A stretch of DNA of 64,000 bases from Candidatus Izemoplasmatales bacterium (GTDB lineage Bacteria; Bacillota_I; Bacilli_A; Izemoplasmatales; Hujiaoplasmataceae): positions 1-64,000 of the forward strand of contig JAQUZN010000001.1 in the NCBI GenBank assembly GCA_028691315.1, written 5' to 3'. Every line of letters starts with the position of its first letter. The stretch's first letter is position 1. A program made the translations under genes and the position numbers. The notes below the pieces were generated by a model, which saw only the letters and a program-made list of their open reading frames with translations, ran no database searches and was not told the DNA's origin. Of the stretch, positions 1-64,000 are shown in pieces.

Positions 1-177
1 GTTGCAGCAAGAACACCATACGTGTTAGCGGCTAAAATGATTCATGGTGAAAATACGGAAATGCATACGGATTATATCTATCCGGAAGTTCCGTATGAAA
101 AGATCTTAAAAGAGTTTAAACTTCCGATTCCAAAGAAGGTTTATCCGACTCTTGAAGATATGAATACTGGTGTTTAA
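1..177 (+). CDS. 3' end of an unidentified gene (partial)
   Basis: The window opens inside a reading frame that runs in frame 1 to a TAA at 175-177, giving 58 residues that end in LEDMNTGV. It has no recognisable motif. The next recognisable enzyme downstream is a topoisomerase A subunit, so a GyrB-like identity would be tempting, but the visible tail does not show TOPRIM or GyrB C-terminal features. A strong terminator follows at once, so this gene ends its own transcript. Function unknown. Confidence 0.6.
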   Translation, partial: VAARTPYVLAAKMIHGENTEMHTDYIYPEVPYEKILKEFKLPIPKKVYPTLEDMNTGV

Positions 178-222
178 TCGGTATCATGGAGTAATTATCC
201 ACTCGTGATACACTCCTCATTC

Positions 223-256
223 CCCCTCATGGTTTCCCATTCCATGAGGGGTTTTT
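223..256 (+). terminator. Rho-independent terminator
   Basis: A perfect 10-bp stem (CCCCTCATGG / CCATGAGGGG) with a 9-nt loop is followed by TTTTT. It separates the partial gene from the next transcription unit. Confidence 0.85.
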
Positions 257-285
257 AATAATGCTTTGTGATTTATTTTTTGCTT

Positions 286-305
286 GTATATTATAGATAA
301 GAGAG
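286..305 (+). promoter_or_regulatory. Putative early/middle phage promoter (TATATTATA-N5-GA)
   Basis: TATATTATA at 287-295 is followed by GATAAGAGAG. A nearly identical 16-base block (TATATTATAGATAAGA) lies on the minus strand at 51562-51579 before the RNAP beta-prime gene. Related copies sit at 10939, 14491, 20100, 26430 and, on the minus strand, 49349. It lies between a terminator and the start codon at 328. A promoter role is inferred from recurrence and position. Confidence 0.6.
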
Positions 306-327
306 AAAACTAAATAGGAGGAAAATT

Positions 328-714
328 ATGAATTCATATGATGATGGTATTTGGTATCATATACCAGGGTTTAATGGATACCAAATCAACAAAGAAGGCG
401 TTGTACGTTCTATGAAGATGATGTGGGCTAATCCAGGTCATCTATTAAAAAGAACGAGTAATGGAAATGCTTATGTTTTAACCAATGATTCTAATGTGAG
501 AAAAACAGTAAGAATAAAAACTCTATTAGATCTAACATTTAAAGATCAAAAGCCTATTGCTTGTCTTGATGATGAAGTATATCTCGGGGGAAGAAACAAA
601 GTATTTAATACAAAAACGATGGAGATAAAACCAAAGACAGTGAAACTTAGTATTATGAATAACGTTGTCAAAGAGGAGTCAAAGAAGTATGAGCCGATCC
701 GTTTTTATGATTAA
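328..714 (+). CDS. NUMOD4-domain protein with C-terminal YEPIRF tag
   Basis: This 128-residue protein begins with a clear NUMOD4 motif at about residues 9-31 (WYHIPGFNGYQIN...GVVRS). NUMOD4 is a DNA-binding module usually attached to HNH or GIY-YIG homing endonucleases. No HNH or other nuclease motif is visible here, so it is either a DNA-binding protein or the remnant of a homing endonuclease. The last residues are YEPIRFYD; the hexapeptide YEPIRF (121-126) matches the [YF]xPIx[FYW] peptide found on several replication and transcription proteins of this genome. The start has a good AGGAGG site. It lies about 40 nt upstream of the topoisomerase gene and is probably cotranscribed with it. Confidence 0.65.
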   Translation: MNSYDDGIWYHIPGFNGYQINKEGVVRSMKMMWANPGHLLKRTSNGNAYVLTNDSNVRKTVRIKTLLDLTFKDQKPIACLDDEVYLGGRNKVFNTKTMEIKPKTVKLSIMNNVVKEESKKYEPIRFYD

Positions 715-754
715 GACAACTTAATAGTAAGAGACTAAGGAGGTTTAGTATTTC

Positions 755-3133
755 ATGGAAACAATAGAAAAACAAAATATAGTTGAGCAATATAAAAGAC
801 ACATGGCTATCTATTCCATTGAAGTTAGTAGAAGACGAATGGTGGTTGATTGGAGAGATGGTCTGTTGTTATCACAACGAAGAGTTCTCTTTGCAATGTT
901 AGAAGATCATTGCGATAAGAAATTTATAAAGACGCAAAAAGTAATAGGTACAACAATGGGAGATTATCATCCACATGGCGATGCTTCTTTAAATGGTACG
1001 ATTACTAATATGACGAACTGGTGGTCTTTTAAAGAACCATTGATCACAAATAAATCAAACTTTGGTTCTATGCAAGGAGATGGTCCAGCAGCACCTCGAT
1101 ATACAGAGATTAAATTGTCTGAATATTCAATGGAGTGTATACTCTCTGAGATGATGGATAATCGGTCGGTTGTTGATTGGGTGCCAACCTATAATAATAC
1201 AGGTATGGAACCGGAATATTTACCAGCAAGAATTCCAAATCTTTTAATTAATGGTACTTTTAATATCGCAGTTGGTTTTGTAACAGGTGTTCCAAAGCAT
1301 AGCATCAATGATGTAATTGATGCTACTATTAATTTGATAAATAATCCTGCGGCTCCTGTAGTATTGATACCAGACCAATGTATGGCGTGTGATATCATAG
1401 AATCGAACTGGAAAGCGATTTCGAACAAAGGGAAGGGAAAGTTCAGAATTCGTGCGAGAATTGATATCGAGACTTATAATGACCTCTATCAACTGGTGAT
1501 CAAGTCAACTCCTGATATGGTTTATTTCGATAAAGGAAAAGCTGAGAATGGTGGAGAAAAATATAAGATTATCGAAATGGTAAAATCCGGAAAGATTCCT
1601 CAGATTATGGATATTGTCGATCATTCAAAAGAGAATGATATGAGAATCATCATCAAATTGAGAAAAGGGTCTGATCCTAATTATGTAAAAGAGATCCTAT
1701 ATAAGCATACGCAACTAGAAACTACATTTGGTATTAACTTTGAAGTGCTGAATGGAATTGAACTGATTAAGATGTCTTATAAAGGATATTTAGAAGCATT
1801 CATTGCTCAAAGATTAGATACAAAATTTCGATCTTATGCAATCAAGTTACAGAATACGAGAACAAAGTATCATGAGAAAGATGCATATGTGAAAGTTCTT
1901 GAGAGTGGCGAGATTGATAATATCATTCAGATGATCCGTAAAAGAAAAACCATTGATGATAATGATCTTATGGAATACTTGATCAAGAAGTTGAATATCA
2001 CCAATATTCAAGCAAAATTTATTATCAATGTCAATCTTAAGAATCTTTCTGAGGCTTATCTTGATAAGTATAAGAGAGAATATCAAGAGTTAAAATTAAT
2101 AGAAGCTGATTGTTTAAAGAAGATTACCGATGAATCTTTATTAAAGAAAGAGATCGTTGACGAATTGTTATATTTCAAACAGAAATACGGAAAGCCGAGA
2201 AAATGTCGAATCATTAAGCAATCAGAAGCTAATGGTATTCCAGAGGGAAGATTTAAGGTTATTATCACAGAAGGCAATTATGTCAAGAAGATTAATGAGA
2301 ATGATCCTGCAAACACTTATCGAGGAGATGCTCCAAAGCATGTATTAAAAGTAGATAACACAGAGAGCATTCTCTTATTCTCCGATAAGGGTAGAGTATT
2401 TAACCTGCCAGTTCACAAGATACCAGTGACTGATAATAACTCTATTGGAGTTGATATTCGTATCTTGGTTAAAGGATTGACAAGCGATATTGTTAAGATC
2501 ATCTATACCCCTGAGCTTATTCAGTTCACAAAGACTAAGAAGCATAAATTCTTCTTAACGGTAGTTACAAAAGGTAATTATATCAAGAAAATGGATTTAG
2601 AAGATTTTATGAATATTGCGCAATCTGGATTGCTATACACGAAATTAAATGGTGAAGATATTGTGAAAGAAGTTCAGATAGTTCCATATGATGCTGATAT
2701 CATTATCTATTCTGATAGAAAAGCATTAAGAATTGGAATGGATAATGTACCGCATCTTAAAAGATCTACTCTTGGCAATCAGGCAATGAACTCCAAAGAA
2801 CCAATTGATGGATTTACGCAGTTATCAAACACGGTAGCGCCATATATAGTCGCAATTACTGATAGTGGCAAAATTAATAAGATTCCAGCAGAAGCATTAC
2901 CTAAATCTGAAAGAAACAAAGCGGGATGTAATGTTATTAAGTTAGGCAGAGGAGATAAGATCTTTGCTGTCCATGTGCTACATGATAATCATATCATCAA
3001 AGTAAAATGTGCAAAAGATGTGCAACAAATTAAAGTTTCTGATATTCCGATTGGTTCTTCGATATCTAATGGAGTTAAGATGATCAATACAAAAACAAAT
3101 GCCATCGTTAGAGATGAAATTATGGAGGGATAA
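755..3133 (+). CDS. Type IIA DNA topoisomerase, subunit A (GyrA/ParC-like)
   Basis: This 792-residue protein is the breakage-reunion subunit of a type II topoisomerase, which passes one duplex through another and relieves the supercoils made by phage replication. The N-terminal catalytic domain shows QRRVLFAM, GDYHPHGD and PRYTEIKLS, with the catalytic tyrosine at residue 116. The central part is coiled and the C-terminus (about 500-790) has weak GyrA-type beta-pinwheel character. Its length fits ParC/GyrA. The ATPase (B) subunit must be elsewhere, because nothing in the window resembles it. AAGGAGG lies upstream, and the stop is 3 nt before the next start, so the two genes are translationally linked. 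Confidence 0.9.
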   Translation: METIEKQNIVEQYKRHMAIYSIEVSRRRMVVDWRDGLLLSQRRVLFAMLEDHCDKKFIKTQKVIGTTMGDYHPHGDASLNGTITNMTNWWSFKEPLITNKSNFGSMQGDGPAAPRYTEIKLSEYSMECILSEMMDNRSVVDWVPTYNNTGMEPEYLPARIPNLLINGTFNIAVGFVTGVPKHSINDVIDATINLINNPAAPVVLIPDQCMACDIIESNWKAISNKGKGKFRIRARIDIETYNDLYQLVIKSTPDMVYFDKGKAENGGEKYKIIEMVKSGKIPQIMDIVDHSKENDMRIIIKLRKGSDPNYVKEILYKHTQLETTFGINFEVLNGIELIKMSYKGYLEAFIAQRLDTKFRSYAIKLQNTRTKYHEKDAYVKVLESGEIDNIIQMIRKRKTIDDNDLMEYLIKKLNITNIQAKFIINVNLKNLSEAYLDKYKREYQELKLIEADCLKKITDESLLKKEIVDELLYFKQKYGKPRKCRIIKQSEANGIPEGRFKVIITEGNYVKKINENDPANTYRGDAPKHVLKVDNTESILLFSDKGRVFNLPVHKIPVTDNNSIGVDIRILVKGLTSDIVKIIYTPELIQFTKTKKHKFFLTVVTKGNYIKKMDLEDFMNIAQSGLLYTKLNGEDIVKEVQIVPYDADIIIYSDRKALRIGMDNVPHLKRSTLGNQAMNSKEPIDGFTQLSNTVAPYIVAITDSGKINKIPAEALPKSERNKAGCNVIKLGRGDKIFAVHVLHDNHIIKVKCAKDVQQIKVSDIPIGSSISNGVKMINTKTNAIVRDEIMEG

Positions 3134-3135
3134 TA

Positions 3136-3606
3136 ATGAAAGATTCTTCAACAATAAAAACTTATATGGAAAGAATGGATACGGAGAGATATGAGATTGT
3201 CATTGGAGTAGTTCCAGGATATCATCATAATAATGAAGAAGAACAAGTTCTTACATTGAAAGAAGTATCGGAAATATTTCAAGAAGTGACAGAAACTATC
3301 GAGCCTAAAGTATCTGGTGTAGCGAATCAGGTAAATGTAGTATATTCCACTAATTTTGGGTGTCCTGTTGGTGGAGAGGTTTGTTATCAGATCTCTTGCA
3401 CTAGGAACCCAAAATTCTGTGAAAGTAGTGATTCGTACTATTGCGCTGTTATGGAGGTAGTTATTCAACTTAAAGAGCTTTTTAAGCAATCGACGGTGAG
3501 TGTAAGCAAAACAAAAGTCGAATATCATTACATTGCTGATACAGTAGTTAAAACAAAGGTATCTAATACAATGGAGATCCCTTATGATGAAGATATTTTA
3601 TCATAA
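3136..3606 (+). CDS. Unknown protein, topoisomerase operon
   Basis: This 156-residue soluble protein starts 2 nt after the topoisomerase A stop, with GGAGG overlapping the upstream gene end, and is followed by a strong terminator. Cysteines occur in a cluster (GCPVGGEVCYQISC and NPKFC, about residues 75-95), which could bind metal or form disulfides, though no standard zinc-finger spacing is evident. I do not recognise the family. Its position suggests cotranscription with the topoisomerase. Confidence 0.65.
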   Translation: MKDSSTIKTYMERMDTERYEIVIGVVPGYHHNNEEEQVLTLKEVSEIFQEVTETIEPKVSGVANQVNVVYSTNFGCPVGGEVCYQISCTRNPKFCESSDSYYCAVMEVVIQLKELFKQSTVSVSKTKVEYHYIADTVVKTKVSNTMEIPYDEDILS

Positions 3607-3618
3607 CTATTAAAGTAG

Positions 3619-3659
3619 ACACTACACCTTAAGTAAATGGGTGTAGTGTTTTATTTTTT
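3619..3659 (+). terminator. Rho-independent terminator
   Basis: A 10-bp stem ACACTACACC / GGTGTAGTGT is followed by TTATTTTTT. It ends the topoisomerase unit. Confidence 0.85.
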
Positions 3660-3678
3660 GTTATTATTGATTATCCGC

Positions 3679-3690
3679 AACATTACAGTA
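3679..3690 (+). promoter_or_regulatory. Putative late promoter AACA-N6-TA
   Basis: AACATTACAGTA lies just after a terminator and 22 nt before the start at 3713. It fits the AACA-N6-TW pattern described for the AR9 non-virion RNAP and resembles the copy at 8083 (AACATTAAAGTA). Confidence 0.5.
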
Positions 3691-3712
3691 ATGAATGATG
3701 TGAGGTGACATT

Positions 3713-4888
3713 ATGAAAACAACTAATGCAATTGTAAGAGAAGTCTATCCTATTATTGAGAAAGCTATCTCTAAGAATATCAATGCATATAAAAGAAATT
3801 TACAAGTATTTTTTCAAAAAAGATCTAAGAGCATCTATGATGTTGCTCCTTATGATCGTATCGTTTTTGGAGAGAATGACGCCAATGATTTTTTTCGATC
3901 ATTGCAAATTAATAAAAGAGATATCTTAAAAGGTATTCAAAATACTTATTATTGGAGAATATCGAGTTTTAACCCAAGAGCTGCTAAAGATGAATTTACC
4001 ATAGCAGTATTGATGGTAATTCGTTATTTTATCATAAAAAATGATATGAAGAATGCTGAGCTATCTTCTATCTATTTATCATTCTCTGGTAAATTTTATC
4101 CATCCATCCACTCGGGAAAATGGAGAGTAGCTCCACCATCCGAAAATCGACATGTGATGGATTATGTAATCAATAATATGCTTACTAATAAATTTGATTT
4201 AAAACGAGAAGGAAGTGTTTTTGGAGCTATTCGAAGTTTATGTGTCACTTGGTTAGATTCTTATATCGATATCTTTAAATCCGATTTAGATGATGAAGAA
4301 GTGAAAGATCTTATACAACAGCTTCATGGTCGCATTAAATCTTTTCTTGGTAATATTGCGACATTATTCTATGATGCATATGAAAAAGGAAATTATTTAT
4401 CTTATGATTCGGATGCTGATAATGAGAATAGTTTCCGCATGGCTGATACCAATTCTTTGCAGATAGAACGATATGTTGAAAATACGATGAATTTTATTAA
4501 TACAAATACTGTTGATTATACATTGTGTAAAATGGCAAGCGATACCAACGTAAAAGTTGATGAAGTAAAATCTATTATTGAAGGGATTCAAAATGAAAAT
4601 AGTAATATTCCATTAGTTAAAGAATTACTGCGTATACTTGTTAGTGAGTATGTAGCATCTACAGGAGATAAAGAGATTGTTTCTTATAAATTTGTGACTT
4701 GGGCGATATCAGCAAAACCCAATTCAAAAAACAAAAATATTATCAGACAAAAAGAAATTATCGAACACTGGCTGGATGAAACATCACCGCAGTATCGAAA
4801 GAGAAAATCGAGAGCGGCTACAAAATCATCTTATTATAAATCGGTATTGTTCTATTATGTATTAGCGATCAATAAGGCAAACAAATAG
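3713..4888 (+). CDS. Unknown protein upstream of the endolysin
   Basis: This 391-residue, largely helical protein has a basic N-terminus and a basic C-terminal tail (RKRKSRAATKSSYYK). I see no recognised domain, signal peptide or membrane segment. It is the first gene of a two-gene unit with the amidase at 4902 (13-nt gap) and has an AACA-N6-TA promoter-like site 22 nt upstream, so it is probably expressed late. The helical, basic character would suit a nucleic-acid-binding or virion protein, but this is not established. Confidence 0.6.
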   Translation: MKTTNAIVREVYPIIEKAISKNINAYKRNLQVFFQKRSKSIYDVAPYDRIVFGENDANDFFRSLQINKRDILKGIQNTYYWRISSFNPRAAKDEFTIAVLMVIRYFIIKNDMKNAELSSIYLSFSGKFYPSIHSGKWRVAPPSENRHVMDYVINNMLTNKFDLKREGSVFGAIRSLCVTWLDSYIDIFKSDLDDEEVKDLIQQLHGRIKSFLGNIATLFYDAYEKGNYLSYDSDADNENSFRMADTNSLQIERYVENTMNFINTNTVDYTLCKMASDTNVKVDEVKSIIEGIQNENSNIPLVKELLRILVSEYVASTGDKEIVSYKFVTWAISAKPNSKNKNIIRQKEIIEHWLDETSPQYRKRKSRAATKSSYYKSVLFYYVLAINKANK

Positions 4889-4901
4889 GAGGTTATAAAA
4901 A

Positions 4902-5792
4902 ATGCTTAGAAAGAAAATCGTAATTCATTTAAGCCCACTGGGAACAGAGAGTGTTAGTATTGATGAATATATGAGAGGAAAAAATGAAGATCAAACCCCT
5001 CATTTTTTAATTGGTAGACATGAATCTCATCTTACTTCATATTCTGATATTAATTGGTTTAATAGGAATCCTTTTAATCGGTTTTGTGGCGTTGGATTCT
5101 TAGGAACTTATGATATGCAGAGTATTCATATCGTTGTTTGTTTACCGCAAACAAAGGCTGATGATATTAATGATGTTGAGATCGATGACAGTAATAATTA
5201 TTTTGAATTGGTAAGAGAAATGGTTATTATGTGTGCAAGTGATATCATGGATAAATATCCTGATATATTGGTGAATGATATTATATCTCATGAAGAAGCT
5301 TATCAGGCAGGTATGGCAACAAGAACGTTTAGTATCGAACATTGGTGGAATAAGTATTATGGTTTTTATAGTATGGATTTCCTTCGTTCTGATATTGAAC
5401 ATTATAGAAAATACAGAACTTTAATTACCGATTATCAGAAATATGGAGATGGAGAAATTTCAAAAATTAAGAATAGGGAAGTTTCAACATTAGCAGACAT
5501 AGAGAAAGATATCTATCGTGTAGTGCTGGATAATTCATACTTATATCTAGATATGGTTGAACGAGCACATAATATCGGATGTAATCCAGTTCCATATAAA
5601 TTAATTGATGATAATAAAATAGTGATTCAATTTAGCGATCATTATACAGAAGCTGGAGCAATAGCGATGGCTGAAAATTTAAATAGATTTGGTTATGGAG
5701 ATGTAAGAATCACAAAGAGTAAGGTTGAATGGTCAGAAGAGATTGACCATGAAAAAAGATTAAATGAGAAAACGCCAATAGTAGAAAGTTAA
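4902..5792 (+). CDS. N-acetylmuramoyl-L-alanine amidase-like endolysin
   Basis: This 296-residue protein probably cleaves the amide bond between MurNAc and the stem peptide to lyse the host. The N-terminal 150 residues look like a divergent amidase_2 (T7 lysozyme-type) fold: HFLIGRHESH at 34-43, SIHIVVCLPQ at 74-83, and SHEEAYQAGMATR at 129 followed by EHWW, the arrangement seen in Firmicutes phage amidases (SHAEgy.lGiAs...HWW). The C-terminus (about 240-285) has the short alternating pattern of a SPOR-like wall-binding repeat (EAGAIAMAENLNRFGYGDVRI). It has no signal peptide, so a holin is expected. It has a good AGGAGG site and probably sits in a late operon with the gene at 3713. Confidence 0.7.
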   Translation: MLRKKIVIHLSPLGTESVSIDEYMRGKNEDQTPHFLIGRHESHLTSYSDINWFNRNPFNRFCGVGFLGTYDMQSIHIVVCLPQTKADDINDVEIDDSNNYFELVREMVIMCASDIMDKYPDILVNDIISHEEAYQAGMATRTFSIEHWWNKYYGFYSMDFLRSDIEHYRKYRTLITDYQKYGDGEISKIKNREVSTLADIEKDIYRVVLDNSYLYLDMVERAHNIGCNPVPYKLIDDNKIVIQFSDHYTEAGAIAMAENLNRFGYGDVRITKSKVEWSEEIDHEKRLNEKTPIVES

Positions 5793-5873
5793 TTTTTACA
5801 TAGAAAACTATATAATATAAATGCCTTATAATAGTTCTTATTCTCCTACATTTTTATTTGTATATAAAAGATG

Positions 5874-5906
5874 CCCCATATAGGTTGATTCCTATATGGG
5901 GTTTTC
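5874..5906. terminator. Bidirectional terminator between convergent genes
   Basis: A perfect 11-bp stem CCCCATATAGG / CCTATATGGGG with a 6-nt loop is followed by TTTTCTATT on the plus strand. It lies between the plus-strand endolysin and the minus-strand peptidase, so it probably serves both. Confidence 0.75.
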
Positions 5907-5909
5907 TAT

Positions 5910-7328
5910 TTACATAAATTCGTATAAATCGTAATAGTCTTCTGGTAAATTAAATAAACCGGCGTTCTCTTTAAACATCTTATCGAACTGTTGATCCCTG
6001 TCTTTCATGGATGTCATCTTTTCTTCTTCATCATTTGTGAATTTTTGTTCATCCATCATGGCCGCCATCCACACTCTTTTATAAGCTTCTGGATTTGCTT
6101 CTTTGATTTTAGCCGCTTTTTTAAAACTATCTTTCATTTCCTTCATTTCTTTTAAAGTTGCTTCAATTTCTTTTTTCATCTTGGGATTGATATTATTTTT
6201 TGCAAGTTCTTTCTTAAGATCCTGTTCGATTTTATTAACACGATTCGCGTGCATAGGATGCACATCAATATTATTAATCAATTCATAATGAGGAACTTTA
6301 ACCAATTCACCAAGAAGTAAATTGATAGGATTTGCTTTTGATATTAAATCAACAGCTTTACCAAACTTACTCTTATCTCCATCGCCGAATCCCATTTTTT
6401 CTAAGCAAGTACTTAACTCCTTACCCAATCCATAAGAAGCCGCAAAGTTGTCTGAAAAATATTCCATTGAGCGATCTAAAGCTGTATTTTTATGAACGTT
6501 TTTAACATAGTCTTTCTTTTGTTTGTCATTCAAGAAAGACCACCCAGAGATAAAGAGATCAAATGCTTTAGAGATATTATGAAGTCCAAAGATCTTAGAC
6601 AATGTGTCTACTCCTTTACCTAAGATGACATTGATTCTTGTAAAGCTAGATCCCACAATATCATTTAACCTTCCAATTGGACTCTTCTTAATCATTCGAT
6701 CAATTGTTATTTTAAAATGTTTATAATCATTTCGATTGGTGAGAATACTCATCATCGTTTGTACTGCGGCTGGTATATTGAAACTACAAAGTTGAACAAT
6801 TGCAAGTAGAATTGTCTGAATGACAGACATATCTCTTCGAGATGCAACTAATGGTGCCATCTCTGTTTGAAGCACAACAAAACTATGACCAATCTCATGT
6901 AAGATAACTGCTAATATTTCTCGATCTGTAAAGTCTGAATTAAGAATGATATTCGAAGTATATGAGATTGATGTTACATAGTTAAGTTCTTTATCAAAAT
7001 AGAAACCTTTACTATTAGAGTGGATATGCTTCTCTGGATCACCAATTCCATAATTATAACATACAGGGTATGTAAAAGCATTCATAAAGTTCTTATTAAT
7101 GATATTGAAGTCTACTGCTCCAAATCCAAACATTTCTTCCAATTTATTACTCATTTTCAACAAATTTTTATCTGTATTAGAACCAGCAAACACATAACTG
7201 AATGTTTTCTTTTTGATATATGGTGCACGGAAATCATGGATAATCTCTAATAATTCTTTAATGTCATCTGTCTCACCAAAATAAACCTCATTTAAAATTT
7301 TATTATTATTTGCTCCGATAAATTCCAT
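5910..7328 (-). CDS. M48-like zinc metallopeptidase
   Basis: This 472-residue protein carries HEIGH at 144-148 and a downstream EYFSDNFAASYG segment near residue 288. That is the second-glutamate helix (ExxxDxxA) typical of M48-type membrane peptidases. Hydrophobic stretches follow the first motif (around 165-185, LLAIVQLCSFNIPAAV), which fits a membrane-associated enzyme. The C-terminal 130 residues are lysine- and glutamate-rich and coiled-coil-like. The substrate is unknown; virion maturation or host membrane remodelling are both possible. It stands alone on the minus strand with AAGGAG upstream and a CACA-N6-TA site (one mismatch from AACA-N6-TA) at 7351-7370. Confidence 0.65.
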   Translation of the reverse strand: MEFIGANNNKILNEVYFGETDDIKELLEIIHDFRAPYIKKKTFSYVFAGSNTDKNLLKMSNKLEEMFGFGAVDFNIINKNFMNAFTYPVCYNYGIGDPEKHIHSNSKGFYFDKELNYVTSISYTSNIILNSDFTDREILAVILHEIGHSFVVLQTEMAPLVASRRDMSVIQTILLAIVQLCSFNIPAAVQTMMSILTNRNDYKHFKITIDRMIKKSPIGRLNDIVGSSFTRINVILGKGVDTLSKIFGLHNISKAFDLFISGWSFLNDKQKKDYVKNVHKNTALDRSMEYFSDNFAASYGLGKELSTCLEKMGFGDGDKSKFGKAVDLISKANPINLLLGELVKVPHYELINNIDVHPMHANRVNKIEQDLKKELAKNNINPKMKKEIEATLKEMKEMKDSFKKAAKIKEANPEAYKRVWMAAMMDEQKFTNDEEEKMTSMKDRDQQFDKMFKENAGLFNLPEDYYDLYEFM

Positions 7329-7350
7329 CTATAGTCTCCTTCTGTCATAA

Positions 7351-7370
7351 TATTACTATAATGTGATGAT
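7351..7370 (-). promoter_or_regulatory. Possible late promoter, one mismatch
   Basis: On the minus strand CACATTATAGTAAT matches AACA-N6-TA except for the first base and shares the TTAnAGTAAT context of the copies at 3679 and 8083. It precedes the metallopeptidase. Confidence 0.35.
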
Positions 7371-7430
7371 AAATTACCACGATTATTACATAATGATAAT
7401 ACATATTACATATCAGGAGGATAGAAGTAA

Positions 7431-8018
7431 ATGTTAAAGATTGAAAAAGTAAAAAATTTAGAATTTAATGATTTAGTGGCACCATCAGGCTGTATGGAGA
7501 GCAGTAAAATCTCAATAACTCCAATGATTCCCATTGTAGCTCAGTTTGAAAAAATATCAAAAGATCAGTGGATTTCAGATACAGGAAGAGATGTAAAAAT
7601 ACTAGAGGGAATAAAGAAACCAAAGAGAGCGACTACTGGTAGTGCGGGCTATGATTTCTTTGCGCCTTTCCATATTGAACTTGCACCTGGAGAATCATTA
7701 GTAATACCTACAGGTATTAGAGCAAAAATTAATGATGGTTGGGTGTTAATGGAATTTCCAAGATCCGGTCTTGGTTTCAAATTCCATATGACATTAGCTA
7801 ACACAGTTGGTATCATAGATAGCGACTATTATTATGCAGAAAATGAAGGTCATATCTTTATGAAGATTATTAATAATCATGATGATTATTTGATCATTGA
7901 AGAAGGCGATGCTTTCTGTCAAGGAATCTTTATACCGTTTGGTATTACATCAGATGATTATGAGGATGAAAAAGAAATAAGAAAAGGTGGATTTGGCAGT
8001 ACAACGAAAAAACAATAA
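7431..8018 (+). CDS. dut: dUTP pyrophosphatase (trimeric dUTPase)
   Basis: It hydrolyses dUTP to dUMP and pyrophosphate, keeping uracil out of phage DNA. All five motifs of the trimeric family are visible in order: GSAGYDFF (70-77), PRSGLG (110-115), ANTVGIIDSDYY (123-134), GDAFCQG (159-165) and the glycine-rich KGGFGS tail (185-190). At 195 residues it is longer than usual, with about 60 extra N-terminal residues of no recognised function. AGGAGG lies 10 nt upstream. A strong terminator follows. Its presence argues against uracil-substituted DNA of the PBS1/AR9 kind. Confidence 0.9.
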   Translation: MLKIEKVKNLEFNDLVAPSGCMESSKISITPMIPIVAQFEKISKDQWISDTGRDVKILEGIKKPKRATTGSAGYDFFAPFHIELAPGESLVIPTGIRAKINDGWVLMEFPRSGLGFKFHMTLANTVGIIDSDYYYAENEGHIFMKIINNHDDYLIIEEGDAFCQGIFIPFGITSDDYEDEKEIRKGGFGSTTKKQ

Positions 8019-8026
8019 TTAATATA

Positions 8027-8061
8027 AGCGATATGGGATTTACTCATATCGCTATCTTTTT
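8027..8061 (+). terminator. Rho-independent terminator
   Basis: A 9-bp stem AGCGATATG / CATATCGCT is followed by ATCTTTTTT, directly after the dUTPase gene. Confidence 0.85.
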
Positions 8062-8082
8062 TGTGTATATTGCTCAATCCAC

Positions 8083-8094
8083 AACATTAAAGTA
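8083..8094 (+). promoter_or_regulatory. Putative late promoter AACA-N6-TA
   Basis: AACATTAAAGTA lies 25 nt before the chosen start at 8120, just after the dUTPase terminator. It closely resembles the site at 3679. Confidence 0.5.
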
Positions 8095-8119
8095 ATTAGA
8101 AACAAGGAGGATGAGCAAT

Positions 8120-8458
8120 ATGCTTTTAAATAATAAGAGTAAATTATGTTATCGTATTGAGTTAGATTTAACATTTGATGACGATTCAAATAAGAAAGCT
8201 ACAATTAATGTAGATGACACCATTCATATTTCTTTTAGGAAGAATGGTGTGAAATTAGTAAGACAAGGAAAAGTTCGTAATATATATCCTAGCAGAATCA
8301 CAGAAAGTAAACTTTATGGTACGAATAAATTATCTGCTATTATTGAATTAGATTGTTCAAAAGATTATCAGAAAGAATTGCATAAAATAGATATTGATGA
8401 TATTTTAGATTTTCTTCCATTAGAAGTTGATGAAGAAGATCCAGAGATTATCGGGTAA
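8120..8458 (+). CDS. Small paralog-family protein (related to 43705-44148)
   Basis: This 112-residue protein is of unknown function. An ATG at 8111 abuts the AGGAGG (8105-8110) with no spacing, so the ATG at 8120 (9-nt spacing) is the likely start. The protein aligns by eye with the minus-strand gene at 43705-44148. Both have a hydrophobic strand pattern around GKV/GKI, then a shared LDCSKxY motif, then a (D/T)DIL(D/E) segment near the end. The second copy lies among virion genes, so this may be a structural or assembly protein. It probably forms a unit with the RNAP-like gene at 8472. Confidence 0.65.
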   Translation: MLLNNKSKLCYRIELDLTFDDDSNKKATINVDDTIHISFRKNGVKLVRQGKVRNIYPSRITESKLYGTNKLSAIIELDCSKDYQKELHKIDIDDILDFLPLEVDEEDPEIIG

Positions 8459-8471
8459 GGGGTGTTTAAAC

Positions 8472-9191
8472 ATGGCAAAAATCACAATAACGAAAAAACA
8501 AAGAGAAGACGTAGAATCCTTAGTCATTAAGTTTTTTGACGTCCTAGACAAATCCCACACTAACTCAGACTACTATAAAAAGGTATTTGCAGAACTCGAT
8601 GATAACCAATTCATTAAGATGATGGAACAAAAATTTCCATTTCGATTCCATTATCGACCATCCGTAGTAGAACCGACTATGAAACAAGCGGAAGATGCTT
8701 TAAAAGTGTTAGGAGTTCCAATGATGGAAGAGATTAGTCTCGATTTCTTATATGAGAATAAAGAAGGAAAAGCTCCTAAAAGTCAGAAATGTTTAGTAGG
8801 ATATACCTATGATAAAAAAGTACAACAGATGATCACAAAGAAAAACAAACTTGCTACAGAGATTGAAAATCGTGATATGAAGTCTGGTTTATTAAAAGGA
8901 CATGATAAAGGAGCTGGCACTTCCGAACGAGAATTTGAAGCTCTTACTACTTTTGGATTAGATGAAACGATTAAAGAATTTGCTAAACCTAAAGCGGATG
9001 CTATGTTAGCTAAGAATGTCATGTATAGTAATATAGCAAGTACGGGAATGGTTAAAATGGAAGATCTGCCTAATGAGGTAGATGATTCCTTGGCTAAGAA
9101 TCTTATGAATGTATTTATGATTGGATCTCATCTAAACACGAATCTCATTAACACAGATAACTATACCACTCGTTCTTTAAAGAAGGGGTGA
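8472..9191 (+). CDS. RNA polymerase beta-subunit C-terminal-like protein (second copy)
   Basis: This 239-residue protein starts at ATG 8472 (MAKITITKK). Its middle and end resemble the C-terminal region of bacterial RNAP beta. VGYTYDKKVQQMITKKN fits the segment before the clamp-contacting helix, GTSEREFEALTTFGLDETI fits the GEMEVWALEAYGA region, and LAKNLMNVFMIGSHLNTNL fits the last beta helix (fNvLlkElqsLGl). The larger beta C half at 15038-17263 has the same order of elements, so this is a second, shorter version. phiKZ-type phages carry two polymerases (virion and non-virion), and this could be part of the other one. The assignment rests on motif order only. It lies 13 nt downstream of the 8120 gene. 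Confidence 0.45.
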   Translation: MAKITITKKQREDVESLVIKFFDVLDKSHTNSDYYKKVFAELDDNQFIKMMEQKFPFRFHYRPSVVEPTMKQAEDALKVLGVPMMEEISLDFLYENKEGKAPKSQKCLVGYTYDKKVQQMITKKNKLATEIENRDMKSGLLKGHDKGAGTSEREFEALTTFGLDETIKEFAKPKADAMLAKNVMYSNIASTGMVKMEDLPNEVDDSLAKNLMNVFMIGSHLNTNLINTDNYTTRSLKKG

Positions 9192-9277
9192 AAAATAATA
9201 TATAATTAGACATAATGATAAAAAATGGTTATATATTATTAAAATAGTATATAGGATAAAAGAAAGGAGATTTAAAA

Positions 9278-9397
9278 ATGGATAATCAAGAATATGGTTC
9301 TGTCATTACAGAACAAGGGGATCTCGGATTTGGAGTAACTCCAATCTGTGAACAAACAGAAAAGGAAACTGAGAAAGAAAAAGAAGAAGAGAAATAA
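9278..9397 (+). CDS. Small acidic protein, 39 residues
   Basis: ATG at 9278 has AAAGGAG 8 nt upstream and the frame runs to TAA at 9395-9397. The product has a neutral N-terminus (MDNQEYGSVITEQG) and a strongly charged Glu/Lys C-terminus. A terminator follows at 9412. It is unrecognised, but the good ribosome site and the terminator make it a likely real gene. Confidence 0.5.
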   Translation: MDNQEYGSVITEQGDLGFGVTPICEQTEKETEKEKEEEK

Positions 9398-9411
9398 TAC
9401 TTATTGACTTA

Positions 9412-9450
9412 CCATAGAGATAGTTCTAATCTATCTCTATGGATCTTTTT
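9412..9450 (+). terminator. Rho-independent terminator
   Basis: A perfect 12-bp stem CCATAGAGATAG / CTATCTCTATGG with a 7-nt loop is followed by ATCTTTTT. Confidence 0.9.
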
Positions 9451-9462
9451 GGAGGATAAAAT

Positions 9463-10548
9463 ATGGAAAGCAAGAAAGTTTTAATCATGCATCACAATGA
9501 CAGGGATGGATATGTATCAGCGGCAATCATCGCTAATCATTTAAAAGATGATTATGTGCAAAATCAATATAAACCGGATTTTATTAGGTTTATTACTATG
9601 GATTATTCTAAATCCATAAGAGAATATTTTGAAGATGCAAGATATATGTATGGTTATCCGGATGAGGTTTATATCGTTGATTATTCAGCATCAAATGTAC
9701 AGGCATTGAGAGATATTCAATCGATAAATAAAGAGGTTACAAAACTAGTTTGGATTGATCATCACATTAGCTCAAACCAAACAATTCAGAATCATAAATG
9801 CGAGGAATTTAAAGATATACCATCGATCCCTGGGTTGAGAATTGATGGTATATCGGCAGCCGCTTTGTGTTGGTTATGGTGTAACACTTATAATTTCGAT
9901 CATACGCAATCTGATTTTTATCTTTTTCTTTGCAAATACGATCAGCAGATAAGACCTTTAGCTTATGATAGGAAAGGAATCAGATACCATCTTCAACACA
10001 CCTTCGATATACCATGGTTTATTTTATTAACTCATCGTTATGACATCTTTGATATGGGTGAAGGTGAAAGTTGTGATGAGATGTTAGCATTCAACTTGGC
10101 AGCTCAATGTAATTCTGTAGAGGATGCATTTAAGTATTTAACATATGATGATGAATATATTGATATTCTTCTCAAACAAGGTTTTAGTATACTTGATTAT
10201 AAGAAGGTATACAATGAAAGACTAATGAAAAATAATGCGAAAGGATATTCGATGAAATTCAAATGGGATGAGAAAGATAATGAAGAAAATAAGTTATATT
10301 TCTTAGCATTAAACCATACCGAATTATCATCTACAGTATTTGATAATGTGATTGATCAATATGATTTTGTAATGATTTATTACACAGATGGGATTAAATG
10401 GAAACACAGTGTATATACCGTACAAGATGATATTGATGTTTCTCAAATAGCAAAACTATTTGGTGGTGGTGGACATAAGAAAGCCGCCGGTTTTATCTTA
10501 GATAAACCATTCTATCAAGAGAAGCCTGATTGGTTTACCATGAAATAG
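9463..10548 (+). CDS. DHH/DHHA1 family phosphoesterase
   Basis: This 361-residue protein belongs to the DHH superfamily (RecJ, NrnA, GdpP). Visible elements are HNDRDGYVSAAI (11-22, motif I), VDYS, the DHH signature IDHH ending at residue 101, and the C-terminal DHHA1 glycine motif GGGGHKKAAGF (334-344). The length and simple two-domain layout fit an oligonucleotide or nanoRNA phosphatase (NrnA-like) better than RecJ. It may recycle small RNA or DNA fragments, or cleave a cyclic dinucleotide used in host immunity. The substrate cannot be told from sequence. The start follows GGAGG and the preceding terminator. The gene at 10565 follows after 16 nt. Confidence 0.85.
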   Translation: MESKKVLIMHHNDRDGYVSAAIIANHLKDDYVQNQYKPDFIRFITMDYSKSIREYFEDARYMYGYPDEVYIVDYSASNVQALRDIQSINKEVTKLVWIDHHISSNQTIQNHKCEEFKDIPSIPGLRIDGISAAALCWLWCNTYNFDHTQSDFYLFLCKYDQQIRPLAYDRKGIRYHLQHTFDIPWFILLTHRYDIFDMGEGESCDEMLAFNLAAQCNSVEDAFKYLTYDDEYIDILLKQGFSILDYKKVYNERLMKNNAKGYSMKFKWDEKDNEENKLYFLALNHTELSSTVFDNVIDQYDFVMIYYTDGIKWKHSVYTVQDDIDVSQIAKLFGGGGHKKAAGFILDKPFYQEKPDWFTMK

Positions 10549-10564
10549 GAAGGAGTCTAATAAC

Positions 10565-10912
10565 ATGAATGATTTGTATATCGGTCTTTATGAAAAACAA
10601 TTAAAAAATGCTATGAAAGAGTACGAACAAGAAACAAGAATTCTAGATATTATGAATGATATTATCACAGCGAGAGTTACAATAGAGCTGGATGATATTA
10701 CGGAAGAAAATTTAGAATCAAAAGTTTATCATATGGATTATGAAGTCATTAATCGATTATGTGCTTTTTTGCAAGGCGATAATTCCATCACACGAGATAA
10801 AGCTGTGATTTATTACTTCTTAGAAGCTGTTATTAAAATACGAGACTATCATGCAACGAAAAGAGGGAAGATTACAATACCCACGAAACCGGACTATGAA
10901 GTAAAAGAATAA
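10565..10912 (+). CDS. Unknown 115-residue protein
   Basis: This is an acidic, helical protein with no recognised motif. It is probably cotranscribed with the DHH phosphoesterase (16-nt gap, AAGGAG upstream). The C-terminus (RGKITIPTKPDYEVKE) looks extended. Function unknown. Confidence 0.6.
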   Translation: MNDLYIGLYEKQLKNAMKEYEQETRILDIMNDIITARVTIELDDITEENLESKVYHMDYEVINRLCAFLQGDNSITRDKAVIYYFLEAVIKIRDYHATKRGKITIPTKPDYEVKE

Positions 10913-10937
10913 AAAGTAAATCTCTTCTTTTATATTC

Positions 10938-10956
10938 GTATATTATATCAGTGATA
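10938..10956 (+). promoter_or_regulatory. Putative early/middle promoter (TATATTATA-N5-GATA)
   Basis: TATATTATA (10939-10947), TCAGT, GATA (10953-10956). It lies upstream of the leader peptide and hairpins that precede the tubulin gene. Confidence 0.65.
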
Positions 10957-10991
10957 GTTGATATAGTTTAAGATAAAAAGGGGGATTTTCT

Positions 10992-11015
10992 ATGATGAGT
11001 TATAACGATACGTAA
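10992..11015 (+). CDS. Possible 7-codon leader peptide
   Basis: GGGGG (10979-10984) precedes ATG ATG AGT TAT AAC GAT ACG TAA, encoding MMSYNDT. It lies between the promoter-like element and two mutually exclusive hairpins ahead of the tubulin gene. A leader peptide is possible; a chance mini-frame is equally plausible without data. Confidence 0.3.
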   Translation: MMSYNDT

Positions 11016-11032
11016 ACACACAAAGATAAACG

Positions 11033-11100
11033 GATGGTAGATTCATTCAAATTGAGTCTACCATCTAATATGCAAAGAGACTCAAAATCATTTTTTATTA
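11033..11100 (+). promoter_or_regulatory. Attenuator-like alternative hairpins before the tubulin gene
   Basis: A 13-bp stem pairs 11033-11045 with 11053-11065 (one G-T pair). A second 8-bp stem pairs TTGAGTCT at 11052-11059 with AGACTCAA at 11078-11085 and is followed by AATCATTTTTT. The two stems use the same bases, so only one can form at a time, as in terminator/antiterminator switches. Confidence 0.45.
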
Positions 11101-11114
11101 AGGAGGATTAAGTA

Positions 11115-12221
11115 ATGAAACAAAAATTATTCGGCATGGGAGCCGCAGGAAACAAAGCAGCAATGCTCGCAACAGAAAGTAATATAATCGAGAAAGAAAA
11201 CGTAATTCTATTCAACAGTACAGCTACGGATATTCCGAGATCATATGACGGTCAAGTTATAGAATTTCCAGGTAATGTTGGGGGTACCGGAAAAGATCGA
11301 AATATCTCTAAGAGACAAGCAAAATTAGCAATTGATAATAAATCAATTGATTTAAAAACATTATTATCAGATGCAGATGGAAACCAAGTAGATCAGGTTA
11401 TCTTTGTAACCTCTACGGATGGAGGATCGGGTTCAGGTTCTACAACAGTTATTGCCGAGTATATTCATAAGACATTTAAGATGCCGGTTATGATATTCGC
11501 AATTATTGGCAGACCAAAAGATATTCGTGGATCAAGGAATACCGTCGAATTCTTTAAAGAAATTGGTAATAAGTTTACAGTTGCCATTATTGAGAATAAA
11601 AAAGTGGCCGAAGGACCAGACGATACTAATGACTCTGCAATCGAAGCAAAAGCTAATGCAGAATTTTGTAGAGAGTTATCCTTGTTTTTAGGTAATCAGA
11701 TTGAAGATGACAATATGGAACAGAATCTGGATGAGAGGGAGCTTTATAAGCTTCGTACAACACCAGGATATACCATCATGTCAACGACGATATTTGATAA
11801 CAAAATAAAGAATATCGAACAAACAAGAAAGGAAGTTGCAGAGAGTTTAGATAATATCTGCAATCCTGATCCAGATAATAAGGATATGGCTAGACTTGGA
11901 TTGGTCTATAATTGTGACAGAGAAGAATCTTCTTTCATGGACGTTCTTCCGGTTATCAAAGATAAATTCGGTCTGGCATTCGAAGTGTTTACCCATAGGC
12001 AGTATAATAACAAATCGCCAAGGATTGTTGGAATTATAATGGCTGGTTTGGCTATGCCTATGAAAGAAATTCAGGATATTTATGAAGAGTATAAAGAGGC
12101 AACATCAATGATCAATAAGCAGGAAGATAATTTCTTTAACTCCATTAAAACAATGGAATTTGATGATAGCGATTCCTTCTTTGAAGGTGATGATGATATC
12201 GACTCTTTACTCGGTTTATAA
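11115..12221 (+). CDS. Tubulin/FtsZ-family GTPase (PhuZ/TubZ-like)
   Basis: This 368-residue protein is a phage tubulin homolog that should bind GTP and polymerise. The N-terminus has the G-rich first loop (LFGMGAAGNKAA, 5-16). The tubulin signature is TSTDGGSGSGS at residues 99-109, and later FKEIGNKFTVAI and DRE segments fit the core. The C-terminus is a highly acidic tail (DDSDSFFEGDDDIDSLLGL), similar in character to the acidic knuckle or tail that controls polymerisation in phage tubulins. In phiKZ-like phages PhuZ filaments centre and transport the phage nucleus, while TubZ segregates plasmids. The choice between these roles is open. AAGGAGG lies upstream, and the partner-like gene at 12233 follows after 11 nt. 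Confidence 0.85.
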   Translation: MKQKLFGMGAAGNKAAMLATESNIIEKENVILFNSTATDIPRSYDGQVIEFPGNVGGTGKDRNISKRQAKLAIDNKSIDLKTLLSDADGNQVDQVIFVTSTDGGSGSGSTTVIAEYIHKTFKMPVMIFAIIGRPKDIRGSRNTVEFFKEIGNKFTVAIIENKKVAEGPDDTNDSAIEAKANAEFCRELSLFLGNQIEDDNMEQNLDERELYKLRTTPGYTIMSTTIFDNKIKNIEQTRKEVAESLDNICNPDPDNKDMARLGLVYNCDREESSFMDVLPVIKDKFGLAFEVFTHRQYNNKSPRIVGIIMAGLAMPMKEIQDIYEEYKEATSMINKQEDNFFNSIKTMEFDDSDSFFEGDDDIDSLLGL

Positions 12222-12232
12222 AAGGAGGAAAT

Positions 12233-13105
12233 ATGTTTAAATCCCTTGAGCAAGCAAAAGGAAGAAAGAAACCAATAGGAGCAGCCACAAAGATTAATAT
12301 TGCAAACAATATTAAAATTAATGTGGATAAGATTAAGAGTATTGATTTTGATGCTCAATCTGATGAAGATTTAGTGAAACTTTGTTTAGAAAGTTATGAT
12401 AAAATTTTAAGCCACACATTCGATGATGAATATGCTTCATTCCGAATGATGACTAATACGAAATTCGTTATCGCTTTCTCACAGGCAATGTATTCGGTTG
12501 AGTTAAATGATCGACAAAGAAAACAAATCTGTAATGTTATTTTCTCTATTAGAGCAAAGCAAGACCCAACAATTAGCGATATGCAGAGAATGCTTTTATT
12601 CAATCTTGGGAAGATTGTAAATAAACGAGAAGTGCCAGGTCTAATGAATCTTGGATTTACAGAAGATTTATCAGGTTTACTGTTAATTGCGGCTCATTCT
12701 TCGTTTAATGCGTTTAAACAAGTAAAAAGGATTAATAGGGTTCTCTTAACAGTACAACAGGAAGTATCCGTAGAATCTATCATTAAACTTTATGAAAAGC
12801 TTGGGTACTTTTCGCATTTCACTGATCTCTTTGAGGGTATCATGTATGATAAAATGGATAAATCGAAATTAACTGATATCCAGAAAGAGATCTATGGAAA
12901 TATTGAAATTGCTTTGTTGGATATTATGGAAGAACTTCCTTCCAATCTATGCTATACCTTATTACTAAATTTCACGGATATGGTAAATATGAGAGAGAAA
13001 ATGGATGTGAGATTCAATATACATTCGATTAACTCAACAGATTATCCAAGAATCAATATAGCGATAGGACAGGTAGAACAAAATGGGAAGGTCATTCCGT
13101 TCTAA
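12233..13105 (+). CDS. Unknown protein cotranscribed with the tubulin
   Basis: This 290-residue protein starts 11 nt after the tubulin stop with AAAGGAGG, so the two are almost certainly translated from one message. The N-terminal 35 residues are basic and rich in Lys/Asn/Ile. The rest is helical with a conserved-looking core. No helix-turn-helix like TubR was recognised. A role in controlling or anchoring the filament is inference from position only. Confidence 0.65.
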   Translation: MFKSLEQAKGRKKPIGAATKINIANNIKINVDKIKSIDFDAQSDEDLVKLCLESYDKILSHTFDDEYASFRMMTNTKFVIAFSQAMYSVELNDRQRKQICNVIFSIRAKQDPTISDMQRMLLFNLGKIVNKREVPGLMNLGFTEDLSGLLLIAAHSSFNAFKQVKRINRVLLTVQQEVSVESIIKLYEKLGYFSHFTDLFEGIMYDKMDKSKLTDIQKEIYGNIEIALLDIMEELPSNLCYTLLLNFTDMVNMREKMDVRFNIHSINSTDYPRINIAIGQVEQNGKVIPF

Positions 13106-13115
13106 CACAATCAGA

Positions 13116-13160
13116 ATAAAGACATGTGGGTTTATTTCCTGCATGTCTTTATTTTTTTAT
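13116..13160 (+). terminator. Rho-independent terminator
   Basis: An 11-bp stem ATAAAGACATG / CATGTCTTTAT with a 15-nt loop is followed by a long T run. It ends the tubulin unit. Confidence 0.85.
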
Positions 13161-13215
13161 TTTTTATTTCTTTTTTTACATACAAGTAATTATAACTCGA
13201 AAGGAGATTATCTAT

Positions 13216-14469
13216 ATGGCTTTATTAGCAAGTCTATTTAGAGAAAAAGTATCGAAAGAAAAGGATGTGAGGAAGAAACAAGAAGCGGATCAAGATGTTG
13301 CGTATTCAACAGGGTTTCTTTCTTTTGATTTTATGAATGGTCAAGTTATTCATGTAAGAGATCAAAAAGGAAATAAATATACATACAATTCGATTGGTGT
13401 TATTGATGGATCTATGGTTATGGTAATTGGTAGATCTGGAAGTGGTAAAACAACATTGATCATGCAGAGTGCATCAGCAATCGTAAAACCATTTGAAACT
13501 GCCTGTATTTATCATGATGACATTGAGGGTGGTATTACAAGAGCCAGAAAAGAACAATTAACAGAAATGTATGGAGAAGAATTCGATTCTAGATATATAC
13601 CAAGAAACACTGGCATCACAGCTGAAAACTTTTATGAACGTATCAAAACAATACATGATATCAAAGTATTGGATGAACGTGAGAAATTTGAATATGACAC
13701 TGGTTGTGTTACGACGGATGGCAAACCAATTTATAAATTAGAACCTACTGTCTATATATTAGATTCATTGGCATTATTGATGCCAGAGAAATATACAGAA
13801 GAAGATGAGTTATCCGGTCAGATGGCTGCAACAGCAGCGGCTAAAGCCAATACAAGTATATTTAAACGTATTGTGCCGATGCTTAAATCGGCAAATATCA
13901 TTCTATATGTGGTTAATCATATAACACAAGCTGTTTCTATCAACATGTTTGATAGAACGCCAGCAGCCGTTTCATATTTGAAACAAGGCGAAACATTACC
14001 TGGCGGTAGAGCACCCGTATATCTTTCTAATCTCTTGATTCGTTTAGATGATGGATCAAAATTAAAAGAGAAAGATGCTTTTGGCATTAATGCTTCTGTA
14101 GTTGAAGTCACAATTTTGAAATCTAGAACCGCACCTGTAAATTCTTCTATTAGTCTGATCTTTGATTATAAGAATGGGTTTGACAAAGAATTATCTCTCT
14201 TTTATTTATTAAAAGAAAGAGGGTATATTGGAGGAGCAGGTGCTTATCTTTACATAGGTGATCGAAATGACGTTAAATTCTCTCAAAGAGCGTTTAAAGA
14301 AAAATTAGCAGAGAGTGAAGTATTACAACAAATATTTGCCGAATATACAATCAAAGCTCTTATGGAACTTATCAACGATCCTGGAGAACCAGAATATTCA
14401 GATGAGAAGAAATCATTTGATATTTCTGCTTTTATTATGAATCAGATTAAAGTTCCAGCAATAGCTTAA
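13216..14469 (+). CDS. RecA/UvsX-like recombinase
   Basis: This 417-residue RecA-fold ATPase probably drives strand exchange and recombination-dependent replication. Walker A is GRSGSGKTT at about 72-80, the Walker B strand is VYILDSLALL near residue 178, and a later VVNHITQ segment fits motif 3. The GGRAPVYLSNLLIRL region resembles UvsX. The frame is open further upstream, but ATG 13216 has AAGGAG 9 nt before it, whereas the upstream codons lie in the terminator hairpin. It stands alone, followed by a palindrome and promoter element. Confidence 0.85.
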   Translation: MALLASLFREKVSKEKDVRKKQEADQDVAYSTGFLSFDFMNGQVIHVRDQKGNKYTYNSIGVIDGSMVMVIGRSGSGKTTLIMQSASAIVKPFETACIYHDDIEGGITRARKEQLTEMYGEEFDSRYIPRNTGITAENFYERIKTIHDIKVLDEREKFEYDTGCVTTDGKPIYKLEPTVYILDSLALLMPEKYTEEDELSGQMAATAAAKANTSIFKRIVPMLKSANIILYVVNHITQAVSINMFDRTPAAVSYLKQGETLPGGRAPVYLSNLLIRLDDGSKLKEKDAFGINASVVEVTILKSRTAPVNSSISLIFDYKNGFDKELSLFYLLKERGYIGGAGAYLYIGDRNDVKFSQRAFKEKLAESEVLQQIFAEYTIKALMELINDPGEPEYSDEKKSFDISAFIMNQIKVPAIA

Positions 14470-14476
14470 CTATAAT

Positions 14477-14532
14477 TTGTAAAGTAATCGTATATTATAT
14501 TAACGATATATAATATACGATTTACTTACAAA
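14477..14532 (+). promoter_or_regulatory. Promoter element inside a long palindrome
   Basis: The core TATATTATA (14491-14499), TTAAC, GATA (14505-14508) is the shared early-type motif. It is embedded in a near-perfect inverted repeat: AATCGTATATTATAT on the left and ATATAATATACGATT on the right, with TTGTAA / TTACAA flanks. The hairpin could end the recombinase transcript or form a two-fold operator over the promoter of the gene at 14543. Confidence 0.6.
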
Positions 14533-14542
14533 GGAGAAACTC

Positions 14543-14959
14543 ATGAACAATAGCATACATATACCTTCTTTTGATGTCAAAATATTAAAAAGGTATAGAA
14601 GAAAAATTGATCATATTGGTATTAAAATTATCAAATATTATCATCAATTATTTGATGATATATCACTAGATAAGATTGGTATCTTTATTGTGGATTACAC
14701 AGCGAGAGATAAAGATGGGAATAAGTTATATCATTCATCATCTTTAGATAATATTAATATTGAATTACAAAGTTTCTATGAGCATTTGAAAACTACTGGA
14801 TATAATTCTCATGAAGTATTGCATAATATAATTATTGAGAATTTATCAAATGAATTAAAGAGAAATAAATTAATATTTGAAATTAAGGAGGAAGAATTAG
14901 AACTCGGAAAGAATGCGATATTATGCGCAATCGATGAGATTAGGAAGTATTATGAATGA
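14543..14959 (+). CDS. Unknown 138-residue protein
   Basis: This is a soluble protein rich in Ile, Asn and Lys with no recognised domain. AAAGGAG lies upstream and a strong terminator downstream. The upstream palindromic promoter suggests it is regulated separately. Function unknown. Confidence 0.6.
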   Translation: MNNSIHIPSFDVKILKRYRRKIDHIGIKIIKYYHQLFDDISLDKIGIFIVDYTARDKDGNKLYHSSSLDNINIELQSFYEHLKTTGYNSHEVLHNIIIENLSNELKRNKLIFEIKEEELELGKNAILCAIDEIRKYYE

Positions 14960-14967
14960 TAGATATT

Positions 14968-15003
14968 ATCATGTGCGCTTATCCGAGTGCACATGATTTT
15001 TAT
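14968..15003 (+). terminator. Rho-independent terminator
   Basis: A 9-bp stem ATCATGTGC / GCACATGAT is followed by TTTTTATT. Confidence 0.8.
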
Positions 15004-15037
15004 TCTATAAAAGAAATACAATGGAGGTTAAGAGCTA

Positions 15038-17263
15038 ATGGCAAAATTATTTGACTTTGAAACAGAAATGGACCAAGAGCTACAAAGAATTAGTAATAAA
15101 GAGCAGATTCTTGGAAAAACGTTGATGCAGCCTTTTGCAGCTAATAACAGTGGATCAAGAAAGAATATGTTCTGTATCCAAGTAGAACATTCATTACCAC
15201 TATTACATTCTGAAGTACCATTCATACAGACAGGGTATGAAAATAGCTTTGGAGATTATTCATCGTCGATCATTAAAGCAAAAAGTGATTATGAAGTATT
15301 AGGAAAAGTAACAAAGTTTTCTACCAGAGAAAATCATCATTATTACCTATTGATAAGAGATACCAATACAAATGAATTAGGAGTTATTGAACGGGTGTCA
15401 TATAATCACATTACTGAAACTTATGGGTATCTTTATAATAACTCGGCAATTGATATTCTAAAGATTGGTGATACCATCCAACAAGATGACATTATTCGAG
15501 AATCGGAAGCATTTGATGAATATGGGAATCGATGTGATGGAGTGAATCTCTTGACTACTTATGTTGCTATGGAGAAAAATATGGAAGATGGTATTGTCAT
15601 CTCCGAATCAGCATGTAAGAAGTTAGGATCTCCATTAATCAAAAGAGTTACTGTTATCTTTAATGATAATGACTTTCCTTTAAATATTCATGGAAGTAAT
15701 GAGTATTATAAAGCATTTCCAGAGATTGGTGAGGGTATTGAAAGTGGGATTCTGTGTTGTATCAGACGAGATAATACGGATGAAGCTTTATACACACAAT
15801 CTTGGGATAATTTGCAAAGGATTATGACATCCGATGAAAAGATTACAGTAGAGGGTGATAAGATTATTGATATCAATATCTTCACCAATAATCCAGAGAC
15901 TTTAAAAGAAAGATCTTCTTATGAGCAGTTATTGAAATACTATAATGAGAAGCGGAGATTCTTAGAAGATTTTACATCTATGGTTCAAACATGTATGAAT
16001 CAATATGGAACTTCTAGAATGTCGGAGGATTTGCAGAAGTTATATTTCACAAGTTTAAAAGAATTGGATGAGAAGAAATACTTAAGAGATAACAAAGTCT
16101 ATACTGGCACCATTGTTGAATTTATTGTATTAGAGAATAACTATCCTCATATTGGTGATAAATTAAGTAATCGATATGGAGGGAAAGGGGTAATTTCAGA
16201 AATACGTCCAGATGAATTGATGGCTAGAACCGAAACGGGAGAGATTGTTGATCTATATTTTAATCAGGCAACTTGTATCAATCGATTAAACGATGGACAA
16301 TTAAAAGAACAATCCTTATCTATGATATCGAAACGAATCATCAATTTTTTAAATACGAATACGTTAACAGCAGATGAATCTCTAGGTATCATTTTAGATT
16401 TTATTGGGTTTGTTTCCAAAACTCAAGAAGGTGAATTGAGAGATCTGATAGAAATTATGGATGATATAGAAAAAGAATTCTTTGTAAATGCGATTAAGAA
16501 TGATCCATCCATTTATTTATCGATCAAACCTATGACAGAATCCGTTTCATTAGATGACTTAAATGCGATCTACCAAACATTTCCTTGGATTGATCAATAT
16601 GAATTATATTCACCATTACAAGATAGCAATGGCAATTATCGATATATCAAGAGTATGAGAAAAGCTACTTGTGGTTACTTATACATTTATCGTTTAAAAC
16701 AATATGCGGAAGAGAAGTTCTCGGTTACAAACTTATCTGCTACAAATCTTAGAAATGAAAACACAAGATCAAAAGCAAATAAGAATTATCGTGCAACTCA
16801 TCAAAATACACCTATTAGATTTGGTGATATGGAGAGTGGTGATCTTAGTCATCTTGGAATGGAAACATTCGTAGAGGCTTTATTAATCTATTCATTATCC
16901 CCAATTGCTAGAAATGAAATGGAAGACTTATGGACAAGTGATCCGTTTAATATCAATATACAATTAGGACCAGATTGTAAGAATCGATCGGTAGAAATAT
17001 TAAACACTTATTTTAAACAGATTGGTTTGCAATTGATCTTTGAGAAACATGAAAAGAAAATTACATTCCCAATACAGTTTGCTCCATATGTTGAAATTGA
17101 GAAGAAAGATAGATCTGTCATCTCATTTGTAGAAACGGGAGAACAAATTGATCCGGAAAAATATGTGAAAACAATCGATGAGATTAAAGAATTAGATAAA
17201 CGTCGATTAATTAAATTTGCTCCTATCAGATACAAAGATGATGAATGGATCAAGAGGGAGTAA
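15038..17263 (+). CDS. RNA polymerase beta subunit, C-terminal half
   Basis: This 741-residue protein covers the double-psi barrel half of RNAP beta. NMEDGIVISES (181-191) matches the bacterial yNfEDAivISE motif. GDKLSNRYGGKGV (373-385) matches GDKmagRhGnKGV, whose basic residues contact the nascent RNA and active site. GDMESGDLSHLGMETFVEALL (from residue 596) matches the GEMEvwALeAyGA region that binds beta-prime. The N half is a separate gene at 21487. The very C-terminus carries FAPIRY (727-732), the recurrent tag peptide. ATGGAGG precedes the start. As in phiKZ/AR9, the split subunits should assemble into one polymerase. Confidence 0.9.
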   Translation: MAKLFDFETEMDQELQRISNKEQILGKTLMQPFAANNSGSRKNMFCIQVEHSLPLLHSEVPFIQTGYENSFGDYSSSIIKAKSDYEVLGKVTKFSTRENHHYYLLIRDTNTNELGVIERVSYNHITETYGYLYNNSAIDILKIGDTIQQDDIIRESEAFDEYGNRCDGVNLLTTYVAMEKNMEDGIVISESACKKLGSPLIKRVTVIFNDNDFPLNIHGSNEYYKAFPEIGEGIESGILCCIRRDNTDEALYTQSWDNLQRIMTSDEKITVEGDKIIDINIFTNNPETLKERSSYEQLLKYYNEKRRFLEDFTSMVQTCMNQYGTSRMSEDLQKLYFTSLKELDEKKYLRDNKVYTGTIVEFIVLENNYPHIGDKLSNRYGGKGVISEIRPDELMARTETGEIVDLYFNQATCINRLNDGQLKEQSLSMISKRIINFLNTNTLTADESLGIILDFIGFVSKTQEGELRDLIEIMDDIEKEFFVNAIKNDPSIYLSIKPMTESVSLDDLNAIYQTFPWIDQYELYSPLQDSNGNYRYIKSMRKATCGYLYIYRLKQYAEEKFSVTNLSATNLRNENTRSKANKNYRATHQNTPIRFGDMESGDLSHLGMETFVEALLIYSLSPIARNEMEDLWTSDPFNINIQLGPDCKNRSVEILNTYFKQIGLQLIFEKHEKKITFPIQFAPYVEIEKKDRSVISFVETGEQIDPEKYVKTIDEIKELDKRRLIKFAPIRYKDDEWIKRE

Positions 17264-17270
17264 ATAATTA

Positions 17271-17312
17271 ATACCCATATAGCTATATAATAAGGCTATA
17301 TGGGTATATTAT
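17271..17312 (+). terminator. Terminator hairpin overlapping a promoter-like TATATTATA
   Basis: A perfect 13-bp stem ATACCCATATAGC / GCTATATGGGTAT pairs 17271-17283 with 17295-17307. The T run is weak. TATATTATA follows at 17305-17313 but lacks the GATA half, so a promoter here is doubtful. Confidence 0.6.
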
Positions 17313-17332
17313 ATTAAATAAAGAGGTGAAAT

Positions 17333-17671
17333 ATGGCAGGATATAAAATAAAACCAGAAGATTATAAAGTCGTTATAGTAAAAGTATATCTTAATGATAA
17401 ACGGCTTTTAAAGTTTAAAACAATTCAACTGAAAGAAACAGGATTACGTAAAACAGAAGAGATGTTAGCCACTTCTAAAGTATTTAGCTTTTCTTATTTT
17501 AAAGGTTTCTTTAGAAAGAAAGTATGTTTCATGACATTCAAATCAGATGCTGTGAAATATATTTCTATGGAAACAGGTAGAGAACTTTCTTTTAGAGAAT
17601 CATCTTGTTTGAGAGAAAAGATTTATACCAATACGAATTATCTCAGTATAAGAGAAGAAGGTGATGAATAA
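17333..17671 (+). CDS. Unknown 112-residue protein, ligase operon
   Basis: This small basic protein, with several Phe/Lys-rich strands in the middle (FSFSYFKGFFRKKVCFMTF), has no recognised domain. Its stop lies 1 nt before the chosen start of the ligase, so the two are translationally coupled. GAGGTG precedes the start. Function unknown. Confidence 0.65.
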   Translation: MAGYKIKPEDYKVVIVKVYLNDKRLLKFKTIQLKETGLRKTEEMLATSKVFSFSYFKGFFRKKVCFMTFKSDAVKYISMETGRELSFRESSCLREKIYTNTNYLSIREEGDE

Positions 17672-17672
17672 G

Positions 17673-20066
17673 ATGGTTTTGATGGGTGAATGGCCACTAG
17701 ATAAGTTATTATATCTTCCGTGTATTATATTAGATGAACTAGAAGATTATAATGGCTATGATTTTAGTTTTAACGTCGATAAGATTGCTGGTTTGTCTAG
17801 ATTAACAGAATATTTTCTCAGCAAGGGTAATGAACGTTTAAACAAAAGAGAGATTCAAACATTAAAGGAATTGATTGAAATAGGGAATATCACTTATAAT
17901 AATACGGATAGGGATCTCTTACCAATAGAAGATGGAATCTATGATCTTCTATTGGAACTCTATAAAGAATACAATCCAAATTATAGAATTGGGGCTAAGC
18001 CAATGATTATCCAACCTTCATCATCAGATACAATCATTGAAGAGAATCAAAAAATAGAACCAATCAAGTATTTAAGTGATGAAGAAAAGAAGAAGATAGA
18101 TGATATGCTGTTTCCTGAACTTCTTCATAGTGATAAGACGTTTACTAAGAGGGATTTATTATATCAACCAATTAGATTTGAAACTCAAGACCAATATATC
18201 ACAAAGAGATTGAGGAATACATCGCATAATCATCCTAATCTCGTTGGCACCTTGGATAAATGTAAATATGTCTTAGATAAACAAGCAATAGATGCTGAAG
18301 TTTATGATGATCCACGAGTCAAGATCTTAGAGAGAGATTTCTTTCTACCTTTAATTCAAAAAGGTATCATCAATATGCAAGATACTTATGTTATGATTGC
18401 AGAATTAAAGTATGACGGAGTATCTGTTGTAGGAGAAATTGAGAATGGTATGATCACATCAGCTATTACGAGAGGTGATGTAGAAGATTCTATTGCATCA
18501 GATTTAACACCATTGTTTGAAGGTTATGTGTTTCCTAATGCGTTTCATCACGAGATTGAACCATTTGGCATGAAGTTTGAAGCTATTGTGAATTATCGAG
18601 TATTGCAACAGCTCAATAGCATGAGAAGTGAAAAATATATTAATCCAAGAACATGTATTATTGGTTTAACGAATGCTTCTGATGCAAGACAATATCGAGA
18701 TTTAATTACATTGATTCCATTAGCAACTTCATTAGAAGATAAAAATGGAGAACCGATTGATCGATTAGTTGAAATAGAATTTATGAATCGATTCTATACA
18801 AGAGATGAACTATTAAGATTTCAAGTGATCTCTGGCAATTATACAGAACTCATGTTTCAAATCAATCGATTTGTGCAAGAAGCGGAATTTGCAAGAGACT
18901 ATCTTCCTTTTATGTATGATGGCGTGGTATTATCATTCTATGATCCAAAGATCAGAAAGCTATTGGGAAGAGAGAATTCAGTTAATAAGTATTCTATGGC
19001 AATTAAATTCAATGCAGAAAAAAAGAATACGATGTTTTTAGGTTATACCTTTGAAGTGGGGCAGAATGGAGTGATCACTCCGATGATTCATTATCAAGCA
19101 ATTGAGTTTATGGGAGCTAGGCATACAAAATCATCGGGTCATTCTTATGAAAGATTTAAGAACTTAGCTTTGAAAGTGGGGGATATTGTGAGTGTAGAGT
19201 ATCGGCATGATGTTATGCCATATGTATCAGCATTGGATATTCAAAAGAATCGAGATAATCCAAATCCAGTATTTGAATTTCCGATTAAATGTCCGATATG
19301 TGGAACCAGACTGGTGGAATCTGAATCAGGTAAATCTATTTATTGTTCAAATATCAAGTGTAAAGGAAGATCTTATAAGCGTATGGAAAGCACGCTAGGT
19401 AAACTGGGGATAAGAGATTTTGCATATGAGAGCATAAAGCTTCTCGACGTAACTTCCTTAAGACAATTGCTAGAAATGGACGAAAATGACTTAAATATAT
19501 TAGGACCCAATGATAGATTTAATTTATTAAACCAATTAAACCAATTGAAAAGTAAACCAGAATGGGATTATAAGTTAATTGGTGCTCTTGGGTTTTCTAA
19601 TGTTGCATCCAAGACCTTTAAACTGATTTTTAAGCATTATGACTTGTATGAATTTTATCAATGGTTCAGTACAAAGAAAGCTAGTGAGTTATTAGATGAA
19701 CTTACTAGAATTAGAGGAATTGGTTTTAAAACAATTGAAACGATTGATAATGAATTTCCAGTTTTTGTCGATGATATTGTTTATATTATTGAACACTTTA
19801 ACGTGTTGCCATATAAGCATTCTGGAGAGCAAGATTTAAAGAAGATCGTATTTACTGGATTTCGTGATGATGTGCTATCTGATAAATTATCACAATTAGG
19901 ATTTGATGCAAACCCAACAAACTCATTGACGAAAGACACGTTCTTATTAGTAGTACCATCTGAAACTACCAATACTAGTAAGACTCAGAAAGCAATGAAA
20001 TTTGGGGTTAAGATGCTTCCTGTGCAACAGGTGTGGAATATTATTAATTCCGGTCAGGCCCTGTAA
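17673..20066 (+). CDS. ligA: NAD-dependent DNA ligase with N-terminal extension and BRCT
   Basis: It seals nicks using NAD+. The adenylation motif ELKYDGVSVVG places the catalytic lysine at residue 246 (about 115 in typical LigA), so about 130 extra N-terminal residues are present. Then follow the OB fold, a four-cysteine zinc finger (CPICG at 540, CSNIKC near 556), helix-hairpin-helix segments (IRGIGFKTIETI) and a C-terminal BRCT (FTGFRDD...LGFDA). At 797 residues it is longer than the usual ~670. The extension region contains two tag-like peptides, IEPIKY (128-133) and YQPIRF (164-169). GTG 17661 and ATG 17664 are too close to the AGGTGA site, so ATG 17673 was chosen. Confidence 0.9.
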   Translation: MVLMGEWPLDKLLYLPCIILDELEDYNGYDFSFNVDKIAGLSRLTEYFLSKGNERLNKREIQTLKELIEIGNITYNNTDRDLLPIEDGIYDLLLELYKEYNPNYRIGAKPMIIQPSSSDTIIEENQKIEPIKYLSDEEKKKIDDMLFPELLHSDKTFTKRDLLYQPIRFETQDQYITKRLRNTSHNHPNLVGTLDKCKYVLDKQAIDAEVYDDPRVKILERDFFLPLIQKGIINMQDTYVMIAELKYDGVSVVGEIENGMITSAITRGDVEDSIASDLTPLFEGYVFPNAFHHEIEPFGMKFEAIVNYRVLQQLNSMRSEKYINPRTCIIGLTNASDARQYRDLITLIPLATSLEDKNGEPIDRLVEIEFMNRFYTRDELLRFQVISGNYTELMFQINRFVQEAEFARDYLPFMYDGVVLSFYDPKIRKLLGRENSVNKYSMAIKFNAEKKNTMFLGYTFEVGQNGVITPMIHYQAIEFMGARHTKSSGHSYERFKNLALKVGDIVSVEYRHDVMPYVSALDIQKNRDNPNPVFEFPIKCPICGTRLVESESGKSIYCSNIKCKGRSYKRMESTLGKLGIRDFAYESIKLLDVTSLRQLLEMDENDLNILGPNDRFNLLNQLNQLKSKPEWDYKLIGALGFSNVASKTFKLIFKHYDLYEFYQWFSTKKASELLDELTRIRGIGFKTIETIDNEFPVFVDDIVYIIEHFNVLPYKHSGEQDLKKIVFTGFRDDVLSDKLSQLGFDANPTNSLTKDTFLLVVPSETTNTSKTQKAMKFGVKMLPVQQVWNIINSGQAL

Positions 20067-20082
20067 TATTTTACAATTACTC

Positions 20083-20117
20083 AAACTTCAAAGTAATTGT
20101 ATATTATAGGTTTGATA
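20083..20117 (+). promoter_or_regulatory. Putative early/middle promoter (TATATTATA-N5-GATA)
   Basis: TATATTATA (20100-20108), GGTTT, GATA (20114-20117), preceded by AAAGTAATTG, which is similar to the AAAGTAATCG before the copy at 14491. It lies 38 nt before the gene at 20156. Confidence 0.65.
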
Positions 20118-20155
20118 TAGAACCAAATAATACAAATAATAGGAGGATCTAAAAC

Positions 20156-20782
20156 ATGGCAACAGTAGAAATTAAAAATTCAGAACTTTTAAAGGCGGCA
20201 AGACTTGAATTTGACAAACGAGTCGGGGGTCTCGTAAGTGACGAAACAGCAAGAAAAATGTATGAAACATTGTTCATTTCATCAACTGCTTTTTTAGCAG
20301 TTGTAAAAACAACGAAGAATCCGGTAGCTTTGATCGTAGATGATACGGAAGGCAATTTCATCATTGCTGGAGTGGTAGAATATAATGAAGCTCCAGAAAA
20401 AGAAGATGATGTTCTTGGTAACTGGAATTATTACTGGACATTCTCAAAAGATGATCTGCCGGAGAATACAACCATCTACAACATCAAAGATACGCAATCT
20501 CATTCTGTAATTATCCAGACATCTTGGGAGAAGACATCTGCTCGTTTTGAAGGAACGGAAAGTCTGATCAATACTTTCATTATTGCTTTTGATATCTTAA
20601 AAGATTTCTTGTATGAAAATGCAAGAGAAGGAGATACTTATGAGCTGGTATACCCAGGTGTGTTTACAGCAATGGCAGCCATTGAAGATGGAGAGAAAGT
20701 AATCTCTATCACTCCAGATGGACTTCTGAAGAAAATGATTAAGGATGATGCGGCTGTAGAGAAAGAATCTAAGACTGCTTAA
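20156..20782 (+). CDS. Unknown 208-residue protein with strong expression signals
   Basis: This soluble, acidic mixed alpha/beta protein has no recognised motif. It has a consensus promoter-like element, a full AGGAGG site and its own strong terminator, so it is probably expressed abundantly on its own and by read-through to the RNAP beta N gene. The C-terminus is charged (DDAAVEKESKTA), as in some single-strand-binding proteins, but no OB-fold or acidic FF tail is visible. Function unknown. Confidence 0.65.
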   Translation: MATVEIKNSELLKAARLEFDKRVGGLVSDETARKMYETLFISSTAFLAVVKTTKNPVALIVDDTEGNFIIAGVVEYNEAPEKEDDVLGNWNYYWTFSKDDLPENTTIYNIKDTQSHSVIIQTSWEKTSARFEGTESLINTFIIAFDILKDFLYENAREGDTYELVYPGVFTAMAAIEDGEKVISITPDGLLKKMIKDDAAVEKESKTA

Positions 20783-20795
20783 GCTTAATCAAACG

Positions 20796-20836
20796 ATATT
20801 CTGTGTGGGGGCAAAACCTCACGCAGAATATTTTTT
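20796..20836 (+). terminator. Rho-independent terminator
   Basis: ATATTCTG...CAGAATAT with additional GTG/CAC pairs closes a stem of about 12 bp followed by TTTTTT. Confidence 0.85.
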
Positions 20837-20857
20837 CAAATAGGAGGGTTTATTTTT

Positions 20858-21487
20858 ATGATGCAGAGCAAAGCTAAAATAAAAAATAAAATGTATGACG
20901 TCTGCACGTTAGAACAATATACACAAAATCCAAATCAGTATTTGGAAGGTCATACAGCAATTGTTGAAGGTGACCATTTATACCCAGTATTAAACTCAAC
21001 TCAATTCGGACCTGGGGTGAGAGTTAATCGTGGAAGCATTTCATACTTCACTCATCCAAAAGAGGATGATCCAGATTATCAAAAAGAAAATGCGATTGAT
21101 TTTAATGAAGTAAAAGATATTGCATCGATGATTGATCGATTAGAAGCAGTAAAGAAGATAGAAGGTGAAGTATTAACTTCTCCGGATAATATCTTTACGA
21201 CAAAGATACTACCTGGTGATACACCGGAAATGACAGCGTTAAAGACAGCAATCAATAAGAAACAAATAGACCTTGATAAATATAGTTATCGATTTGGTGC
21301 AAATTATAATAACGATAAACGGTTATTGAATAAATCAACTATTTCATTGGGTATGATGAAACGTATTGGGAATGCATTAGATCTAGATATCAGTCTAAAG
21401 ATCAGTGATACTCCAGATGCACCAAATCCAATGGGAGAAGAAATCGAAATTAAATTGACGGGGTATGAGAGTGAAGGAGAATCGTAA
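20858..21487 (+). CDS. Unknown protein upstream of RNAP beta N half
   Basis: This 209-residue acidic protein has a C-terminal segment (ISLGMMKRIGNALDLDISLKI then APNPMGEEI, about 165-200) that resembles the regulator-like helix pair of phage and plasmid HTH proteins followed by a Pro-rich loop. A DNA-binding role is possible but not shown. The last A of its TAA is the first base of the RNAP beta N start (TAATG), so the two are coupled. This makes a polymerase-associated role worth considering. Confidence 0.6.
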   Translation: MMQSKAKIKNKMYDVCTLEQYTQNPNQYLEGHTAIVEGDHLYPVLNSTQFGPGVRVNRGSISYFTHPKEDDPDYQKENAIDFNEVKDIASMIDRLEAVKKIEGEVLTSPDNIFTTKILPGDTPEMTALKTAINKKQIDLDKYSYRFGANYNNDKRLLNKSTISLGMMKRIGNALDLDISLKISDTPDAPNPMGEEIEIKLTGYESEGES

Positions 21488-23208
21488 TGAAAGAAATGAC
21501 ACAAGCTCAGTTTATTCGTCAAATGAATGAAAAAACGAGAGAGAAATTTAATGATTCCCTATTCGAAAGAACTGATCAGGATACGATCAATGAGATAGAA
21601 AAAGTTGTACGTTCCTGTGAAAGAAACAATAAATATTATACCATCAAAGTTCATGATTTTTATACCATTCGAGATTATGATGAAATATATCATCGAATGA
21701 AAACACATGAACTGAATAGAATTAAAAGCAACAATCAAAAGATCAGGAATGAAATCGAAGATCGATATGACACGATACAATTGAAAGATTCTGATATCTT
21801 TTTAATTGTTGTAGTATACCATCTTCGAATCAATACGATAGACGAATTAACAGGAAAATATCCAGAGAAATATTTAGAGGTACTAATTCAAGTACCAAAG
21901 ATTGTTGATAAATATTATATTAGAGTTTTTGGTAATCATTATCTAGCTATTTATCAAATCGTGGATGGTTCTACTTATAATAACTCTCAATCGACATCAA
22001 AGCATCCAAATGTGACATTGAAGACTATGTTTATGGCTACTCGTATTTATCGATATGCGGATACTATTCGACCATTAAAGAGTTGCGGATCAGTAGAACC
22101 AATTTCAATCTTGTATTATGATTCCAGAATCTTCGGTAAACAGGTTCCGGTTATGAAATATCTATTGGCTAAATATGGTTATACAGATGCCACTACAAAG
22201 CTAAAGATTCAAACGATATTGATTAATGACTATGATATCGAAAATCCGGATTACTTGACATTTAAACGACATAATGTCTTTGTATCTGTGCCGAAATATA
22301 TCTTTGCGAATGATGTTGCTACACAGTCTATGGTATATACCATCTTTCATTCGATTGAAAAGTCAACAACATCTGCTGAGATGCATACACAAGACTTTTG
22401 GCTGAGATCTCTTGGGGCTAATTTCAACTCTGATACTGTTGAGAAAGGACTGGAGATCTTAGATTCATTAGAATGTATTTATGATATTTCAACCAAAGAA
22501 TCGATTCATTTGCCGGAAGAAGATAAACAAGATATTTTCCATGTATTTATCTGGATAGTTAGAGAATTTCCAAATCTACGTGGTAAAGATAATCTTGATT
22601 TATCTACAAAGAGAATTCGATTACCGGAATATCAATCAGCAATTTATGGAATGAAGATCGCTCGTAATATTATAAGAACTGGTAATATTGGGAAATCAAT
22701 ACAGATAACAGATCTTGAGAAAGCCGTTTATACGCAACCAGATTTCCTGATTAAGAAAATTACAAAAGATAGTTTAATTAATTACCGAAATTCGGTTAAT
22801 GATTTAGATAGTATGAATGCAATCAAATGGACTTATAAAGGAGTATCTGGTTTGGGTGATGGGTCTTCGATTCCGGATAGTTATCGTAAGGTAGATAAGT
22901 CTTACATTGGTAGATTAGATATGGATGCAGCTCCTTCTACAGATCCAGGGATGAGTGGGACTCTTTGTCCATTGGCAGATATTCAAAATCATTCGTTCTC
23001 AGAATTCTCTGAGCCAAATAATTGGAGAGAAGAAACAGAGCAAATGATGCAAGACTACATGTCATTACGTGGATTAAAAGAGTTAATCACATTCCAAAAA
23101 GAATTGGATATGCCAGTAGAAGAAGAGAAAGAAACGCATCTCGATGAATCAATCAATGCAATGAAGAAGCTATTCAGACCGATATACTTTATAGAAGAAG
23201 GTAAATAA
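21487..23208 (+). CDS. RNA polymerase beta subunit, N-terminal half
   Basis: This 573-residue protein covers the lobe/protrusion half of beta. The diagnostic stretch is YIGRLDMDAAPSTDPGMSG (residues 473-491), which matches the hPShyGriCPieTPEGpniG region of cellular beta with the fork-loop arginine and glycine positions. NAIKWTYKGVSGLG just before it fits the rpoB SalGpGGl segment. Upstream sequence is very divergent. The protein ends with FRPIYF (563-568), the tag peptide also found at the end of the beta C and beta-prime C pieces. It is coupled by TAATG to the preceding gene. Confidence 0.85.
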   Translation: MKEMTQAQFIRQMNEKTREKFNDSLFERTDQDTINEIEKVVRSCERNNKYYTIKVHDFYTIRDYDEIYHRMKTHELNRIKSNNQKIRNEIEDRYDTIQLKDSDIFLIVVVYHLRINTIDELTGKYPEKYLEVLIQVPKIVDKYYIRVFGNHYLAIYQIVDGSTYNNSQSTSKHPNVTLKTMFMATRIYRYADTIRPLKSCGSVEPISILYYDSRIFGKQVPVMKYLLAKYGYTDATTKLKIQTILINDYDIENPDYLTFKRHNVFVSVPKYIFANDVATQSMVYTIFHSIEKSTTSAEMHTQDFWLRSLGANFNSDTVEKGLEILDSLECIYDISTKESIHLPEEDKQDIFHVFIWIVREFPNLRGKDNLDLSTKRIRLPEYQSAIYGMKIARNIIRTGNIGKSIQITDLEKAVYTQPDFLIKKITKDSLINYRNSVNDLDSMNAIKWTYKGVSGLGDGSSIPDSYRKVDKSYIGRLDMDAAPSTDPGMSGTLCPLADIQNHSFSEFSEPNNWREETEQMMQDYMSLRGLKELITFQKELDMPVEEEKETHLDESINAMKKLFRPIYFIEEGK

Positions 23209-23210
23209 TT

Positions 23211-23330
23211 ATGGATATTATCATGACTCTTTTTGTATTTCTAATTATGGTATTGGTAATATCCGCAATGGGTGTTATAACATTAGCCGTTATTAGCACC
23301 ATAACCGATATCGAAGAGGAGAATGGTTAA
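23211..23330 (+). CDS. Tiny single-span membrane protein, 39 residues
   Basis: ATG 23211 follows the RNAP beta stop by 2 nt, with GAAGAAGG in the end of that gene as ribosome site. About 28 residues are hydrophobic (LFVFLIMVLVISAMGVITLAVI), ending in an acidic tail (DIEEENG). It could be a holin-like or accessory membrane peptide. Its TAA overlaps the start of the next mini-gene. Confidence 0.5.
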   Translation: MDIIMTLFVFLIMVLVISAMGVITLAVISTITDIEEENG

Positions 23331-23422
23331 TGTTTGATCTTATGGTATTTGGTGTTCTTATGTTAACCGCATTGATATTAACCCAAGTTTTAATGTGGAA
23401 TGATAATGAAGAGGATGAGTGA
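23330..23422 (+). CDS. Tiny single-span membrane protein, 30 residues
   Basis: The start overlaps the preceding stop (TAATG), with GAGGAG upstream. The product is a hydrophobic helix (MVFGVLMLTALILTQVLMW) followed by an acidic tail (NDNEEDE), the same architecture as the preceding mini-protein. Paired small membrane proteins of this type often act together, but no function can be assigned. Confidence 0.45.
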   Translation: MFDLMVFGVLMLTALILTQVLMWNDNEEDE

Positions 23423-23445
23423 ATGATTGCTCATCCTCTAATCAT
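23411..23445 (+). terminator. Possible terminator hairpin
   Basis: A 9-bp stem GAGGATGAG / CTCATCCTC overlaps the end of the 30-residue gene. The trailing T tract is weak. Confidence 0.5.
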
Positions 23446-23495
23446 TATTTATGATTATTCACACATTAAGATAAAAGATTAAAGGAGGTTTATTT

Positions 23496-23765
23496 ATGAA
23501 TGGAGGTATATTCATGAGAGATCCAAAAATGAAAACGTATCGATACTTTATCTTTTCTAATACACAAAAAAAAGAGAGAGAAGAAATAGAAAAGGAAATA
23601 GGAAGGGTATTTAAACCTGGAATAGTAGCTTATAAAGGGGTCAAACGACAATTTACTGAATTATTGACTGATATCAGTAAATGCCGTTATGCGGACTTCG
23701 AATTAGTTGCAGAAGGATATCTACAAGATATCACATATTCATTACCAACGCATGAAAAGGGGTAA
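23496..23765 (+). CDS. Unknown 89-residue protein
   Basis: This basic protein, MKTYRYFIFSNTQKKEREEIE at the start, has no recognised domain. Two starts are possible: ATG 23496 with AAAGGAGG 6 nt before, and ATG 23514 with GGAGG 8 nt before, the second site lying inside the first reading frame. A CACA-N6-TA element (one mismatch from the late motif) lies upstream near 23463. It is followed closely by a tagged zinc ribbon. Confidence 0.6.
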   Translation: MNGGIFMRDPKMKTYRYFIFSNTQKKEREEIEKEIGRVFKPGIVAYKGVKRQFTELLTDISKCRYADFELVAEGYLQDITYSLPTHEKG

Positions 23766-23770
23766 CGCAT

Positions 23771-24040
23771 ATGTATCAACCAATACGTTATTTAAAAGCA
23801 AATGAATGTCCTATATGCGGTACTCCAACTTTAAATTTAGTCGATATCGACATCGCTATTTATGCTGTGGATGGTACAGGTAAAATGGGAGACCATGTAG
23901 AAGGGTTACAATTCTTTTTACAATGTAGTAAATGTAAGAAGAAATATGAAACAGAGAAGAAAGGTCAATATGTCAGAATTAAGACATCGATTGAAAATGT
24001 TCAATTACATATCGAGGCAAATCCTTTCTATGGCATATAA
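23771..24040 (+). CDS. Zinc-ribbon protein with N-terminal YQPIRY tag
   Basis: This 89-residue protein begins MYQPIRY, the recurrent tag, then carries CPICG at 14-18 and CSKCKKKYE near residue 53, together a four-cysteine zinc ribbon. The architecture (tag, CPxC, about 30 residues, CxxC) matches the gene at 26059. Small ribbons like this often bind nucleic acid or RNAP, but the partner is unknown. It starts 5 nt after the preceding gene. Confidence 0.7.
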   Translation: MYQPIRYLKANECPICGTPTLNLVDIDIAIYAVDGTGKMGDHVEGLQFFLQCSKCKKKYETEKKGQYVRIKTSIENVQLHIEANPFYGI

Positions 24041-24046
24041 TCAATG

Positions 24047-24086
24047 ATATTACTTGATCGCTATATGGGATCAAGTAATATTCTAT
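24047..24086 (+). terminator. Terminator-like hairpin
   Basis: A perfect 13-bp stem ATATTACTTGATC / GATCAAGTAATAT is followed only by TCTATCT, so termination may be inefficient. Confidence 0.6.
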
Positions 24087-24115
24087 CTATAAAATAAATG
24101 GGGAGGAAACTTGAT

Positions 24116-25096
24116 ATGAAACTGCTCATTGAACAATCTAAATTTACTGAGTTTTGTCTTAATAAAATAAAAGAGACCAAAGATTGTTTAATCCCACTGC
24201 AAGAGCATCGAATTTGTTTTAATATGTATGGCGGTGGGATCGAAATTGAAATGGTGATAAGAAGAGAGCAAAATATAGTTATTGTTAATTTACTTTCTAG
24301 AAAAGTATATGGTGACATTAATGAAAATGGTGATTTTGAAGCTGATATCTCAGTCTTTTTAGAAAAAGGCGGTTGCTATGAAAGCGAAGACTTGATTGGA
24401 ACAATATCGTTTAATAAAGAAAATTATGAACAAAGAATTGCAATTTTTAAGAAGGTGTTGGTAAACTTAGCCAATACGTTTATGAAACGCAAAACAGAAA
24501 TAACAGTGATAGAGGATAAGACACTCTTCCCTATAGAAGAAACAAATGAAACATTAAATAACAATCTGGATTTAACAAAAGTAACAAATACCACGATGCC
24601 ATTAATGGATTTAGATATCTATGATGGTGATGAGTTGTTAAATGTTGTTATGCTTGCGTTCTTCGATGATTTTAATCGATTTAATGATGGTAATAATAGT
24701 ATGCAGTATGAAACTATTATTCCCGTTACTCTGGTGAATGATACGATACAGAAAATATGTATTACTTTCACATTTCTTTATAATGCAACTTGTGATTGGT
24801 TGCAAGTTGCTTTCTATATGCATCCCGTATACGATAATTATGAATTATATGGATTGGATTTATTATCCGTTAGCCGACCCATTCAAGGAAGTTTTTTAGT
24901 ATATGGATTTGAGCATTATAAAGAGGATTACAAATCGATGACAACTGATATGGAATCTCTAAATCGAGTAGCGGAGATTAGTGATTTTATATCAGAACAA
25001 GTAGAAGTTCAAATCACAATGGACTTATTAGATAATATTCATAAACTAAGTAACCAGAAACAATTTAAAGCGGAGATATTTAAAAGGAGGTTATAA
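24116..25096 (+). CDS. Unknown 326-residue protein
   Basis: ATG 24116 is chosen because GGGGAGGA lies 8 nt before it; the ATG at 24098 precedes the ribosome site. It is an acidic mixed alpha/beta protein without recognised motifs or membrane spans. It overlaps in ribosome-site terms with the gene at 25098 (GGAGG in its last codons), so the two form a pair. Confidence 0.65.
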   Translation: MKLLIEQSKFTEFCLNKIKETKDCLIPLQEHRICFNMYGGGIEIEMVIRREQNIVIVNLLSRKVYGDINENGDFEADISVFLEKGGCYESEDLIGTISFNKENYEQRIAIFKKVLVNLANTFMKRKTEITVIEDKTLFPIEETNETLNNNLDLTKVTNTTMPLMDLDIYDGDELLNVVMLAFFDDFNRFNDGNNSMQYETIIPVTLVNDTIQKICITFTFLYNATCDWLQVAFYMHPVYDNYELYGLDLLSVSRPIQGSFLVYGFEHYKEDYKSMTTDMESLNRVAEISDFISEQVEVQITMDLLDNIHKLSNQKQFKAEIFKRRL

Positions 25097-25097
25097 C

Positions 25098-25979
25098 ATG
25101 TATACTGAAATTAGCGATGCAATTTACAAATTTTTTAAAGGTCCAGTGTTTACTCACTCACGTAGTAATCATATGCCAATAGAATTTATCGAGTATATGG
25201 AAAGTCTTTACGATATCGTGGTGGATGGTAGCTGTTATCATACATTCATTACGGAAACTCCAACATTTAAAGATCCAGAAAGTATGTTAATGGTTTATAA
25301 CAGTGAAGCAAAAACGAATCCAGGGATTATTTTTGACTATATACTGTATGATGGGAAGCCAATGAAAGTGCTTGCTATTCCAAAGAGGATGGTAGCAGAT
25401 TCAAGCGTATTTGATACGGCTAAACTCATTGCAATGGCTACTATATTTGGAGTGATAAGTACTAATACTGACAAACATCATATAATCAGCGGTAATATTA
25501 CTAGAAATGATCTTTCACAACTGCTTCCCGCCATTTTTAAATATGCACCCATATTTATCTATACTGATGTCGTAAAGAGACTAATAGGAACGCAACTAAT
25601 GACTGATGAAGAGATCAGAGAAGCTTATGTTGAATCGTTCGAATTATTTTCAATTACTAATAAAGAACCGTTTTTATATAATCATTATATCTCACAGTTT
25701 TATTACACTCATGATTATATTCGTACAGTTGATATAGAGGCTGTATTTAAAGAAGTATTAAAAATGTGGAAAAATTATGAAAATCTAACGACAGATTTTA
25801 TAAAGTACTATTTAGACTTTTCGATGTTAAGAGTTCACGCAGTAAAAAACGCAAAAGATATCTTTATACATTTTACATCAGTGAAGGGGTATAAAGATGA
25901 ATTCAAATCATGGGTGCAGACTCATTTAACTAAGGTAGAAAAAGAAATAATTGCTAAACGAGTAAATGAATTAGAGTAA
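25098..25979 (+). CDS. Unknown 293-residue protein
   Basis: This protein, with many Tyr/Phe residues and a lysine-rich C-terminus, is encoded 1 nt after the preceding gene and is translated from an AGGAGG inside that gene's end. I see no catalytic motif. Its function is unknown; the tight pairing suggests the two products act together. Confidence 0.65.
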   Translation: MYTEISDAIYKFFKGPVFTHSRSNHMPIEFIEYMESLYDIVVDGSCYHTFITETPTFKDPESMLMVYNSEAKTNPGIIFDYILYDGKPMKVLAIPKRMVADSSVFDTAKLIAMATIFGVISTNTDKHHIISGNITRNDLSQLLPAIFKYAPIFIYTDVVKRLIGTQLMTDEEIREAYVESFELFSITNKEPFLYNHYISQFYYTHDYIRTVDIEAVFKEVLKMWKNYENLTTDFIKYYLDFSMLRVHAVKNAKDIFIHFTSVKGYKDEFKSWVQTHLTKVEKEIIAKRVNELE

Positions 25980-25994
25980 GAGGAGAAAGAAACT

Positions 25995-26066
25995 ATTAAG
26001 AAAATTAAAAAAACAATTGGTCGCATAACAATCATCAATAATAATCAGGATAAACCTAATGAATAG
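25995..26066 (+). CDS. Possible ATT-initiated basic mini-protein
   Basis: AGGAG at 25981-25985 is followed, after 9 nt, by ATT and an open frame of 23 codons (IKKIKKTIGRITIINNNQ...) to TAG 26064-26066, overlapping the next gene's start at 26059. No ATG, GTG or TTG is available in that frame at the right distance. ATT starts exist (infC) but are rare, so this may instead be a translational-coupling leader or nothing. Confidence 0.25.
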   Translation: MKKIKKTIGRITIINNNQDKPNE

Positions 26067-26364
26067 GCCATATCAACCCATATGGTTTGAACCTGATCAT
26101 TGTTGTCCAAAATGCATGATGCAAAAAGCATTGATAATTTATAATAGAAGTAATGGGCAATGTTTTGATTATTCGGAAGTCTTAGATTCCAATCAAACGA
26201 AAGAATTTTTTGATGTGACACAAGGACATACATTCTCACATATGAAATGTAAGTATTGTGGAGAAGAATTCTTTATTGATTGGACAAGAGAAGTTCCAAG
26301 ACCAATGGCTACTTCATCATATCGAAATTTCATTAAGAAATATCGATTAACGAAATTAGATTAA
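26059..26364 (+). CDS. Zinc-ribbon protein with N-terminal YQPIWF tag
   Basis: This 101-residue protein begins MNRPYQPIWFEP, giving the tag peptide at 5-10, then CCPKC (15-19) and CKYCGEEF near residue 70, a four-cysteine ribbon spaced like the gene at 23771. The C-terminus is basic (FIKKYRLTKLD). It is probably a paralog of the 23771 product with an insert. AGGA lies about 10 nt upstream of the start. A strong terminator follows. Confidence 0.7.
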   Translation: MNRPYQPIWFEPDHCCPKCMMQKALIIYNRSNGQCFDYSEVLDSNQTKEFFDVTQGHTFSHMKCKYCGEEFFIDWTREVPRPMATSSYRNFIKKYRLTKLD

Positions 26365-26368
26365 ATAT

Positions 26369-26406
26369 AACCACTAGGGATGATATTCTCTAGTGGTTTA
26401 TTTTTT
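26369..26406 (+). terminator. Rho-independent terminator
   Basis: A 9-bp stem AACCACTAG / CTAGTGGTT is followed by TATTTTTT. Confidence 0.85.
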
Positions 26407-26429
26407 GTAAAAGTATGTGATTCCAATAG

Positions 26430-26447
26430 TATATTATTACAGTGATA
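26430..26447 (+). promoter_or_regulatory. Putative early/middle promoter (TATATTATT-N5-GATA)
   Basis: TATATTATT, ACAGT, GATA follows a terminator and heads the metallopeptidase and membrane-protein operon. It differs from the consensus at one base, as does the minus-strand copy at 49349. Confidence 0.6.
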
Positions 26448-26530
26448 TAACAAGAAGATTATATAATACATAATCGTTATATTAAACTATCATATCAAAT
26501 AAAAATAAACTATCCAAGGAGGATAAGAAA

Positions 26531-27007
26531 ATGATGAAGACGAATGAAGTTAAAAAGAATGTAGCGGTAAAGGTAGTAGATGATATTAACAATCCCGCAT
26601 TAACAAGCGGAAAAAGAAATTGGATTAACATGAAAAGAAAGAAAGACAAACAGTTCAAGAGATACACATTCAATGATGAATTTAAAATCATTGCTTGTAA
26701 TATTGGTAATGTCAGACTTGATTTTGAATACACGGAATCTAACAATGACGTAGCAAGAATTATTGTCAACGAGAAAAGAATTATTGATGTAAAAGGTAGC
26801 AAAAGCATATCATTGTTAGAAAATGGTAAAGTGATTAAAGCTACTGTTAATAAGGAAAGAGTTGATGCTATTATTAAAGAGATCAACAGACTTAACAAAT
26901 ATGAAATTATCAGACAGTTCATATTTGAATATAATGGTGTTAATGCAAGTAAAGAGAAACACATAGAACAGTTTTTCTCTTACAATATTGATAATTTCGT
27001 TTATTAA
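26531..27007 (+). CDS. Unknown 158-residue basic protein, operon head
   Basis: This lysine- and asparagine-rich protein has strand-like stretches in the middle (ISLLENGKVIKATVN) and no recognised domain. AAGGAGG lies upstream. It is the first gene of an operon that continues into a metallopeptidase and four membrane proteins. The complementary strand shows a long hydrophobic open frame here, which is a shadow caused by codon bias. Confidence 0.6.
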   Translation: MMKTNEVKKNVAVKVVDDINNPALTSGKRNWINMKRKKDKQFKRYTFNDEFKIIACNIGNVRLDFEYTESNNDVARIIVNEKRIIDVKGSKSISLLENGKVIKATVNKERVDAIIKEINRLNKYEIIRQFIFEYNGVNASKEKHIEQFFSYNIDNFVY

Positions 27008-27030
27008 AAAACTTAAGAGGAGAATAGGAA

Positions 27031-27561
27031 ATGAAAAAGGAAAATAGAATTACAGCAATGAGATTCATTAAAGAATCCTTTCAATCGGGAATGGAAGTCG
27101 ATTCATTATTAATGGTATCCGATATGAAATTAGAAGATATCATCGATATAACAGATCTCAATGGTATGAATGTAAATATCGTTGAGGACACTTCTACTCT
27201 TAGAAGAAAAGGGTTGTGTCTTATAGCAGTATTCAGAAATGAACATGGTGAGTATTACATAGTCATTGATGAGTATTTCAAAAGATTACCAAAGTATGTG
27301 CAACAGTTCTTTATGTATCATGAGATTGCTCATATTATCTATGGTGATCTTGAAGATAAAAAGACTGCTATAAAAGAGCGTAGAAAAAGAACACTTACAG
27401 GTAAAAGCAATAATGAATTAAGAGCCGATGAGTATGCTGCAAGTATGATTGGGTTTGATAAAGCGATTAAGAGTCTATGGGTTATGGCTAAACTTAGCAG
27501 TCCGTTAGTAATAAACCATAAAGAAATCAATCGAAGAATCAAAGCTTTAAAAAATTATTGA
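27031..27561 (+). CDS. Small zinc metallopeptidase (HEIAH; ImmA/IrrE-like layout)
   Basis: This 176-residue protein carries HEIAH at 97-101 and a downstream ELRADEYAASMIG helix near 131-143 giving the third zinc ligand. The short size and HExxH...ELRADEYA spacing recall M78 (ImmA/IrrE-type) peptidases, which cleave repressors, more than large M48 enzymes. There is no membrane span in this protein. It is followed at once by membrane-protein genes, so it may process one of them or a host regulator. Confidence 0.7.
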   Translation: MKKENRITAMRFIKESFQSGMEVDSLLMVSDMKLEDIIDITDLNGMNVNIVEDTSTLRRKGLCLIAVFRNEHGEYYIVIDEYFKRLPKYVQQFFMYHEIAHIIYGDLEDKKTAIKERRKRTLTGKSNNELRADEYAASMIGFDKAIKSLWVMAKLSSPLVINHKEINRRIKALKNY

Positions 27562-27604
27562 TATCACGATGTAACTGATTAAGATAAAAATGGAGGAGAA
27601 TAAA

Positions 27605-28342
27605 ATGGGAAAAAAGATAATCAACTTTTTAGTGATTGCTTTGTTATTAGTATTCACGGCTTGTTTCATATACAAGCTAGTTGAATATAAAGGAGACATA
27701 AGAGAAGTATTTGAAGATATAAAAGGCACAAATAAAGACAGAAGCGTGGATGAATCGATAGATCAATCAGTTAATAAATCATTTGATCAACGGGTTTATG
27801 ATAATCCGTTTGGTGATAAAATGGGAATGTATAAAGACAATTCTTCCGACAAAACATCAAACAATGATCGCAGTTATGAGAATCAGTATGACAATCACTT
27901 AGGTGAATATGATGCAAATGATACTTATTATGCTGAAGACGAATATGGTGATGATCCCAATGCAGGTAATTATATTCCTTATGAATCTGATGCTCCGGTT
28001 GATGCATATGAAAATTGGTTTGATGAATATAATGACGTCTATCGTCCAGGGCATGTTGATTCGAGAATCCTTATGGATCGATATGCAAAATTTTATTACC
28101 AAAGATATGGTGAAAATTTCTATGATTTTGTTATGGCTAACGAATGGATGCAGAGGTTTTTCGATGATTATTATCTTGGTGTTCCTATGCATACTGTTGA
28201 GGAGTTGGAAAATAGCGAATACGTTGATCCAACTTCTTTAGAGTGGGCATTTGAAATTTATTATGACCAAGAAATTAAAGCTGGAGGGAACATACACGAT
28301 GATTTAGATTTCAGATGGTTGTTGGGTCTTTTATATCAATAA
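27605..28342 (+). CDS. Membrane-anchored acidic protein with YY-G-N-Y repeat
   Basis: ATG 27605 has GGAGGA 8 nt before it. The 245-residue product has one N-terminal membrane helix (about residues 5-24) ending in FTAC, which weakly resembles a lipobox, then a long Asp/Ser/Tyr-rich low-complexity segment and a C-terminal globular part. The part YAKFYYQRYGENFYDF matches repeats in the next gene (WYYYKYGANLYDE and WYYQKFGRNIYED), so the two are related. It is probably exposed outside the cytoplasm. Function unknown. Confidence 0.65.
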   Translation: MGKKIINFLVIALLLVFTACFIYKLVEYKGDIREVFEDIKGTNKDRSVDESIDQSVNKSFDQRVYDNPFGDKMGMYKDNSSDKTSNNDRSYENQYDNHLGEYDANDTYYAEDEYGDDPNAGNYIPYESDAPVDAYENWFDEYNDVYRPGHVDSRILMDRYAKFYYQRYGENFYDFVMANEWMQRFFDDYYLGVPMHTVEELENSEYVDPTSLEWAFEIYYDQEIKAGGNIHDDLDFRWLLGLLYQ

Positions 28343-28368
28343 AACATAGTCAATGGGAGGGCTTAACT

Positions 28369-28881
28369 ATGAACGAAAATAATAACGACAAGGATAAGAT
28401 GGGTACCAGAGGCATTATAGAAATAGTATTATTAACAATTGTTGCTTTAATTGCGCTATCGGCTTTTATAATTGGGTATACGGAAACAGGTAGTGTCAAA
28501 GGTGCTATAAAATATCTTGGTATTGGAAATGAAAAGGAAAGGCGTTACGTTGATGATAGTACCAATAACTACAATAGTGCTTATAATACTCCATATGGAA
28601 GTGAATCTTCAGTCAATAATGAATATTATTTGATTAGTGATGAAGAAGTCGCTGAAATGTTAGTAAGATGGTATTATTACAAGTATGGAGCTAATTTATA
28701 TGACGAGGCTATCAGTTGTTTTGGTCTAAATCTTCCACATTATTCAGATATTCAATTAGCATATGAAAATGTTTATGTGGATGATTATGTTATGGAGTAT
28801 ACATTAGCTAATTGGTATTATCAAAAGTTTGGACGAAATATATATGAAGATGTTGAAACTCTAAATCAGTTCCCATTCTAA
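28369..28881 (+). CDS. Membrane-anchored protein with two YY-G-N-Y repeats
   Basis: ATG 28369 follows GGGAGG. The 170-residue product has a membrane helix at about 15-37 (IIEIVLLTIVALIALSAFII), a Ser/Asn/Tyr linker and two copies of a 20-residue unit, VRWYYYKYGANLYDEA and ANWYYQKFGRNIYEDV, about 55 residues apart. The preceding gene has one clear copy. The repeat may be a small helical bundle for binding a partner at the membrane surface. Confidence 0.65.
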   Translation: MNENNNDKDKMGTRGIIEIVLLTIVALIALSAFIIGYTETGSVKGAIKYLGIGNEKERRYVDDSTNNYNSAYNTPYGSESSVNNEYYLISDEEVAEMLVRWYYYKYGANLYDEAISCFGLNLPHYSDIQLAYENVYVDDYVMEYTLANWYYQKFGRNIYEDVETLNQFPF

Positions 28882-28915
28882 ATAAAAATTAAAAAAATCT
28901 ATGGAGGATTAAATC

Positions 28916-29293
28916 ATGAAAAATAAAAATACACTTATCGCGGTAATAATCATTGTAGGGATCGTAGTTATGTCTTTTATTATTAGCCCGAAACAAGCAC
29001 TTAAGTCTATACTTCCATTCGGAACGGTGGATGTCTATGAGATGCTATTCAAAGCAAAGGATGTTAAAAACGAAACTCCGGAAGAAGCTATCTATCCGGT
29101 AATTCCAGAGATAGCTTATCCATATAACATGTACATGAATGACGAATTCACCTTGTTGAATAAGAGCTATTTCTTTAAAGATATCAAAAGTCGAGAAACA
29201 GCCGCGATATCCGAAGGTCGGGAACTTTCTAAACTTGAATTTCCATATGGTGAATATGCAGATAAAGAAAGTTCATTATTAAAAGATAAGTAA
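28916..29293 (+). CDS. Single-span membrane protein, 125 residues
   Basis: An N-terminal helix (residues 7-24, LIAVIIIVGIVVMSFII) is followed by about 100 soluble residues rich in Glu, Tyr and Pro. ATGGAGG lies upstream. It belongs to the membrane module between 27031 and 30160. No family was recognised. Confidence 0.65.
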   Translation: MKNKNTLIAVIIIVGIVVMSFIISPKQALKSILPFGTVDVYEMLFKAKDVKNETPEEAIYPVIPEIAYPYNMYMNDEFTLLNKSYFFKDIKSRETAAISEGRELSKLEFPYGEYADKESSLLKDK

Positions 29294-29338
29294 ATCAAAT
29301 TAAATAAAATTGGAAAGAAAAATAGGGAGGATTTAATT

Positions 29339-30160
29339 ATGACAGCGAAAAAGAAACAAACTACAGGTTATGTGGTTGGTAATGAAAAGCAAACCACTGC
29401 AAGAGATGTATTGATGGTTATCATTGGTGTAACAACTCTTGTAATAATAGCAATAGCCGTTATAGATATATTCAAATCTTTTGAATGGTTGACTTATGAA
29501 GGTAAGTTAGCATCAAAGATTTATATGATGGCTTATGATTTATCATATTCATTCAGAAGGGTGTTCGCTTGGGTATGGTTATTGAGTTTCTTCACAGATA
29601 AGCGAGAAATGTTTACCGACGTTTATACCGCTGGTAAATATTGGGGAATGAAGATCGTTGAGTTGATATTAATAATAGCATCTTTTGGTGTGATTCAATC
29701 GGTATCTGAACTTGATTATAATTTATCAATGCTTATCTATTATGGGGAAGCGGGATTTTATGATATAATTTCCAATATGTTCGTCGAGTTCTTAATTGTT
29801 GCATTCTTCATCTGGTTATATAATAATAAGATGGTTAAGAAGATATATAAAGATTCGAAAAATGAGGAAGGCGAAAGTGATATTGAAAGCAACATTGATG
29901 GTTTTGGAGTGTTTGTTCACCCGAATACTTTTAAAGAACCGGCTTATGCTTTTGGTAGATTGTTTGCTCAGTTTGATAAAAAGTTCGGTGAAAGATTTCC
30001 AACTGATGAAGAAAAGAAACGGGGAACTGAGGATACTACCCCTAAGAATGATAATGTAATCATTCTTCCACAAAGGGATGAAACAGCACAGAAAACAGAA
30101 GATGTTAAAGATAATAATAGTGATTCAACAGTTGTTGATACGGAAGTTGATTACTTCTAA
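29339..30160 (+). CDS. Multi-span membrane protein, 273 residues
   Basis: Four hydrophobic spans are visible: about 24-44, 74-86, 105-123 and 145-165. A charged cytoplasmic-type tail of about 110 residues ends in an acidic stretch. GGGAGG lies upstream and a strong terminator closes the operon. It may be the platform of the membrane module formed by the three single-span proteins before it. Function unknown. Confidence 0.65.
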   Translation: MTAKKKQTTGYVVGNEKQTTARDVLMVIIGVTTLVIIAIAVIDIFKSFEWLTYEGKLASKIYMMAYDLSYSFRRVFAWVWLLSFFTDKREMFTDVYTAGKYWGMKIVELILIIASFGVIQSVSELDYNLSMLIYYGEAGFYDIISNMFVEFLIVAFFIWLYNNKMVKKIYKDSKNEEGESDIESNIDGFGVFVHPNTFKEPAYAFGRLFAQFDKKFGERFPTDEEKKRGTEDTTPKNDNVIILPQRDETAQKTEDVKDNNSDSTVVDTEVDYF

Positions 30161-30163
30161 TGT

Positions 30164-30203
30164 AAAAGGGTATGGATTAATTTCTATACCCTTTTATTTT
30201 TTG
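30164..30203 (+). terminator. Rho-independent terminator
   Basis: A 10-bp stem AAAAGGGTAT / ATACCCTTTT is followed by ATTTTTT. Confidence 0.85.
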
Positions 30204-30220
30204 TATTTTAATCATTCTTC

Positions 30221-30232
30221 AACAGCATATTA
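30221..30232 (+). promoter_or_regulatory. Putative AACA-N6-TA promoter
   Basis: AACAGCATATTA lies 27 nt before the Rad50-like gene and after a terminator. A GATAT also follows at 30239, so elements of both motif classes are present. Confidence 0.45.
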
Positions 30233-30259
30233 ATATCTGATATAAGGAGTTTAGGAAGT

Positions 30260-32962
30260 ATGAAATTAAAATCAGCTAGTTTTAAGAATCTGAAACCGAT
30301 ATATAGAAGTTCTGGAAAGACAGAGATTTTTATCGATTTTACAAAATGTAAGTATAGAACGACACTTATTGTTGGACCAAATGGTTCTGGTAAATCAACC
30401 ATTATGAATGCATTGCAACCATTGCCGGAATCACCTTCCTTGTATTTAGACCATGTAGAGGGTGAGAAAGTATTAGAATATTTCTTTGAGGATTTAATCT
30501 ATCAAGTGCGAATTATTTATCCGGTTACCAGCACACAACATCGAGCACAAACAAAAGCTTTTTTAAAGAAAATTATGAGTGATGGGACAGAAATGGAGTT
30601 AAATCCCAATGGTAATATAGGATCGTACAAAGATGCTTTATATGCGGAATTTAAGCTAGATCCAAACTTTGTTTCATTATCTCAATTATCAACTGAAGAT
30701 AAAGGTATTGTTGAGAAAACTCCTAGTGATAGAAAGAAGTATGTAGGTTCTATCTTAGAGGAAGTGCAAGTGTATAATGATATTCATAAAGCATTGATAA
30801 AAAGATCATCGATATTTAAATCAATGATTAATAGTATTACAGCTAAGATTAATACAATAGGAAATCGTGAGATATTACAACATGATTTAGAACATTTGAA
30901 TCAAACAATATTAGATATAGAAAATTCTATTTCGCAATATACAAAGATTATTTCTGATAACGAATCTATGATAAGATTGATTGATTCTGATGGACAGATT
31001 CAACAGCGATATACCCAATTGAATTCAGATAAATATCGAATAGAAGAAAAAATTAAAGAGATACAAATACCATTAACAAGATTCTCTTCTAGATATACAA
31101 GAAATAGTATAAAAGAAGAAAGCGATAAGATTCAGAAAGAAATTAATCAAATTGAAAATCAATTGGTCATCACACAAGATCGTTTATCTGAACTATTATT
31201 ATCAAAAGAAGAAGACTATAAAGCTATTCAATTAAAACAACAAAAGTTGGATAGTATGACTTCTGATTTTGTAGTGGAAGATATTGTAAGAACGATTGAG
31301 GATTTAAGAAATAATATTGCTCAATGCACTGCTATCTTTGATAAGATAGGAATTGAGAATTTTACGATTACTAAGACGGAATATATTACAGGATTAAATA
31401 CATTAAAAGAGTTAAAAGAAATGGTTACGACTATGAGATCGTTTGCTACACACCATTCTATTATGCAAGCGATTTCATTAATTCAAGAAAATGAGAATGC
31501 AATTCATATTAAGAAAGATATTGATTGTCAAGTAGAATCCATAAAAAAACAAATAGAAAAAGTAAAAGAAGTGATTGCTCATTACGAAGGTTCATTATCT
31601 ACAATAACCATCTTGGAACGTAGACCTGGGAATTGTAAAATTGATTCTTGTCCATTTATTAATAATGCAGTGGAATTGTCCAAAGAAGAACCAAAACAGC
31701 GTTTAATGGAAAATGAGGTGTTATTAAGTGACCTTAGTAGACATCTTGAGGAATCCATTAAGAAGCAAAAAGATGCGGAAGAGTTATTAAATACACATCA
31801 AACATTGTTGAGTATTATTCGCAGTATTCAAAACAATTCTATCATATTATCAAAATTACCAAATGGTCATATCTTTGGGAATATCGATAAATTCTTGCAA
31901 GCAATATTAAACGGAAGTACATTCAATGAGATTAATGATCTATATCAATATATTCAATATTCAAATGTCTTTGAAACTTATCAAACAAATAAAGAGAAAT
32001 TGACAAAATATGAATATGAATATAAACTTCATGAGAATAAGATATCAATTATTGAAGATATTGGAAATGAGCTTCAATCGCTAAAGAAGAAAATGGAAGG
32101 TATTTCAGATAAGATTAGTCAATATCAAAACGAAATTATTTCATTTAGGAAATTAAAAGAAGATAAGGAAAGAGAATTTAGTACAATACATTCTGTTCAA
32201 GATTTATATGAACGATTATCAGAATTAGAAGATCAATCAAATCAAATTGATCAAGCAATGAATCAGATTATGGTAAATATGAAAGTGATTGAAGAGAATA
32301 TTCAAATTATATCAAACGCAAATCAAGCATTAACTGGATTAAAATCGGATATTATTCCATTACAGAATAATAGAGATAAAGTTAAATTCTCTCTAACGAA
32401 ATTAGAAGAGTATGAAAAAGAGTTAGAAGTATACAATGGTAAATATAATACCATCGAATTGATTAAGAAGTATTCTTCTCCAACAAAAGGCGGAATACAA
32501 ACATTATTCATGAAATTATATATGGCAAAAACCTTAGAAATTACGAATGAATTATTATCATATTTCTTTGAAGGGGAATTACAGTTATTGCCTTATATCA
32601 TTAATGAGAATGAATTTAGAATACCGGCAAAGTGTATCGATTCTAGTGTTATTAATGATGATATCAGTTCGTGTTCTAGTGCACAAAAATCTATGATATC
32701 AATGATATTGAGTTTTGCTTTATTGAAACAAAGCTCAACAAAATATAATATCTTAAAAATGGATGAAATGGATGGTGCATTAGATCAATACAATCGATCA
32801 AATTTCTTAAAAGTGTTAAATATCATTATGGATAAATTAGAAGTTGAGAATTGTCTTTTAGTTTCCCATTCATCTGAAATAGATATGTCGAATGTAGATA
32901 TTATCTTATTAGCAGATCATAATGATTATGGTTATCAAGAAAATGTTATTTTTTCATTTTAA
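30260..32962 (+). CDS. Rad50/SbcC-like SMC-family ATPase (gp46-type)
   Basis: This 900-residue protein has the SMC/Rad50 layout. Walker A is GPNGSGKST at 39-47, followed by long coiled coils from about 170 to 440 and 480 to 760, with a hinge between them that carries CKIDSC (Cys459 and Cys464). The signature CSSAQKSM is near 805, and Walker B is ILKMDEMDGALD near 831, followed by an LLVSHSSEI switch histidine. The hinge cysteines are spaced C-x4-C instead of the usual zinc-hook C-x2-C. It should resect or tether DNA ends with an SbcD/gp47 nuclease, which is not visible in the window. Confidence 0.85.
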   Translation: MKLKSASFKNLKPIYRSSGKTEIFIDFTKCKYRTTLIVGPNGSGKSTIMNALQPLPESPSLYLDHVEGEKVLEYFFEDLIYQVRIIYPVTSTQHRAQTKAFLKKIMSDGTEMELNPNGNIGSYKDALYAEFKLDPNFVSLSQLSTEDKGIVEKTPSDRKKYVGSILEEVQVYNDIHKALIKRSSIFKSMINSITAKINTIGNREILQHDLEHLNQTILDIENSISQYTKIISDNESMIRLIDSDGQIQQRYTQLNSDKYRIEEKIKEIQIPLTRFSSRYTRNSIKEESDKIQKEINQIENQLVITQDRLSELLLSKEEDYKAIQLKQQKLDSMTSDFVVEDIVRTIEDLRNNIAQCTAIFDKIGIENFTITKTEYITGLNTLKELKEMVTTMRSFATHHSIMQAISLIQENENAIHIKKDIDCQVESIKKQIEKVKEVIAHYEGSLSTITILERRPGNCKIDSCPFINNAVELSKEEPKQRLMENEVLLSDLSRHLEESIKKQKDAEELLNTHQTLLSIIRSIQNNSIILSKLPNGHIFGNIDKFLQAILNGSTFNEINDLYQYIQYSNVFETYQTNKEKLTKYEYEYKLHENKISIIEDIGNELQSLKKKMEGISDKISQYQNEIISFRKLKEDKEREFSTIHSVQDLYERLSELEDQSNQIDQAMNQIMVNMKVIEENIQIISNANQALTGLKSDIIPLQNNRDKVKFSLTKLEEYEKELEVYNGKYNTIELIKKYSSPTKGGIQTLFMKLYMAKTLEITNELLSYFFEGELQLLPYIINENEFRIPAKCIDSSVINDDISSCSSAQKSMISMILSFALLKQSSTKYNILKMDEMDGALDQYNRSNFLKVLNIIMDKLEVENCLLVSHSSEIDMSNVDIILLADHNDYGYQENVIFSF

Positions 32963-33228
32963 CAATAGATGTCCGGTATGGCGCGGGAACCATACCGGAC
33001 AAGTTGTTGGAGGTTTGCGGTCATCTTTTCCATTAGATGAAGCGCAAGTAAAAGTATGTAGTGTTCTCGTTGACAGGCAGAAAACACATTAAGGAAGAAG
33101 AATGTGAAAAAAACATGTACCCATATTGGGAATCAGAAAGAAATTTGTTTGGCAATTACCTTTGGACCAAGATATAGTTTGCCTAAAGGGAAATAGTGCG
33201 GTCCTAAATCCCTTATATAAATGTTATA
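32963..33228 (+). ncRNA. Candidate structured noncoding RNA
   Basis: No convincing reading frame lies in these 266 bases, which are visibly less AT-rich than their surroundings. They start with a perfect 12-bp hairpin (32970-32981 with 32990-33001, loop CGCGGGAA). Further helices are possible: CATCT/AGATG with GCG/CGC (33017-33045), GTGTT/AACAC (33061-33087), CCTTTGG/CCTAAAGG (33159-33189), GGACC/GGTCC (33164-33204) and AAGGGA/TCCCTT (33186-33214). The first hairpin may also act as a terminator between the convergent genes, although it lacks a T run. Orientation is uncertain. Confidence 0.45.
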
Positions 33229-34263
33229 TTAATATTCGTTCAATGTTGCATCTCCAATAATAATCAAAGGCATTGTGATATTCATATTAATACTTCTTGC
33301 TACTTTATTTTTTATATCCAGATCAAATTCATCAATTAGCATAATATCCATTTTATCTGTGTTTGGCACAGGTTCCATAGTTTTCATATTAATAACGTCA
33401 AAATATCGAGCGCCAGTTCTTTGATCATATATGATAACCTGTTCAATATCCGGATTATTTTCTAATGCCATCATATGTTGCTGTGGTGACATATTTTGCA
33501 AATAACTCTCAAATCCACCGGCACCTTGCACATCAACACCACGAATATTGTTTGAACGAAGTGTTAAGTCTTGTGAGGATGGTCCTAGGTTTGAGAATCC
33601 ATAACTTCCCACAGGAGTATTAACAAATGCTTGATAAGCATCCATGATTGCTTTATCATCATCTTGATCATTCATAGTTAATTTCAATTCTTTATAACGT
33701 TTAAATTCCATATCATTACATTTTGATATGGTACTGTTTAATTCTCGAATGGCACTAATCTTATTACCTAAGTAAGTACCAATAGTACCATGAATATCGG
33801 ATAGATATTCATACTTCTTTCGATCTCTTGTTTTCTTTATCTCCGTAGCAACGTCTTGTAATTCTCCCATCCCCATCTCAAGTTGCATGATGGTTCCTTT
33901 TAATAGGTTATTTGTTTCTGTGTATTTTTCTTCATATGGAGTATTAGTTTCAAACTCATTTAATTGACGATCGGATGGTTCTTCTATTGTAACCCCATCA
34001 GAAACTTTTACTTCTACTTTATTTGTTTTTCTTTTTGTTGTCTTTTTATCTGGTTCTTTTTTATCATAATTAGCAGTGACAGCTGTACCACCATTTACCA
34101 TAGAAGATAAATTAAGTTTAAATCCACTATTGTTTGTCTTAACTTCTTCTAACACTTTTTTCTCTGGTTTCTTATCTTCTATATTAGCATTGACTTCAGG
34201 TTCTCTCATTGGAAATTTCTTTTTTTCTTGTTCTTTATCAAAAAATTGTATTGGTTGATACAT
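33229..34263 (-). CDS. Unknown protein with N-terminal YQPIQF tag and coiled coil
   Basis: This 344-residue protein begins MYQPIQFFDKEQEKKK, with the tag peptide at 2-7. A Lys/Glu-rich disordered stretch to about residue 100 is followed by a coiled-coil-like middle (about 115-200) and a globular C-terminus (IIYDQRTGARYFDVINM, MPLIIIGDATLNEY). AGGAGG precedes the start. A CACA-N6-TA element (one mismatch) lies upstream near 34300. It converges on the Rad50-like gene. No family is recognised; among tagged proteins it is the only one with no apparent nucleic-acid motif. Confidence 0.65.
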   Translation of the reverse strand: MYQPIQFFDKEQEKKKFPMREPEVNANIEDKKPEKKVLEEVKTNNSGFKLNLSSMVNGGTAVTANYDKKEPDKKTTKRKTNKVEVKVSDGVTIEEPSDRQLNEFETNTPYEEKYTETNNLLKGTIMQLEMGMGELQDVATEIKKTRDRKKYEYLSDIHGTIGTYLGNKISAIRELNSTISKCNDMEFKRYKELKLTMNDQDDDKAIMDAYQAFVNTPVGSYGFSNLGPSSQDLTLRSNNIRGVDVQGAGGFESYLQNMSPQQHMMALENNPDIEQVIIYDQRTGARYFDVINMKTMEPVPNTDKMDIMLIDEFDLDIKNKVARSINMNITMPLIIIGDATLNEY

Positions 34264-34340
34264 TATATAATTCCTCCTATTTCCTTCGATGATTATCTAT
34301 ATGTGATAAAGGTCAATTTATAAATATTAATTACGATAAA

Positions 34341-34352
34341 AACAAGTAATTA
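34341..34352 (+). promoter_or_regulatory. Putative AACA-N6-TA promoter
   Basis: AACAAGTAATTA lies 46 nt before the polymerase exonuclease-half gene. A small hairpin TGCC-TGAGTA-GGCA (34365-34378) sits between it and the ribosome site. Confidence 0.4.
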
Positions 34353-34398
34353 ATACATAAATGTGCCTGAGTAGGCATATATAGGAGGATAGTAAAAT

Positions 34399-36321
34399 AT
34401 GTTAACCAATTATCCACAAGGTTCAGATTTAACAGTGTTGAATACCGTGTATCATAATATGAAGAAAGATGATGTGACCGGTAAATGGAAAAAAGATCAT
34501 ATAACGGTTGTTTATAAAGATAATAAGACAGGTAAAAAAGGTCATGAAGTTATTTACAATCCAGAATATACCTTTTATCAAAGAAAAGAAGATCCTGGAT
34601 ATAATTTATTTTTTACAGAAGAAAAAGATGTAACTCCGATAACTTGCAGATATACTGATATTGAAAAGAAGATTGCAGAATTAACCAATAATATGGATTT
34701 CTTCTATCATAATATCGATACGGGAAATCGAAGAGCAAATAAACAACTTCATACATTAAATACTATCGTTGGTTCAGATATCGATATCGAAGATTATTAT
34801 CGATTTTTATTTGATCTGAATTATAAAAATGATGCTTGTAGTATCACTAAAGCATTCTTCGATATTGAGGTTGATACTATCAATATGAGAGGAGATTTTC
34901 CGGAAATGGGTGAGTGTCCAATCAATGCGATATCTTTTATTAATGAAGCGACAAATGATTTACATGTATTCTTATTAAGAAATAAAGAGAATCCATTGAT
35001 TCAAGAATTTGAAGATAGTGTAAATCCAGAATTGTTCAAAGAATTACAAGAGTTTATCATCGATACCGTTGGTGGGAATGACAAAGCGAAAAAGTTCAAA
35101 GCAGATGCATTCAATTTTAATTTTCATTTTTTTGATGATGAGTTAGAGCTTATTCAGAACTTATTTTTCTTAGTGAATAAACTACAACCAGATTTCTTAT
35201 TAGCATGGAATATGGCATTTGATATGCCATATATCATTGAACGTTTGAAAGTAATGGGTATAGATCCAGCAGATATCCTATCAGATCCTACGTTTATAGA
35301 AAAATATGCCGATTATTATGTAGATGAACGTCATAGAAATGATTATGAGGCAAGGGGTGATTTTTATAATATTGCTTCTCATACCGTTTATCTTGATCAA
35401 TTAATTCACTTTGCATCTAGAAGAAAGAATCAATCACAATTTCCAAACTTTAGATTGGATACGGCAGGTTCTATTTTAGCAGGAGTGAAGAAGTTAGATT
35501 ATAGTCATATCACAACACAGATTTCTAAATTACCATATTTAGATTATAAAACATTTGTGTTCTATAATATCATTGATACTGTTGTGCAGAAATGTATTGA
35601 GATAAAGACTGGTGATGTAGATTACATCTTCACCAAATGTTTGATGAACAATACAAGATATGCAAAAGGTCATAGACAGACTTATTATTTAACAAATCGA
35701 GCAATTAAAGAATTTAGAAAGCAAGGGTATATCTTTGGCAATAATGTGAATAAATACTTTGCAGAAAAGAAAGAGTTTGAAGGAGCGATCGTAAACAATC
35801 CAAAACATAATAGTGATTTTGCAAAGTATAAACAAAATGGAGAAGTATTTGATATTGCAAAGAACTTGGATGATTATGATTATAAATCTCTATATCCAAG
35901 TGTTGCCAGAGAAAATAATCTAGCTCCGAATACTATTATTTCTAAAATCATTATACCGCAGAAAGTGCATGATAAAGAGAATCTCTTTTATAATAAATTT
36001 TATGATAGAGGTGGAGATTTTACGGAAGACTTAATGAGCCAAAATTATATCGAGTTTTCAAATCGATGGTTGGGATTAGCCAATGTGACAGAAATGATTG
36101 AAGATTTGAGAGAGTATTTTGAGAAAGATCCATTCTTTAATATGGTTGATATTGATGATAAGAATCAGAATGTATATCAACCAATTATGTTTGTGGATAA
36201 AGAAAAGTATAAATATTCTCCAATTGTATATTATAATGATGATGAAAAAGGAGTAGAATATACAATACCAGAATGTATTGATTTTAGTTACTATCTTAAT
36301 AAAATGATGTTAGATCAATAG
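34399..36321 (+). CDS. Family B DNA polymerase, exonuclease half with palm motif A
   Basis: This 640-residue protein carries the N-terminal domain and 3'-5' exonuclease of a family B polymerase: FFDIEVD (153-159, Exo I), AWNMAFDMPYI (269-279, Exo II) and YNIIDT (389-394, Exo III). It then reaches polymerase motif A, DYKSLYPS (494-501). The protein stops about 140 residues later, without motifs B and C, which occur in the separate gene at 52292. Near the end are two tag-like peptides, YQPIMF (593-598) and YSPIVY (606-611). The two halves should assemble into one active enzyme. AGGAGG lies upstream. Confidence 0.9.
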   Translation: MLTNYPQGSDLTVLNTVYHNMKKDDVTGKWKKDHITVVYKDNKTGKKGHEVIYNPEYTFYQRKEDPGYNLFFTEEKDVTPITCRYTDIEKKIAELTNNMDFFYHNIDTGNRRANKQLHTLNTIVGSDIDIEDYYRFLFDLNYKNDACSITKAFFDIEVDTINMRGDFPEMGECPINAISFINEATNDLHVFLLRNKENPLIQEFEDSVNPELFKELQEFIIDTVGGNDKAKKFKADAFNFNFHFFDDELELIQNLFFLVNKLQPDFLLAWNMAFDMPYIIERLKVMGIDPADILSDPTFIEKYADYYVDERHRNDYEARGDFYNIASHTVYLDQLIHFASRRKNQSQFPNFRLDTAGSILAGVKKLDYSHITTQISKLPYLDYKTFVFYNIIDTVVQKCIEIKTGDVDYIFTKCLMNNTRYAKGHRQTYYLTNRAIKEFRKQGYIFGNNVNKYFAEKKEFEGAIVNNPKHNSDFAKYKQNGEVFDIAKNLDDYDYKSLYPSVARENNLAPNTIISKIIIPQKVHDKENLFYNKFYDRGGDFTEDLMSQNYIEFSNRWLGLANVTEMIEDLREYFEKDPFFNMVDIDDKNQNVYQPIMFVDKEKYKYSPIVYYNDDEKGVEYTIPECIDFSYYLNKMMLDQ

Positions 36322-36332
36322 GAGGAATAAGT

Positions 36333-36830
36333 ATGAGAACTTACACAATGATTCAAGCGGGACCAATAACAAATAATTTGGGTAGATTAGCAAGTCATTT
36401 TGAAATTCATAACGGATTGAATATTATTTTACCTCTATTACATTCAAATTTAGAGGTAAAAGATATATCAATTGAAGTGGCTGAAAATATTATAAAAGCA
36501 GAAAAGCAAAAGATCGATATTTCTAATGGTCTTATGATTATTGCTGAAGATATTAATAAACTTCATAATTGTCACCTACAAACAAAGTTTTGTGAGAATA
36601 TCCTTTATGCGATTCAAACACAAAAAGAACTTTACATTATAATTTCATCCAATAAATTTCATTATAAACCGGAAGGTAATATTGAAAAGAATATTCTTTC
36701 ATTACTTCCATTGGCTTTAGATAATAATAAATATATCGATTATTTGATATTTGAACGTTCAATTCCAATGATTGATGATTTAAAAATCTATGAAGTCGAA
36801 TATAAATTTGAAGAAAAGAAGGAGAAATAA
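36333..36830 (+). CDS. Unknown 165-residue protein
   Basis: This alpha/beta protein of unrecognised family is encoded 11 nt after the polymerase exonuclease half with AGGAGG. It probably belongs to the same operon as its neighbours. Function unknown. Confidence 0.6.
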   Translation: MRTYTMIQAGPITNNLGRLASHFEIHNGLNIILPLLHSNLEVKDISIEVAENIIKAEKQKIDISNGLMIIAEDINKLHNCHLQTKFCENILYAIQTQKELYIIISSNKFHYKPEGNIEKNILSLLPLALDNNKYIDYLIFERSIPMIDDLKIYEVEYKFEEKKEK

Positions 36831-36832
36831 AT

Positions 36833-37522
36833 ATGAATGCGGGTTTAAACAATGAGTTTTTAGATTTGATTAAATTATCAAAACAAATGAAAAAACCAAT
36901 TGTAAAATTTCAACCTCATAAATTGATTGGTATTGATGAACAGTTTGCTTCTATCACAACTTATGAAATCAATGAAGAGAAGTTTCCCTTATTTCATGAA
37001 ATGAAAGTTAATGATAATCAACCTTTGGAATTAACGGTTATCATTAACGATTTGATTGCATGGATTAAAAAAGTTGATTTTGATAAAGTTAATATTGTGC
37101 AATGGGGTTTCTTTTATGATGAAGGAAAAACATACTTCCCAAATGATTTTGATCTTATGAGAGCTGTTAATCAGTTAACATCAAAAGTTATGAATCTTAC
37201 ATCATGTGATCCGTATATTTCTGACATGTATTCTAAATTAATCATCGATCATTATGATTTACGAGGAGATGATCAATTCGAAGAGTTATTGAAGTTAAAA
37301 ACAGTGGATGGTTCTAGAATGTTTCATCTATTAAATCAATATATGATGTCAACATTTTCAACCATTCATCCTTTGACAAAATCGGATAAGATTAGTGTAA
37401 GTGTTTATGAATTAGAATACGGAGCTTCATTCTTAGCCGTATTTCATATCATTAAGAAGGGTCAATTAATGAATGAATTCATAAGATATCGAAATTTATT
37501 ACCATGTGGTATAGGGGTATAA
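36833..37522 (+). CDS. Unknown 229-residue protein
   Basis: It starts 2 nt after the preceding gene with AAGGAG. It is a soluble protein without recognised motifs. The stop codon lies within a terminator hairpin, so it ends the polymerase operon. Function unknown. Confidence 0.6.
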   Translation: MNAGLNNEFLDLIKLSKQMKKPIVKFQPHKLIGIDEQFASITTYEINEEKFPLFHEMKVNDNQPLELTVIINDLIAWIKKVDFDKVNIVQWGFFYDEGKTYFPNDFDLMRAVNQLTSKVMNLTSCDPYISDMYSKLIIDHYDLRGDDQFEELLKLKTVDGSRMFHLLNQYMMSTFSTIHPLTKSDKISVSVYELEYGASFLAVFHIIKKGQLMNEFIRYRNLLPCGIGV

Positions 37523-37547
37523 TCCCCTATACTGCTTTTCTTTTTTG
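37510..37547 (+). terminator. Rho-independent terminator
   Basis: An 8-bp stem TATAGGGG / CCCCTATA overlaps the stop codon of the preceding gene and is followed by CTTTTCTTTTTT. Confidence 0.75.
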
Positions 37548-37567
37548 TCATTGGAACCTAATGGTAA

Positions 37568-37579
37568 AACATCTAAATA
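37568..37579 (+). promoter_or_regulatory. Putative late promoter AACA-N6-TA
   Basis: AACATCTAAATA lies 26 nt before the TTG start of the portal gene and after a terminator. Confidence 0.5.
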
Positions 37580-37605
37580 ATTATGATTAGGGAGGTATAC
37601 GAACC

Positions 37606-39882
37606 TTGGCTGATAAAGAGAAAAGAAGTCGTATGAAAAAGACAAATCAATATATAGATGATATCAACCAACGGATGGATGACCTATATCAAACAACGTA
37701 TAGTGCTACTCCTACCAATAAAAAAGATGTCAAAAATATAACACAAGATATCGAAGATACCATTCGACAAATTATACAAAGAAATCCTGGCACTAATGTT
37801 TCTAATATTGTGAGTATGTATTCACGTATGAAAGTAAAACAAGAAATGCAGGATAAAGCAACTGTTGAGAAGATTAATGATTTCTTTAATGATCAAAGTT
37901 TGACCAGCGGTTTACTTCAAGATTATATGGCAAATCGATGGATCAAAGAATTAAAGAACGAGATTGATACCGTTTGTAAGTATATGCCTAAGCTACAAGA
38001 TGCAATGGATATATTAAAATATGCAACATTGACATCCGATAGTTATTCTAAAGATTTCCTTAGCGTTTCTACTATGAATTATAATTCTGATGAAACTTCT
38101 CTTTTCGTGAATCGTTTTGAAGCGTTAAAAAAGAAGTATAAAATAAAAGAGAAAATTTCTGAATATTATGATATGAGTTCCAAATATGGTGAACAAATGG
38201 TATATCGTGTACCATATTCGAAAGAGATAAAAAATCTGCTACAAAAGAAAGCTACGGATACGAAGTCTATGATTAATATGCAACATATTGGACTTGGTAG
38301 TACAAATGAAGTTACAATCTATGAGAGTGATCATTCAGTTCATACCGATAATCTATTTGATAATGCTGACAAAGATATCAAATCAGCTTTTAATGGAATT
38401 AAGATTGTTATTGATCGTAGAGGATATTTAGAATCCGCTATTGAAGAAACCGCTTTATTAGAAACTCAAATCCCAGAGTTCTCTAAGAATTCTTTACATG
38501 AACAGTTTGTAAATGAAGCAAAGTCATCATTAGACAAAACTATTTCAGATGATTTAGAAATACCAAAAGGGATAGAAAATGTGACAAATGATGGTCTGGT
38601 TACCAAAGATAGAACCAATTCCAATATTGATAATATTAAAATCCCAGGATGTATTATTAAACCATTATTAAGTGAAAATCTTTTGTTGATGTATGTAGAA
38701 GATATCTGTCTTGGTTATTACTATTTTGAATTTAAAGGGAATGGGAATAACTTCGATCAATTCTCTACTAAGTTATCTTCCAGAACTAATCTTTCTAGTG
38801 GAGCAACTACGATGGATGGTAATATGCAAGAAAGAGGAGATGATTATTTATCAAAAATGATGAATTATATCTCTAGTTATCTTGCTAATAATATTGATGC
38901 TGATTTTGTCAATAAGAATGAGAATCTACAAAAAGAGATTTATGCAATATTAAAGCATAATAATACGTATAATGATATTTCTACAACAGAAATGATTAAG
39001 ATTACCTTTATCCCTGCGGATGATATCACGCATTTCTTTTTTGAAAGAGATCCTGATACTCATCGAGGAGTTTCTGATTTAGCACGCGGTCTAATCCCTG
39101 CTAAACTGGCTGCTTGTATCTCTGTCACTGATGCTATCGCAACAATGACAAGGGGTCACGACAAAAGAGTCTACTATGTGAAACAAAACGTCGAGACGAA
39201 TATTTCACAGACCTTAATGAACGTAATAAGCCAGATTAAGAAATCTAATTTCGGGTTAAGACAGATAGAATCTATGAATAATATTCTAAATATTACAGGT
39301 AGATTTAATGACTATGTAATCCCAATTGGACAGAGTGGTGATGCCCCCATCCAATTCGAAGTGATGCAAGGTCAGAATATAGAAACTAATACAGATTTAT
39401 TAGATCGATTAACAGATCAAGCAATTGGAGGAATTGTGCCAAGAGAATTAGTGGATACCATGAGAGGCATTGATTTCTCATCTCAGATTACTTCTACTAA
39501 TCTACAATTCATTCGTAAGATATTTAATAGACAATCTTTATTAGAAGAACAATTATCTGAATTCTTTACTTGTATTTATAATTATGAATATGGTACTCAG
39601 ATAGAAGTAAAGTGTTCTTTACCAGCACCAATCTTCTTACAGATGAACAATATTGTTCAATTATTACAGACTAATACAGATTATGCAAATGCAATGGCTG
39701 AATTAGAATTTGAAAGTGACAATTCGGAAGATGGTCAAGCATTAAAATCTCTTTATAAGAGAAACATTGTCAGACACAATCTAGCTTCTTATATTAAGAT
39801 CGGTGAGTTGGATGCAATAAGAGAAGCAACAAAACAAGAATATGAAATCATAAAAGCTCAGAAGAAAAAAGAAGATGAATAA
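37606..39882 (+). CDS. Portal protein
   Basis: This 758-residue protein resembles T4 gp20-type portals, the dodecameric ring at the capsid vertex. Typical segments are the N-terminal NEIDTVCKYMPKLQDAMDIL, the HFFFERDPDTHRGVSDLARGLIP region (about 490), and GQNIETNTDLLDRLTDQ followed by PRELVDTMRG near 600-625. The start is TTG at 37606, supported by AGGGAGGT 9 nt before it; the next ATG (37636) has no ribosome site. It is unusual in being on the plus strand, convergent with the minus-strand tail genes. Confidence 0.8.
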   Translation: MADKEKRSRMKKTNQYIDDINQRMDDLYQTTYSATPTNKKDVKNITQDIEDTIRQIIQRNPGTNVSNIVSMYSRMKVKQEMQDKATVEKINDFFNDQSLTSGLLQDYMANRWIKELKNEIDTVCKYMPKLQDAMDILKYATLTSDSYSKDFLSVSTMNYNSDETSLFVNRFEALKKKYKIKEKISEYYDMSSKYGEQMVYRVPYSKEIKNLLQKKATDTKSMINMQHIGLGSTNEVTIYESDHSVHTDNLFDNADKDIKSAFNGIKIVIDRRGYLESAIEETALLETQIPEFSKNSLHEQFVNEAKSSLDKTISDDLEIPKGIENVTNDGLVTKDRTNSNIDNIKIPGCIIKPLLSENLLLMYVEDICLGYYYFEFKGNGNNFDQFSTKLSSRTNLSSGATTMDGNMQERGDDYLSKMMNYISSYLANNIDADFVNKNENLQKEIYAILKHNNTYNDISTTEMIKITFIPADDITHFFFERDPDTHRGVSDLARGLIPAKLAACISVTDAIATMTRGHDKRVYYVKQNVETNISQTLMNVISQIKKSNFGLRQIESMNNILNITGRFNDYVIPIGQSGDAPIQFEVMQGQNIETNTDLLDRLTDQAIGGIVPRELVDTMRGIDFSSQITSTNLQFIRKIFNRQSLLEEQLSEFFTCIYNYEYGTQIEVKCSLPAPIFLQMNNIVQLLQTNTDYANAMAELEFESDNSEDGQALKSLYKRNIVRHNLASYIKIGELDAIREATKQEYEIIKAQKKKEDE

Positions 39883-39916
39883 AAAAATCCCATGTACCAA
39901 ATTAAGGTACATGGGA
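39881..39916 (-). terminator. Terminator of the minus-strand tail operon
   Basis: An 11-bp stem TCCCATGTACC / GGTACATGGGA is followed, read on the minus strand, by a run of seven T. It lies between the convergent portal and tail-tube genes. Confidence 0.85.
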
Positions 39917-39928
39917 AAATTGTTAACT

Positions 39929-40888
39929 TTAGGTGCTTGACCCTGATGTAGCCTGGGTATCTTTGAGAAACTGTGTAAGAGGTCCTCCACTATTTGTATT
40001 ACCATTCGTACCTTCGGTATAAGCATAATAATCATAGTCATTAGAGCTAAGAGCAACCTTTTCACTACTCGGCAGATAAGAAGTAACCTTCTTAGCTTCA
40101 CCCTTGATACTATCATTGCTAAGACTATTAGCAACGTTATATACAGCAGAGTTTTTATTGGATGTTGCATTACCAGTAATATAAGCAAGCAACTGATTTG
40201 CACGTTTATTGACTTCTTCATTATCGATAATGAAGCACTGGAAAGAAACATCGATTTCTTTGTTTCCAATATCACCTTTCGTAGTATTATAAATGGAAGT
40301 TGTTGCTTTTGTTGGCCATGCGTTACATAACAAATATGCTTTCTCAAGAGATAGCATTGTTGAATCCGTAACAATATACATCATGTTGAAAACTTCGTTT
40401 TCAAAACCAGCAGACATATCACCATCAGCAATTAAGCCATGATAAGTTTTAGCCTGAGTACGAGGATCTTTAATTCCTTTCAGATAATACTCGATGAAAC
40501 GGGTGATGATAGAACCAGATTTCTCCGTGAACGTCATACTTACCTCGTCACCGGACTGCTGTACCACTTTACCAATGGAGTTCATTTCTGAAATTCCATC
40601 TGTGAATGTAATATTCTCAGCAGTGATATCTTCAATTCCTTCCAATCCTCGGAATTCATTTTCAAGTATATGACAGAATGCATTTAAGAGTCTTTCGACA
40701 TCTCCGCCGCTTCCACCTTTTACTGCCAATTTTTCCATAAATGCAGGTTTAGATATAATTACGAGAAACGCATAACCGGATTCGTAGATGTTAAACTGCT
40801 TCGCATTTGAAAAGTCAGTCACTCCACGCATCCTTGTATATTCTGCGTAATTATTTGGTTTCTTAGTATATATTTTAAGATCAGCCAT
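39929..40888 (-). CDS. Probable tail tube protein
   Basis: This 319-residue protein is encoded directly downstream of the tail sheath, the usual place for the inner tube of contractile tails. The middle part (MTFTEKSGSIITRFIEYYLKGIKDP, then NMMYIVTDST, SLEKAYLLCNAWPT) has the strand-helix pattern of gp19-like tube proteins, in which a conserved Trp-Pro follows the sheath-facing helix. The C-terminus is Gly/Ser/Thr-rich. AAAGGAG precedes the start. It is transcribed with the sheath gene (24-nt gap). Confidence 0.65.
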   Translation of the reverse strand: MADLKIYTKKPNNYAEYTRMRGVTDFSNAKQFNIYESGYAFLVIISKPAFMEKLAVKGGSGGDVERLLNAFCHILENEFRGLEGIEDITAENITFTDGISEMNSIGKVVQQSGDEVSMTFTEKSGSIITRFIEYYLKGIKDPRTQAKTYHGLIADGDMSAGFENEVFNMMYIVTDSTMLSLEKAYLLCNAWPTKATTSIYNTTKGDIGNKEIDVSFQCFIIDNEEVNKRANQLLAYITGNATSNKNSAVYNVANSLSNDSIKGEAKKVTSYLPSSEKVALSSNDYDYYAYTEGTNGNTNSGGPLTQFLKDTQATSGSST

Positions 40889-40912
40889 TATTAATCTCCT
40901 TTCTTATCAGAT

Positions 40913-42745
40913 TTATGCCAAAGCATAGATATTAAAGATTTCGGTCTGAGCAAAGTTCTTAAATTTACATCTAATGGATGCCTGGAAGATTTTATTCTGT
41001 GCCATAACAGCATCCTGTGTATACAAGAACTCAAGAGTTTCAAACTTATCGGAATGCTGAAGAATGACATTCTCGACATTAGAACGATAAGTCTCAAGAT
41101 CATCGTTTGTGATGAACTGGTAACGGAATGCTGGGCATCTATTACGTACATCACGAATTACCGACTGAATTGCAATAATGTTATTGATATATGATAACTG
41201 TGTAAAATCTTCCTGAGTCGTATACTCGCTCTCAAGAGTCAGAACACCATTCAAATAACTTGCATAATTCAAATGAAGATCATCAAGCTGTTCTTTCTGA
41301 TCTTCTGTTGGTGTATATTTCGGACAGAAGTTAATGGTTCCTTCAAGTGCTTCAGGAAATGTCATACCATTAACAATACCACACACTGGTGCATTTCTAC
41401 GATCGTTTAGATGTGAAATCAATGTTCTAGCCAATCCATATGTAAAGGTGACTTGTACACGTTTTCTCGTAAATGGATCAGAAATACTGTATGTCTGAAT
41501 ATAATCAGCAACAAATTTCGTCTTTGGGAGTTCAGCTGCCGCATATAAAATCGTGTCTTTTGTATAATTGTCCAAACCAAGATCTCTAAAGAAGAAGAAA
41601 TCTTCTCTAAAGTTAACCAAAGATACGATTGCATTCTTTACGGTAACCGGATAATTTGCATCTAAGCAAGCATCTGGTTTATAACGATCCACGTCAAAAA
41701 TAGAATCAGTGAATTTTCCACTAAAGAAATTAACCAATTCTGTTTTATAATCATCAGACCCAAATGGTGCGTCACCAAACGTTCCATTTACACCTGATTT
41801 AAGCTCAAATCCACCAGCGTTATTCAATTCTATCGTGTTCTCACCGAACGTAATATAATCTACAGATACGCCTTTACGAGTCCTACCAAAAAGAATATCA
41901 TCCATATAAAGATTAGTCGTTGCAACACCCGTAATATTAGCAACTTTATCAACAAAAGCTTTTACAGCTTCTGGAATAGAAGCTCCCGTGATCTGAACGA
42001 GTTGTTCTACCTTTTCAGTAAAAGACATACTCTCATTCAAGTAAACTTTGTCTTCATCAAGACAAAATCTTGTCGTTTCTGTATCTTTATCATGTTCGCC
42101 AATAACGCTAATATGATATAACATAAACCCAAGATTTTTAGATAACTGGTAATCAGGACTAATATTAAATCTCTTAGTCGATTTACCTCTACCATTATCA
42201 GCAATGACAAATAATGGATATGTAAATACACCATTTGATCCCGTTGTGTCGATATTCGATTCAGCAGCAGTAATCATTTCTGGCAAACCTTTTGTATTAG
42301 AAACCGTCTGAGTTTCATACGTAATCTGAGCAGAATTCAGCATGATTGGATCATTATCTTCAGCTTCTGTCGTTTCTTCTCCACTTGTCGGGTTCTTATA
42401 CAGCAATTCACCATCTGCATTCTTTTTCTGTGTAGATTTAGCCTCTACCTTTGCAACAATTACGATATTTGCAAGTGTTGCATCTGGAGCTACAACACGT
42501 TTACACATCAATTCTCCACCATTATCGATGATATTAGCGGCTTGCAATAATGGTTGTCCATGTTTAGCAAAAGAAATATCATATCCATAAAGTTTATAAA
42601 AATCTTCTCCAGATATAATATTGATATCTTCAGGACCTCTATCGGAAGAGAAGGCTGTCAAAAAAGTTGGCATGATTGTTGCTTGCGGAACTTCTCTTTG
42701 AATACCACTCTGATCGATCCAATTGAATATTGTACCAGGTCTCAT
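40913..42745 (-). CDS. Tail sheath protein
   Basis: This 610-residue protein has the hallmarks of contractile sheath proteins. The N-terminus GTIFNWIDQSG and the segment AFSSDRGPEDINIISG...FYKLYG resemble the gp18-type domain, followed by KHGQPLLQAANII. The C-terminal region (about 540-600, RDVRNRCPAFRYQF) fits the conserved insertion helix. AAGGAGG lies upstream. An AACA-N6-TA element at 42814-42825 probably drives sheath and tube expression. Confidence 0.85.
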   Translation of the reverse strand: MRPGTIFNWIDQSGIQREVPQATIMPTFLTAFSSDRGPEDINIISGEDFYKLYGYDISFAKHGQPLLQAANIIDNGGELMCKRVVAPDATLANIVIVAKVEAKSTQKKNADGELLYKNPTSGEETTEAEDNDPIMLNSAQITYETQTVSNTKGLPEMITAAESNIDTTGSNGVFTYPLFVIADNGRGKSTKRFNISPDYQLSKNLGFMLYHISVIGEHDKDTETTRFCLDEDKVYLNESMSFTEKVEQLVQITGASIPEAVKAFVDKVANITGVATTNLYMDDILFGRTRKGVSVDYITFGENTIELNNAGGFELKSGVNGTFGDAPFGSDDYKTELVNFFSGKFTDSIFDVDRYKPDACLDANYPVTVKNAIVSLVNFREDFFFFRDLGLDNYTKDTILYAAAELPKTKFVADYIQTYSISDPFTRKRVQVTFTYGLARTLISHLNDRRNAPVCGIVNGMTFPEALEGTINFCPKYTPTEDQKEQLDDLHLNYASYLNGVLTLESEYTTQEDFTQLSYINNIIAIQSVIRDVRNRCPAFRYQFITNDDLETYRSNVENVILQHSDKFETLEFLYTQDAVMAQNKIFQASIRCKFKNFAQTEIFNIYALA

Positions 42746-42813
42746 TTATTAATTTCCTCCTTTTAAAAATTTTGTTTCATACATACAAATCCGGATAGAA
42801 ATGTAATGTAATT

Positions 42814-42825
42814 TATTATAATGTT
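42814..42825 (-). promoter_or_regulatory. Putative late promoter AACA-N6-TA
   Basis: On the minus strand AACATTATAATA, 68 nt before the tail sheath start. Confidence 0.45.
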
Positions 42826-42860
42826 ATGAAAAGGCGCTCTAAGGCATCCTCTCTAATCCC

Positions 42861-43607
42861 TTAATCCTTCATAATTTTCTCCATAGGTGATGCGATACGA
42901 TTATCATTCATAATAGCACCAATCACAGCATCATCCCAATTTTCACTAATCAAAGATTGATATGGTGAAATATACTTCGGGACTTCAATAATAGAAATAG
43001 GTTTATAACCCTTCATATCTTTTTCTATGGTATTGGATAAGCGAAATGGATTTGCCATATTATTTGGATCTCTACATAATTCTGATATGACTGCACCAAA
43101 TAGTTGAGCAGATATTTTGTATGATCCTCCATTGATTTTAATAGACTCGAAGAAATAGTCTTGTAATTTATCATAGGGAATACTTTTATTGATATGACCT
43201 GTTTTAATAAATAGATTGTTTAATCGCTCTACGTTGGTAATGTCTTGTGGAACTTTCACATTTGATACAATCTCATCTTCATTATTGTCAGTATAATATA
43301 ATAGTCGATAATCTTCTGGTTGACCGTTTACATTTAGACCCTTCGCTTTTTCTATTCGACCTGGTTTTGTATAAAACATGGAAGGAAAGAAGAATCGTTT
43401 CATTCGTTTTGTTACATCTTTTTCTGAACCTTTTAAAATAGTATAATCGATGGTGCCTAATAAATTAATATATTCACCTTCTATGATCGCACACTTTCTA
43501 CCTTTATCAAAATATAACTCGGGAACGATAAAAACAAAGGTGTCATCACCGCTATAAAATAATGTATTATCTTTTCTCTTAAGAAAAGTAGCTTTAAACT
43601 CTGCCAT
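42861..43607 (-). CDS. Unknown protein of the structural cluster
   Basis: This 248-residue protein is encoded alone between the sheath gene and the small paralog at 43705. The ribosome site (AGGTAGAG) is weak but an AACA-N6-TA site lies 25 nt upstream, so it is probably late. Its position between tail sheath and head-assembly genes would suit a neck or tail-completion protein, but no family is recognised. YKPISI near residue 205 is one residue short of the tag pattern and was not counted. Confidence 0.65.
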   Translation of the reverse strand: MAEFKATFLKRKDNTLFYSGDDTFVFIVPELYFDKGRKCAIIEGEYINLLGTIDYTILKGSEKDVTKRMKRFFFPSMFYTKPGRIEKAKGLNVNGQPEDYRLLYYTDNNEDEIVSNVKVPQDITNVERLNNLFIKTGHINKSIPYDKLQDYFFESIKINGGSYKISAQLFGAVISELCRDPNNMANPFRLSNTIEKDMKGYKPISIIEVPKYISPYQSLISENWDDAVIGAIMNDNRIASPMEKIMKD

Positions 43608-43632
43608 TCACTCTACCTACTTTCTTATATAT

Positions 43633-43644
43633 TATCAAAATGTT
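43633..43644 (-). promoter_or_regulatory. Putative late promoter AACA-N6-TA
   Basis: On the minus strand AACATTTTGATA, 25 nt before the start at 43607. Confidence 0.45.
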
Positions 43645-43663
43645 GAGGAAGGTAAATTGACAA

Positions 43664-43698
43664 TAGAAAGGAGGATGTAGATCATATTCTACATCCTC
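43664..43698 (-). terminator. Probable terminator, weak T run
   Basis: An 11-bp stem GAGGATGTAGA / TCTACATCCTC lies just downstream of the minus-strand gene at 43705. The trailing CTTTCTATTG is only moderately T-rich. Confidence 0.55.
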
Positions 43699-43704
43699 GA
43701 TAGT

Positions 43705-44148
43705 TTATTCTGTTTCAATTTTAAATGGTACATTAACAGTCGTATCCTCTGGAGATGGAGACCATTCAGTATTTGGATCTTCTTGTACAATAGGTTCCAA
43801 AGCAGGATATGAATGATCAATGGAATTAATCTCTAAGATATCCGTAACTAAGATTTTCTTTTCAATTGATTCATAATTCTTAGAGCAATCTAATACAATT
43901 TTAGATAAAGACTCTTTCTTATATCCATCAAAAGTATGCATAGAACCTCTGGTAGCAGGATCTTCTTCAAAATCTTTTATTTTACCTCTAGAAACAATAA
44001 GTTTTCCAGATCTATCAATATGTAGAATGCTTACCAAATCATATTGTTTTATAACATATTTTAAACTCGGTTCATTTGTGTTTTTAAATTTAATTGTGAT
44101 TTCTCTTGCTTTAATAATTTTATAAGTATATATATTTTCATTTATCAT
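43705..44148 (-). CDS. Small paralog-family protein (related to 8120-8458)
   Basis: The ATG at 44154 touches the AAGGAG, so ATG 44148 (7-nt spacing) is preferred, giving 147 residues. The core shares with the 8120 product a hydrophobic strand block ending in a GK(V/I) turn, the LDCSKxY motif and the (V/D)TDIL(E/D) block. The C-terminal 30 residues are acidic and Pro-rich. Here the gene lies in a late structural operon, which suggests that the family is virion-related. Function unknown. Confidence 0.65.
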   Translation of the reverse strand: MINENIYTYKIIKAREITIKFKNTNEPSLKYVIKQYDLVSILHIDRSGKLIVSRGKIKDFEEDPATRGSMHTFDGYKKESLSKIVLDCSKNYESIEKKILVTDILEINSIDHSYPALEPIVQEDPNTEWSPSPEDTTVNVPFKIETE

Positions 44149-44159
44149 ATTCATACTCC

Positions 44160-45404
44160 TTAATTATCAACAGATTGTTTCGGTGGATTATGTTTCATTA
44201 CAATTTCATTTAAGAAAAGTCTAATATGATTTCTCACTTTATCATAGAATGTAACTTCTTCTTCGTCTTCATGATTATAATACTTTAAACCTAAGATATT
44301 CTTAATAAAGTAATACATAAACACATGCTCATCCACTTTATCTGGAGACATATTCATGGAATACTTTGTGAAAACGATTACGAATTCCTTAATATAATCT
44401 TCTTCATATTCTTCTCCAAATTCACTCACTAACACAGGAAAAATATCATATAGATTATTGATAATCATTTTTGTACTATTATACTTATAAATCCAATCAG
44501 AACAAACCTTTTTAAACTTTTCTAATTCAATTTTCTTAACACGAAGTTTACCAGTATTCTGATAAAGAGCTTGCATCTTTTGATATGTATAGGATTGCAC
44601 AAACGCATCATGAGCTTTCATACTCATTTCTGCTTTCTCCGGATCTTCTTCTTTTATTTTTTCTGCATATTCTGGTAAATGAGTCATAAAAATATATCTC
44701 TGATTATTATTATACTTAGAGAATTCTCCTTTTGTCTCATCATAAAGCTGCTTATAAGACTCTTCCAAAGAACTATTCAAATCCGTCATCATAGCATTTG
44801 AAAAACTATCTTGAATAATCTGTTCAAACAATCCTTCTACAACATAATTTCTTGCTTCTTTTTGTGATACATAACCGATATTAGATCCACCAATTAAAGT
44901 ATCAATATATTTCTTAAACTGATCAGGAAGCATATTGAAATAACTAACTTTTTTGCTATTATTTCGATAGGCATCCAAAGCATTCATAAACTTTGTTACG
45001 TCTTCTACAGACATATCCTCATTGAATCCCATACCAGAAAACATAGCACTTACATTACTCTTAACAGAATCTTCTGTAATGTCAATACTTGTTTTCATAG
45101 TGTCTGGATCCATCTCTAACAACTCTTCAACCGTAAGACGATTCTTATTTAGATTTTCTTGAGATAATACATTATTAATCTTACCAGTAAAAGGATCAAT
45201 ATTGACCATAACTTCTTGACCTTCTTTTTCCATTTGAAGATCCTCTTCTGTAGGGGTATAATGTTCCATTTTCTCTACAGCCGTCATATCATCCAACAGT
45301 TCACCAATTTCTTCCGCTTGTTCATCAGTAATCTCTTCTGTAATTTCATCCATTACATCTGATGCTTTTATTAAATCTTCATATGTTTTATCTACACTAT
45401 TCAT
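44160..45404 (-). CDS. Unknown acidic structural-cluster protein
   Basis: This 414-residue protein has a strongly acidic helical N-terminus (EEITDEQAEEIGELLDDM) and a helical remainder. Scaffold and tail-chaperone proteins often look like this, but no homology was recognised. It lies 11 nt upstream of the paralog gene and 21 nt downstream of the gene at 45426, in one transcription unit. GGAGGA precedes the start. Confidence 0.6.
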   Translation of the reverse strand: MNSVDKTYEDLIKASDVMDEITEEITDEQAEEIGELLDDMTAVEKMEHYTPTEEDLQMEKEGQEVMVNIDPFTGKINNVLSQENLNKNRLTVEELLEMDPDTMKTSIDITEDSVKSNVSAMFSGMGFNEDMSVEDVTKFMNALDAYRNNSKKVSYFNMLPDQFKKYIDTLIGGSNIGYVSQKEARNYVVEGLFEQIIQDSFSNAMMTDLNSSLEESYKQLYDETKGEFSKYNNNQRYIFMTHLPEYAEKIKEEDPEKAEMSMKAHDAFVQSYTYQKMQALYQNTGKLRVKKIELEKFKKVCSDWIYKYNSTKMIINNLYDIFPVLVSEFGEEYEEDYIKEFVIVFTKYSMNMSPDKVDEHVFMYYFIKNILGLKYYNHEDEEEVTFYDKVRNHIRLFLNEIVMKHNPPKQSVDN

Positions 45405-45425
45405 TCCTTTATGTCCTCCGTTATG

Positions 45426-46208
45426 CTATTCTTCTTCTTTTAAATAATATTGAATTTCTGGTTCTACCATATGTTGCAATGACAATTTGATATATGTCAG
45501 TATGATAGAACGATTCTCTCTCACAAATGGAACAATATGATGCTGGAATAATTCTTCACTATTCTCAACAACTACCATACTCAAATAATTTGATACTTGC
45601 ACATTATTACTAAAGACACTCTGAATGAAAGTCTCAAAGTCAATATCAAATGCACAGATATTATCTACGACATAATCTAAATTAGAATGAATCGCAACAA
45701 TCTTATTATTTAGATTATTATAAACCTTTTTGCTATAAAGTGTGTTAAAGTCTTTTCCTTTTGTTGATAACTCTCGATCCATTAATTCATAAAGTGCATT
45801 CTTTTCTTTCATAATATAATTCGTAAAGAAATTCACAACGTTCTGCATAAATTCCGATACTAAAAAAGAGTACAAGAAAAATGCTTGTGCATGAATATCA
45901 TTTTGATTAGAAGTTTCTTTACATTGAATTCCATAAAAGCTAGAGATTCTCTGTACAATTAGAGAATAAATCTCAAATCGTTTATCAAGAATCTCCTTAT
46001 TATAAGCTGGATATAAATCTAAACATTTCTTAAAATCTTCTTCTAGAGAATATACCAAATTAGCTTTTGGCATTGAAGATACACGGTTTACTAACATATT
46101 CTTCTCTAGAATATCCATAATCATTTCATCTGAAAAATGGGCAATGACACTCGATACTTCCGAGTTCGTCACTACACTATATTCAGAATTATTTGATAAA
46201 AATATCAT
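45426..46208 (-). CDS. Unknown structural-cluster protein
   Basis: ATG 46208 has AAAGGAG about 10 nt before it. The frame extends upstream to 46280, but that part crosses the promoter region and lacks a ribosome site. The 260-residue product is helical, with no recognised motif. It heads a minus-strand unit with the genes at 44160 and 43705, and an AACG-N6-TA element (one mismatch) lies 42 nt upstream. Confidence 0.6.
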   Translation of the reverse strand: MIFLSNNSEYSVVTNSEVSSVIAHFSDEMIMDILEKNMLVNRVSSMPKANLVYSLEEDFKKCLDLYPAYNKEILDKRFEIYSLIVQRISSFYGIQCKETSNQNDIHAQAFFLYSFLVSEFMQNVVNFFTNYIMKEKNALYELMDRELSTKGKDFNTLYSKKVYNNLNNKIVAIHSNLDYVVDNICAFDIDFETFIQSVFSNNVQVSNYLSMVVVENSEELFQHHIVPFVRENRSIILTYIKLSLQHMVEPEIQYYLKEEE

Positions 46209-46247
46209 AATGATAAATCTCCTTTCTAAGAGGCATTTATTGCCTAA

Positions 46248-46264
46248 GATTACTATAACGTTAT
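46248..46264 (-). promoter_or_regulatory. Possible late promoter, one mismatch
   Basis: On the minus strand AACGTTATAGTAAT, which fits AACA-N6-TA with one mismatch and shares the TTATAGTAAT context of the 7351 copy. It lies between the terminase terminator and the gene at 45426. Confidence 0.35.
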
Positions 46265-46278
46265 CTAAACTGTAAAAC

Positions 46279-46324
46279 ACAAAAAATAAAAATACACTTC
46301 TCCTAATGCATAAGAGAAGTGTAT
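46279..46324 (-). terminator. Rho-independent terminator of the terminase gene
   Basis: An 11-bp stem ATACACTTCTC / GAGAAGTGTAT is followed on the minus strand by TTTTTATTTTTTG. Confidence 0.9.
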
Positions 46325-46330
46325 TCTATA

Positions 46331-48138
46331 TTATCTTAAATCTATAATATTATCAAATTCTTTTTGTAAATCAGAACGTTGATCTTCTGATTCATCATCA
46401 TTCATTTCATAGAAGATTTTATCTGGTAGATTTGTCCAAGCATGTTCTTGTTCGATAGAATCAGGATCCATATGATTCATTCTAGCATATGCTTGACGAT
46501 ATCTCTTATTCCTTAATAATACTTCAAGAGCTTTTTGATCTTCATTGAATTGCTGCTCTTCCCATTCTTTATAAGAAACACTAGAATCACTATTGAGATA
46601 TTCAATCTGCTGAGATAGATCTGTTTCTTCATCCATTTCAATACTATTGACAATATCTTGATATGTTTCTTCTAGACCGAGCATAACTTCATCTTCATTA
46701 TCTGTGTGAAGAACAGTTTTATCAAGTCCAAAATTCTCCATAAGGTTTTTACCTTCATACCAAACATATAATGCAATGAGATAAGAGAATATCTGGTCAT
46801 CATGAGCATTGTCGGCATGTTCGATTCTACCATTCTTCTTAACTTCCAGAGTTACTAACTCATTGAAGATAATCGGAGAGATGAATTTAGCTTTATGATA
46901 TTCCATACGATCTTTTAGAATTTCCATAAGCAATTCTCTGGTAGATTTTGTCTGGTCTAAACCGTATACTTTAACTTTTTGTGTCGATTTAACAACTTTA
47001 ACACCGTTAAATCTTTCTTCCATAACCCTATCTTTAATTTCAAAATAGAGATTACGTTTAATCTTAGATTTTACTAATGTGCTTAATACACTAGCTCCAA
47101 AACCTCCATTGCGCTCGACATTAACAATAGCATTAGGTAGATACTTAATCACAATTTCATATATTACTTTTGCTAAATCATTCGTCGAAATATAATTACA
47201 GTTGAAATCTGCAACTACCTCAGTTGTTCTACTATCTATAATTGTAATAGTAGAACTATCTTGACTATAACCACCAGAGACATCGACTCCTATGATTGGA
47301 GGATAAGCTCTAGACATGGTTACATCCATTGGTTTATAAAGATTAAGGAAATATAATCCATTCATCAACGGAATTTGTTTAATAGGTTCTGACATTATTA
47401 ATCGTTCAACTTGATCAAGATCTTGTTGTTTAAATGGAGAATTAGAAGACGATTTAGACCATTCAAGAAGAACTTCTCGTCTAATAGCAACCCAGTCTTT
47501 CTTAAGATCAAGAACCATTTCCTTAAAATATTGGCTATCAGAACCAAGTTGTTGATATGTATATCTAATATAGAAGAAGGTAGAAGACGTATTGCTATTC
47601 TTCACTTCAGTTAATTTATTCATATCGAAATCATAGAATGCTTCATTCCACATAGTTGCGGATTCTTTCGTCTTATAAGCATCCAATCCTTCATCAGTTG
47701 TCATATCACCAGGTGTTGTAGTAATTAGAATACCATAAGGTGCACCATTTCGTTTAGCATTATCAGCAGCAGTCTTAAATGCAGGAGTTGCAGCCGAGTA
47801 TATAACGCTATTATATAAAATAAATGCATACTCATCATACCAATGGATAGGCATGGTACAACCACGACCTAAACTATTAGCTAGATTGGCATTTCGTGCA
47901 CCAGCTTTCGTAGTGATTTTATTACCATTAATGATATTAGTAGTACTTTCAACGTTATTCGATGCTTTCTTTATTTTACCATCAGGAGTTCTCATTTCAG
48001 TCATCTGTAAATATGATGGTAAAGCTTCTCGTATATCTTTTAAACGACGTAAATTCATCTTACTATCGTCATGTTTCTTGTTCATAAACATAATTTCAGA
48101 GTTCGTGGTACCAAAGTTAAATACCCAGAGTAGCCAGA
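46331..48138 (-). CDS. Terminase large subunit, second exon
   Basis: This exon supplies the rest of the packaging ATPase and the nuclease domain. The joined reading frame would run GKTMGVAV-F-WLLWVFNFG, like the Walker A helix of T4 gp17. EIMFMNKKHDDSK and LPSYLQ follow, then YDEYAFI (about 55 residues on, Walker B-like), and the nuclease region PPIIGVDVSGGYSQDSST with the first catalytic Asp. The joined product would be about 733 residues. An ATG at 48157 opens this frame but lies within the intron and has no ribosome site. The exact splice point is inferred from reading frame and the 3' terminal G. Confidence 0.8.
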
Positions 48139-48562
48139 CTAAAGCTTTTAGTTTCATTATATGACGTCACTCATATAAATGCTAGGTCATTTCCTAGTCA
48201 CCTCTATTACAGAGAGTGGACAGATCATTTGTACATCTTATATTTAATAATATAAGAGCTGTATTTTTCTTCCCTATTTAACGACTAAGGGTTCTACTCC
48301 CCCGCAAGGGGATGATCGTTGAACGTCTATCTAAATGAATAGATAGTTCGCTGCTAAACATCGGCTTGTTAATAATGGTTTAGGACCTTCTTACTAAGGC
48401 TTTTATTTCACCTTGCCATCATCCATATCACTTTTTTCTGCTTTCGCAACTATCACGCTTATCTTTACAGATTACGTTGTAGTGGATATGGCTATTGACC
48501 GACTTCCTAGCAATTAACACAGGTGAACACTCTAATCACTTAGAATGCTGCGCTTTTGCCTT
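48139..48562 (-). ncRNA. Group I self-splicing intron in the terminase gene
   Basis: About 424 bases separate the two terminase exons, and the first exon frame ends in TAA just inside. On the minus strand 48307-48327 reads GACGTTCAACGATCATCCCC, almost the same as the P7 region of the T4 td intron, followed by a CCCC/GGGG hairpin and GAGTAG as in td. The likely ends are exon T|AAGGC and CTTTAG|exon. An alternative with a better P1 pairing (exon GGCGT against GCGC) would splice at 48571/48134 and remove four codons. It holds no homing endonuclease gene. Confidence 0.8.
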
Positions 48563-48956
48563 ATACGGCTACGCCCATAGTTTTACCATGCTGACGAGGA
48601 AACTCTGCAAACATATTCCAATTCATCAGGAAACCAAAGTTTAATGCCAAGTTACCACGGTGTAAATCATATCGTTTACCACCACCAACTTGACCACCCT
48701 GGTCAGGTATTCGAACCACTTCTCGGATAAAGTACCAGAAGTTTATAATGCACTCTCTAAGGATTTTTCGTTTCATAGTTGTATTTAGATTCGGATCTCT
48801 TGGATTAACCCCTATCAAATCCGGATCATACACTACCAGAAAGAATTTATTATTTTCTATCCCTTTTTGTTTCAAATAATAATGCATATTCAAAAAGGAT
48901 TGATTACTAGTCGACATATGATAATATGCAGTAATTTGTTGTTGACTGACAACCAT
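48563..48956 (-). CDS. Terminase large subunit, first exon
   Basis: The 131 codons of this exon run from ATG 48956 to the Walker A motif FPRQHGKT, and the last codon is completed by the second exon. Upstream segments IINFWYFIREVVRIPDQGG and the adenine-binding-type LALNFGFLMNW fit T4-like large terminases. The ribosome site is poor (GGGGG about 12 nt upstream), unusual in this genome, although an AACA-N6-TA element lies 33 nt upstream. Intron insertion right after a Walker A is typical of introns in phage essential genes. Confidence 0.8.
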
Positions 48957-48989
48957 AAGTCTCTGATTCCCCCTTTCTGAGCTTTCAGT

Positions 48990-49001
48990 TATCTAAATGT
49001 T
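48990..49001 (-). promoter_or_regulatory. Putative late promoter AACA-N6-TA
   Basis: On the minus strand AACATTTAGATA, 33 nt before the terminase start. Confidence 0.5.
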
Positions 49002-49023
49002 CGGCTCGAAAGGAATATAGAGA

Positions 49024-49063
49024 CAAAAATAAAAGAGGTATAGAAATTAATCTATACCTCTTT
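49024..49063 (-). terminator. Rho-independent terminator
   Basis: A perfect 12-bp stem AAAGAGGTATAG / CTATACCTCTTT is followed on the minus strand by TATTTTTGT. It ends the 49075 gene. Confidence 0.85.
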
Positions 49064-49074
49064 CTCTTATGTAA

Positions 49075-49305
49075 CTAAGCAGCTTTGTTTCTCTTCTTAA
49101 CAGCTTTCTTATAATTTATGATTTTACGTTCTTTAGCAAATTCATAAATAAAGTTATCTAAAGATCTCATAAATCCAAGTCCACCAATAATGATCATTGG
49201 TATCCAGAATTTCATCTGAATAACCCATGATAACTTAATGGCTGTGAAGAGAACTCCTGTTAACAATGCTACTGTGATTAATGCCCATGTTTTTACTTTA
49301 CTCAT
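49075..49305 (-). CDS. Small two-span membrane protein
   Basis: This 76-residue protein has two hydrophobic segments (about 7-27 and 33-47) and a very basic C-terminus (KERKIINYKKAVKKRNKAA). The layout is that of small class II holin-like or host-membrane proteins, although the early-type promoter upstream argues against a lysis role. AAGGAG precedes the start, and it has its own terminator. Function unknown. Confidence 0.65.
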   Translation of the reverse strand: MSKVKTWALITVALLTGVLFTAIKLSWVIQMKFWIPMIIIGGLGFMRSLDNFIYEFAKERKIINYKKAVKKRNKAA

Positions 49306-49348
49306 AATTATTTTCTCCTTATGGTTTATTTATTTTCAGTTACTACTA

Positions 49349-49366
49349 TATCACGGTAATAATATA
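49349..49366 (-). promoter_or_regulatory. Putative early/middle promoter (TATATTATT-N5-GATA)
   Basis: On the minus strand TATATTATT, ACCGT, GATA, 43 nt before the start at 49305. It is the same variant as the plus-strand copy at 26430. Confidence 0.6.
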
Positions 49367-49387
49367 TAAGTGAAATATAGCAGTTTA

Positions 49388-51487
49388 TCAATCTGGAGTA
49401 TCTGCAAAACTGATGGGACGATATATTGTTTCTTTATCTGACTTGATCTTCTTTCGAACAGGACGCATCTTCGTAAACTCTTGTGGTTTTTCCATGAACA
49501 CTAGATCCATAGTAGAAGGTGCAGTCTTCTTATACATCAGAGGATCAATGATATTAGTTTTAAACTTCTGATATTGCAATGTCGTTGTTACACTTGGATT
49601 TGCATTCAATGCTTTATTCAATGTAATTAATGAATATTTGGTATTCGGAATTCCCCAATCAGGTTTCTCTAATACATCTTCTTTCTCAATAATCTCTTTT
49701 CTTATCTGATTTGATAAGATAATTTCCAAATGAATTGCATCAATATTAATCCCACCATCCATAACAACTTCAATCAATCTTGTAATGAATTGATCTTTCG
49801 TCAGATTCTTAATTGACTCTTCTTTATTTAACAGAGCTGTTACACCCTTCAGAGTCTTAGATAATTCATCATTATCCATATTAATCAAAAATAAGTTATC
49901 TGTTTTCATTTCATCAAAGCTAATATAATAATTATCATCGATTAAATGTTTATCATCCAATTTCAATAATAACTCTTTGGATAGATAAAGATTCTCTTCA
50001 TTCTGTAATGAAATCTTATGCTGGGTTCCATCTGGTAATTGAATACTAAATCGAGTGCAATAATCATTCCAACTCAGATTATCATTATCATCTTCTGAGA
50101 ATATTGATTCACAATCAATGACGATATGATACTTGTCTGGTTGTGGGATACCTTCTTTAATCTTGATAATATTAAAGTTTAATCCAAAATAATTATAGAA
50201 GATATCTTGGAACTCTGGAGTTATAACACGAGATTCCAACAAATGTTTTGCTGATAGCATTCTCTGTGTAAGCAATGATGATAATAACTCAGATGCCATT
50301 TGTCCAATATTAATTTCTCGGTTAGTAAAGTAAAGATCACCATAACATTTTCTACAAATTCCGTGACCCCATACCGCAGATTCACAAGTCATTGGGCTAC
50401 GCATCAATAATGTTTTACCAATGAGATCTTTGTTATCTCTAATTGGATTTGATGATATCCGATATTCAATCCCACGTTCTGAAAATCGATAATATCGTCC
50501 TTTGTAGATATCCAATATCGCTTCATTCTTAATATAAATTGGAATCAGGTTCTTAGTTCTACATGAATACTCTGGATTTGGATTTAAGAAAGTATCTCGA
50601 TTATTTAATGATAAAATACGAGCAAATGCTCCTGAAGTTCCAACGTTCTTGTGGCTGATAATCAGCGCCTGTCTTCCTTTCGAAGATTCCATGTAATAAT
50701 CTCGAATATTTCGTACACCATTATTTGCAAATGACGAATTAATGACCGTAGGATAAATTCCACCTTCACCATCGACCACTGTACCAATATTGATCAAATA
50801 CTCTCGATATTGTTTTCTATTGATTCCCTCCTTGGCTCGGAAGGCATCTGCAAGACTATGGTTTGATTCTTTTATCCTTTGGATTGCAATGTTAGTCTTT
50901 TGATCACCGATATTTTTTACATCCTGTAAAGGAACGTTAGAAAAATCCGTATGTGTACACTCATAGAAGATAGAATCTTCATTCATTAATTTTAAAGTGT
51001 CTTCATTATTAATCGTATTAAAGTAATACAAAGCAAATTCATCATTTGCTTTAAATAATTCTAATGTATCATCAATAATAACATTCAAATCAAGATTACT
51101 ATAATTTTCTCTATGGATATCCAAGAGATTATCATCAATATATTCTTTGATATCATCCGCAGTGAAATTCTCTGACCAATAAAAGAATCGAGATGTTAAT
51201 CTGTCATTAGTTGATAATGGTGCTTTCCAAAACATGATATTCATGAAATATTCAAAGATTGATAATATTACAGATTCATTATCTTCAAAAACAACATTAA
51301 CTTTCATTGCATGTACTTGTTCACGTTCAATCCCATCTCGAAAGATATTAAACAACCATTGAAAATGTGTCATGAGATTATCATTGTGAATATCTTTTGT
51401 ATAAATTGTCATAAAACCCGCTCTTACTAACTCTCCATAAATACCATAATTGTTGATATTTTGTGCAAGTAAATTCACACCTTCCAC
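49388..51487 (-). CDS. RNA polymerase beta-prime subunit, C-terminal half
   Basis: This 699-residue protein holds the bridge-helix and trigger-loop half of beta-prime. SSKGRQALIISHKNVGTSGAF-like sequence fits the bridge-helix region. SPMTCESAVWGHGICRKCYG (about 365-384) matches the bacterial RSvLTCet..GvCakCYG zinc site. GQMASELLSSLLTQRML follows at about 395-411, matching VGiiAAQSigEPgTQltmRtF. The catalytic NADFDGD half is not in the window. The last residues include YRPISF (689-694), the tag peptide. The start is GTG with AAGGAGG 7 nt before it. Confidence 0.9.
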   Translation of the reverse strand: MEGVNLLAQNINNYGIYGELVRAGFMTIYTKDIHNDNLMTHFQWLFNIFRDGIEREQVHAMKVNVVFEDNESVILSIFEYFMNIMFWKAPLSTNDRLTSRFFYWSENFTADDIKEYIDDNLLDIHRENYSNLDLNVIIDDTLELFKANDEFALYYFNTINNEDTLKLMNEDSIFYECTHTDFSNVPLQDVKNIGDQKTNIAIQRIKESNHSLADAFRAKEGINRKQYREYLINIGTVVDGEGGIYPTVINSSFANNGVRNIRDYYMESSKGRQALIISHKNVGTSGAFARILSLNNRDTFLNPNPEYSCRTKNLIPIYIKNEAILDIYKGRYYRFSERGIEYRISSNPIRDNKDLIGKTLLMRSPMTCESAVWGHGICRKCYGDLYFTNREINIGQMASELLSSLLTQRMLSAKHLLESRVITPEFQDIFYNYFGLNFNIIKIKEGIPQPDKYHIVIDCESIFSEDDNDNLSWNDYCTRFSIQLPDGTQHKISLQNEENLYLSKELLLKLDDKHLIDDNYYISFDEMKTDNLFLINMDNDELSKTLKGVTALLNKEESIKNLTKDQFITRLIEVVMDGGINIDAIHLEIILSNQIRKEIIEKEDVLEKPDWGIPNTKYSLITLNKALNANPSVTTTLQYQKFKTNIIDPLMYKKTAPSTMDLVFMEKPQEFTKMRPVRKKIKSDKETIYRPISFADTPD

Positions 51488-51561
51488 TTTTCGTCCTCCT
51501 TATACTTACAATACTTATTGTTAAGTTTTCATAGATATTATTTCCTATCATTGACTCCTAT

Positions 51562-51579
51562 CATCTTATCTATAATATA
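51562..51579 (-). promoter_or_regulatory. Putative early/middle promoter (TATATTATAGATAAGATG)
   Basis: The minus-strand block shares 16 contiguous bases with the element at 287 on the plus strand. It lies between a terminator and the beta-prime start, 74 nt upstream. Confidence 0.65.
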
Positions 51580-51590
51580 TAACCAAACGG

Positions 51591-51626
51591 TAAAATACCC
51601 GTTACCTACTAACTTCGGTAACGAGT
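51591..51626 (-). terminator. Rho-independent terminator
   Basis: On the minus strand ACTCGTTACC / GGTAACGGGT closes a 10-bp stem followed by ATTTTA. It ends the 51709 gene. Bases 51627-51708 downstream of that gene hold no visible gene. Confidence 0.65.
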
Positions 51627-51708
51627 ATCTCTGATATCAAAATTGTACAAATAGGGGGTGGCTAAGTTAGCGAGTTACCATTTATAATAAAACTTATGTA
51701 AAGTCTTA

Positions 51709-52149
51709 TTACCGATCTTTTGCTCCAAACTTATCAAGAAGTCCAGCTTTGTCACCTTTCAGATAACTCTTCTGAGTCTCTTTGGCAACACGTTCAGCTT
51801 TTCCGCCATATTTAGCGAACATTTTGTTTTCATACTCAAGAGCTTTTGCCCGATGGAATGTAAACTTCTTCCAAGCCGGATCATTCTTCTCTTTAGCTAA
51901 CTGATAAGCTGCCATTTTTTTACGACGTTTCAGGTCATCCTTCTTAGAAAGACGAACCAGAGTTCTATTTTTCAGTTTTGCTTCCGTAACTAGGTATTCA
52001 CCAAGTCCACCAGCTTCACAGAATTTCTCTCTTTCTTCATCATTCATTTCAGCTACTTCGCAAGCGATCATCAGCTGTTCAAATTCATCTTTATTTTGAA
52101 TTGTATTTTCTACAGTTACATTGGTCCTGCCAGATGTAAATAAAGCCAT
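51709..52149 (-). CDS. Unknown basic 146-residue protein
   Basis: This lysine- and alanine-rich helical protein (KKDDLKRRKKMAAYQLAKEK; KGDKAGLLDKFGAKDR at the end) is without recognised family. It has AAAGGAGG, an AACA-N6-TA element 52 nt upstream and its own terminator. An abundant DNA-binding or internal virion protein is a plausible guess and no more. Confidence 0.65.
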   Translation of the reverse strand: MALFTSGRTNVTVENTIQNKDEFEQLMIACEVAEMNDEEREKFCEAGGLGEYLVTEAKLKNRTLVRLSKKDDLKRRKKMAAYQLAKEKNDPAWKKFTFHRAKALEYENKMFAKYGGKAERVAKETQKSYLKGDKAGLLDKFGAKDR

Positions 52150-52201
52150 GATATAATATCCTCCTTTTATATGATATAATTGAAGTAATTTTCAACTTTT
52201 T

Positions 52202-52213
52202 TATCTATATGTT
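52202..52213 (-). promoter_or_regulatory. Putative late promoter AACA-N6-TA
   Basis: On the minus strand AACATATAGATA, 52 nt before the start at 52149, in the divergent region shared with the polymerase half at 52292. Confidence 0.45.
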
Positions 52214-52291
52214 ATAGGATGGTCATCTTAATTGAAACTTAATGGAACGAAAACTTATAAGTAAAGCTCATACAAGGAGGAATTAAGAAGT

Positions 52292-54454
52292 ATGTTAGAG
52301 CAAGAACGAAAAGGAATTATAGATTTATATCATAATGATATGGTAGATACTTTAAAATTAATCTACCCTCATTTAACGAAAGAATATATAGGAAAAGCAG
52401 TAAAAGAATCGATTAAAAAACGATATAAAGAAGTTCCAGCAAAACTTCACAATAGTTATACAGGGGATGAACAAAATGTAAATCTATTGAGTGTCACGCA
52501 ATGGATACTTAAAAAAGAACCAATTATGACTGCCTATGGGGTGTTGTTTAAGAAACATGCAGATTCTGTTAATCCGTTGACTGATATGATTGCAATGTTT
52601 ATGAATAACCGTGATATTCATAAAGCGGAAATGTTTAAATATCCAAATGGTTCGGAAATGTTTGAGAAATACAATCTATTTCAATCTTTGGATAAAGTTG
52701 ATTGTAATGCTATTTATGGCATTCTGTCAGCGGCTTCAAGTGCTTTATATAATATTGATGTAGCGGCATCCATAACAGCACAAGGTCGTTCTTTAATATC
52801 ATCAGCAACGATGTTTTTTGAAATGTTTCTATCGAATAATGTAAAGTTTGCATCATTAGATGAAATCTTAACATTCATCAACAATATTCGAAGAGAGAAA
52901 CCACAGAGACAATATCAAGATAGTATGATATTAGATCGGGATATTTCAAGAGAAGAATGTTTTGCAAAGATCGTGTTAACAATTGGTGATTATCGAAAAG
53001 GTATCATTAAATGGATTCCAAAAGAAAAAGATTTAGAAATTATTTGGAATGCAATCTCTCACTTGACACAAGAAGACGTTAATCGAATTTATTATAAGAA
53101 TAATCTGTATGAATTCTTTGATAATACATCTATGACAAAAGCGTTGGTGTATATCTTAGAGAAAATGGAAACTCCATACTTAGATCCCAATAAAGTACCA
53201 GAAGAAATTCAAGTAGAATTAGAAACATTATTGAGTCTTGTGAGAGAATATGTGTTTTATAATCATCAAGTAATTGATCGTATTGAGAGAAATGGTCATA
53301 TGGTAAAAAATGTGGCATTAATATCAGATACTGATAGTGCAATTGTTTCGTTTGATGCATGGTATCATTACGTATTAAATAAAGTAAAAGGCATCAAATT
53401 AAAGATTAATCAGGCAGAGGTTGAGAGAGTCGTAGAAGAAACTTATAATACGAAATGGGAAAAAGAAATCACAGAAAAAGAATTGGATTTTGATTTTATC
53501 AATGATAAAGTAATAGAAGTTCCTAAGAAGAGAAGAATCATTGAATATGTAACAAATAAGACAATGAAATTCTCAATTTTGAATATTATCGCATACTTAT
53601 GCGGTCAGTTAATTAATGAATATATGATAGCATATACAAAAACAAATCATTCATATGCGGATGGTAAGAAATGTTTGATTATCATGAAGAACGAATTTAC
53701 ATTTGGAACAACTTTAATCACAGAAAGCAAAAAGAATTATGCATCCATTCAAGAACTTCAAGAAGGTCATATCATTAATAATGGTGATGGTAAGATGGAT
53801 ATCAAAGGTTTACCGATGACAAAATCTACCGTCTGTGAAAGCACAAAGAAAGACTTACAAGCATTATTAAAAGATGAAGTGTTAATGGCAAATGAAATTG
53901 ATCAAATTCGAATTATTAAGAAATTAGCGATATTAGAAAAGAAGATTTATGAAAGTATTCGAAATGGTGATAAAGAATATTATAAACCAGCATCCATCAA
54001 AGCATTAGACAGTTATAGCGATCCAATGAGAATACAAGGTATCAAAGGAGCTGTAATATGGAATGCGGTACGAGATCCAGAGTTAGAAGCAATTGATTTA
54101 GAAGCACGTAATCGAATTGATATCGCAAAAGTAAAAATTGATGAAGAAAATATTATTAAGATTAAGGATAAGTATCCAGAAGTATATCAAAGATTCGTGG
54201 ATATGTTTAAGGATGATAGTATCATAGAAGATCCAAATAAAAAGAAGGGTAATTTAAGCCCTCAAGGTAGGATTAAAAAATCAATCACTTCAATTGCAAT
54301 TCCAACCGAAGTACAAGTTCCAAAATGGGTATTAGAATTCATTGATTATACAACAATTATCAATGATAATTTATCTAATTTTCCAAAAGAACCATTAAAT
54401 ATTATTACGATGAATAATGACAATGTAAATTATTCCAATATTATGAAAATATAA
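52292..54454 (+). CDS. Family B DNA polymerase, palm/thumb half (motifs B and C)
   Basis: This 720-residue protein begins at the fingers of a family B polymerase and has motif B as KVDCNAIYG (135-143), followed by AASITAQGRSLI, and motif C DTDS at 346-349 in ALISDTDSAIVSF. Downstream residues form the thumb. It lacks the exonuclease domain and motif A, which are in the gene at 34399, about 16 kb away on the same strand. The break falls between motifs A and B, so each half alone should be inactive. AAGGAGG lies upstream, and a strong terminator follows. Confidence 0.9.
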   Translation: MLEQERKGIIDLYHNDMVDTLKLIYPHLTKEYIGKAVKESIKKRYKEVPAKLHNSYTGDEQNVNLLSVTQWILKKEPIMTAYGVLFKKHADSVNPLTDMIAMFMNNRDIHKAEMFKYPNGSEMFEKYNLFQSLDKVDCNAIYGILSAASSALYNIDVAASITAQGRSLISSATMFFEMFLSNNVKFASLDEILTFINNIRREKPQRQYQDSMILDRDISREECFAKIVLTIGDYRKGIIKWIPKEKDLEIIWNAISHLTQEDVNRIYYKNNLYEFFDNTSMTKALVYILEKMETPYLDPNKVPEEIQVELETLLSLVREYVFYNHQVIDRIERNGHMVKNVALISDTDSAIVSFDAWYHYVLNKVKGIKLKINQAEVERVVEETYNTKWEKEITEKELDFDFINDKVIEVPKKRRIIEYVTNKTMKFSILNIIAYLCGQLINEYMIAYTKTNHSYADGKKCLIIMKNEFTFGTTLITESKKNYASIQELQEGHIINNGDGKMDIKGLPMTKSTVCESTKKDLQALLKDEVLMANEIDQIRIIKKLAILEKKIYESIRNGDKEYYKPASIKALDSYSDPMRIQGIKGAVIWNAVRDPELEAIDLEARNRIDIAKVKIDEENIIKIKDKYPEVYQRFVDMFKDDSIIEDPNKKKGNLSPQGRIKKSITSIAIPTEVQVPKWVLEFIDYTTIINDNLSNFPKEPLNIITMNNDNVNYSNIMKI

Positions 54455-54460
54455 TAAATT

Positions 54461-54500
54461 ACCAGATACGTATTTGATTACGTATCTGGTACCATTTTTT
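54461..54500 (+). terminator. Rho-independent terminator
   Basis: A perfect 12-bp stem ACCAGATACGTA / TACGTATCTGGT is followed by ACCATTTTTT. Confidence 0.9.
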
Positions 54501-54765
54501 AATCAACATTAGCCGCAATAATTAATCGAATCCGCATATTCTTTTCTGCTATCTCATATCTCCTATTTAATGATTGATAATCTGAAACTGCACATAAATT
54601 CAATTGGTTTGCTCTTTGATTAATTCTCTTTCGTTCTTCAAAACATTCTCTAATGGAATCACATAAGTTTTCTCGTGTTTGAGGGTTCTCTGAATCGAAA
54701 AAATGAACAATATAATGTTCTAGTTTTTCTGTGATCTCTGTTAATTTATCTAAAATTTCATACAT
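54499..54765 (-). CDS. Unknown 88-residue helical protein
   Basis: This small charged helical protein (LDKLTEITEKLEHYI; RKRINQRANQLN) has coiled-coil potential. GGAGG precedes the start. It lies downstream of a terminator, so it is probably its own unit; upstream TATATAATA on the minus strand resembles only part of the promoter motif. Function unknown. Confidence 0.55.
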   Translation of the reverse strand: MYEILDKLTEITEKLEHYIVHFFDSENPQTRENLCDSIRECFEERKRINQRANQLNLCAVSDYQSLNRRYEIAEKNMRIRLIIAANVD

Positions 54766-54819
54766 TCATAAATCCTCCAATACAAAATTTTTATATTTAT
54801 TATATAGTCGGATTCAAAA

Positions 54820-54864
54820 TATAAAAAGAAAAATACCACATATAGAGAACGACCCTATATGTGG
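54820..54864 (-). terminator. Rho-independent terminator
   Basis: A 10-bp stem CCACATATAG / CTATATGTGG is followed on the minus strand by TATTTTTCTTTTT. It ends the baseplate/fibre-accessory cluster. Confidence 0.9.
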
Positions 54865-54874
54865 CTGGTTTGAT

Positions 54875-55297
54875 TTAAAGAATTCTTTCTGTGCTCAAGT
54901 TTCCATTATCGTCAACTACGAGTTTAAATTTTGAACCATTGGGTGAACGAAGAATTCCTGTATATAACATACCATCTTGACCAATCGAAACTTCCATGTC
55001 TTCATTTGTTCGATCTTTTGCTTTCACCCCACCAAAAATAAATCGTGTAGCAGCTTCTAAACTAATGATAGGAAATGTGATTTCTAAAACTCTTCGTTTA
55101 TTGATTAAATCTGTCACGAAACGTGCTCCTGGAGTGGCATCGGAACTAACTTTTGTTGATAACTCCATAGAGTTCTGCTCAATGCCAGATTCCATATTAT
55201 CTAATCTTGCTTTTGTCACAATAGCTTCTGGTTGATCAGAAGCTTCTAAGTTAGCATTATAATTCTTCCATTGCTGTCGTTTATATTTAAATGCCAT
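54875..55297 (-). CDS. Tail/baseplate accessory protein, LDxMExGI module
   Basis: ATG 55297 has AAAGGAG 8 nt before it; the longer frame to 55354 lacks a ribosome site. The 140-residue product starts with WKNYNANLEASDQPEAIVTKARLDNMESGIE, a module shared with the gene at 55833 and typical of Firmicutes phage tail-fibre and baseplate proteins (xITxxKLNxMExGI). The C-terminal part is beta-rich (IGQDGMLYTGILRSPNGSKFKL). It is the last gene of a minus-strand cluster. Confidence 0.65.
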   Translation of the reverse strand: MAFKYKRQQWKNYNANLEASDQPEAIVTKARLDNMESGIEQNSMELSTKVSSDATPGARFVTDLINKRRVLEITFPIISLEAATRFIFGGVKAKDRTNEDMEVSIGQDGMLYTGILRSPNGSKFKLVVDDNGNLSTERIL

Positions 55298-55316
55298 AAT
55301 AAAACTCCTTTCATTT

Positions 55317-55823
55317 TTAATTAACTGTAAATTCTGATAATGTAATATCATCATACAATAATGAATACGTTTTTGAATTCGTTTGTCTAATTCTTAATTT
55401 ATCTTTTAAATCATTTAGTGTAATATAATTAGAATCATTTTCTAATTCTGATACTTTTTCTGGAATCATAAATTCTTCTTCTTCGATTTCATCATCAGGA
55501 GTGTGAAACCAAACCTTTACATCTTGATCTTGTGGTTCATTTTTTCCGATATAAACTTCTTCTTTTCCAAATTGATTTAGATCAATTAAGACTCTCCACT
55601 CAGTTTCATTTTTATATTTCCATACAATAACACCATCTTGATTTTCAATCTCAATGAATGTTGTATCGGAAGGTATATGGTTCATTAAATCTTCTAATTT
55701 AAATTCTAATGCATCTAGCCAATCTTTTAATTCATATCCTCTATGATCAATATCAAGAGTATCCATTAAACGAAAAGCTCCATTATTCTTTGGTTTTAAT
55801 TTATCGATGATAAATATTGCCAT
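55317..55823 (-). CDS. Tail/baseplate accessory protein with SELENDSNYIT motif
   Basis: This 168-residue protein has a C-terminal segment VSELENDSNYITLNDL that recurs in many phage fibre and baseplate proteins. An acidic linker (DDEIEEEEF) precedes it. It overlaps the operon between two LDxMExGI proteins. AGGAGG precedes the start. It may be an adaptor between baseplate and fibre. Confidence 0.6.
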   Translation of the reverse strand: MAIFIIDKLKPKNNGAFRLMDTLDIDHRGYELKDWLDALEFKLEDLMNHIPSDTTFIEIENQDGVIVWKYKNETEWRVLIDLNQFGKEEVYIGKNEPQDQDVKVWFHTPDDEIEEEEFMIPEKVSELENDSNYITLNDLKDKLRIRQTNSKTYSLLYDDITLSEFTVN

Positions 55824-55832
55824 AATATCCTC

Positions 55833-56759
55833 CTATTTACAATCTATGATCGTATAGCCAAGATTAGAATTTGTAGAAATATAAATATTATATTTTTCTG
55901 TATGATTATATTCATTGATGAAATCTACGGTTGTTAATAAATAGAATCCGCCTTCAAATCCACCCACAAAGAATCTTGGTTGCTCATATTTCACAGGACA
56001 AGCATAATAGATATATTGATTTTCTAATGCGGTTAATTGAAACTGTATTCTTGTAGTAGAAGATAATTGTTTTGTTAAGGTACGAATAAACGCAGAAGTA
56101 ATGGTATTTGGTGTTAAGGTAGAAGCACCATAATAAATTCCATTTACAAATGAAATGGTGACAGCTTTTGAAGAGGTTCCACCTTTCTCATCAATTGCAC
56201 GTAATGTAAACATAGTATCTTCTGTGATTAAATCACTAACTGTTATCGATTGCAAAGCAGTTGTAATATCTTTACCGTTCAGCGTTAATTCCATTGGAAC
56301 TCGATTCATTTTCCAATTAAAGATAATTTTATTGATTGTAGATCCTTTTTCTGCTAATGTAATATTACTAGTAAAAGTTTCTATCTCTATTTTCTTATAG
56401 GATAATTCATTTACTTGATTTATTAGAGTGGTAACCAATTGATTGATCTTGGCAGAACTCCAAGTGGCATCTTCTTTTGCATCTTGATCGTCTATAATGG
56501 CACCTTCAAATTCCTTTTGTTTTGGAAATAAAATGTTTAATTTTCTAGTATGATCAACTTCATCAACAACAATAGAAACAGATGGATTCTCAGTATTGGA
56601 TATTCCTATATTACCAGTCTCAAATGTCATATTTGATCGTTCAATACCTAATTCCATTCGATCTAATTTATTTTTTGTAATAATAGAATCTGGTTGTTTC
56701 TCTATGGGATATTTCTCATCATAACTTTCCCAATCATTTTTTTCATATTCATATGGCAA
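55833..56759 (-). CDS. Tail-fibre/upper baseplate-like protein (BppU-like N-terminus)
   Basis: This 308-residue protein starts at TTG 56759, supported by GAGGTG 7 nt upstream; no ATG is available nearby. The N-terminus WESYDEKYPIEKQPDSIITKNKLDRMELGIE is paralogous to the 54875 product. Around residue 100, DATWSSAKINQLVTTLIN matches the WSSxKI module found also at 58093, which joins fibre domains. The C-terminal 150 residues are beta-rich and end in Tyr- and Phe-rich strands, as in receptor-binding or carbohydrate-binding regions. Confidence 0.65.
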   Translation of the reverse strand: MPYEYEKNDWESYDEKYPIEKQPDSIITKNKLDRMELGIERSNMTFETGNIGISNTENPSVSIVVDEVDHTRKLNILFPKQKEFEGAIIDDQDAKEDATWSSAKINQLVTTLINQVNELSYKKIEIETFTSNITLAEKGSTINKIIFNWKMNRVPMELTLNGKDITTALQSITVSDLITEDTMFTLRAIDEKGGTSSKAVTISFVNGIYYGASTLTPNTITSAFIRTLTKQLSSTTRIQFQLTALENQYIYYACPVKYEQPRFFVGGFEGGFYLLTTVDFINEYNHTEKYNIYISTNSNLGYTIIDCK

Positions 56760-56776
56760 TGGTATTCACCTCTATT

Positions 56777-57565
56777 CTATTTTCGTTTTGTTGTTTTAAC
56801 AAATTTAGAAGCTTTATTTGATATTGTGTTTTTAACATTAGAGACAACTTTTGTCATCTTAATATTTCCTGGAAGTTCTTTTTCTAAATGATCTTGTCTT
56901 CCTTGTTTTGCTCTTGCTTTTTTCTCTCTTTTAACCTTTGCGTTACTTTCAGCTGCCTCTTGTCTCTTCTCGACCATTATTTCGGCACTAAGCACTAATC
57001 TATCGATAACTTCTTGATTAAACGTTTCTGTATATTTTAGCTTGTTAAAGAGACCTTGTCTGATCATCAGGAGATAGGCAAAGTAAAGAGATTTCACATA
57101 TCCAACAACATCTTGTGGATTCTTTTCTTTTGCCACTTCTTTCATATTTCTCTTTGGCATCTTATGTTTCATATCCTTAAAAAACATATCATTTTTAATA
57201 AAAGCATGTACGAATGTATAGAAGAATGATGGATCATTTGCATAGAATCTTACATAGTAATCTTCTAATCCATACCCTGTTACTTTCTTTTTTACATTTG
57301 GATCATTAGGGTCTGGTTCTGTAAATTCAATCAAAATATCATAATAGAAATCTGAGATTTTCTCTGACGGTATTTTAATATAAGCAATATATCGTTTACC
57401 ATCTTTATATAAATGGTTTTTAATATTCGCCATTCTACCAGCTTCTCGAACCATAATTTGATTTAGTTTATTGGTATATAATACGCGATACATTTCTCTA
57501 TTAGAAATTACGGAATTAGCAACTCCCATAGGATTCTGTATATATTGATTGAAATTCATACGCAT
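56777..57565 (-). CDS. Unknown protein of the baseplate/fibre cluster
   Basis: This 262-residue protein has a mixed N-terminal domain (NREMYRVLYTNKLNQIMVREAGRM) and a highly basic C-terminal tail from residue 205 (KVKREKKARAKQGRQDH). It heads the minus-strand cluster with GGAGGT 7 nt before ATG. A GACA-N6-TA site (one mismatch) lies upstream. A virion protein is likely from context; the family is not recognised. Confidence 0.6.
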   Translation of the reverse strand: MRMNFNQYIQNPMGVANSVISNREMYRVLYTNKLNQIMVREAGRMANIKNHLYKDGKRYIAYIKIPSEKISDFYYDILIEFTEPDPNDPNVKKKVTGYGLEDYYVRFYANDPSFFYTFVHAFIKNDMFFKDMKHKMPKRNMKEVAKEKNPQDVVGYVKSLYFAYLLMIRQGLFNKLKYTETFNQEVIDRLVLSAEIMVEKRQEAAESNAKVKREKKARAKQGRQDHLEKELPGNIKMTKVVSNVKNTISNKASKFVKTTKRK

Positions 57566-57613
57566 AATCTTTACCTCCGTGGTAATTCTTATTGCTATGT
57601 CGAATCAATATTT

Positions 57614-57650
57614 TTAGTCAGTAAGATCATAATAAGACCTTACTGACTAA
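57614..57650. terminator. Terminator-like hairpin
   Basis: A perfect 12-bp stem TTAGTCAGTAAG / CTTACTGACTAA lies between the 57661 gene and the cluster below it. A proper T run is missing on both sides. Confidence 0.5.
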
Positions 57651-57660
57651 TTGTCTGTTA

Positions 57661-57942
57661 TTACGGCTCAGTCGGTTCCTCAGGATCACCTTCACCCTCT
57701 TCAGGTTCTTCATCTTCTGCTTTTACCGTTTTATAATTCTCACGATTTAAAACTCTACCATCTTCGTCTGTGACGTTTGCAAACTGCATACAACGGAAGA
57801 TTTCTCTCTCATTCAGTTCAAGTATTTCTTCTTCATCTATACGATCTGGATATGGAACTTTAATATCAGAAATGAATCTCGGTTGTTTTGGTGTAACGGT
57901 AACCGTTCTCAATGTTCTTGGATCAACTTCGATATATGACAT
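57661..57942 (-). CDS. Unknown 93-residue protein with acidic tail
   Basis: This small protein (RTLRTVTVTPKQPRFISDI) has a run of acidic and Pro residues at the C-terminus (EDEEPEEGEGDPEEP). AAAGGAG lies upstream and an AACA-N6-TA element 26 nt upstream. It is probably a late small virion or assembly protein. Confidence 0.55.
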   Translation of the reverse strand: MSYIEVDPRTLRTVTVTPKQPRFISDIKVPYPDRIDEEEILELNEREIFRCMQFANVTDEDGRVLNRENYKTVKAEDEEPEEGEGDPEEPTEP

Positions 57943-57968
57943 ATAAATTCTCCTTTCATTTTATCATT

Positions 57969-57980
57969 TACATAAATGTT
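57969..57980 (-). promoter_or_regulatory. Putative late promoter AACA-N6-TA
   Basis: On the minus strand AACATTTATGTA, 26 nt before the start at 57942. Confidence 0.45.
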
Positions 57981-58037
57981 ATGCTCAGATCCGTCATTTG
58001 CTCTAGTTAGATAAATCCAAGCAAATTCCAACCTGTA

Positions 58038-58049
58038 AACAATATATTA
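58038..58049 (+). promoter_or_regulatory. Putative late promoter AACA-N6-TA
   Basis: AACAATATATTA lies 43 nt before the start at 58093 and is divergent from the copy at 57969. Confidence 0.45.
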
Positions 58050-58092
58050 ATTTATACCAATTCCTAAGAAAGAAGGGAGGAGGGAATATGAC

Positions 58093-58638
58093 ATGAGACA
58101 GATTAAAGTGTCAAAGTCCAAGCTTAAAATACGAGATACACAGACAGGAGAATTTAAAGATGTAACGATTGGTACATCTGGCTCTGGCACGGGAGCAAAC
58201 ATTAACGACAATGTGGAATCAACAGAATCTACATGGAGTTCTGATAAATTAAAAAAAGAAATCACGCAATTAGCAAAAAAACTACAATTAACAGAAGAAG
58301 AATTAAGAAATTTGATAGGACAATCAAAACCTTTTATTACACGAGTGAAATCTACTAACGGTACCTATGCAGAACATATGAACTATTCAACCGAATTAAC
58401 AGTTCAATTGTTCTTTGGGTCTGAAGATGTAACGTATTTATATGAAGATCGCAATTTTTATTGGAAACGATATACAAATGACGAAGAGAAAGATGATGCG
58501 TGGAATAACATCCATAATTATTGGTGTAAATCCATTTATATTGATATCAATGACTTAGAACCTCAAACTGTCAACGACTTTGAATGTCAATTCTGGGTTG
58601 ATGATGAGATGTTTAGTTCAAGTTTTGAAACTGAATAG
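58093..58638 (+). CDS. Tail-fibre accessory protein with WSSDKL module
   Basis: This 181-residue protein has a short N-terminal beta segment, a Gly/Ser linker (IGTSGSGTG), then STESTWSSDKLKKEITQLAKKL, the fibre module also present in the 55833 product, and a C-terminal acidic domain with several Trp/Tyr. The ATG at 58088 stops after two codons, so ATG 58093 is the start behind GGGAGGAGGG. It opens the fibre operon. Confidence 0.65.
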   Translation: MRQIKVSKSKLKIRDTQTGEFKDVTIGTSGSGTGANINDNVESTESTWSSDKLKKEITQLAKKLQLTEEELRNLIGQSKPFITRVKSTNGTYAEHMNYSTELTVQLFFGSEDVTYLYEDRNFYWKRYTNDEEKDDAWNNIHNYWCKSIYIDINDLEPQTVNDFECQFWVDDEMFSSSFETE

Positions 58639-58659
58639 ATACAAGGAGGAATTAACAAA

Positions 58660-61248
58660 ATGGCTGAAATGAAAAGCTATGGTAAAATTTCAATTTTAAA
58701 TATGACAAAAGTCGGAACTCTGATTGTTAATCCGAGATGTAATATGCCGTTAACAGTCGTAAGAGATCCTGATACTAATACTTATACTCCTACTTGGAGT
58801 GGTTCAAATGCTTTGGTTATTGATCCGTTGGTCACATTTGATGGCGTCACCATCGCAAATACGAATGCAAATCTCGAAATTATTTATCAGAGACAGTTTG
58901 GTAACGATGCTGCGCAAAATGTAGTTTCTGGATCGGATGGTGAAACAATTAATGCCAGTAAAGCTCTTGAGGTAAAAACAAATAAATTTGTTGGTGCTAG
59001 TTCAAAACTGTTGACGTATATTATGAGTGTCACATATACAGATCCAAAATCAAAAGTTCCAGTGAATGTGCAAGCTAGACTTACTTTTACCTTACTGGAT
59101 AACCCTGGTATTGTAAAATACATTGCTCTTTCTGGCGAGAATGCCATACTTTACAATGCAAATCAAGAAGTCATCTCTGGTGCAACAATTACGATAACAG
59201 CAAATTTAACAAATGTAACAATGACTGGATGGCAATATAAAGATGCATCTGATACTTGGAAAAAGTATCCAGGTTCCACGGATACGTCTGCAAGCTTAAC
59301 AGTAAAACATGATGATCTTGATAATGGTGCCAGTGTATTCGTAAACGATGTATTAACAGTTAAAGCAATTACTAATGTTGGTAGTGTATTTGATATACTT
59401 TCTATCTATAAAGTGCGAGATGGCGCTGCTGGCGGTAACTCTCTTTCTATATCATTAACAAATGATAGTCATGTAATTCCTTGTGATTCAAACGGTGTGC
59501 CATCGACATACGAAGGTGCTGATACGAAAGTTACTATTTATGAAGGCGGTATCGATGTTTCTGGAGATTATATGACAACTGTAACTCCAAATGTTACCGT
59601 AGGAGCATTAGATTATAATTTTGAAGATAATACGAAAGTTTTTAAATTAAATTCATGGACTGGATCTGCTACTGTAGCATATGTCACTTTCACTTGTACA
59701 GAGAAAGACCCAAATAATCCAAGTCAACCTGCAACTAATGCAAGAGTTATTATTGCAAGAATGACATTCACAAAGATTAAATATGGTGCGGATGGAGCGC
59801 CTGCTGTTGTATATTCTTTGGTTCCTACTAACTATGCTTTGAATAGGAATATCAGCAATGTTCTTACTCCTAATAAAGTGACCTTTGCTTCCTATAGTAA
59901 AACTGGTTTAAATAGTAGGGTTCCATTTAATTGTAAATTTAGAATAAAAACAACAACTTCTGCTACACCGGATATTGATGGGGTTACAGGATGGACTCAG
60001 ACTTATCAATCAAGTTCTGTAGAAAGTTCTTATACTATGACAAGTATTGGAACTACTGTGACTGCTATTAGAGCAGAAATGTATTTAGATGGTTCTTTTG
60101 ACACTGCCAATTTATTAGACACACAAATGGTAATTATTACCAAAGATGGTCAAACCGGACAGCCTGGTACAGATGGAGCTGGTGGAATTACTCCTACGAT
60201 TGGAAATGACGCAGAATTGATTCCTTGTAATACAGATGGTAAAGTCACAGCAACAAAAGATGTTGTCATTCCTTTCCGTGTATATATGGGAACAGAACGT
60301 ATTGATGCTACTTTAGCAGCATCTGGTTTAGTAACTGGAATCACACAGCAATCTACTACAGCATCCACTACTACTGCGGATGGATCTCTTACTTTAAGAT
60401 TTGCGGGTGCAAGTACATTGGGTGGCACCACTAGTGGATCTGTTACCTTAACGTTCTCCTATACGGTTGCTGGAGTTGCCCAGACAGCCGTTCGTAAATT
60501 TGCTTGGTCGAAGAATATACGAGCGGCAGATGGTGTAAACCCAGTATTATTCCAAATTTATAATACTGGTACTGATACAATCTATAATGGTCAGAATAAT
60601 GTAACATTGCAGACCCAGATGGTAGAAGGTGCAACAATTGTTAATACTGCTACTTATCAATGGTCTAAACTGAATATAGAAACAAGCACTTATACTGTAC
60701 TAACAGGAAAAACAGCAAGTAGTTTAGTTGTAGAAGCTAGTGATGTTGATGGGATGGCATACTTTAGATGTATAGCTACTTATAAAAGTATTGCTTATCC
60801 TGCGTATTACACCGTTTATGATAAAACGGATCCTTTCCAAGTATATCCCTATTCATCCCTTGGTACACAATTATTAAATCCAGGAGATTTTATGGGAGCT
60901 ATCTTTACAAGGATTTATCGTGATGGAGTAGAAGCAGATGTGTTAAAAAGTACAATTATGTCTACTACTGCACCTGCATCTCCAGCAGAAGGTGATTTTT
61001 ACTATCATATCAGCAAGACTGCTGGTGTTGGTAAGATTACTTTAAAAAAACGAGTTGGAACAAACTGGGTTGATCAAGCAACTCTAGGAAGTCCGGATAA
61101 TATCACTTATAAATATTTTAAAATGGATATTGAGGGAAGTATTGTTGATATGACGACACCTTGGGCACAAGGGAAGGTTATTTATTTTGATCACGAAGAT
61201 GCAAATCCTATATTAGATTTAACTGTTATGGTTACAGAAACAACTTAA
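58660..61248 (+). CDS. Large tail-fibre protein with Ig-like repeats
   Basis: This 862-residue extracellular virion protein is probably part of the host-recognition fibre. The N-terminus MKSYGKISILN is paralogous to the next gene (TSFGKIVITK). Repeated beta domains of about 100-150 residues follow; two contain the same opening, S(L)TNDSHVIPCDSNG and IGNDAELIPCNTDG. They are separated by collagen-like GxxG turns (GQPGTDGAGG). The composition is Thr/Ser/Val-rich, as in phage fibres, and no enzymatic motif is seen. AAGGAGG lies upstream and a terminator follows. Confidence 0.75.
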   Translation: MAEMKSYGKISILNMTKVGTLIVNPRCNMPLTVVRDPDTNTYTPTWSGSNALVIDPLVTFDGVTIANTNANLEIIYQRQFGNDAAQNVVSGSDGETINASKALEVKTNKFVGASSKLLTYIMSVTYTDPKSKVPVNVQARLTFTLLDNPGIVKYIALSGENAILYNANQEVISGATITITANLTNVTMTGWQYKDASDTWKKYPGSTDTSASLTVKHDDLDNGASVFVNDVLTVKAITNVGSVFDILSIYKVRDGAAGGNSLSISLTNDSHVIPCDSNGVPSTYEGADTKVTIYEGGIDVSGDYMTTVTPNVTVGALDYNFEDNTKVFKLNSWTGSATVAYVTFTCTEKDPNNPSQPATNARVIIARMTFTKIKYGADGAPAVVYSLVPTNYALNRNISNVLTPNKVTFASYSKTGLNSRVPFNCKFRIKTTTSATPDIDGVTGWTQTYQSSSVESSYTMTSIGTTVTAIRAEMYLDGSFDTANLLDTQMVIITKDGQTGQPGTDGAGGITPTIGNDAELIPCNTDGKVTATKDVVIPFRVYMGTERIDATLAASGLVTGITQQSTTASTTTADGSLTLRFAGASTLGGTTSGSVTLTFSYTVAGVAQTAVRKFAWSKNIRAADGVNPVLFQIYNTGTDTIYNGQNNVTLQTQMVEGATIVNTATYQWSKLNIETSTYTVLTGKTASSLVVEASDVDGMAYFRCIATYKSIAYPAYYTVYDKTDPFQVYPYSSLGTQLLNPGDFMGAIFTRIYRDGVEADVLKSTIMSTTAPASPAEGDFYYHISKTAGVGKITLKKRVGTNWVDQATLGSPDNITYKYFKMDIEGSIVDMTTPWAQGKVIYFDHEDANPILDLTVMVTETT

Positions 61249-61262
61249 AGAAATACAATTCT

Positions 61263-61295
61263 ATACCCCAACAGTTTTTGTTGGGGTATTTTATT
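61263..61295 (+). terminator. Rho-independent terminator
   Basis: An 11-bp stem ATACCCCAACA / TGTTGGGGTAT with a GTTTT loop is followed by TTTATT. It separates the two fibre genes. Confidence 0.85.
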
Positions 61296-61322
61296 AGTAA
61301 AGACTTAAATAGGAGGACTGAA

Positions 61323-64000
61323 ATGGCTACCCAAACAAGCTTTGGTAAAATCGTAATTACAAAGATTGAAGATGCTTTGAAAGTTAGTATTGAAACATCT
61401 TCTCAATTCTTTAAATCATCAAATGGGATTACATATACTCCTAATGAAATCGTTTTAACTCCGAGTTTTACAGGAAAAGCAACTTTTAAGAATTGGCAAG
61501 TATCATCAGATGCTGGTGCTACATGGACAACTTTTGGAACTATAGATGGAATTTCTATTGCAACAGTTAATGGAGTTCCAAATTGTTTAAAAATTTTAAA
61601 CACAAGCTCTATCTTTAATAATACGACAAAAATGGTAATCTTTCGAGTGAATATCAATGAAGATATTAATATCTATGATGTCATGTCCATTGCTAAAATT
61701 ACAGATGGAACAAATGGTGCTGATGGATATAACTCGCAAGTGCTTTATTTATATAAGAGATCAGTATCCATTCCTACAATAGATTGGTCTGGAAATCTCA
61801 CTTTCAATTTTACAAATAATACACTTAGTCCAATACCGAGTGGATGGTCAAGAGAAATACCGGCAGAAAATGGTCAGGCATTATATGTGACAGTAGCAAC
61901 TGCATATTCTACTTCATTAAGTGATACGATTGCTAAGAATGAATGGAGTGCACCTGTTCTTATGAATGTTGGTATTACTGGTGAAGAAATCACATATCAA
62001 CAAAGTTCTTCTGGAACTATTGTGCCTACTAATACTTGGTTATTAACTATACCTGCTATAAATCCTGGTGAATATTTATGGACGAAAACAGTTATTGTTT
62101 ATAGTGATGGTAAGAAATCATCACCAGCATATTCCGTAAGCCAAATGGGTAATACTGGTATTAGTGCCAAATCGGTTGATATTAGTACTTCTACACAGAT
62201 ATTTAAATCTACTGATGGAGGTATTACATTTGCCCCTGACACTATTGTTCTTAATCCAATCTTCCAAGGTGGAATTAGTTACAATATGTGGCAGTATAGT
62301 ATTGATGGTGGATCTACATGGGTTAATATTACCTCCAATAATACTGGTGGTACTGGTAATATGATGATTGCCAGTGGAGTATTGACTGTTAAGAAAGAGT
62401 GTGATTTATTTACAAACATAATTACTTCAATATCATTAAAATGTATTAGTAATGATACTAATATCAGCGATACGATCACTATTGTGAAATTATATGATGT
62501 GACTGATATCCAAATCGGTGGACGAAACTTAGTTATAAATTCTACTGGAAATTTAGGATCGACTATTAAATGGACCAATGCACCAAATTTAAATAGTGTT
62601 TCCGTTGTAACTGGTGGAGGTGTCAATGGTAATAACTCTATTAAATTAGTTTCTCCTTCAAGTGCTTCTGCTAGGGCTTATGTGAGTCAACCAATTATAA
62701 GCAGAATGAATCTTTCCACCATTTCATACATGACATTAGGTTTTTGGTATAAAGCATCGACCGATAACGATATATATGGCGTAGGTATGTTTCTTAGAAT
62801 TACCAATAGCGCTATGTATGATACATTAAACACGACTTCAAAATTAGTGGTTGATAATCAATGGCATTATGCTACAATTACTCAGGATCTAAGTCAATTT
62901 AGAAACGACTCTGATGTGATATCAGCATCATTATTTATATTTGCATATAAAGGGACTGTTGAATATTCATGCATTAAATTAGAAACTGGTAATAAGAATA
63001 CTGATTGGACCCCTGCACCAGAAGATATCGATCAAGGTATTGCAGATGTAGCGATTCATCAGATATTATTATCAAATGAGAATCAATCAATTACTACTAA
63101 TAGTAATGGAGCAACTACATCTAAAATTGATGTAAAAAGTGATATTACTTGTTATAAAGGAACAACTCAAGTTGCCGGTATTATTGGAACTTTAACTTGT
63201 AAAGATGCAAATGGAAATACAATTTCAACTGGTATTTCTTTAGCCAAGACAAATCCGACGGCTAGTGTAAGTGGAACCGTCACATTCACTATCAATTCTG
63301 GAACTAATTTAGCAACAGATTACGGAAGCGTTGTGATACCAATTACAGTCGAAGGAAAAACCTATACAAAATTATTATCTTGGTCTAAGTCTAAAACGGG
63401 TTTAACCGGTGATACGGGAGTTGGGGTTAGTGGTTCTGAAATCAAATATCAAAAGAGTTCGAGTGGTACAACCCCTCCAACGGGAACTTGGTCAGACTCT
63501 CCAGTGGCTCCAGATTTAGGTGGATATGTATGGGTTAGAACCACAACATTCTATACAAATGGTACCGAATCTGTTGCATATAATGTCAGTAGATCAGGAA
63601 GTAATGGAAGTGTAGGACAGAATGGTTTAAATGTAGCAACCGTTCAATTATTTAAACGTGTTTCTACGGATATTTCAAATCATAATACAACAAGCAACCC
63701 ATCCACATTTCCTGATGTGGTTGTATATTACTTTAACGATGTGGGCGCCAATAAAGCAGGAAGTGTGATTGGTACTACTAATGGATGGACTACAACTATT
63801 CCATCGGGATCAGATCCTGTCTATACCATTACCACTACTGCGGCAGTACAATATCCAACAAATAGCGTATCAATACCAAGAGCAAGTTGGAGTGATGTTA
63901 TACGATATGCTGAAAATGGTTCGATGATATTATTATCAAATGAATGTCAAACTTTTGAAGCTGATATGGATGGTAAAGCATTTGCTACTACATTCGATAG
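61323..64000 (+). CDS. Second tail-fibre protein, 3' truncated by the window
   Basis: ATG 61323 follows AGGAGG and the frame stays open to the last base (over 890 codons). The N-terminus (TSFGKIVITK) is related to the preceding fibre gene. It contains repeated FKSxxGIT(Y/F)(T/A)P...W..S.D.G.TW units, a carbohydrate-binding-type GGRNLVINS segment with KLETGNKNTDWTPAPEDID (about 400-560), and two copies of an ILLSNE(N/C)Q block near residues 580 and 870, a pattern typical of modular phage antireceptors. No catalytic motif is visible in the part present. Confidence 0.75.
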   Translation, partial: MATQTSFGKIVITKIEDALKVSIETSSQFFKSSNGITYTPNEIVLTPSFTGKATFKNWQVSSDAGATWTTFGTIDGISIATVNGVPNCLKILNTSSIFNNTTKMVIFRVNINEDINIYDVMSIAKITDGTNGADGYNSQVLYLYKRSVSIPTIDWSGNLTFNFTNNTLSPIPSGWSREIPAENGQALYVTVATAYSTSLSDTIAKNEWSAPVLMNVGITGEEITYQQSSSGTIVPTNTWLLTIPAINPGEYLWTKTVIVYSDGKKSSPAYSVSQMGNTGISAKSVDISTSTQIFKSTDGGITFAPDTIVLNPIFQGGISYNMWQYSIDGGSTWVNITSNNTGGTGNMMIASGVLTVKKECDLFTNIITSISLKCISNDTNISDTITIVKLYDVTDIQIGGRNLVINSTGNLGSTIKWTNAPNLNSVSVVTGGGVNGNNSIKLVSPSSASARAYVSQPIISRMNLSTISYMTLGFWYKASTDNDIYGVGMFLRITNSAMYDTLNTTSKLVVDNQWHYATITQDLSQFRNDSDVISASLFIFAYKGTVEYSCIKLETGNKNTDWTPAPEDIDQGIADVAIHQILLSNENQSITTNSNGATTSKIDVKSDITCYKGTTQVAGIIGTLTCKDANGNTISTGISLAKTNPTASVSGTVTFTINSGTNLATDYGSVVIPITVEGKTYTKLLSWSKSKTGLTGDTGVGVSGSEIKYQKSSSGTTPPTGTWSDSPVAPDLGGYVWVRTTTFYTNGTESVAYNVSRSGSNGSVGQNGLNVATVQLFKRVSTDISNHNTTSNPSTFPDVVVYYFNDVGANKAGSVIGTTNGWTTTIPSGSDPVYTITTTAAVQYPTNSVSIPRASWSDVIRYAENGSMILLSNECQTFEADMDGKAFATTFD

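Follow-up and report, generated by a model that had tools for sequence, protein, structure and literature searches.

Why would unrelated proteins of a single phage carry the same six residues at their ends or in their linkers? The window analysed here is a stretch of 64,000 nucleotides, bases 1-64000 of contig C189, and represents the first quarter of a jumbo-phage contig of 246,077 bp from a metagenome bin. Its first 127 bases recur at its end, a 127-bp terminal repeat as expected for a complete jumbo-phage genome, which this contig is. The genome is 68% AT and, according to our own gene calls, encodes 215 predicted proteins. A preliminary description had reported a hexapeptide of the form [YF]xPIx[FYW] at the termini or in the linkers of several unrelated proteins, and every occurrence that it gave is present in its place. 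The tag sites of the window, including a weaker copy in the ligase, are:

688..705, plus strand: YEPIRF, 2 aa from the C-terminus of an HNH/NUMOD4-type protein (gene 328-714)
17216..17233, plus strand: FAPIRY, 9 aa from the C-terminal end of non-virion RNA polymerase (RNAP) beta C (gene 15038-17263)
18054..18071, plus strand: IEPIKY, weaker copy in the N-terminal linker of the NAD-dependent ligase (gene 17661-20066)
18162..18179, plus strand: YQPIRF, ligase linker (gene 17661-20066)
23173..23190, plus strand: FRPIYF, 5 aa from the C-terminal end of non-virion RNAP beta N (gene 21487-23208; orthologue of AR9 g105)
23774..23791, plus strand: YQPIRY, N-terminus (residue 2) of zinc-ribbon protein 1 (gene 23771-24040)
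26071..26088, plus strand: YQPIWF, N-terminus (residue 5) of zinc-ribbon protein 2 (gene 26059-26364)
34243..34260, minus strand: YQPIQF, N-terminus (residue 2) of a clade-specific 344-aa protein (gene 33229-34263)
36175..36192, plus strand: YQPIMF, copy 1 in the C-terminal extension of the split family-B polymerase, exonuclease half (gene 34399-36321)
36214..36231, plus strand: YSPIVY, copy 2 in the same extension (gene 34399-36321)
49406..49423, minus strand: YRPISF, 5 aa from the C-terminus of non-virion RNAP beta' C (gene 49388-51487; orthologue of AR9 g154)

The first of these genes, 328-714, matches the HNH endonuclease family phrog_6086 (1.6e-8). Its orthologue in the related phage G150 ends with a tag-like peptide of its own, KPFVI, and those of G151 and G162 are untagged. 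The non-virion RNAP is AR9/PBS1-like, with split beta and beta' plus a promoter-recognition subunit (orthologues of AR9 g089, g105, g154, g226 and g270). Its beta C subunit has 741 aa versus 665 aa for the AR9 orthologue g089, which ends untagged, and the tag-bearing extension of the polymerase exonuclease half is likewise missing in AR9 (554 vs 640 aa).

In a genome of such composition the recurrence might be an artefact of chance, isoleucine and aromatic residues being common in AT-rich proteomes. The preliminary description had proposed to count the expression against shuffled proteomes and to look for enrichment near termini, and both counts came out in its favour: 14 of the 215 proteins contain the strict [YF]xPIx[FYW], where 2,000 residue shuffles predict 1.97 and never exceed 8; in 10 proteins it lies no further than some 12 residues from an end, where the shuffles predict 0.13 and never exceed 2. 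Re-ordered versions of the expression reach at most 6 proteins, and when three-residue patterns at protein ends were searched without bias, PI.F came out on top (15 seen, 0.99 expected, p about 1e-12.6). The shuffles and re-ordered motifs, together with the within-family permutations, internal-segment controls and held-out genome presented below, reject chance or composition, to which we give practically no credit. A DNA repeat can also be ruled out: tag codons vary between copies and follow genome usage, and the DNA flanking the tags is unrelated (about 36% identity), so the recurrence lies at the peptide level.

Outside the window, the following genes of contig C189 carry a tag:

234830-236599: DnaB-like helicase, YRPIYF, C-terminal
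233524-234693: Mre11-like phosphoesterase (nuclease), YIPIKF, N-terminal
232168-232902: PD-(D/E)XK nuclease, variant MVPIYF, N-terminal
103905-105455: ResIII/DEAD helicase, variant, ends IYPITFYD
194408-195235: 275-aa protein of phrog_12252, ends YRPIYFVD
102684-103334: 216-aa protein, STPIWY, N-terminal
239651-240133: 160-aa protein, YMPIQF
122197-123819: promoter-recognition subunit of the non-virion RNAP, variant SRPIRF (orthologue of AR9 g226)

The recognised carriers act on DNA or RNA. In the non-virion RNAP, beta N, beta C, beta' C and the promoter subunit carry a tag; the fifth subunit, beta' N (contig positions 219909-221213), does not. The latter has 434 aa in C189 versus about 505 aa in relatives, and its gene may contain an intron, one being annotated in AR9 g270. 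Also untagged are GyrA, GyrB, UvsX, a Dda-like helicase, the primase, the Rad50-like protein and, in C189, the polymerase palm half. In several relatives, including G151, G153 and G157, the palm half (contig C189 52292-54454) contains an insertion in which some 17 residues separate two tags; in C189 and G150 this insertion is shortened and the tags are lost. A further untagged gene is

11115..12221, plus strand: clade-specific tubulin/FtsZ-family gene (PF00091, a weak match below the curated cut-off)

for which a profile search detected no counterpart in AR9, S6 or phiR1-37. Among the absences listed in the preliminary description, those of GyrA, UvsX, tubulin and the Rad50-like protein stand, whereas the dUTPase was not individually identified. 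Its remark that virion proteins lack the tag also holds, and extends to the identified virion RNAP subunits at 217366-218598 (AR9 g264) and 141740-143119 (AR9 g145). The two C189 paralogues of phrog_12252 differ in this respect: the one at 194408-195235 is tagged, the one at 212162-212923, near the virion RNAP genes, is not. This family of unknown function has two matches in 7/7 cultured relatives tested.

These absences bear on the idea that the tag is a signal for processing, degradation or virion packaging. Terminal peptides are common in such signals and most C189 tags are terminal; nevertheless, virion proteins and the identified virion RNAP subunits are untagged, and tags also occur at N-termini, in linkers and in tandem, where cutting or degradation would be destructive. 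We regard such a role as very improbable.

The decisive information comes from related phages. Single-protein pattern searches did not recover them, and a search with DnaB retrieved no related phage copy from host-bin relatives. An alignment of RNAP beta C, on the other hand, led to 79 viral loci; for eight long records among these, genes were called, reciprocal best hits paired and termini read. The gene calls are home-made and several of the relatives' records are fragments. By DnaB-like helicase and RNAP beta, the nearest cultured relatives are Bacillus AR9/PBS1, BpSp, Staphylococcus S6/SA1/Machias, Listeria LPJP1 and Yersinia phiR1-37, all with less than 60% identity, and no cultured member of the tag-bearing clade was found. 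PBS1, PALS_2 and phiR1-37 have been reported to possess multisubunit RNAPs and to be without chimallin (PMC10299810).

Conservation in relatives, another check that had been proposed at the outset, gave a divided answer: the literal hexapeptide was not found conserved in relatives, but the same sites keep a tag, respelled in lineage-specific letters. In each of 12 tag-bearing phages, a single tag of its own recurs on a common set of unrelated proteins. The tag of C189 is YxPIxF. That of G151 is RGMxY, with DnaB ending in RGMIYE, three copies in the ResIII tail, and a zinc-ribbon protein 1 orthologue that begins MLKRGMIYLD. In G157 it is NPFxH: the Mre11-like protein starts MNFGMNPFIHID, DnaB ends in NPFIHVA and ResIII again has three copies. 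The tags of the others are PMVxF (G153), [AV]IxF (G161), CPIxF (G162), RPFxF (G150) and MCx[IV]V (G154 and G158), so that the eight genomes read besides C189 hold their own phage-specific tags at the same sites. The ligase linker usually has two copies, in relatives as in C189 (116/148 in G157, 123/160 in G151). AR9, S6 and phiR1-37 hold orthologues of many C189 core enzymes, but these are mostly shorter, without tails and without a shared tag. The same unbiased terminal search found no terminal tag in phiKZ.

A permutation test of tail similarity, which needs no motif definition, supports this pattern. Among 12 families, the best six-residue tail match between different proteins scores 18.9 within a phage versus 13.7 between phages (z=23.6; none of 5,000 permutations reaches it), while internal segments of the same proteins, used as control, give a within-between difference of -0.01 (sd 0.19). 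The unbiased terminal search across genomes returns GM.Y (p 1e-15.5), PF.H (1e-18.3), MV.F (1e-11.1), MC..V (1e-16.8), MC.I, PI.F and KPF/RPF; the tag is the top or near-top pattern in most genomes, though not the very top in G161 and G154. In G155, a held-out genome fetched afterwards (tag CPFxI), CPF ranks first (10 seen, 0.11 expected, 1e-16.7), and its carriers are DnaB, ResIII, the 275-aa protein, the Mre11-like protein, the promoter subunit, the 344-aa protein, beta C, beta N, the polymerase and the ligase. The partial genomes G163 (KPIxI) and G171 (KP[LF]xF) agree by inspection, not by unbiased ranking. With the exception of the tail permutation test, the unbiased terminal search and the ranking of G155, G163 and G171, tag expressions were written after the tails had been seen. 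What is observed directly is which proteins carry tags and at which positions, how each phage spells them, and that neither virion proteins nor virion RNAP subunits have them.

Since the spelling differs between phages but agrees, within any one of them, across a recurring set of unrelated proteins, a shared receptor is strongly supported. The earlier proposal of a short linear motif that docks on one shared hub thus finds support in the comparative evidence, the hub itself remaining unproven. Short docking motifs in themselves are nothing new. In agreement with such a motif, the tags recur on unrelated proteins in C-terminal tails, at N-termini and in variable linkers (disorder was not predicted), and tails with multiple copies occur. 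Their common form is a small residue or proline, a hydrophobic, any residue, an aromatic, histidine or aliphatic, any residue, and often Asp or Glu; the alternating hydrophobics suggest, by inference from sequence alone, an extended strand. We therefore lean towards the view that the tag is a docking peptide co-diversifying with one phage-encoded receptor, which would gather replication and transcription proteins. That there is a single receptor, that the phage encodes it and that localisation is the outcome are inferences, in the absence of binding or localisation data.

Which protein might read the tag? Four mostly untagged families, of 208, 209, 181 and 275 aa (the last at 241202-242029), are present in 12/12 tag-bearing phages and undetected in AR9, S6, phiR1-37 and phiKZ. 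The candidates are:

20858..21487, plus strand: 209-aa clade-specific protein, best receptor candidate
21032..21049, plus strand: GSISYF, internal tag-like segment at about residues 59-64 of the 209-aa protein
20156..20782, plus strand: 208-aa clade-specific, mostly untagged protein, alternative receptor candidate
contig C189 240154-240699: 181-aa clade-specific protein, receptor alternative
contig C189 241202-242029: 275-aa clade-specific protein, receptor alternative
12233..13105, plus strand: 290-aa clade-specific all-helical protein adjoining the tubulin gene, weaker receptor candidate

To compare sites, 10,756 alignment windows were scored for a match to the own phage's tag but not to those of others. 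Eleven families reach a score of at least 6 (background sd 1.0; next family 3.3). At the ligase-linker site YQPIRF the aligned relatives carry their own tags (score of this alignment window 10.6). The scan is partly circular for tails, from which the profiles were built, but not for the ligase linker, the palm insertion or the 209-aa protein. In the latter, a segment at a fixed internal place between conserved columns matches the tag of its own phage: RGSISYF in C189, SGMSY in G151, GPFYH in G157, APFNY in G150, GCIDF in G162, GVIGF in G161, QIVSF in G153 and AMVAIV in G154/G158. The 209-aa protein was not used to build the tag profiles, and the agreement is supported by permutation over 20 phages (p=5e-5) as well as in the 11 phages not used in discovery (p=0.027). 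Profile searches in Pfam, PHROGs and PDB gave nothing reliable for this family; the C-terminal half aligns weakly with an XRE-type DNA-binding protein (HTH-like), which is a hint only. On these sequence comparisons the 209-aa protein is the best receptor lead, tentatively, and the identity of the receptor is unproven.

It could be, instead, that the 209-aa protein is just another client with an embedded tag, the receptor being the 208-, 181- or 275-aa protein. The equal distribution of these families, present in all 12 tag-bearing phages and undetected in the outgroups, leaves this a distinct possibility, if short of the likelier one. Against it stands the fixed internal place of the 209-aa segment, client tags being found in tails and linkers; in any case it would change the receptor only, not the docking model. 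The 208-aa protein is modelled with confidence as a new alpha/beta structure, for which no PDB entry matches convincingly and the viral structure library gives only two matches, both uncultured myovirus proteins; in G157 alone it has gained a C-terminal NPFNH tag. As to the 290-aa protein, its model (pLDDT 87.8) has no significant PDB match, and the family was not found in two tag-bearing contigs.

Such peptides may also be compared with sliding-clamp motifs, namely the PIP-box and the bacterial QLxLF-type consensus, where a short motif in tails or linkers also joins unrelated replication enzymes to one hub. By analogy, a clamp-binding-type motif could join polymerase, ligase, helicase, nucleases and RNAP to a sliding DNA platform for processivity or assembly, without compartment sorting. 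The client list indeed overlaps that of clamps (polymerase, ligase, nucleases), the tags lie in tails and linkers, and the weak XRE-type alignment of the 209-aa protein would suit a DNA-bound hub. However, the consensus is another one: the preliminary description had noted that the tag differs from the PIP-box, rightly, and YxPIx[FY] and the tags of relatives fit neither the PIP-box nor QLxLF. Moreover, tags on three or four RNAP subunits and on DnaB are unusual for clamp clients, and no clamp motif is known to be respelled from one sister lineage to the next, as these are. No DnaN- or PCNA-type clamp is encoded on the phage contig (PF02767 was found only on another contig of the bin and PF00705 was absent; diverged gp45-type clamps were outside the search), nor does the 208-aa model match clamps. 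A clamp-type hub consequently seems unlikely, without being negligible.

A hub supplied by the host is a poorer explanation still, and one we find quite improbable. The phages come from different samples, and so presumably from different hosts, which might account for the different tags. Yet the host protein would then need to vary from host to host to the same degree as GMxY, PFxH and MCxIV, unlike conserved bacterial hubs, and the receptor-like 209-aa segment, which follows the tag, is phage-encoded.

Returning to docking on a phage-encoded receptor, the hexapeptide would act as an extended segment of alternating hydrophobics, often followed by an acid, within flexible tails and linkers, and would be read by one receptor of the same phage. 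This receptor would gather the non-virion RNAP, helicases, split polymerase, ligase, Mre11-like and other nucleases and zinc-ribbon proteins, probably in a replication/transcription compartment or phage nucleoid. Tagged proteins may dock as an added strand, which would explain why placement is free, why copies occur in tandem, why spelling is specific to the lineage and why there is an internal copy; if the receptor is the 209-aa protein, cargo tags would imitate the strand by which this protein binds itself. Receptor and tags would change together, giving each phage lineage a private code. As several DNA-handling proteins are untagged, transport with a partner or another route must be assumed: the Rad50-like protein might ride with the Mre11-like protein, the palm with the exonuclease half, and beta' N with the other subunits. 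Untagged gyrase, UvsX and Dda are not accounted for in this way and remain unexplained.

That the gathering place is probably a chimallin-independent DNA compartment rests on the client list and on the parallel with nucleus import in Chimalliviridae, localisation being unproven. In those phages, PicA/Imp1, Imp3-6 and ChmA sort non-virion RNAP, helicases and recombination proteins to the phage DNA, and recognition is phage-specific, such that homologues from sister phages can be rejected (PMC11087766; PMC12908238). In C189 none of the 83 family profiles matches ChmA (chimallin, phiKZ gp54) at E<=0.1, a very diverged shell not being excluded, and none matches PicA/Imp1 (phiKZ gp69); no compartment-forming protein was identified. 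The two systems also differ in their signals. Chimallivirus import is reported to read a folded surface, with no terminal or conserved linear signal shared among cargo, and our own search shows no terminal tag in phiKZ, whereas the cargo of the C189 clade shares a linear terminal tag readable from sequence. C189 further encodes a tubulin (PF00091, weak), and phage-encoded tubulin is not universal in chimalliviruses (PMC12908238). The phage-specific selection of chimalliviruses is presumed to be a response to hostile homing endonucleases (PMC12908238); given such pressure, the tag on the HNH/NUMOD4 protein (688-705) of C189 is notable.

In a broader scenario, the clade would be chimallin-independent and use a private peptide postcode, tag and 209-aa receptor being respelled together in each lineage, so that orthogonal codes exclude co-infecting phages and host enzymes. 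This scenario is conceivable and still rather doubtful. Nuclear localisation signals and PTS1 are similarly transferable address peptides found on many unrelated cargos, but their codes are shared broadly across species, in contrast to a tag private to each phage lineage. We know of no precedent for a lineage-private code, and no tag of this kind was found described in the literature searched, most subscription papers being outside the search. The non-chimallin jumbo phages with multisubunit RNAPs, AR9/PBS1, S6 and phiR1-37, possess the core-enzyme orthologues without tails or tags, and tubulin and the 208- and 209-aa proteins are undetected in them. The signals that decide protein entry into a phage replication compartment are an open question, for which this clade offers a candidate address signal that sequence alone reveals, in some dozen natural versions carried by one recurring set of proteins. 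Peptides could thus be used to test directly the identity of the receptor, the orthogonality of the codes and the model of phage competition. The clade would also provide a rare natural series of co-evolving motif-receptor pairs, and possibly a source of orthogonal peptide-docking modules.

Some additional observations were made in the same genomes. Staphylococcus phage S6 (L233-L246) has terminal patterns of its own, WIM in 9 proteins (0.08 expected) and V...FK in 23 (3.47 expected), which represent perhaps a paralogous family or another terminal code. In G154 (L186-L198), MW.W is terminal in five proteins (0.01 expected) and distinct from the MCxIV tag. The DnaB match crosses one TGA each in L111 (G168:C1:93451-95079) and L126 (G150:C1:877-1686), which may reflect a frameshift, a split gene or recoding. 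Finally, contig C189 encodes a GroEL-like chaperonin at 86673-88433 (phrog_5725, 3.1e-58).
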